Source: a virus. Taken from it: DNA of 21,912 nucleotides. The position numbers were made by a program, and so were the translations under genes. Location: positions 1-21,912 of the IMG/VR virus record IMGVR_UViG_3300049919_000419; one strand, given 5' to 3'. How positions within the stretch are numbered: position 1 is the stretch's first letter; each line of letters begins with the position of its first letter. This document shows positions 1 to 21,912 of the stretch, in pieces. Below the pieces are notes generated by a model, which was given only the letters and a program-made list of their open reading frames with translations, searched no databases and was not told the origin of the DNA.

Positions 1-437
1 ATATATTCCTTGTTTTTTCCCGAAAAATCCCAAATCCAGCGTTGCCACATCTTGTATGCGCTGTCGAGCGAGTAGTCGTCTTCCTCTACGCTGTGCCGTT
101 TCAGCCAGTCCTGCAAGGCTGGCCGCGCATCCTGCCCAAGCCCGTACATCGTGCTGACATAGCGGCAGGCCGCATCTTTGTGGAACTTGAGCAGCAAGAA
201 ACCCGCAGCGTCCCAACTGTTTTTCAGGCGTGCCGCAAGGCGGTCGTGGACTTGGAGGGAGATGGTGGAAGTAAGCACCTCGAAGGCTCTTTCGTGGCTC
301 ACACGGCTGCGCAGCGGGGTGGTATTTATCAGCGAAAAAAGGAGGTCGCGGTTGGGCAGTAGTATCGGCTCTTGCCCATATTCGGCAATCAATACCCGCC
401 GCGTGAGCGGGTGCACTGGAAGGATAATTTGTTGCAT
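1..437 (-). CDS. Phage-associated protein of unknown function, partial (runs off left edge)
   Basis: An open frame starts at ATG 437 and continues without a stop to the window edge, giving at least 145 residues (beginning MQQIILPVHPLTRRVLIAEY). Composition is protein-like: an N-terminal segment with LLPNRDLLFSL, a central helical region around FEVLTSTISLQVHDRLAARL, and an aromatic stretch SAYKMWQRWIWDF near residues 128-140. I do not recognise the family with certainty. It resembles small uncharacterised proteins carried by Bacteroidota phage-like elements, possibly nucleic-acid binding. It follows the frameshifted tail gene on the same strand after a 178-bp gap. That gap contains a good promoter, so this gene probably starts its own transcript. 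The C-terminus lies outside the window. Confidence 0.7.
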   Translation of the reverse strand, partial: MQQIILPVHPLTRRVLIAEYGQEPILLPNRDLLFSLINTTPLRSRVSHERAFEVLTSTISLQVHDRLAARLKNSWDAAGFLLLKFHKDAACRYVSTMYGLGQDARPALQDWLKRHSVEEDDYSLDSAYKMWQRWIWDFSGKNKEY

Positions 438-459
438 GTCGGGAACCGGATTAGATAGG

Positions 460-490
460 CAAAAGTAATATAATTGCTTTGTAAATCAAA
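460..490 (-). promoter_or_regulatory. Bacteroidota-type promoter for the left-edge gene
   Basis: On the minus strand a TTTG -33 element (487-490) is followed after exactly 19 nt by a TACTTTTG -7 element (460-467), which matches the Bacteroidota primary sigma consensus TTTG / TAnnTTTG. Expected transcription start is near 453, about 16 nt before the ATG at 437. The rest of 438-615 shows no gene. Confidence 0.7.
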
Positions 491-615
491 GTTCTTTCTA
501 CAAGAGAGGGGAATTATTATACTTTTTGGGGTGGGAAGCCTCCGAGGCCGAAAGGGGAGTATGTTAGTGGATATTTGCGCAAAAAAAATGCAACAAAAGG
601 GGCGCGACAAAAAAC

Positions 616-2254
616 CTATATCACCGACACCACACTCAAACTCACCTCTACCCTCCCGCCCGGGAGCAGGCGGTTGACGCGGATGGACTTGCAGAAATAG
701 TCCATGCTGGCAATCTTGATCTTCTGATCGAAGGAAAAGGCATTGAGCGCGGTGAAGGGCAGCACGGCAGGGAAAGAGCAGTGCTTGCCGTCGCGGAGGA
801 TGCGGTGCCAGCCTTCCCACCACGTAGCATACAAGCCCTGTGGGCCTTGCCATTTCAGGCTGACAGCGCCGATGTTGGTGTCGCCGAGGGGCGTGTAGGG
901 CATCGAGTTGGCGTAGGGGTAATCGCCGAGCGCAGCGGTGAACGAATTGCTGTACATGCCGCGATACCCGAGCCGCCCGGAGGCGTGTAGGTATATTCGA
1001 TCGTGCCGACCGTGCCAGCGCGCGGGGTGCGCGTGAGGTAGGTGGTCGGTACGGCAGGGTACGAAATGCGCATCTCATCGGGCAAGGTGGGCAGGTTGCT
1101 TTCGAAGGGCGCTGGGTAGTTCGTAGTCTCAGTGTATTCGCCGAGGTCTTGGTAGCGCACCTCGTAGGAGATGGTGCTGAAGTAACTATAATAGGTCTGC
1201 TCGTTGGTGATGAAGTAGATGCCCGCCGCAGGGTTGGCGGCAATGAGGTTGGCGAGTTGGGTGTAGGTACCTGCAACGGTGGCGGGCTTGCCGAGGCGGG
1301 TGAAGTAGGTCAATGCGCCGTCGCCCTGGTCGGCATAGCGGAAGGCCGTGGGCGCTTGCTTGGTTTCGTGCGAGATCGTCAGCAATGAACTGACGTAGGC
1401 CGTCCAGTCATGGGCAGGCGGGCGGTTAATTAAGTCGCGCATGGCCACCAGGCGCAGCGTGCGCTTGAAAGGATCGGTGATGATCGCCAGGCAAAAAGTC
1501 TGACAGACAGCCTTGAGGAGTTCGGGGCAAGGCACATCCGGCACGTGGGCGGTGAGGTCGAAGTCGCGGTTGAGCGCCGAGTTGGTGTATAGGCTGTTGT
1601 TGTTGTACAGGTACAGCCGCCGCAGTTCGGGCGTGTTCTGGAATTCATTGATGAACGTATAATCCGTTCCGGCAAGGATGTGAATCCCGGAGCGTCGGCA
1701 GCGGGCGTGTAGGCTTGCGTGTCGGTGTCGTAGCGGTTTTGCCAAGCGCCTTCCATGCCGACCGAATACGTGAGAAAGTCGGGGTTGTAGATCGGGAAAA
1801 AACCGAAATCGTAGTTGAGCGGGTTGACGCTCGTATCTTTTGCGGTAGCGAGTGCCGCAGCGGTGTTGGCGCCCATTGATCGCGTGCCGCCGAGGTTGAG
1901 TTCGCGGATGCTGGTTTCCTTGATGGGCTGTATCAATGCGGCGGTGATGCTGAGGCTTATCGAGGTCGGATTGGCTTCGCGGACGGTCAGCGTGCCGTAG
2001 AAAAACGGCATCCCGAACGCGTATATCCATACGCCATCAATGGGCTTGGGCTTCGATGCCGCGTTGATCAGCGCGGGTTGGTCGAGTTCGAGGCGGTTTT
2101 TTGGGGTGGTTTTGACCTCGAACGGAAAACTATACGAACCCGGCAGGCTGCCTGCATCTGCACCGGAAAACAATGTGCCTTGCAGGTCGAACTGCAAGTT
2201 TGCCCCGTCGGAGAGGTCGAGAAAAGTGCCAGATGGCAAGCGGACTGCGTACAT
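616..2254 (-). CDS. Tail/baseplate-like structural protein, interrupted by two frameshifts
   Basis: Three overlapping minus-strand frames join into one protein of about 546 residues. Frame 1 starts at ATG 2254 (MYAVRLPSGTFLDLSDGAN) and is convincing to about 1688 (...YTPAADAPG). Frame 2 carries on from there (IHILAGTDYTFINEFQNTP...) to about 969 (...YTYTPPGGSG). Frame 3 completes it (YRGMYSNSFTAALGDYPYAN...) to the stop at 616. Both joins lie at a GGG run, and one extra G at each restores the frame perfectly (CCG GGG ATT CAC; TCG GGG TAT CGC). The N-terminal part (GSYSFPFEVKTTPKNRLEL, then a GTLTVREAN segment) resembles tail-structure proteins of Bacteroidota phage-like elements. The protein is beta-rich with no signal peptide. 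It follows the 529-aa tail gene and two small genes. Either it is a real pseudogene or two bases were lost in sequencing. Confidence 0.75.
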
Positions 2255-2260
2255 AGTTTT

Positions 2261-2288
2261 AATGACGAATGACTAATGACGAATGACT
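2261..2288. repeat. Perfect 14-bp tandem duplication upstream of the tail gene
   Basis: The unit AATGACGAATGACT occurs twice in a row (2261-2274, 2275-2288), filling almost all of the 36-bp gap between the 93-aa gene and the ATG at 2254. It may be a slippage product or a short regulatory repeat in the leader. Confidence 0.8.
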
Positions 2289-2290
2289 AA

Positions 2291-2572
2291 TTAGGCGTTG
2301 ATTTCGTCCTTCCATTTTTTGGAGAAGGTGGCTTTCGGCACGCGGCGGACAAGTCCGGGCATGTCGCCGGTGGGCTTGCGGATGGTGCGATTTTTCAGGC
2401 GGAAAAATGCGAACTCGGTGAGGTGCACGTCGCCGCCGGACTGGATGCGCTTTTTCAAAACATCGATGGCGATGCGGAGACATTTCTCCACGAATTCGGG
2501 GTGCAGTTCGGCAGCGGTGGAGGTTTCGGCTGACCATTCTTTTAAGTTGTACTCTACTGTTTCTTCTTGCAT
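2291..2572 (-). CDS. Small basic phage protein, 93 aa, function unknown
   Basis: The start is chosen at ATG 2572 (MQEETVEYNLKEWSAETST) because it lies 2 nt after the previous stop, in the same TAA-CA-ATG junction seen one gene upstream. The open frame extends further upstream, but only over the neighbouring genes. The C-terminal half (DVHLTEFAFFRLKNRTIRK, then VRRVPKATFSKKWKDEI) faintly recalls HU-like DNA-binding proteins, which have a similar run of Phe, Arg and Pro-rich turns. This is too weak to name the family. Its place between two tail-like genes suggests a structural or assembly role. The protein is strongly basic near the C-terminus. Confidence 0.6.
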   Translation of the reverse strand: MQEETVEYNLKEWSAETSTAAELHPEFVEKCLRIAIDVLKKRIQSGGDVHLTEFAFFRLKNRTIRKPTGDMPGLVRRVPKATFSKKWKDEINA

Positions 2573-2574
2573 TG

Positions 2575-2796
2575 TTATTGATTTGAAAATGAACGGTTGC
2601 GGCGTTGCCGTTTGGCAAGCGCACGGGCTTTGCGGGCTGGTCGGTCGGGGTTGTAATATGTTTTGCCACCTGTGCTGGCATGAACCAAGATAGCCCCAAG
2701 GCGGGGATTTGGGGATTTGGGCAGAGACATATAGGGAATGTCTGCGGACATTGCATTGGCAATAAGAGCGTACTCTTGTGCTATTTTGGTATCCAT
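2575..2796 (-). CDS. Small phage protein, 73 aa, function unknown
   Basis: It starts at ATG 2796, 2 nt after the stop of the 529-aa tail protein, and ends 2 nt before the next gene, so it is tightly packed in the tail operon. Its N-terminal half is mixed (MDTKIAQEYALIANAMSAD). Its C-terminal tail is very basic and ends in a run containing RKARALAKRQRRNRS, which could bind nucleic acid or an acidic partner. The longer open frame upstream of this start is only the shadow of the large gene. No family is recognised. Confidence 0.6.
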   Translation of the reverse strand: MDTKIAQEYALIANAMSADIPYMSLPKSPNPRLGAILVHASTGGKTYYNPDRPARKARALAKRQRRNRSFSNQ

Positions 2797-2798
2797 TG

Positions 2799-4388
2799 TT
2801 AGTAAGTTGCGTTTTGATCCGTCCAAGCGGCACGGATGGTGAAAGATAATTGATGTAGGTCGCGGTCGCTCTGGGTGATGCCGTCGAGGCTTTTGGGTTC
2901 TACGATTACCCGGAGGAAGCGCTTGTTTTCGATGTCGCAGAGCCAAGCATCGGACAAGGGGAGTTGGCGCAAGTGCTGAAGGTAGAAGTCGGAGTCGTAG
3001 AGGCCGGTGTTGGCTTCCCAGCGCGGGACGCTGCTGGTGGCCAATCGGCGCTTGGTGGGCTGTCCGGCTTCGCGGGCATCGGTAGAGCCGGGCCAGCGCA
3101 CGGTTTCGTAGGTCTCGCCTACGTTGTCGGCGCCCATCGTCTGCTTGCCGAATAAGCGGACAGTCTCCATGCCCCCTACCCCGTTCGAGACGAGCAGGTA
3201 CATCGGCGACCATGCGTAGGTAAGCGAATCTACGCCGTAGCGGACGGTCAGCCAGTAGGTGCCGGGTGCGTCGGTCTGCTCCAAGCGCCAGTCGTAGGCG
3301 ACGATGTACGAGCCTGCGGCGGTCGGCCCGGTGATGGGGGCTTGGTATAGTTTCGATTGCCGATAGCCGGAAGCGAACAGGTAGGGGGTGTCCTGCACGG
3401 GCGTGAGGCTGTTGGCCGTGAACGGGAAAAAGGTCGAGGTGGTGCCGTCTGACCAATACACGAGGATAGAAATTTTCACGGCCTCCCCGGTGGTGTTGGC
3501 GAGCCAATACACCCAATCCGGCTGCGTCGCATCGACGGGCTTTCGGAATTCGGCCTTGTCGCGGCGCAGGTAGTTGTGCAGCAAGCGGGTGACGGTGCCC
3601 GGCGTGAGCGTGTCGGCGCTGCGACCGCCCAAAATAGCAAGGTAGTCGCCACTGCGGATAAGCGCCTCGGCGGTTGGCGGTTGGCCGTACTTATCGGCTG
3701 TGCGGAGGTGGTACTTCTGTGCGCTCTTGGTCACCACCTCGGAGGTGAACGCGGGCGTAGTGGGCGCGATGCTGGTAGTAGGCGGCAAGTGCGGCACCAA
3801 GCCCGCGAAGGCGGGCGAGATGTCCACGATGGCATCGGTATCCGACACATCGTAAGGGGCATGGAGGCGCGACAAGCGGCTATCGGCAGACAAGTTTGCG
3901 CCGGTCGCCCATACCTCGATCAGGGCGCGAAGATTGGCTTGCAAGTAGGCGCCGGTGATGTTGTTGGGGGTGATGGTGATGTTGGTGCAGTTTTCGGTGG
4001 CGCTGGCCGTGATCGGCTCGACGCTCCGATAGGTTAAGCGGATCACCCGCGAGGTGCTTACGTTTGCTTCGCGGGTAATGAGGAAGGCATTGGAAACGGT
4101 CTCTTGCTCGCGCAGCGCGGCGGCAATGTAGTCGGCATAGACGTCGATGCCCATCGCGCCTTTCACCTCGATGTCGAGGGGGCTGGCGGTGTTGGTGGTC
4201 ACGAAGGTGAATTGCACGGAGTTGGTCAGCCATACCAGAGTGAATTGCTGCCCTGCGGTGGGGCCGGTACCTACAACCAAGATGTCGAAATATGGCGGTG
4301 CCGAGTTGATCTGATCGGTGCTGACCTCGACGTAGATTGGTTCTTGCGAGAACGCGATGGCGGGTGGCGGTGTGGCTAACGTAATCAT
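2799..4388 (-). CDS. Large tail-like structural protein, 529 aa
   Basis: The chosen start is ATG 4388 (MITLATPPPAIAFSQEPIYV). The open frame continues upstream to 4598, but only through palindromic repeats that are clearly intergenic. The protein is beta-rich with many Thr, Val and aromatic residues. It has an N-terminal segment reading FSQEPIYVEVSTDQINSAPP, a central segment with SGDYLAILGGRSAD near residue 250, and a C-terminal segment around LPLSDAWLCDIENKRFLRVI. No signal peptide or membrane segment is seen. The pattern fits the large tail, baseplate or receptor-contact proteins of Bacteroidota phages, but no exact family can be named from the sequence. It heads the tight cluster 4388-616 and lies 208 bp downstream of a terminator, so it needs a promoter I could not identify. 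Confidence 0.75.
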   Translation of the reverse strand: MITLATPPPAIAFSQEPIYVEVSTDQINSAPPYFDILVVGTGPTAGQQFTLVWLTNSVQFTFVTTNTASPLDIEVKGAMGIDVYADYIAAALREQETVSNAFLITREANVSTSRVIRLTYRSVEPITASATENCTNITITPNNITGAYLQANLRALIEVWATGANLSADSRLSRLHAPYDVSDTDAIVDISPAFAGLVPHLPPTTSIAPTTPAFTSEVVTKSAQKYHLRTADKYGQPPTAEALIRSGDYLAILGGRSADTLTPGTVTRLLHNYLRRDKAEFRKPVDATQPDWVYWLANTTGEAVKISILVYWSDGTTSTFFPFTANSLTPVQDTPYLFASGYRQSKLYQAPITGPTAAGSYIVAYDWRLEQTDAPGTYWLTVRYGVDSLTYAWSPMYLLVSNGVGGMETVRLFGKQTMGADNVGETYETVRWPGSTDAREAGQPTKRRLATSSVPRWEANTGLYDSDFYLQHLRQLPLSDAWLCDIENKRFLRVIVEPKSLDGITQSDRDLHQLSFTIRAAWTDQNATY

Positions 4389-4467
4389 AGGGCGAAGATG
4401 GAGGGAAGGGAGGAGGGGGGGTAGGACAAGCGATGACGGCCCCCGACCCCTAAAGGGGAGGATGTTT

Positions 4468-4584
4468 CGTTTTGTCATCCCGTTAGGGAACCGTCCATGG
4501 CGTGTAGGGCGTGGACGGTTTCCTAACGCAATGACAAAAAAAACGAGGCGTGGACGGTTTCCTAACGGGATGACAAAAAAAACG
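4468..4584. repeat. Dispersed palindromic repeat, one and a half units
   Basis: The left arm (4468-4497, with TTTTGTCATCCCGTTAGGGA) and right arm (4512-4545, with TCCTAACGCAATGACAAAAA) form a long near-perfect hairpin. A second copy of the right arm follows at 4548-4584. Related copies lie at 4994-5018, 6207-6290 and 11858-11901, all outside protein-coding genes. The shared core is TGGACGG, 0-2 nt, TTCCTnnCG, 2-3 nt, ATGACAAAAA. A short CCCCTAAAGGGG palindrome at 4447-4458 precedes it. This looks like a REP- or MITE-like element; no transposase is in the window. Confidence 0.8.
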
Positions 4585-4595
4585 CAGCGCACAAA

Positions 4596-4633
4596 CAAAA
4601 AATCGGCCTCCCCGCACGTTAGCGGAGAGGCCG
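4596..4633 (-). terminator. Strong intrinsic terminator, leftward
   Basis: Arms 4604-4615 and 4622-4633 (CGGCCTC-C-CCGC against GCGG-A-GAGGCCG) form a 12-position GC-rich stem with one C/A mismatch and a 6-nt loop. On the minus strand it is followed by six T residues. It separates the ncRNA-like region from the tail operon. Confidence 0.75.
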
Positions 4634-4767
4634 GTTGAACATATAATTATAACCCCATGTGCTTGACTGGGGCAAAAAAAACGGCTGGAAGCTGTGCCCC
4701 CAACCGTCAAACCCCAAAAACCGTTGCGAAGGTATGGAGTATTTTTGTCTTTCCGGAAGAAAGGGGC
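4634..4767. other. Intergenic spacer, no gene seen
   Basis: This stretch lies between the two leftward terminators. It holds a second poly-A/T tract (4673-4680) next to a weak hairpin and a degenerate -7-like sequence (TACCTTCG on the minus strand) without a matching -33 element. Nothing in it looks coding. Confidence 0.5.
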
Positions 4768-4795
4768 AAAAAAAACGCTCACTTTCCAGCGAGCG
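4768..4795 (-). terminator. Intrinsic terminator closing the putative ncRNA
   Basis: On the minus strand, CGCTCGC (4795-4789), loop TGGAAA and GTGAGCG (4782-4776) pair over 7 bp including one G-U, followed directly by eight T residues (4775-4768). This is a textbook Rho-independent terminator. It lies about 280 nt downstream of the promoter at 5054-5084, with no gene between. Confidence 0.85.
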
Positions 4796-4993
4796 GAACA
4801 ATAAACGAAAAACCAAATGAAAACAATGTCTTGTGTTTGGGTGGTGGACTCCCCACCCTTCTTTCTTGAAGCACACCCTCGTCGGTTCGAGGCATCGGCG
4901 GTTGTCCTTCCCGCTTAGCGGCTCTCGCCGCCGGGCCCTTCTTAGTGTCTTAATAGCCCGCTGCCAGCGTGGAGAATGGGTTAGAAATGCAAA

Positions 4994-5018
4994 AGTTCCC
5001 TGACGGGATGACAAAAAT
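4994..5018. repeat. Partial copy of the dispersed palindromic repeat
   Basis: AGTTCCCTGACGGGATGACA followed by AAAAT matches the right arm of the 4468-4584 element. It sits in the loop of the first hairpin of the putative ncRNA, so the repeat may have inserted into an RNA gene or been recruited by it. Confidence 0.65.
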
Positions 5019-5053
5019 GTCGCAATCCGGTGCTGGCAGCGGGTTTTGTTGTG

Positions 5054-5084
5054 CAAAGATAGTGGTTTTATTTTTCACACCAAA
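5054..5084 (-). promoter_or_regulatory. Bacteroidota-type promoter of the putative ncRNA
   Basis: On the minus strand TTTG (5081-5084), a 19-nt spacer and TATCTTTG (5054-5061) match the -33/-7 consensus exactly. Expected start is near 5048-5050. No start codon with a credible protein follows. Confidence 0.75.
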
Positions 5085-5116
5085 AAAAAACCGCGTGAAT
5101 GTTTGGGGTTGGGGTA

Positions 5117-5164
5117 GATATACGCTATCGTGTACTGATAGAGTAGTACATCGTAGCGTATATC
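5117..5164. repeat. Long hairpin between the 65-aa gene and the ncRNA promoter
   Basis: Perfect 11-bp arms (GATATACGCTA 5117-5127; TAGCGTATATC 5154-5164) continue, after a symmetric 3-nt internal loop, into a further 6-bp stem (TGTACT/AGTACA) with an 8-nt apex. There is no T-run on either side, so it is not a standard terminator. It could block read-through from the gene ending at 5181 or bind a protein. Confidence 0.75.
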
Positions 5165-5180
5165 CAAGAGTTCTCGGAAA

Positions 5181-5378
5181 TTAAGTAAATGGAATACTAT
5201 CTAAACCAAGTTCAGCCTCAACCAACCGCTCGACTTTTCTTAATTCATTTTGCACGGCTTCGTGCAAAATGGCATCAAGCCGCAAATTATGCTCCTCGCA
5301 AAATATGCGTTTTTGGTAATGAAACTCGTGTCTTTCACGAATTTTTTTCAGCAATTGAGTTCCAATTTTTTGCCTCAT
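5181..5378 (-). CDS. Small protein, 65 aa, function unknown
   Basis: The start is placed at ATG 5378 (MRQKIGTQLLKKIRERHEFH). The frame upstream of it crosses a GC-rich hairpin and is not protein-like. The product is highly charged and probably all-helical: a Lys/Arg-rich N-terminal helix followed by LRLDAILHEAVQNELRKVER and an acidic C-terminus. The last part could form a short amphipathic or coiled-coil helix. It lies alone between two hairpin elements (5117-5164 and 5405-5471), downstream of the accessory cluster. No family recognised. Moderate confidence that it is translated. Confidence 0.5.
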   Translation of the reverse strand: MRQKIGTQLLKKIRERHEFHYQKRIFCEEHNLRLDAILHEAVQNELRKVERLVEAELGLDSIPFT

Positions 5379-5404
5379 AATAAATATAAAATTCCGAGAA
5401 CAAT

Positions 5405-5480
5405 GGCTTCCCGGCCATGCCCGCCAATGGCCTAACGCAAAGCCAAACGCGGCGGTCACAGGCGGGAAGCCCAGAGTTAG
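5405..5480. repeat. Nested GC-rich inverted repeat, weakly attC-like
   Basis: GGCTTCCCG (5405-5413) pairs with CGGGAAGCC (5463-5471), and CCGCC (5421-5425) pairs with GGCGG (5451-5455) inside it. On the minus strand the segment from GTTAG/CTAAC at 5476-5480 to GTTAGGC at 5430-5436 has the box spacing of a short integron attC site, but the inner boxes pair poorly. It overlaps the stop codon of the 85-aa gene. It may simply act as a terminator-like hairpin for that operon. Confidence 0.6.
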
Positions 5481-5734
5481 CGCGTATTTTGTGCCTCGAT
5501 TTCTTTCAAGGCGGTTAGAAAATCTTTGTACGTGGTGAGCAGCCGACAGGAGTCTGGGCAACAGCCCCACCCTATTATGCGCTCGGTTATTGTTTTGGCT
5601 TCTTGGTAGCCCAGCCATAAGGCCAACTCCGAGAACTTACAATCCGAGTAGCCTTGCTCTCGGTATATCGCCTTAGATGGGTCGGGCTGCATGGCTTGGA
5701 TTTTTTGTATAGCGGTGGCTGGATCGGTGGTCAT
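5477..5734 (-). CDS. Small accessory phage protein, 85 aa
   Basis: It starts at ATG 5734, overlapping the stop of the preceding gene as ATGA (5731-5734), which indicates translational coupling. The product (MTTDPATAIQKIQAMQPDPS...) has a central segment ELALWLGYQEAKTITERIIG, a Cys pair in GWGCCPDSC, and a C-terminal helix. The central segment could be a degenerate helix-turn-helix, but I do not assign a family. It is the last gene of a short operon with the 153-aa gene. Confidence 0.6.
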   Translation of the reverse strand: MTTDPATAIQKIQAMQPDPSKAIYREQGYSDCKFSELALWLGYQEAKTITERIIGWGCCPDSCRLLTTYKDFLTALKEIEAQNTR

Positions 5735-6192
5735 GGCGTAGAAGCGGGTTGTGGTGATCTCATTCCGTGCAAGTACTCTTGGTAGGTAATCTGGGTGAGG
5801 TCGGGGTTGATCGTGTCCGGGGCCTCGATGTAAAATGTGCCGTTGCGGAGGGCTACGCCGGGGATTTGCATCTCATTGCCGTTTTGGATGATGGCGACGA
5901 TCTCGCTGTTGAGGACGACCGGCAAGCCTTTTATCTCGGCGATTTTCGCGTAGTTGCTTACGGTGTTTTTGGGGAAGTAGCACCCGGGGAATACCTGTTT
6001 CCAGAGTCCCGGCTTTAGTGGCAGCATGAAGGCCGAGATGCCACCAGCGGCATTCAGCACGCTGCGGAAGATGACGCTGGCGCCGTAGCGCTTGCCGATT
6101 TCGACGGCTGCAAGGTTGGCCACCCGGCAGCGCTCGAAAAGGTCGAGGAGTTTGGAGTGGGTATCGGATTCTTTCTTTACTTTGTAGTACAT
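5731..6192 (-). CDS. Accessory phage protein, 153 aa, function unknown
   Basis: It starts at ATG 6192 (MYYKVKKESDTHSKLLDLFE). The protein is mixed alpha/beta with a glycine-rich centre (SVLNAAGGISAFMLPLKPGL) and a C-terminal segment ALRNGTFYIEAPDTINPDLT. No signal peptide or membrane segment is present. Similar-sized proteins occur in the early/accessory region of Bacteroidota phages, but I cannot name a family. It is coupled to the 85-aa gene downstream by a 4-bp overlap. It is separated from the PUA-like gene upstream by 128 bp holding a palindromic repeat, so transcription may be attenuated or restarted there. Confidence 0.65.
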   Translation of the reverse strand: MYYKVKKESDTHSKLLDLFERCRVANLAAVEIGKRYGASVIFRSVLNAAGGISAFMLPLKPGLWKQVFPGCYFPKNTVSNYAKIAEIKGLPVVLNSEIVAIIQNGNEMQIPGVALRNGTFYIEAPDTINPDLTQITYQEYLHGMRSPQPASTP

Positions 6193-6206
6193 GTTGATTT
6201 GCTTTT

Positions 6207-6290
6207 GTTGTCATCCCGTTTTTTGTCATTCCGGTAGGAATCTGTCCGGGTGTGAGGTGTGGACGGGTTCCTGCGGAATGACAAAAAAAA
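6207..6290. repeat. Dispersed palindromic repeat, full hairpin copy
   Basis: The left arm 6219-6247 (TTTTTTGTCATTCCGGTAGG...) and right arm 6261-6290 (GGACGGGTTCCTGCGGAATG...) form a long hairpin of the same family as 4468-4584. It is preceded by a truncated extra arm (6207-6220). On the minus strand the hairpin is flanked by poly-T, so it could also terminate transcription from the gene ending at 6321. Confidence 0.8.
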
Positions 6291-6320
6291 TGAGATGGCA
6301 AACGAGATGAAAAAATATTG

Positions 6321-6695
6321 CTACGCTTTGGTAAGTTTTCTGGCTTCTTTTCTGGCTTCTTTGCGGGCTTCCAGTACTTCATCGGTGTACCGCAGCAAAT
6401 AAAAGAAGATGGGCTGATTGTCCCAGTCGGCGATATTTTTGTCTCTGTACATCTTTTTTATTATCTCTCTGGTTTTTTCTGGCGTGTAGCCAGTATCCAG
6501 CCCTGCGATGAAGTTGTTGATGGTGGCCAACCGCAGTTCCCGTTTCTCGATGACCTGGGCATGGCCTAAGAGGGAGGTGTTGAGCCATATTTCTCTGGTA
6601 TCGCCTACATGATGCCGCCCAGAAAGCCGCAGTGTGGTGAAATAAGTACCATCTAACTTGTTGTTCCAATTCGTTGAAAATTCAAATAAGTCCAT
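6321..6695 (-). CDS. ASCH/PUA-like phage protein, 124 aa
   Basis: It starts at ATG 6695. The first ~75 residues have the pattern of small PUA-superfamily (ASCH-like) proteins: a TTLRL strand, a turn with VGDTREIWL, LLGHAQVIEKRELRL, then ATINNFIAGLDTGY. Such domains bind RNA or modified nucleic acids, and phage-encoded versions of this length are common. The C-terminal tail carries an unusual repeated charged run (EARKEARKEARKLTKA) that forms a basic helix. It lies 12 nt after the Cys-rich gene in the same operon. The domain call is from pattern recognition only. Confidence 0.6.
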   Translation of the reverse strand: MDLFEFSTNWNNKLDGTYFTTLRLSGRHHVGDTREIWLNTSLLGHAQVIEKRELRLATINNFIAGLDTGYTPEKTREIIKKMYRDKNIADWDNQPIFFYLLRYTDEVLEARKEARKEARKLTKA

Positions 6696-6707
6696 GTCGC
6701 GAGTAGT

Positions 6708-7109
6708 TTATTGGGTGATTCTTGATTGTTCTTTTTCGATGCAATCTGGATTAGAGCAGCAATCGGCTGCATCGTTGTGCCAGTCGCAGGGGGCATCCTC
6801 AAGTTGGCAGGCGGCTTCGTTGGTGCAGCCGCAATGGCGGCAGGTGTGCACGACCTCGATGTCAAGGGAGGTATCTTCAACCATGTAGCGGATGCCGGGA
6901 ATTTTTGGGTGTTCGCTGCGCTCGATGCGGACAGCGAGGCCGTTGTAAATGTCGCACTCCCAGTGCCAGTCTTCTATGATAAGGTCATTCCTTAGGTCGT
7001 CGGCATCAAGTGCGGCGTCGAATGCGGCGGCATCATCTACCGTGATAAGGATGGTGGCCGTTCTGGTAATTTGTCGGCGGTAGATGCCGGGTTTGATAAC
7101 TTCTGTCAT
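6708..7109 (-). CDS. Cys-rich putative zinc-binding phage protein, 133 aa
   Basis: It starts at ATG 7109, overlapping the preceding stop as ATGA. Residues 1-85 form a beta-rich region with AAAFDAALDADDLRNDLIIE. The C-terminal ~45 residues hold a cysteine/histidine cluster (HTCRHCGCTNEAACQ, then APCDWHNDAADCCSNPDC) that should bind one or two zinc ions. The CxxCGCT...AC...C.W pattern is widespread in small phage proteins of unknown role. The product is probably cytoplasmic. It is translationally coupled to the 62-aa gene and followed closely by the PUA-like gene. Confidence 0.7.
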   Translation of the reverse strand: MTEVIKPGIYRRQITRTATILITVDDAAAFDAALDADDLRNDLIIEDWHWECDIYNGLAVRIERSEHPKIPGIRYMVEDTSLDIEVVHTCRHCGCTNEAACQLEDAPCDWHNDAADCCSNPDCIEKEQSRITQ

Positions 7110-7294
7110 TGCTGTGGATTTGAATTTGTGTGAAAAATGATTTGTGTGAATCTATTGAGGCCGGTGAGGTCTAATTGTTCGTATAGCCCGCAGTTGATCT
7201 GGATGGCATGGTTGATGGTGTCCACCCCGATGCCGCGTTTGCGGAGGAGGTGGACAATGTTGTAGCGCTTTTTTCGATTTTGACGATCAGTCAT
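7106..7294 (-). CDS. Small basic protein, 62 aa, possible DNA-binding
   Basis: It starts at ATG 7294 (MTDRQNRKKRYNIVHLLRKR). The N-terminal region is strongly basic. A following helix-turn-helix-sized stretch (IVHLLRKRGIGVDTINHAIQ) could be a small HTH, but this is not certain. The stop overlaps the start of the Cys-rich gene by 4 bp, which is the main support for it being real. It is the first gene after the iteron cluster at 7358-7586, so it may be regulated from there. Confidence 0.55.
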   Translation of the reverse strand: MTDRQNRKKRYNIVHLLRKRGIGVDTINHAIQINCGLYEQLDLTGLNRFTQIIFHTNSNPQQ

Positions 7295-7357
7295 GGCATT
7301 GATTTTGAAATTTTGATTGATTTGCGGAGGCAGACCCCCCTACCCTGAAAATGTGGC

Positions 7358-7586
7358 TTTGGACTGGACTTTTGGACTAATGGCGGGAGAAATGCCCCTA
7401 ATCCTTTGTTAATCAATGTTTTGCGTTAGTCCAAAATGCGACCAAATGAATTTTCGTTTTGGACTAAACTTGTTTTTTTTGGTCTTTTGGACTTTTGGAC
7501 TAATTTGGTCGAGTTTTGGACTAAAAAAAAGGCTTGTAAGTTGTTGGCTTTTAGAGGTTTATATATATTTAGTCCAAAAGTCCAAA
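7358..7586. repeat. TTTGGACT iteron cluster, possible replication origin or operator array
   Basis: Ten GGACT/AGTCC cores lie within 226 bp of gene-free DNA. On the plus strand they are at 7361, 7366, 7374, 7461, 7489, 7497 and 7518; on the minus strand at 7428, 7571 and 7579. Most extend to TTTGGACT or TTTTGGACTAA. Tandem pairs spaced 8 bp apart occur at 7366/7374, 7489/7497 and 7571/7579, and opposite orientations flank the array. An AT-rich run (TATATATATTTAG, ~7560-7572) adjoins the last copies. The array sits just downstream of the primase-helicase gene, a common place for a phage origin. The rest of 7295-7677 shows no gene. Confidence 0.75.
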
Positions 7587-7624
7587 TGCAAATGCCTTTT
7601 TTATACAGGGGTCTTTTTTAATAA

Positions 7625-7658
7625 AAGAAAAAAAATAAAAGGGAGTTTCCGCCCTTTT
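7625..7658 (-). terminator. Intrinsic terminator after the primase gene
   Basis: On the minus strand AAAAGGG (7658-7652), an 8-nt loop and CCCTTTT (7643-7637) are followed by a T-rich run (7636-7625). It begins 19 nt after the primase stop codon. Confidence 0.7.
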
Positions 7659-7677
7659 ATGTGTGGTTTTGTCGCTT

Positions 7678-10600
7678 CTACCCTATTTTTGGGTAGGAGG
7701 TTGCATCGAAGTCCTCGTCGGCGACCAGCAGATATTCGGTGCCGGAAATCTTCAGTCGGCCATCCGTGCCGTGTACGGGGTTGAATTTCAGTTTTGCATA
7801 CTTGCAATACTGCTCCACCTTTTCCTTGAGCCGCTTGGCGTTCAGGTAGTTCTTATCCGCCGGGAACTGTTGTAGGTAGTCGGTCAGGATGCGCGTTTTG
7901 GCGACGGCCTTGTTGCGGTAGCAGCCGGAGGTGTCGTCGGTGGCCATGCCGAATGGGCTGTAGGCCTCTTCGGACTTGGCGAAATAGACCTCCGCAAACT
8001 CCAAGAAGTTTTCCCCTATCTGCTGGCGCAGTTTCCTGCGCTCGATGTCGCCTTTCGGGATGGTGTACTTGTTCAGGTCGCTGTAGCGCAGATACACCTG
8101 CGCACAGGTGGCGATGAAATTGTAGTACATATTCCAATCCTGCCATTCCCAGTCCGCAAACATGTTATGTCCAAACATGTCGCGGGGCGTGCGCTGCCCG
8201 TTGAAGTAGTCGGAAAAGGCAATCTGGTACTGGCGACGGGTGAAACTATTGCCTTCGCCGTTGAGCATGTGGTTGGTGACCACCCAGATCGGCACAGGTG
8301 CGACGCGGTAGGCTTTCACGCCTTTGCCGTTCACCTCGATGCCGGTGGTGATCTTGGAAAACAACCACTCGAAATTGAAATTGACGCGGGTATCGTCGAA
8401 GATGATGGCGCCGGTACGGTCGTCCACTCCCTCGAAGGCGTGTTTGTCTTCTTCGAGGTTTGGTTTCTTTCCATCCACCACGAACGTGGGGAATACGTTC
8501 TGGAACTGGGTGGCGACAATTGATTTGCCCGTGCCGCCTTGTGACTTCCCTACTGCGCTCTCTTGGCCGTCCATCGCAATGATGGCCTTCATCTGTGAAA
8601 GGTCGCGGAAAGGCTGCAAGGTGTAGCCGATAGCCAGCATCTTGCAGACAAGGTGGGTTTTCAACTGTTCCAACTCGTCAGTGGTATATTTTTCGGGATG
8701 GTCGCGGCTGATCCAGCGGTCGTTGCCGTCTTCATCCTTAGCCAATACATCCCGCTTGCGCCACCAAAAGTCGGAGGTGGCCAGCAAAAACTGGTAGAAC
8801 TCGCAGTCAGAGGTTTTGGCCTCTTTGCCTGCGTTGGAGAACTTCACCTCTTTCACGCCCCACGTTTCTTCGTGCTGCCCTTTGACGCGGCTCACCTCCA
8901 GCATTGGTTTCCCGATGTACGTCGGCTCAAACGGGATGATCTTAGACTCCCAAATATTTTTTTCGATGTCGGTGAGCGGGTGCTGCTCGATGCCGTCGGC
9001 GGTGATCTTCCAGTAGCCGTTGCGGAAAACCAGCGTTACCGCGTCGCGCTCCGGTGCAAGGAACTCGGGCGAAGAGTACCACAAGTTACCCAACTGGTTA
9101 GGGCCGAGATATTGGGTGCCGCCGCGCAGTAGCATGTTCAGCACATCAATCCTTCCCAACTCCTCGGTGAAGTTTTTGAAGAACTGTTGGATTTTATGGG
9201 GCGTGACTTCCCGCACGATCTTGTTTTCCGTGCGGATCATCCTATACTGGTCTTTTGCAAACTCATATAGGTGAAAGCCGCGATTGCGCAGGAAAACAAG
9301 TGATTGGTAGTAGTTGAAGGATAGTTCGGTTTTCACCCTCCCACCCCGCTCTACTTCGTTCTCTGTCCAGAACTGTTCGTGGGGCAAAATCTTTTCCACC
9401 ATTTCGGGCAGCCCCTCCTCATTGATCCGGTACCGGAGGCCCTTCACCTTAAACTCCTTGCGGGTGGCAAGGGTTTTCAGGTGCTTTTTCAAAAATTCCT
9501 GCGTGTTGTGCAGATTCCATAGTTCCAGCAGTTTGTGTTCACTTACCGTGGTAACGTTCATGGCGCCTACATACGTGCCTTGTCCGTCGCGGGCGATCAT
9601 GGAGGATTCAACGTCGGCCATCAGCCCTGCCTCTTGGCCTTTCAATTGGCGGGTCAGTAGGTCGTCCATGCCCTTGTGGGCTTGATCTTTGCCGTACATG
9701 AACCAGATGTTCAGTTCCAGCCCGCTATTTTTGTAGGCGTAGAAGTAATCGCGGAACTTCTTGAGCGCCGAAAAAAACGACCGCGGTCGGAAGTCCACGT
9801 CTTCGCCTTTGCCTATATCCTGCCAGTCGCTATCCACTACGAACGCCACATTTTTGACGCCGCACTTCTTGATGATCTGCTCAAACTGCGAGGTCATGGC
9901 CTCATAATTCAGGTTATTGATGCCCATCAGCCCGGTGGTCATCATGCCCGAATTCGTCATTTTGTCGGCTTTCTTTTCGCCTTCTGATACGAAAAGCGTG
10001 TCGAACTGTACGCCACCCGCGTAGGCTTTCAGCAAACCCTGCGGCAGCCATAGGGCGCTTGGAGAGCCGAATGGGCTGCGGTATTTCACGGGCTTGCCGT
10101 CGCGGTCGAGGTGCAGTGCTGGATTGGCGTAGCGCACCCGGACAAGGTTGCGGACGTGGCCTTGTTTGTTGCGCCACTGCATCGGCTGCCCATCGAGGCC
10201 GAGGTAGTTTAGCACCATGTCGTCGCCGGCAATGACCTTGCCGTAGGTGTCGAAACTGCCCACCTCGTAGCGGTCGCGCTCGACGGTCTTAGTTGCATCA
10301 ACCTTCTCCATCCACTTCTGATCGGCCAGCGCAATGCCAGATTCGAGCAATTGTAAGTCACGAAACTTTTTAGCCTGTGCGCCTGGTATCCTTGCTGCCC
10401 TTTCTTCCAGCGTAGGGATTTCGATGTGGTATTTTTGGGCGAGATAGTTTAAGGCGGTCGGGTAATCGTAGTTCTGGGTGACGGTCAGGAAGGTCACAGC
10501 CCCGACCCCGTGCGCGTCGCACCCATTCATGAAGCACTTGAATAGGTTTTTTGGTTCGTTGATGGAGAACTTGCCCTGCGACATACAGAGCGGGCAGTTG

Positions 10601-10719
10601 CCTACGTAGTCTTTCCCCTTCTTTTTGATCTCTGGCAGGTACTCCTGCGCCACGTCAAGGAGGCTGGCAGCATCCTTGATTTTTTCGGCAATTTCGTCTG
10701 GTATATAGTTCTGTGACAT
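7678..10719 (-). CDS. Primase-helicase (CHC2 zinc finger, TOPRIM, SF3-type ATPase), 1013 aa
   Basis: This is the phage replication protein that primes and unwinds DNA at the fork. The start is ATG 10719 (MSQNYIPDEIAEKIKDAASL); the upstream in-frame codons are not protein-like. A CHC2-type zinc finger is seen at residues 42-70 (CPLC...KCFMNGCDAHG). A TOPRIM core follows at about 240-300 (FVSEGEKK with E246, then VVDSD with D296 and D298). The C-terminal ATPase has Walker A at 726-733 (SQGGTGKS) and Walker B at 771-776 (AIIFDD). It also has the ITTGIEVNGKGVK and WVVTNHML segments expected of superfamily 3 or D5-like helicases. It is preceded at 67 nt by a small gene and followed by a terminator and the iteron cluster. 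Primases with this domain order are typical of Bacteroidota phages. Function is inferred with high confidence. Confidence 0.92.
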   Translation of the reverse strand: MSQNYIPDEIAEKIKDAASLLDVAQEYLPEIKKKGKDYVGNCPLCMSQGKFSINEPKNLFKCFMNGCDAHGVGAVTFLTVTQNYDYPTALNYLAQKYHIEIPTLEERAARIPGAQAKKFRDLQLLESGIALADQKWMEKVDATKTVERDRYEVGSFDTYGKVIAGDDMVLNYLGLDGQPMQWRNKQGHVRNLVRVRYANPALHLDRDGKPVKYRSPFGSPSALWLPQGLLKAYAGGVQFDTLFVSEGEKKADKMTNSGMMTTGLMGINNLNYEAMTSQFEQIIKKCGVKNVAFVVDSDWQDIGKGEDVDFRPRSFFSALKKFRDYFYAYKNSGLELNIWFMYGKDQAHKGMDDLLTRQLKGQEAGLMADVESSMIARDGQGTYVGAMNVTTVSEHKLLELWNLHNTQEFLKKHLKTLATRKEFKVKGLRYRINEEGLPEMVEKILPHEQFWTENEVERGGRVKTELSFNYYQSLVFLRNRGFHLYEFAKDQYRMIRTENKIVREVTPHKIQQFFKNFTEELGRIDVLNMLLRGGTQYLGPNQLGNLWYSSPEFLAPERDAVTLVFRNGYWKITADGIEQHPLTDIEKNIWESKIIPFEPTYIGKPMLEVSRVKGQHEETWGVKEVKFSNAGKEAKTSDCEFYQFLLATSDFWWRKRDVLAKDEDGNDRWISRDHPEKYTTDELEQLKTHLVCKMLAIGYTLQPFRDLSQMKAIIAMDGQESAVGKSQGGTGKSIVATQFQNVFPTFVVDGKKPNLEEDKHAFEGVDDRTGAIIFDDTRVNFNFEWLFSKITTGIEVNGKGVKAYRVAPVPIWVVTNHMLNGEGNSFTRRQYQIAFSDYFNGQRTPRDMFGHNMFADWEWQDWNMYYNFIATCAQVYLRYSDLNKYTIPKGDIERRKLRQQIGENFLEFAEVYFAKSEEAYSPFGMATDDTSGCYRNKAVAKTRILTDYLQQFPADKNYLNAKRLKEKVEQYCKYAKLKFNPVHGTDGRLKISGTEYLLVADEDFDATSYPKIG

Positions 10720-10786
10720 ATTGTTGAATTGAAAATGGGCTGTAAAAGTGTGGTGATTTGGGGTTTTGAGAAAAGTACGCAGGTGC

Positions 10787-11140
10787 TTACTGTGCTTCCC
10801 GAACGGTCGCAATTAGTTCCCGCGATGGGCGAACCTTTAACTTGTTTCGGCTGGTCAGGATAGTGTCAGCGGGCAGGTTGATTTTAAATATTTCCAGTTC
10901 CTGCCGCCCTGATTTTGTGGTCCGGGCAAACTCGAGGCTTACTCCTAACCTCCCGGCACTTGCCTTTTGGGCAAGTACGTAAGCCTCGTGCGCTATACAG
11001 TCTATCACATCAAGGTCGATCATGTTCCCGAACAAAGGATGCGCAGGCGCGTTGGCGTCTTTTACAATGTCGCCCAGTGCGGTCAAAACGGCCTTTACGG
11101 TTTTGGAACGGTCTTGTATGTGGATGGTAAGTATGTACAT
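10787..11140 (-). CDS. Conserved-looking early phage protein, 117 aa, function unknown
   Basis: It starts at ATG 11140 (MYILTIHIQDRSKTVKAVLT). A short beta-strand start is followed by an amphipathic helix and a segment with MIDLDVIDCIAHEAYVLAQK. The C-terminus (TILTSRNKLKVRPSRELIATV) is basic. It is directly upstream of the primase in the same direction and likely belongs to the replication operon. No family is recognised and no catalytic motif is evident. Confidence 0.65.
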   Translation of the reverse strand: MYILTIHIQDRSKTVKAVLTALGDIVKDANAPAHPLFGNMIDLDVIDCIAHEAYVLAQKASAGRLGVSLEFARTTKSGRQELEIFKINLPADTILTSRNKLKVRPSRELIATVREAQ

Positions 11141-11188
11141 TGGATGCTGATTTGTGTGTAAAAAAAAGGTGGTTTTTTGGGGTGGTCA

Positions 11189-11386
11189 TTAGTCATCAAT
11201 GGCATTTGGATCATCCTTCAGGAGCGTATCGAATGCCCTTTGGGTGGCGGCTTTGGAGGGGTATCGGTCGTAGAGCCGCCATGATCCTGGTGTGGTGTCG
11301 CAAATCCAGATGGATTTGTCGTCCAGTCTGGCGCGGTATAGTTTGTATCCGGCGAGCAATAGTTTTTTCCTTGATTCGTATGTCAT
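11189..11386 (-). CDS. Small early protein, 65 aa
   Basis: It starts at ATG 11386 (MTYESRKKLLLAGYKLYRAR), 3 nt after the stop of the 81-aa gene. It is a compact alpha/beta protein with several Tyr and Trp residues (SIWICDTTPGSWRLYDRYPS) and an acidic C-terminus. The spacing and natural composition support a real gene in the replication operon. Function unknown. Confidence 0.6.
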   Translation of the reverse strand: MTYESRKKLLLAGYKLYRARLDDKSIWICDTTPGSWRLYDRYPSKAATQRAFDTLLKDDPNAIDD

Positions 11387-11389
11387 GGC

Positions 11390-11635
11390 TTATAAAGAAA
11401 TTAAGTCGTAATAAACCTTCATGGCTTCTGTGTGGCCTTCGATTGCTTGCATGCAGATATTGTGCGTTTCAAGGTGTTCTGTATATTCTGCCTGCAAGTT
11501 CTGCAGGAGTTCTTTGGCCTGTCCAATCTGCTCGCATAGCCGTGGGCACTGTTGCTGTGCATATGCGGCCTCGATGGCGATATTTTTTAAGTATTCTGCC
11601 CGGAGGCTATCTACGATTGTAAGTTGCTGTGACAT
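11390..11635 (-). CDS. Small helical protein, 81 aa
   Basis: It starts at ATG 11635 (MSQQLTIVDSLRAEYLKNIA), the first gene after the terminator at 11669-11704. It is almost entirely helical, with a likely coiled coil over residues 35-60 (EQIGQAKELLQNLQAEYTEH). Three Cys residues are present but not in a zinc pattern. It probably begins the leftward replication operon (81-aa, 65-aa, 117-aa, primase). I found no consensus promoter in front of it. Function unknown. Confidence 0.6.
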   Translation of the reverse strand: MSQQLTIVDSLRAEYLKNIAIEAAYAQQQCPRLCEQIGQAKELLQNLQAEYTEHLETHNICMQAIEGHTEAMKVYYDLISL

Positions 11636-11668
11636 AATTAGATATTAATTGTGAGTAACTGTTTTTGT

Positions 11669-11704
11669 AAAAAGCAGGCGGTGGCTCTTTCGCACACCAC
11701 CTGC
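11669..11704 (-). terminator. Intrinsic terminator, leftward
   Basis: Arms GCAGGCGGTG (11674-11683) and CACCACCTGC (11695-11704) pair with one C/A mismatch. Five T residues follow on the minus strand. It would end the transcript from the lipoprotein/membrane-protein operon or from the tiny ORF at 11743-11802. Confidence 0.7.
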
Positions 11705-11742
11705 GGTGCTAAATATTGATCATGAAAAAAAGAAATGGAAGG

Positions 11743-11802
11743 CTACTCTGGGTCGCAATAGACCAAGTAGGCGATAAATAATGTGAATCCGAAAAGTAAC
11801 AT
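11743..11802 (-). CDS. Possible 19-aa single-span membrane peptide
   Basis: ATG 11802 opens a 20-codon frame ending at TAG 11743 and encodes MLLFGFTLFIAYLVYCDPE. Nearly all of it is hydrophobic and could span the membrane once, with an acidic C-terminal end. It is too short for normal gene finders. It sits between an inverted repeat (11807-11837) and a terminator (11669-11704), the arrangement expected of an independent small transcript. A degenerate -7-like TATCTTTT lies in that repeat, but no -33 is clear. Translation is unproven. The remainder of 11636-11967 holds only repeats and terminators. Confidence 0.35.
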   Translation of the reverse strand: MLLFGFTLFIAYLVYCDPE

Positions 11803-11806
11803 GGTA

Positions 11807-11837
11807 CTACAATTAGAGTGTGAAAAGATAATTGTAG
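11807..11837. repeat. 9-bp inverted repeat upstream of the tiny ORF
   Basis: CTACAATTA (11807-11815) and TAATTGTAG (11829-11837) are perfect inverted copies with a 13-nt loop. They end 5 bp from the possible start codon at 11802, so they could be an operator or a 5' leader hairpin. Confidence 0.65.
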
Positions 11838-11857
11838 TGTTCGTTCATAGTTCCCGC

Positions 11858-11901
11858 TGTGGACGGATCCCTAACGGGATGACAAGCGCAATGACAAAAA
11901 A
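11858..11901. repeat. Dispersed palindromic repeat, right-arm copy
   Basis: TGTGGACGGATCCCTAACGG followed by GATGACA, then AATGACAAAAAA, matches the right arm of the repeats at 4468-4584 and 6207-6290. Here it carries a partial duplication of its ATGACA end. Confidence 0.7.
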
Positions 11902-11911
11902 GGGGCATGGA

Positions 11912-11948
11912 TTAAAATCCGGGCGGGAAACACTAACAACCCGCCCGG
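11912..11948 (-). terminator. GC-rich hairpin after the lipoprotein gene, probable terminator
   Basis: CCGGGCGGG (11919-11927) and CCCGCCCGG (11940-11948) form a perfect 9-bp stem. The minus-strand downstream tract is only ATTTTAAT, so termination may be partial. It begins 19 nt after the lipoprotein stop codon. Confidence 0.6.
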
Positions 11949-11967
11949 GGTGATGTAGTTTTCTCTC

Positions 11968-12345
11968 TTAGTATGCAGTGATTTTCCTACTGCTGATCTC
12001 GCTCCTGATGTGGTTGGGCAGTTGTTGATACCACCAGCAGGTGTCTGGGCGGCTTACCACTATGTCGAAACAGCAGTCGGTCAGTTCGAAGCCGTACCGC
12101 TCCCCTACCCTGTGGTCTATCTCGACGCCGAGGAGCGAATCCCCTTCGAAGTCGAGGCACATTGTATAGTGCTGGAAAAATAGCCACTTTGTTTTCCACA
12201 CTCCTTCTGTGCCTGTCTGGGTGCTTTGCAGCGTGCCGAGTTGGCGGGGTGTGGTGTGGTCGTAGGTGATGGGTTGGTTGTGGGTTTCGGCGGTGCAGGA
12301 AAAAAGCAGCGCAATCAGTGCGAGTATTGGAAGGATGTATCTCAT
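11968..12345 (-). CDS. Predicted lipoprotein, 125 aa
   Basis: It starts at ATG 12345, 6 nt after the stop of the large membrane protein, so the two are probably co-transcribed. The N-terminus MRYILPILALIALLFSCTAE is a clear lipoprotein signal with the lipidated Cys at residue 17. The mature part (~108 residues) is beta-rich and ends in an Arg/Lys-containing tail. It contains an acidic segment DFEGDSLLGVEIDHRVGERY and a Cys pair (LTDCCFDI). Phage lipoproteins often act in superinfection exclusion or lysis (spanin-like), but nothing here proves either. No transmembrane partner of spanin size is obvious except the 580-aa neighbour. Confidence 0.75.
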   Translation of the reverse strand: MRYILPILALIALLFSCTAETHNQPITYDHTTPRQLGTLQSTQTGTEGVWKTKWLFFQHYTMCLDFEGDSLLGVEIDHRVGERYGFELTDCCFDIVVSRPDTCWWYQQLPNHIRSEISSRKITAY

Positions 12346-12351
12346 TTCGGC

Positions 12352-14094
12352 TTAGTTAAAAAGTGAAATAGCATACTCCCAACGGTTAAGCCCCTTGGCT
12401 ACTGCATCTGAAACCTCCCCTTTTGTGGAGCGCTCTTGGTATTTTTTCAAGTTGCTGCGCACCCCTGCCAAGTCGATGGTGCCTACCTGCCCGCCTTGTT
12501 TGACGTATTGAAGCCCCACGACCTTACCGTTGCTGGTGATGGTCTTAAACCCGTGTCCGGCTGTCTGGACTTGTCCAGACAAGTCCAGACGGGGTTCTGC
12601 GGTTAGATGGAGTTCGATGGGTGGGGCTGATGCGGGCAGGGTAGAAGTCGCGGAGGCGGTTGCGCTGGTGGAAGCCGGAGCAAATGCCCTTGTTTTGGGC
12701 ATCGGGTGGCGGTTCTCCATTTGCGCTACCGATATGCGCTCCTTATAGAAAGATACATCGCCGCTTGGCTTTGGCACGCTTACGATGCCATGATCTTCCA
12801 GCAGTGTGCGGCGCAGTTCAAACACGGCAATTTCTTCGTCGGAGTCGCCAAATTCTACCACGTTTTTCCAGTTGCGCTTGATTTTTTCCATTTCGTTGCT
12901 GCCGGGGGCGGGTTTGGTCGGCGGCATAGGCTTAATGGCAATCCTGTCGGCGGCATAGGCTGTGGCTGATACACCATGGCTATTATAATCTCCCGGAGTC
13001 GCCACCACCGTACCATCGAACGATTGCAGGGGTTTGTCCGGAGATAAGTAGCGGTGTATCCATACAGCAGCCTGCAAGCCGCGACGGTTCATGGCGTCGC
13101 CGATGGCTGTCTGTATCCGTTCGATGAAAGAGCCGTGTTGATCCAGCACCGTATAGTTGCGCACTGGCAAAATGCCGGACATTACGTTTATTCGGACACG
13201 GGCATAGCCCAAAGCCCCGATGGCCAGCAAGAAAAATAGGGAGATCAGCCAAGCGTAGCCATCTACTTCGCCCAATTCGGCTTCGTAGCGTTCGCGTTCT
13301 TTGGTGTTGTGCCCGTCCACCAGTTCGACCTGTTGGCCGTGACGGCTGCCAAGATTGCCCTTAGCAGTGTTGTAGTCGGCCAGCGCCTTGGCAAGTGCAT
13401 CGGATTTGCCCACGTTGGCCTGTTCCACTTTTTTGCCTCGGCTGGTGTTGAGCGTAGCGATATTGGAGTTAACCCAAGCCCGGTCGTTGTCGCTCATGAT
13501 CTGCTTGCGCTGCCAAGCGCCGATGGAGGCGTCCACGCTTTTGGTGGCCGTTTCTTCGGCCTTCGCATAAGACTGCTCGATGCGGGTGACCTCCTCTTGG
13601 TAGTCTGCCTTTAGGGCGGCGATGGCTGCTTGGTGAGAAGAGTCGAGCGAAACCGTAGTCTTTTCCACTACAGGGTCAACCTGTTTGGTCAAGAATTCGG
13701 TTGCGCCTTTTTTCTCGGTAATGAGCAGTACGATCATAATGCCGATGGGCAGGAAAGGGGAGGAGTCGGTACGGGTGTCGGAGTCCAGTTTGTCATACCA
13801 GAACGTTTCCCACGTTACCCGGAACAGGACGTGCAGCACCACAAGGATAAGGCCAGCGATGCACATGATATAGAATGGCGGCACGCCCAACTTAACGAGG
13901 CTTGAGGAAAACAGGGCCGTCCAAGCGGCAAGGGCAAGGGCGGTGTGGCCTGCTTGCAGTAGGGTTTGGATAAGCCCGTACACGCGCCTCTTTGGTGCGT
14001 GGGTAGAAAAGTACGCCCGTTGCTCAGGCGTTTCGGGTTTTGTCCACATGGACATCGATTTTTGCCCCGACGGGGCATTTGGAAAATGTTGCAT
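12352..14094 (-). CDS. Large multi-pass membrane protein with coiled coil, 580 aa, function unknown
   Basis: The preferred start is ATG 14094 (MQHFPNAPSGQKSMSMWTKP); 14055 is an alternative. Hydrophobic spans lie near residues 47-66, 72-92 and 113-126. A long charged helical region follows at 130-275, rich in Ala, Lys and Glu and probably a coiled coil. Another clear span is at 280-298 (AWLISLFFLLAIGALGYAR). The cytoplasmic-looking C-terminal half has a low-complexity Ala/Ser/Thr/Pro linker (~490-513). It ends in a compact domain around VGLQYVKQGGQVGTIDLAGV and RSNLKKYQERSTKGEVSDAV. I recognise no family. It is the second gene of the leftward early operon, after the Cro-like gene, and is followed by a lipoprotein. 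An envelope role such as replication anchoring, exclusion or sensing is possible. Confidence 0.75.
   Translation of the reverse strand: MQHFPNAPSGQKSMSMWTKPETPEQRAYFSTHAPKRRVYGLIQTLLQAGHTALALAAWTALFSSSLVKLGVPPFYIMCIAGLILVVLHVLFRVTWETFWYDKLDSDTRTDSSPFLPIGIMIVLLITEKKGATEFLTKQVDPVVEKTTVSLDSSHQAAIAALKADYQEEVTRIEQSYAKAEETATKSVDASIGAWQRKQIMSDNDRAWVNSNIATLNTSRGKKVEQANVGKSDALAKALADYNTAKGNLGSRHGQQVELVDGHNTKERERYEAELGEVDGYAWLISLFFLLAIGALGYARVRINVMSGILPVRNYTVLDQHGSFIERIQTAIGDAMNRRGLQAAVWIHRYLSPDKPLQSFDGTVVATPGDYNSHGVSATAYAADRIAIKPMPPTKPAPGSNEMEKIKRNWKNVVEFGDSDEEIAVFELRRTLLEDHGIVSVPKPSGDVSFYKERISVAQMENRHPMPKTRAFAPASTSATASATSTLPASAPPIELHLTAEPRLDLSGQVQTAGHGFKTITSNGKVVGLQYVKQGGQVGTIDLAGVRSNLKKYQERSTKGEVSDAVAKGLNRWEYAISLFN
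12563..12590. repeat. Triple GTCTGGAC/GTCCAGAC repeat inside the membrane-protein gene
   Basis: GTCTGGAC (12563-12570), GTCCAGAC (12573-12580) and GTCCAGAC (12583-12590) are separated by TT and AA. The first two form a perfect 8-bp palindrome; the last two are direct repeats 10 bp apart, one helical turn. It encodes RLDLSGQVQTA in the C-terminal part of the protein. Confidence 0.75.
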
Positions 14095-14162
14095 GTTTTT
14101 GCAAAATTTGTTGGTGAAAAACTGATAATTTTGCGGATTGCATTTTTGTTGGTGCAATCCGA

Positions 14163-14198
14163 CCTGTGCGCTCTGATAAAGCGTGCAGGTTTTTTTTT
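14163..14198 (+). terminator. Plus-strand intrinsic terminator between two leftward genes
   Basis: CCTGTGCGCT (14163-14172) and AGCGTGCAGG (14180-14189) form a 10-bp stem with two G-U pairs, followed by nine T residues (14190-14198). It works only for rightward transcription, although both flanking genes run left. On the minus strand the hairpin lies in the leader of the large membrane protein. Confidence 0.7.
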
Positions 14199-14249
14199 GC
14201 GTTTACGGTGGACTTCTCATGTCGCGTGTGTTTTTGAATGTGAAATGGA

Positions 14250-14525
14250 TTATGGAGTGGCAAGGAGTAGGGCAGGGTCGGTGTAGATGGGCATCCCTTC
14301 GAGCAAACGCTCCAACATTTCTACCTCATGGTAACTGGTCTTGATTACCTTGACGGCTTCCTGCAATATTTCTTTGTCGAACCACGTCCCATATAAAACT
14401 GCCCGGACCGTTTGGTCAGGTCTATCGGTATTTTTGGCAATGAGTGCCACGCTACCTGTCGGTATTCGCTTATGCAGCGCAATTGACTTTACCACGCTAC
14501 GGATTTCTTTTTTTGTATCTGACAT
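14250..14525 (-). CDS. Small putative DNA-binding regulator, Cro-like position, 91 aa
   Basis: It starts at ATG 14525 (MSDTKKEIRSVVKSIALHKR) and is the first gene transcribed from the leftward promoter at 14593-14625. Residues 24-55 (GSVALIAKNTDRPDQTVRAV...) resemble a helix-turn-helix, with the likely recognition helix near PDQTVRAVLYG. The C-terminal ~30 residues are helical (EVEMLERLLEGM). Its divergent placement from the repressor, with a shared inverted-repeat operator, is the classic place for a Cro-type or excision regulator. The role is inferred from context; the fold is moderately supported. Confidence 0.65.
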   Translation of the reverse strand: MSDTKKEIRSVVKSIALHKRIPTGSVALIAKNTDRPDQTVRAVLYGTWFDKEILQEAVKVIKTSYHEVEMLERLLEGMPIYTDPALLLATP

Positions 14526-14560
14526 AATTATATTTTATTTAATAAAATTTTTTTACAAAT

Positions 14561-14640
14561 AAATTGTACTAAAAAAATGCTGTATCTTGCTTCAAAGGTA
14601 GGAGCATAAAAATGTAATTTGCAAATTTTTAGTACAATTT
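14561..14640. promoter_or_regulatory. Divergent operator region with 15-bp inverted sites
   Basis: AAATTGTACTAAAAA (14561-14575) and TTTTTAGTACAATTT (14626-14640) are perfect inverted copies that bracket the leftward promoter: one just downstream of its expected start, one just upstream of its -33 element. A partial third copy (ACTAAAAA, 14645-14652) lies nearer the repressor start. The whole 14526-14679 region is AT-rich. A looping or competing repressor/Cro mechanism is likely. Confidence 0.75.
14593..14625 (-). promoter_or_regulatory. Leftward early promoter
   Basis: On the minus strand TTTG (14622-14625), a 21-nt spacer and TACCTTTG (14593-14600) match the Bacteroidota consensus. Expected start is near 14586, about 60 nt before the Cro-like ATG. 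No equally good promoter is visible for the rightward repressor gene. Confidence 0.7.
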
Positions 14641-14679
14641 TTTTACTAAAAATTTTGACATAATTCTATCTTATTGGTA

Positions 14680-15153
14680 ATGAAACGATTAGGAGAAAAT
14701 TTAAAATTAGTACTTAAGCGATTTGACTGGTCTGCTGACGATTTTGGCCGTCGGTTGGGCATGGGCAGAGGTGCGGCAAAAAACTGGGTACTTGAAAAAT
14801 CTGAACCTAGCTTAGACAAATTAATACAGATCGAGCGGATGACGGGCGTAGGGATAAGCCGCCTTGTATTTGGGGAGATGGATTTCTACGAGTTGCCGCT
14901 GGAGCCGCTGCCCGGGTGGCGTGAGGCGACAACGGTATCGGATGAACTGCTGGCAGTCGCTGAAGATGCTCCTGCATACGTGCCTCCTGCTCCTGAAGCC
15001 TTGCCGCTTGCTGCTGCGCTGGTGGACATATCGGCGCTGGTGGCGGAGGTGGCTGCACTGCGTGCTGATCGGGAAAGGGATCGGGGCAGGATAGAGGAGT
15101 TGGAGGGGCTGGTGATGGGGCTGATGAAGGCTTCTGTACCTCCGAACACATGA
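14680..15153 (+). CDS. Helix-turn-helix phage repressor with C-terminal coiled coil, 157 aa
   Basis: The start is ATG 14680 (MKRLGENLKLVLKRFDWSAD); a TTG two codons upstream is possible but less likely. Residues 3-60 form an HTH_3/XRE-type domain: DDFGRRLGMGRGAAKNWVLE contains the turn and recognition helix, followed by SEPSLDKLIQIERMTGVGIS. A Pro/Ala-rich linker follows. The C-terminal coiled coil (LVAEVAALRADRERDRGRIE...) probably mediates dimerisation. There is no S24 peptidase domain, so induction would not go through classical RecA-stimulated self-cleavage. It is divergent from the Cro-like gene across the operator region and heads the lysogeny module (repressor, exonuclease remnant, integrase). 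Confidence 0.8.
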   Translation: MKRLGENLKLVLKRFDWSADDFGRRLGMGRGAAKNWVLEKSEPSLDKLIQIERMTGVGISRLVFGEMDFYELPLEPLPGWREATTVSDELLAVAEDAPAYVPPAPEALPLAAALVDISALVAEVAALRADRERDRGRIEELEGLVMGLMKASVPPNT

Positions 15154-15162
15154 CTATGAACG

Positions 15163-15191
15163 AACTCAGAGTAGGAACTATAAACTGAGTT
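15163..15191. repeat. 7-bp inverted repeat next to the exonuclease-remnant start codon
   Basis: AACTCAG (15163-15169) and CTGAGTT (15185-15191) are perfect inverted copies with a 15-nt loop, ending 2 nt before ATG 15194. It could hide the start region in a leader hairpin or be a small operator. Confidence 0.55.
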
Positions 15192-15193
15192 AT

Positions 15194-15574
15194 ATGCAAG
15201 AAATCAATTTTACGGCAATCGATTTTGAGACTGCCAACCGGAAAAGGACAAGTGCTTGCTCTATAGGGCTGGCGAAATTCAGGGCTGGGAAACTGGAAGA
15301 TACTTTTTACGAACTCTTATCGCCTGATGAGGGTATTTTTGAGGCCATAAATATGGCCATACACGGGATCACTCCAGACTGCGATTCGATTACCAAAGCG
15401 ACGAGTTTTCTTTTGGTAGGGGATCAGGAGAAACATCTTGCCAATTATGGGAAGCCATCGTCGAAGATGCTGAAAATGATTGACTATAATGCCCGAGGCT
15501 GTAGCATAGAAATATTGAGCGAGGCCGAGTTTTTGGACTTGGCAAAGAGTGGAGACGATATGTTGCTGTACTGA
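15194..15574 (+). CDS. Exonuclease-BRCT remnant with internal deletion, 126 aa
   Basis: Residues 4-62 look like the start of a DEDD-type 3'-5' exonuclease (polymerase III epsilon family), with the first catalytic motif AIDFETAN and then CSIGLAKFRAGKLEDTFYEL and IHGITPD. From about residue 63 the sequence jumps to the end of a BRCT-like domain: SITKATSFLLVGDQEKHL, then a segment with SSKMLKMI and IEILSEAEFLDL. Bacteroidota carry exonuclease-BRCT proteins of roughly 300 residues, so about 170 residues appear to be missing, including the remaining acidic and histidine catalytic motifs. The frame is intact across the junction. It therefore cannot be an active nuclease of this family as it stands. 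It sits between the repressor and the integrase, where acquired host genes often lie. Confidence 0.7.
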   Translation: MQEINFTAIDFETANRKRTSACSIGLAKFRAGKLEDTFYELLSPDEGIFEAINMAIHGITPDCDSITKATSFLLVGDQEKHLANYGKPSSKMLKMIDYNARGCSIEILSEAEFLDLAKSGDDMLLY

Positions 15575-15604
15575 TGCGGGTTTTTGGGGCTTAGGAAAAT
15601 AAGG

Positions 15605-15656
15605 AATGACAGGATTTTTGGCAGGGTTTTGGGCAAATGCCTGAAATCCTGTCATT
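15605..15656. repeat. 13-bp perfect inverted repeat downstream of the exonuclease remnant
   Basis: AATGACAGGATTT (15605-15617) and AAATCCTGTCATT (15644-15656) are perfect inverted copies, with an inner GGCA/TGCC pair and a loop holding one integrase arm-site-like motif. No T-run follows, so it is not a clear terminator. Confidence 0.75.
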
Positions 15657-15895
15657 TAGGTCTGCCGAAACTCTGCCAGTGGGCATATATGCGGGTGAAT
15701 AGTCTGGATGAACTGTGCGTTTTCGGGGTGGAAACGGCGGTTTTTTTAGGCGCAAGTGGGGGATAGGGGAGGGTGTGTAGTCCCGCCTCCCGCACTTTTT
15801 TAACCTATTTTACCCGCGTACATGCTTAATAATCAAGCATTTACGCGGGTTTTTTATTTTTTTGGAAACCGATTATTGGCAGACTTTTGGGCAGA
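15618..15895. other. Putative attP region with integrase arm-type sites
   Basis: TTGGCAGGGTTTTGGGCAAA (15618-15637) and TTGGCAGACTTTTGGGCAGA (15876-15895) match at 17 of 20 positions in direct orientation. A third, inverted, slightly shorter copy is at 15661-15678 (TGGCAGAGTTTCGGCAGA on the minus strand). They flank the terminator immediately upstream of the integrase, where arm-type binding sites and the attachment core of a temperate phage are expected. The core itself cannot be fixed without the host junctions. No gene is seen in 15575-15919. Confidence 0.45.
15812..15860 (+). terminator. Very strong intrinsic terminator upstream of the integrase
   Basis: ACCCGCGTACATGCTT (15812-15827) and AAGCATTTACGCGGGT (15835-15850) form a 16-position stem with one mismatch and a 7-nt loop, followed by TTTTTATTTT. 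It ends the repressor/remnant transcript. The integrase must be read from a promoter in 15861-15919, where none is obvious, or by read-through. Confidence 0.9.
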
Positions 15896-15919
15896 GTTCA
15901 CAACTCAACCAAAAAAAAA

Positions 15920-17068
15920 ATGTCCAAACACGAACAAACAAACGAAATCAGATTGGTCAGGGGCAAGATATGGTACATCGAATACCATGCTCCGAACCGC
16001 CGCAGGGTGACGTTCGATATGAATCGAGCGAAATACAAGAAAGACCCTGCCGCACGCGAGGCGTATGCCTTGCAGAAATTAGCCGAGATACAGAAAGATT
16101 TGGCTCCTGCGCCGAAAAGCGCCAAACCGGTCACGGTGTTGGAGGCCATGGACATGGCCCTGGGGCTGAAATTGAAGTCCGACCGCGAGTACACGCATAG
16201 CACGTACCGCTCGCAGCACGGGATTTTCTGCACGTACCTAAGAGAAAAGGGGATGGGGGATTTGCCCGCCACTGCGTTCACCAAGCAGATGGCCATGAAG
16301 TATCTGGATTGGGTGCTGCTCGAAAAACCGACGAAGGCCGGAAAAGGGGTGAGCAATCGCACCTATAATAATTACATTACGAATCACCGGGCCTTATGGA
16401 CGGAGGTTGTCAATCGGGAAATAGTGCCGAAAAATCCGTTCTCGAAAATTTCGGAACGCAAGGCCGAGCAGAAAAAGCGCATCGTTATTGATGCCGACGA
16501 GCGGGATGTAATTATTGCCGATGTGTACGAGGCACACAAGCCGCTTTTCCTGTCGATTATCTTACTGACCTATTGCATGATCCGGATTGCCGAAATGCGC
16601 CGGCTGCGTTTCTGCGATATTGATCTGGAAACGGGCGTGATTTCGATGTCGGGCAGCCAAACGAAAAACAGGGAAATTGGGGTGGTGACAATCCCTGCGG
16701 ATATTATACAGGTAATCGCGCCTTACGTTGAGGCGCAGCCGCCGCGCTGGTTGATTTTCGGCGAGTATTGCAAGCCGCATCCAACTAAGCCGTGTGGCCG
16801 CAATACGCTCACGTGGCAGTTTCGAGAGCATCTTATCCGACTTGAGAAAGCGGGGAAAATTAGAAGCAGGGTAGGGTATTCGCTCTATTCATGGAAGGAT
16901 ACGGGCGGCATGGCGATGGTGAAAGCGGGACTGGATATTATTACCATCCAATCCCACTTTCGGCATAAGGACTTGGGGACGACGCAAGTATATCTTCAAT
17001 CGCTTGGCGTGGTGAAGAAAGATATAAGGGCGTTGCCTTCGACTGTTTTCAAGTTGCCCTTAGAATAG
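15920..17068 (+). CDS. int: Tyrosine-family phage integrase, 382 aa
   Basis: It integrates and excises the phage by site-specific recombination. The start is ATG 15920 (MSKHEQTNEIRLVRGKIWYI), right after a run of ten A residues; an upstream in-frame ATG at 15887 is less likely. Residues 8-65 form an arm-binding-like domain, 70-175 the core-binding domain, and 185-370 the catalytic domain. Catalytic residues are R212 (CMIRIAEMRRLR), K239 (SQTKNRE), H339 (SHFRHKDLGTTQVY) and the nucleophile Y348. Box II, normally HxxR, reads YSWK (313-316), so Lys316 replaces the second Arg, and D317 occupies the next position. The length is normal for the family. Its 3' end overlaps the convergent DUF6712-like gene by 9 bp. 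Confidence 0.93.
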   Translation: MSKHEQTNEIRLVRGKIWYIEYHAPNRRRVTFDMNRAKYKKDPAAREAYALQKLAEIQKDLAPAPKSAKPVTVLEAMDMALGLKLKSDREYTHSTYRSQHGIFCTYLREKGMGDLPATAFTKQMAMKYLDWVLLEKPTKAGKGVSNRTYNNYITNHRALWTEVVNREIVPKNPFSKISERKAEQKKRIVIDADERDVIIADVYEAHKPLFLSIILLTYCMIRIAEMRRLRFCDIDLETGVISMSGSQTKNREIGVVTIPADIIQVIAPYVEAQPPRWLIFGEYCKPHPTKPCGRNTLTWQFREHLIRLEKAGKIRSRVGYSLYSWKDTGGMAMVKAGLDIITIQSHFRHKDLGTTQVYLQSLGVVKKDIRALPSTVFKLPLE

Positions 17069-18112
17069 CCCAACGGCCCCCTTTCTATCAGGCGAAATTA
17101 CGATGGAATGCCCGGTCGTGTTCGCTACCGCATTGCAAGGCGATGCCGCCCACACTGGGTATTTTTCGGCATTAGACCGTAAGAATACTTGCAACTCGGC
17201 AAGGTACTTTTTCCCTTGCGCTTCAGCCGACTCTTTCAGGGCAAGGATAGCGTTTTCGTGGACGTTGTTGGTTTGGTTTCGGCGGTCGTCGAAACCATCA
17301 GTCTGGCTTACGACCCTGAAGCCGTCGCCATCGATGACAATCCTATGGTGTGGTATTGCCTTAGCAAGTCCAAGATGGGCAACTGCCTTGCGTACCTTAT
17401 CGCGCAGCAGCGCATTGTCTTCGCTTAGCGTGCCGCCTGATGTTAGCGCCTCGAATGTTTCCCCGCATAAGATCGGGAACAACACATCTTCCTCTACTGC
17501 GCGGATATACTTGATGATGCCAAGGAAACTGCGACGGCTTTCTTGGATGTTCAGGAAGGCATTAAGGTCGGCGGTCGTAGAGAAAAACGCGCTGCCCTTT
17601 GCCTTGTAGGCTGCTGAGTCCTTGAAAGTATCGAAGGCAGCGTTGCCTGCCACCACCTGCTTTTCAAGGAAGGTCAGGAGCAGGTCAAGGAACCTGTCTC
17701 CGTTATCCACCGCGCTGCCGCGTAGCGCCTTCCAAGACCATTGCGACATGGGTTGCCCCGAGCCTTCTGTCGGGGTATTCTGCACCGCGCCGATGCTCGC
17801 CACGATGCCAGTCTTCTCGGGAAGTATGTGGTAGATGGCATAATAGGCGCTTGCATCTTGCAGATAAATAAGCGCTTTCTGCATTTCTGTGCTTAGCGTA
17901 GCCCCTGTATTGTACTCGCTCGCCAGTTCGGTATAGAATTCTTCTCCGAGATAAGGGACAATGTACTTTTCTGTCGCCTGTCTGACCGCAGGGGACAGTT
18001 CTTGCCAAGCCATACTGCGGTTCACTCCGCTGTAATGCTCGCTGAAATTAGTATCCCCGATTTCGGCGGGGTTTGATGGTGTCGGGTTTGTGATCTTGAA
18101 TACGATTTCCAT
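17060..18112 (-). CDS. DUF6712-like phage structural protein, 350 aa
   Basis: The start chosen is ATG 18112 (MEIVFKITNPTPSNPAEIGD); an in-frame ATG at 18169 would add 19 residues of doubtful nature. The N-terminal part has SVNRSMAW-like and AVRQATEKYIVPYLGEEFYT segments characteristic of DUF6712 proteins, which lie in head-tail regions of Bacteroidota phages. The central part has LIYLQDASAYYAIYHILPEK and FFSTTADLNAFLNIQESRRS, and the C-terminus is helical, then Gly-rich. A head-tail adaptor or connector role is plausible but not proven. It is the last gene of the leftward packaging module, 130 bp after the terminase. Its end overlaps the integrase end by 9 bp. Confidence 0.7.
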   Translation of the reverse strand: MEIVFKITNPTPSNPAEIGDTNFSEHYSGVNRSMAWQELSPAVRQATEKYIVPYLGEEFYTELASEYNTGATLSTEMQKALIYLQDASAYYAIYHILPEKTGIVASIGAVQNTPTEGSGQPMSQWSWKALRGSAVDNGDRFLDLLLTFLEKQVVAGNAAFDTFKDSAAYKAKGSAFFSTTADLNAFLNIQESRRSFLGIIKYIRAVEEDVLFPILCGETFEALTSGGTLSEDNALLRDKVRKAVAHLGLAKAIPHHRIVIDGDGFRVVSQTDGFDDRRNQTNNVHENAILALKESAEAQGKKYLAELQVFLRSNAEKYPVWAASPCNAVANTTGHSIVISPDRKGAVGLF

Positions 18113-18217
18113 ATGTAATGTGCTGTTTTTTACGGCGTTGCCACCACGAAAAAATATATATTGTGCCATCTGCGCTCGCTTCCCTGCGGACGCGGATTTG
18201 CTTTTTCTTAATTAATT

Positions 18218-18234
18218 CCGGGAAATTTTCCCGG
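18218..18234. repeat. CCGGGAAA/TTTCCCGG palindrome after the terminase gene
   Basis: An 8-bp perfect palindrome with one central base lies 8 nt after the terminase stop. No clear T-run follows on the minus strand. It could be a weak terminator or an mRNA-end stabiliser between the terminase and DUF6712-like genes. Confidence 0.6.
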
Positions 18235-18242
18235 TTATATGC

Positions 18243-19718
18243 TTAACGACTATACGCTGACATGGCGGGGCGCATACCTTGCTTAGCCCTTAGCCCATAC
18301 TTTTGGCTGATGTAGTAGTCAACCGTATCGGTGAAGTGCGGCGCATGTTCTTGCGAGAACAATCTGTCGCGCTCCTTCCCCTTGTCTTTCTTATACTCTT
18401 CTGTGACTTTGGTCACCTGCATGGCTATCATCATGTCCTTGCAGGTGATTTCATTGATCCGAAGGATAGGGTGATGCGGGTTGGTTTCCCCTAACACCTC
18501 ATTCATCTCGGTGTTCCTTTCTTTATGCTGCTTCTCTTGTATCCTTCCGACACGTATCTCGACGCGCCAGCCCTTCGCTTCGAAATGGCGCTTGATCTGC
18601 GAGTATAGTGTTTCTGTCGTGTCGGCCTTGGGATCGTGGCCACGTGGCTCCCCCCATATGCGTACCAACTTGGCCTCGTGGTTACGGTAGTGCGAGATGA
18701 TCTTATCACACAGTTCCGCAATCTTCCCTTCGTCTGCCTTGACGAAGAATTGGTGCAGACAGAACTCGTACTGCCTCCCGGCTGCCTTGCGCCCTTGCCA
18801 AGCGCTGGAGCAGTTGAACCAACCCGAAAAATCGAACGATAGGTCGAGCAACTCTTTCGGGTTGTAGTTAGGGTCGGCCACGCCGTTGGTGATGATCCCG
18901 CGATCCCCTTCGCCGTATAGGTACTGCACGGTGTAGCCGTGTATATCAGGATTGAACCGATGATAGAACGGGCGCTCTGCCCGCTTAATCCGCTTGTTGA
19001 GTACTTCTACGAGGTACTCAAGATAGGGCAATTCCGCCTCCAAGCCCTTGAGGTAGTCTTCGCCAAGCACCTCGACATTGTCCCACGCGCTCGCTTCGAT
19101 GAAGGCATACATGGCAGGGTTGGCCTTCGCCTTCTCCTCGAAGTCGAGTATCCAATACCCGGATGGCTTCCAGGGTATTGAGGTGTACAGGTTCACGTTG
19201 CGATATAGATCGCTTGTGAACTTATGCCGGAAGCCGCGAACCGAAGGCAGCAACACTTTCGTGTAATGCTCCTTGTGTACCAGGGCCGCCTCGTCCACAT
19301 CTCCGGCGCAATAGGAGCCGCCTCGGGCCAAGTCGGGACGGTCGAGGCTGAGGCACTCGATTGCCGAGCCTTGCCATAGGCTCAGGATGTTTTCGTATTT
19401 TCGAGACGGCTGATAGGGTAGGGCGAAGTGTGCAGGCGGCTTTTTCCCTACGACGTAGTGCTTCCCTTCCTTCAGCCCGAACTCATTAAGTTTGCCCTCG
19501 ATGGCGGGAAGCGTTTTAGTAAGGATTTGGTTGTACGTTGTTGAAGACAAGAAAATTTTGCCCCTGGGCAGTTCCCTGATGCGCATATACATCTGCCCGG
19601 CGATTACCGTCGATTTCCCCGCTGCGCGACCAGCAAGAAAAGTCTTGTACTGCTGCCGGGCTTGGAGGAATGCTAACTGCTTAGGATTCCAGTAGATCTT
19701 CCTCGACGATTTCTGCAT
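18243..19718 (-). CDS. terL: Phage terminase large subunit, 491 aa
   Basis: This is the ATP-driven DNA packaging motor and nuclease. The start is ATG 19718 (MQKSSRKIYWNPKQLAFLQA). Walker A is at residues 29-37 (AGRAAGKST) and Walker B near 138-143 (AGDVDE). The C-terminal RNase H-like nuclease has its first acidic residue in LDLSFDFSGW (D296) and a late acidic motif FTDTVDYYISQKYG near the C-terminus. Length is typical. The start overlaps the end of the HTH gene by 38 bp, so the two are translationally linked. Here the terminase lies downstream of the portal in the operon, the reverse of the usual order. Confidence 0.93.
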   Translation of the reverse strand: MQKSSRKIYWNPKQLAFLQARQQYKTFLAGRAAGKSTVIAGQMYMRIRELPRGKIFLSSTTYNQILTKTLPAIEGKLNEFGLKEGKHYVVGKKPPAHFALPYQPSRKYENILSLWQGSAIECLSLDRPDLARGGSYCAGDVDEAALVHKEHYTKVLLPSVRGFRHKFTSDLYRNVNLYTSIPWKPSGYWILDFEEKAKANPAMYAFIEASAWDNVEVLGEDYLKGLEAELPYLEYLVEVLNKRIKRAERPFYHRFNPDIHGYTVQYLYGEGDRGIITNGVADPNYNPKELLDLSFDFSGWFNCSSAWQGRKAAGRQYEFCLHQFFVKADEGKIAELCDKIISHYRNHEAKLVRIWGEPRGHDPKADTTETLYSQIKRHFEAKGWRVEIRVGRIQEKQHKERNTEMNEVLGETNPHHPILRINEITCKDMMIAMQVTKVTEEYKKDKGKERDRLFSQEHAPHFTDTVDYYISQKYGLRAKQGMRPAMSAYSR

Positions 19719-20220
19719 CTTCGTATTGGGTTAGGGCTTTGGGGTCGGTTGTCCATTCCAGTGCGGGCAGTTCCATCTCGAAGGCGAAGGTGTCCTTCTC
19801 TTCGAGTTTCTGCGAGATTGCCGCCGCATCTGCGATGCACTTCCGGGCGGTTTCTATGTCTTCATCCGTCTCAGCCTTTTCAGCGAGTTTTAGCAGCCAC
19901 TCCTTGAAAAAGTTCAGTTCGAAGGTCTTATCCACCTTCAGGATGTCCCCGAATAGAAATACGGCGTCATCCATATATCGCCGTACTGTCCTTTCAGACA
20001 CTGCAATCGTTTCACTTATCAGCCTAATCCTGCCCAGTTGCGTTTTCTGCTCGACCATAATTGTCCAGACGCTCCGCATATCGTTAAGGTATTCGTCTTC
20101 CTCGTAAGAAAGCAAATGCCGTTTGGGTTCTACAAGGTGCATGTAGAGCCGCTCGATCCGGGTGCCGGACTGGAAATCAGTCTCGCTGAAGACTGTTATT
20201 TTCGATAGCCCTTTCCGCAT
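19681..20220 (-). CDS. HTH protein, probable terminase small subunit, 179 aa
   Basis: The start is ATG 20220 (MRKGLSKITVFSETDFQSGT). Residues 60-90 form a helix-turn-helix (RIRLISETIAVSERTVRRYM) followed by a helical stretch (FFKEWLLKLAEKAETDEDIE) and an acidic C-terminal tail (ending EDLLES). A DNA-binding N-terminal part with a helical oligomerisation region directly before the large terminase is the usual pattern of a small terminase subunit that recognises packaging sites. No close family is recognised, so the role rests on position. It overlaps the previous gene by 44 bp and the terminase by 38 bp. Confidence 0.7.
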   Translation of the reverse strand: MRKGLSKITVFSETDFQSGTRIERLYMHLVEPKRHLLSYEEDEYLNDMRSVWTIMVEQKTQLGRIRLISETIAVSERTVRRYMDDAVFLFGDILKVDKTFELNFFKEWLLKLAEKAETDEDIETARKCIADAAAISQKLEEKDTFAFEMELPALEWTTDPKALTQYEDAEIVEEDLLES

Positions 20221-20815
20221 GTGATCTGTATAGGATTAGGTCAGCGAGGCGAGCCTCGGCGGCCTTGATTTTTTCAGTTTTTTCGGGGCTGTCCGGCGCG
20301 ATGGCCAAGTCGCGCAGCCGCTTTTTCTCCGCGCTTATTGAGGCCCGTATGCTGTTCAGTTTTTTCAGGAGTGCGACCGGATCGGTCGGCAGCGGGTATT
20401 TCTCGTCGCTTATTTCCGCCTCATGCTCGCCGGTCGCCTCGAAGTGCTCCATCTTGCGCTTCAGGGCAAGAAACTCCTGCCACATCGCCTGTATCTTGCT
20501 ATTCACAACGAGCCTTTCGGCGTCGGTTTTGCAGTCATGGTAGCGGTTGCGCTCCTTGCGCATCGCTACATACAGAGATGCTTTTTCCTTGTTCAGCCAC
20601 CGATACCGCTCATCGGTATGCTCGACTTCGCGTGCATCAAGCGGGGCGTCTCCGTTGTGAGCCGTTTTTTCGGCGGTTTTCAGCAGCCGGATGGCTTGCC
20701 TGAGCAGTAGGCGACCGGTGGGCGTGTTTCCCTCCGACATCGTTGCCAGTCCCGCGTAATCAGGCAGCGCGGTCTTGATGTGCGCGAGGTGTTTTTCGTA
20801 CTCTACGTTGGTCAT
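20177..20815 (-). CDS. Helical phage protein, 212 aa, function unknown
   Basis: The start is ATG 20815, overlapping the portal stop as ATGA (20812-20815). The protein is almost entirely helical and highly charged, with probable coiled coils around residues 90-130 (SKIQAMWQEFLALKRKMEHF) and 150-200 (RASISAEKKRLRDLAIAPDS, then EKIKAAEARLADLILYRSHA). No enzyme motif or signal is seen. It lies between the portal and the small terminase candidate and may be a scaffold or packaging accessory protein. Tight coupling on both sides makes it a sound gene call. Confidence 0.75.
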   Translation of the reverse strand: MTNVEYEKHLAHIKTALPDYAGLATMSEGNTPTGRLLLRQAIRLLKTAEKTAHNGDAPLDAREVEHTDERYRWLNKEKASLYVAMRKERNRYHDCKTDAERLVVNSKIQAMWQEFLALKRKMEHFEATGEHEAEISDEKYPLPTDPVALLKKLNSIRASISAEKKRLRDLAIAPDSPEKTEKIKAAEARLADLILYRSHAERAIENNSLQRD

Positions 20816-21912
20816 TCGGTAGGGGCTGGCTTTTCTTGCATTCCCGACTTGTCGGTAGAGAGTGCGGTAAGTTCATAGTCGCGGATGCCGTACTTAATCG
20901 ACTTATCCCATCCCCGCGAATCTGCCACCGGCTTGAGCATCCGCATGAATGCCCTCCGAGGGATGGGCGTATTGATGATTAGCCACATCAGGAATGCGTT
21001 GCGTATTTCCGTGCCGCTGGACAGTTTGCCTGCCGTCTCGATGTTCGCGATGGTCGGGTGCATGCCTTGGCTGCTTATGTTCGCGGTATTCGATTTCTCG
21101 AACAACTCCAAGAGCGCCCCATCCTTCATGTCGTAGTTCAATGGGGTTATCTTGATGCCAGGATATTCTTTCCCCATGGCCTTATCAATCTCGTATTTCG
21201 AGATGACGGTGCGCCCAGAGTTATTCAGCCCCGCCAGCACATCGTTGATGTCATCTATGAAGTTCTGCTCCTGCTTTTTTGCCTCAGCCAGTACTGCAGA
21301 CTTCTCCTCCTCGGTAAGTGCGGCGTTCATTTTCTCGTAGTCGAGAAAATAATCATGGGGTATCTGTATGTGCCAGCGGATGTTGTACCCATTCATCAAG
21401 TTGGCCTTGTGGAATGCCGGAATCTCGTTAGCAAGTTCAATCCACTCCCAACTGCCCCACCAACTCGGAATGGGGTAGTATCCGTCGTTGAACAACATGT
21501 CCCCAAGCGGCATGACAAAACGCGCTTGCTGCGCCGTTTCGCCCTGATACACATCAATTCCCTCGATTTTGTATTTTTTCGCTGTACTCTTTTCTGCCCA
21601 GCCGTTCGACCAGTACCACCGCTTCACCTTGCCCTTGTCGTCGGCCTTGGCAGCCCGCATGTACTTAGGCTCTTTGATTTCGATGCTCAGCACCTCTCCC
21701 GCAAGGTTGCGGACATACTCCGGCAGGATGATGCTGTGTTTCACCCAACTGGCGGCAGCGTCTTCCAGCACCTGCTCGAACCCGCTTTCTTCCATCCAAT
21801 CGGCCACCGCTTGCGGCATTTCGACCTCTTCCACTACCTTTTTCAGTTTGCCCTTCGCGTCGGTTTCGTAGCGTTCACGGTAGGCCATAATGCCGGAGCC
21901 GACTAAGATATT
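20812..21912 (-). CDS. Phage portal-like protein, partial (5' end beyond right edge)
   Basis: The open frame has an ATG at 21888, but it stays open for eight more codons to the window edge (NILVGSGI before MAYRERYETD). The true start therefore probably lies outside; 358 residues are visible from the internal Met. Portal-type features include SWWGSWEWIELANEIPAFHK, then NGYNIRWHIQIPHDYFLDYE, a Lys/Glu-rich helix (EEKSAVLAEAKKQEQNFIDD), and a late segment ISSQGMHPTIANIETAGKLS with SGTEIRNAFLMWLI. These fit the wing-to-clip and C-terminal regions of Bacteroidota phage portals, which form the dodecameric ring through which DNA is packaged. It is coupled to the 212-aa gene by a 4-bp overlap. Confidence 0.75.
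   Translation of the reverse strand, partial: NILVGSGIMAYRERYETDAKGKLKKVVEEVEMPQAVADWMEESGFEQVLEDAAASWVKHSIILPEYVRNLAGEVLSIEIKEPKYMRAAKADDKGKVKRWYWSNGWAEKSTAKKYKIEGIDVYQGETAQQARFVMPLGDMLFNDGYYPIPSWWGSWEWIELANEIPAFHKANLMNGYNIRWHIQIPHDYFLDYEKMNAALTEEEKSAVLAEAKKQEQNFIDDINDVLAGLNNSGRTVISKYEIDKAMGKEYPGIKITPLNYDMKDGALLELFEKSNTANISSQGMHPTIANIETAGKLSSGTEIRNAFLMWLIINTPIPRRAFMRMLKPVADSRGWDKSIKYGIRDYELTALSTDKSGMQEKPAPTE

Follow-up and report, generated by a model that had tools for sequence, protein, structure and literature searches.

What does a temperate phage make from some 280 nt of its DNA that lie between a promoter and a terminator and hold no credible protein? The original prediction for this locus was an undescribed structured RNA, and it kept several roles in play: a phage-encoded regulator, a decoy or packaging RNA, or the RNA part of a mobile element. 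We have followed the question from the locus to the chromosomes of the host family and to other phages. The part of the RNA that recurs turns out to be a short segment at its 3' end.

The phage and its locus

The window, by which we mean the whole stretch of DNA analysed, is a 21.9-kb linear IMG/VR contig of a temperate phage. Its landmark genes are these:

7678-10719: primase
14674-15153: CI-like repressor
15887-17068: tyrosine integrase
18243-19718: terminase TerL

Relatives of the window terminase occur in Saprospiraceae MAGs, and the phage is a phage of Saprospiraceae bacteria. Two IMG/VR contigs from two other samples (L009 and L010) carry proteins identical to those of the window's terminase region, so the phage is not a one-off. 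The transcript of interest, RNA1, is on the minus strand, with small early genes on one side and on the other a tail-type gene whose start is at 4388. Used as bait in IMG/VR, the window's gene neighbours (the tail gene and 5731-6192) brought up nothing. Among the TerL relatives compared, mostly fragments, the closest lack the RNA unit, an absence that is weak evidence against the reading of RNA1 preferred below.

The surroundings have features of their own. Just upstream of the RNA1 promoter, at about 5117-5168, is a near-perfect palindrome (ATATACGCTACGATGTACT...AGTACACGATAGCGTATAT), a possible operator or site of recombination. The intergenic stretch at 5394-5480, rich in GC and able to form hairpins, is followed by a 65-aa ORF (5181-5378) with non-coding-like codon usage (-0.39). 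A dispersed repeat of the GTCATCCCGTTAGGGAAC type, also present in Saprospiraceae genomes, recurs at 4470-4579 (inverted), 6213-6293, 11868-11885 and 5011-5033, the last copy falling within the loop that the 12-bp stem listed below closes. MicroRNA-type Rfam matches at 4471-4578 are false; they fall on inverted repeats and score below the gathering threshold.

A promoter, a terminator and no protein

The elements of RNA1 and its immediate flanks are as follows:

5054-5084, minus strand: RNA1 promoter of the Bacteroidota sigma-A type, TTTG (5084-5081), N19, TATCTTTG (5061-5054)
4768-5049, minus strand: RNA1, a predicted 282-nt non-coding transcript, from its promoter and terminator bounds, fold and codon usage
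5032-5043, minus strand: 5' arm, CCCGCTGCCAGC, of a 12-bp long-range stem in the predicted fold
4957-4968, minus strand: 3' arm, GCTGGCAGCGGG, of the same stem in the predicted fold
4918-4931, minus strand: GCGGC-GAGA-GCCGC hairpin, from sequence and predicted fold
4768-4795, minus strand: T1, intrinsic terminator of RNA1, stem 4795-4776, then T8
4597-4633, minus strand: T3, third intrinsic terminator, stem 4633-4604, then T6, with ATGGGGTTATAATTATATG before it

The transcription signals stand where they had been predicted. The promoter occupies exactly 5054-5084, and over the whole minus strand of the window the pattern TTTG-N17..22-TAnnTTTG occurs three times, against 0.11 expected from Markov-simulated sequence; another of the three, at 14600, faces away from the repressor. 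The terminator called at 4768-4795 is confirmed, with a stem of -13.2 kcal/mol, as is the second one called at 4596-4633. Terminator-like sites in the region number 11, compared with 4.4 +/- 2.5 in shuffles. The structural elements of the prediction also hold: 5043-5032 and 4968-4957 pair as the 12-bp stem, and the hairpin is present at 4931-4918. At -102.1 kcal/mol the 282-nt fold lies well below 200 dinucleotide shuffles (-85.1 +/- 5.0 kcal/mol; z -3.4), none of which is as good, and the 5' domain folded alone gives z -3.6.

The claim that no credible protein is encoded here holds as well. The sole long ORF (145 aa, 5056-4619) scores -0.305 bits/codon, which is non-coding-like, against +0.085 to +0.308 for eight phage genes in a leave-one-out comparison, and Pfam and PHROG searches gave no match; on both counts we reject a protein-coding reading of RNA1. 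As for known RNAs, no Rfam covariance model (6S RNA included) overlaps 4768-5049 at E <= 5, in keeping with the prediction that no standard RNA would be recognised. The wider interval has one weak Rfam match, Ref55, over the last terminator (4596-4651, E 0.26, below the gathering score). ARAGORN finds 0 tRNA or tmRNA genes in the window.

A short segment that recurs

When 4768-5049 was searched for in phage and genome collections, the 3' motif alone recurred. Neither blastn of whole RNA1 against phages and plasmids nor exact RNA1 core patterns in IMG/VR and GTDB genomes found a relative of the 5' domain, and blastn of RNA1 in 398 Saprospiraceae genomes found no true relative. The best whole-RNA1 matches were to the dispersed GTCATCCCG-type repeat within the loop closed by the 12-bp stem and are not relatives of the 5' domain. 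Because that domain has no homologue, its stems have no covariation evidence. What recurs had been overlooked by the original prediction:

4806-4827, minus strand: conserved family motif ATTGTTTTCATTTGGTTTTTCG, found by blastn, nhmmer and model R1, 10 nt before T1

In each of three Saprospiraceae genomes the best blastn match to RNA1 was to positions 230-249 of the query, a 20-nt segment shortly before the terminator, and in the matches inspected a terminator lay directly behind the 20-nt motif. The exact 25-nt host form, TTTTCATTTGGTTTTTTGGGGTTAT, is present in 89 of 199 Saprospiraceae genomes, while the reversed-pattern control gave 0. In a 296-genome sample of the phylum the same form appeared in four genomes, three of which (G014, G022 and G044) are Saprospiraceae draws; the fourth looks unrelated. 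A related motif pattern in a 247-genome sample of the class appeared in three genomes, all drawn as Saprospiraceae members. Within these Bacteroidota samples, then, the motif core is almost nowhere outside Saprospiraceae.

Invariance inside a search pattern is a product of selection by that pattern, and so the case for a family is built from other things: conservation in the flanks, the place before a terminator, recurrence in many genomes and profiles that exclude the window. Bases outside the pattern are conserved (the preceding G and T in 37 of 38, GGGGTT following), and the terminator stems behind the motif differ in sequence yet pair. Some host copies have CAAUUGG or CAUUUUG for CAUUUGG. 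An nhmmer profile built from 69 sequences, with the window left out, has its best match in the window at 4831-4806 (E 2.1e-5), the next best having E 3.9. RNAalifold on the mixed host and phage core gave no consensus pair, because the hairpins start at different offsets, and model R1 is therefore a sequence-only Infernal model (35 members, window excluded; its E-values are rough). Its first-ranked match in the window is RNA1 itself, at 4830-4769 (E 8.5e-7); a match at 20270-20326 on the plus strand (E 0.002) is antisense to an apparent coding gene and is probably due to chance.

The family can be defined, as far as sequence goes, by a near-invariant (AUU)GUUUUCAUUUGGUUUUUUGGGGUU standing some 4-12 nt, and in well-resolved members 5-12 nt, before an intrinsic terminator; its core is GUUUUCAUUUGGUUUUUUGGGGUUAU plus the terminator hairpin, and the gaps of 0-1 in a few entries are artefacts of extra folding. 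RNA1 has the segment, a terminator gap of 10 nt, which is inside the family's range, and its own upstream promoter, TTTG-N19-TATCTTTG. Its motif reads ATTGTTTTCATTTGGTTTTT-CG: the first 20 nt are identical to the host/phage consensus, and the GGGG half is absent. It is well supported by these comparisons that RNA1 is a phage-borne member of a putative small-RNA family that the Rfam copy searched does not contain. The non-coding phage RNA of the original prediction, with a promoter and terminator of its own, survives and is still undescribed; the stress on its folded 5' domain does not survive, as the searches turned up no homologue of it. Nor is the unit a phage orphan: Saprospiraceae chromosomes and other phages have members of its family too.

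The chromosomal copies

In Saprospiraceae chromosomes (loci L067-L096 and L144-L170) the copies are stand-alone intergenic genes, many of them divergent from radA, whose protein (MAK-K--F-C--CG--SPKW-GKCP-CGEWNT) we recognised by eye. Each host genome has 1-5 copies; tandem copies occur in L074 and L146, and three in G096. An ECF-like promoter, TGTGAC-N13..18-CGTC, lies upstream of 19 members, and the other scorable ones have a sigma-A-type box. Of 47 loci, 29 have a convergent gene downstream of the host small RNA and 18 a co-directional one, and with so many convergent neighbours we reject an attenuator or leader reading of the host units. An Rfam scan of seven host loci found no entry.

A second unit next door

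The original prediction also passed over a middle terminator (4708-4680) that, with a promoter-like box and a second conserved motif, makes up a second small unit:

4727-4734, minus strand: promoter-like box of RNA2, TACCTTCG, a -7 element only, with no clear TTTG upstream
4673-4722, minus strand: RNA2, about 50 nt, GGTTTTTGGGGTTT (4722-4709), then hairpin T2 (4708-4680) and a T-run

The order is TACCTTCG, CAAC, GGTTTTTGGGGTTT, hairpin, T-run. The predicted fold has z -4.4, and model R1 ranks this place second in the window (4720-4675, E 4.7e-4). The two RNAs divide the motif between them, RNA1 keeping only the first half and RNA2 only the second. Three phage loci, L254, L276 and L277, have a similarly minimal form, with next to nothing between promoter and motif, and the layout of the RNA2 box is that of TATCTTTGTAAC-GG in L254 and TACATTTGTAAC-GG in L276. 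The minimal form with ACGG is absent from 150 Saprospiraceae genomes. From its sequence, RNA2 looks like a minimal second member of the family just downstream of RNA1.

Copies in other phages

IMG/VR yielded 32 stretches with the motif and a T-run, about 20 of them distinct and convincing, the remainder being duplicates or coding-like matches. In most phage members a TAnnTTTG (sigma-A-type) box precedes the motif by 8 to about 315 nt. Their 5' parts are mostly unrelated, run from 2 to 300 nt and include tRNAs. In L098 and L123 the promoter abuts the motif (8 nt); in L117 two tRNA genes (2923-3109) precede it. Directly before the motif in L110 (3152-3231) and L112 (about 3915-3992) are degenerate tRNA-like folds. 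In L117, L110 and L112, processing could release the motif RNA as a tRNA trailer.

Where do these units sit? The terminases they follow belong to at least three PHROG families: phrog_979 (L102, L112), phrog_9 (L109) and phrog_2 (L117). Portal genes follow the unit in L117 and L119, and in L105 the unit stands before the portal. The stretch between terminase and portal is a place where RNA units insert repeatedly. Others are elsewhere, after the integrase in L125 and before the terminase in L123. As a tally of positions, the unit is found after TerL and/or before the portal, with unrelated terminases, in L102, L109, L112, L117, L119, L126, L105 and L116.

One could draw these strands together, tentatively and with more doubt than conviction, in a wider picture. 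A portable 3' module, the 25-nt segment plus terminator, would circulate between Saprospiraceae chromosomes (many copies there with ECF-type promoters) and unrelated phages, fused to interchangeable 5' parts (a bare promoter, tRNAs or structured domains). Phages would keep it as an RNA moron, often between terminase and portal, and with it tap one host post-transcriptional circuit.

What might the RNA do?

In two small RNAs of Bacteroides, GibS and FopS, a long single-stranded seed is conserved and a terminator is present; they base-pair at start regions, repressing translation (PMC7366714, PMC11697453). That RNA1 is a free-standing, trans-acting small RNA of a temperate Saprospiraceae phage, pairing with translation-start regions as FopS and GibS do, is a reading to which we give an even chance. 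Among the roles first put forward, a phage-encoded regulator fits best. We infer that the 3' module would do the work, with the 5' domain as an exchangeable cap or carrier. Acting in trans, the module would serve as an extended seed for the translation-initiation regions in mRNAs of host or phage and lower their translation, as FopS and GibS do in Bacteroides. Because phage copies have sigma-A-type promoters and many host copies an ECF-like one, the phage copy would impose this regulation without the host's stress signal. The near-invariant 3' segment found in hosts and in many unrelated phages suggests that these phages may borrow a host RNA regulator.

The target-pairing mechanism, drawn by analogy with the Bacteroides RNAs, is weakly supported. 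The complement of the motif, AACCCCAAAAAACCAAAUGAAAAC, resembles the start-codon context of Bacteroidota, and in the start regions of G140, a host that has the small RNA, the upstream side is rich in A, AC precedes AUG and AAA follows it. Predicted motif duplexes below -16 kcal/mol form at 172 of 791 G140 start regions, compared with 77 +/- 26 for shuffled motifs and 118 +/- 30 for shuffles that keep CAU; one of 40 CAU-keeping shuffles reaches 172, and over these the excess is weak. An antisense search at start codons found no near-perfect match at a real gene start among the sites inspected. The CAAUUGG and CAUUUUG variants alter the start-codon complement and count against pairing, and the GGGG half missing from RNA1 counts against this explanation too. 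Folding-based accessibility, which did not predict the motif to be especially unpaired, is uninformative.

The main rival is titration. As a decoy or sponge, the phage RNA would bind a protein or mRNA partner of the chromosomal small RNA and so relieve host regulation. We think this unlikely, and it has points on its side: the host motif is shared but the promoter class differs and the 5' domains are unrelated, each of the window's two RNAs keeps one motif half, and the E. coli prophage anti-sRNAs AgvB and AsxR are a precedent (PMC4104026). Many phage copies with the whole motif fit mimicry equally well, however. Less likely than titration are a generic 3'-end cassette and a cis-acting leader. 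Motif and hairpin might form a stabilising or protein-binding terminator cassette, with the function of RNA1 in its 5' domain; the module behind two tRNA genes in L117, the mostly unrelated 5' domains and a motif close before the terminator in well-resolved members all suit such a cassette. We hold it to be improbable, given that 1-5 copies per host genome are too few for a general terminator, that L098, L123, L254 and L276 have almost no 5' domain and that the window's own 5' domain has no relative.

A cis-acting leader, exerting attenuator or antitermination control over the tail operon from 4388, has in its favour that RNA1 stands between early genes and a tail gene, shares their strand and comes with three consecutive terminators. 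It is quite improbable nonetheless: the next gene is oppositely oriented at 29 of the 47 host loci, phages carry the unit at several places in the genome, and the related phage L028 has no RNA unit at the syntenic place before its homologous tail gene. Might the promoter-like box, the three hairpins and a U-rich match simply be neighbours by chance? The motif is indeed U-rich and 20 nt long, and the 5' domain has no homologue, but profile matches with E-values of 1e-5 to 1e-6 where one expects them, ahead of a terminator, a second unit adjoining, three promoters against 0.11 expected and the exact host form in 89 of 199 Saprospiraceae genomes make coincidence very improbable indeed. Two of the roles first suggested lose ground as well. 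A packaging RNA of the phi29 type is unlikely, with the family on host chromosomes and RNA1 far from TerL (18243-19718), and the RNA part of a mobile element is not supported, since beside RNA1 we recognised neither a reverse transcriptase nor a transposase.

Comparison with known systems

Our preferred reading, a trans-acting regulator shared between host and phage, gives a concrete, searchable definition of a Saprospiraceae small-RNA family, with phage copies under other promoters. A literature search found no Saprospiraceae small RNA of this kind. A family conserved in host and phage is a handle on how Bacteroidota small RNAs find their targets and how phages enter host RNA networks. Phage morons are autonomous promoter-gene-terminator units between phage genes, and the classical ones encode proteins. 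The present units resemble them in being inserted between phage genes, repeatedly between TerL and portal, and differ in encoding an RNA.

AgvB and AsxR of enterohaemorrhagic E. coli offer a likeness of another sort, being prophage small RNAs that act on the host's small-RNA network, but theirs is an Hfq-dependent system of Enterobacteria (PMC4104026). GibS likewise has a long conserved segment and a terminal terminator; its segment is unstructured and pairs with translation-initiation regions (PMC7366714). It is, however, a single 145-nt gene of Bacteroides with a 5' seed and measured targets (PMC7366714), whereas the pairing proposed here is predicted.

FopS, too, is a multicopy Bacteroidota family in which a conserved stretch is followed by an intrinsic terminator, with sigma-A promoters and copies on chromosomes and in phage (PMC11697453). 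It is reported to act by base-pairing around start codons (PMC11697453). FopS belongs to Bacteroidaceae, has 12-15 copies per genome and keeps its conserved seed at the 5' end (PMC11697453); the present family belongs to Saprospiraceae, has 1-5 copies and keeps its conserved stretch at the 3' end, with variable 5' domains and many ECF-like host promoters. It is by its published description, not by sequence, that FopS is set apart here: Rfam scans of the window and the host loci gave no FopS or GibS match, and the Rfam copy searched may lack a FopS model. FopS of Bacteroides thetaiotaomicron has itself been seen in a phage (PMC11697453), and the present family suggests that this published case from a single Bacteroides phage may belong to something broader.
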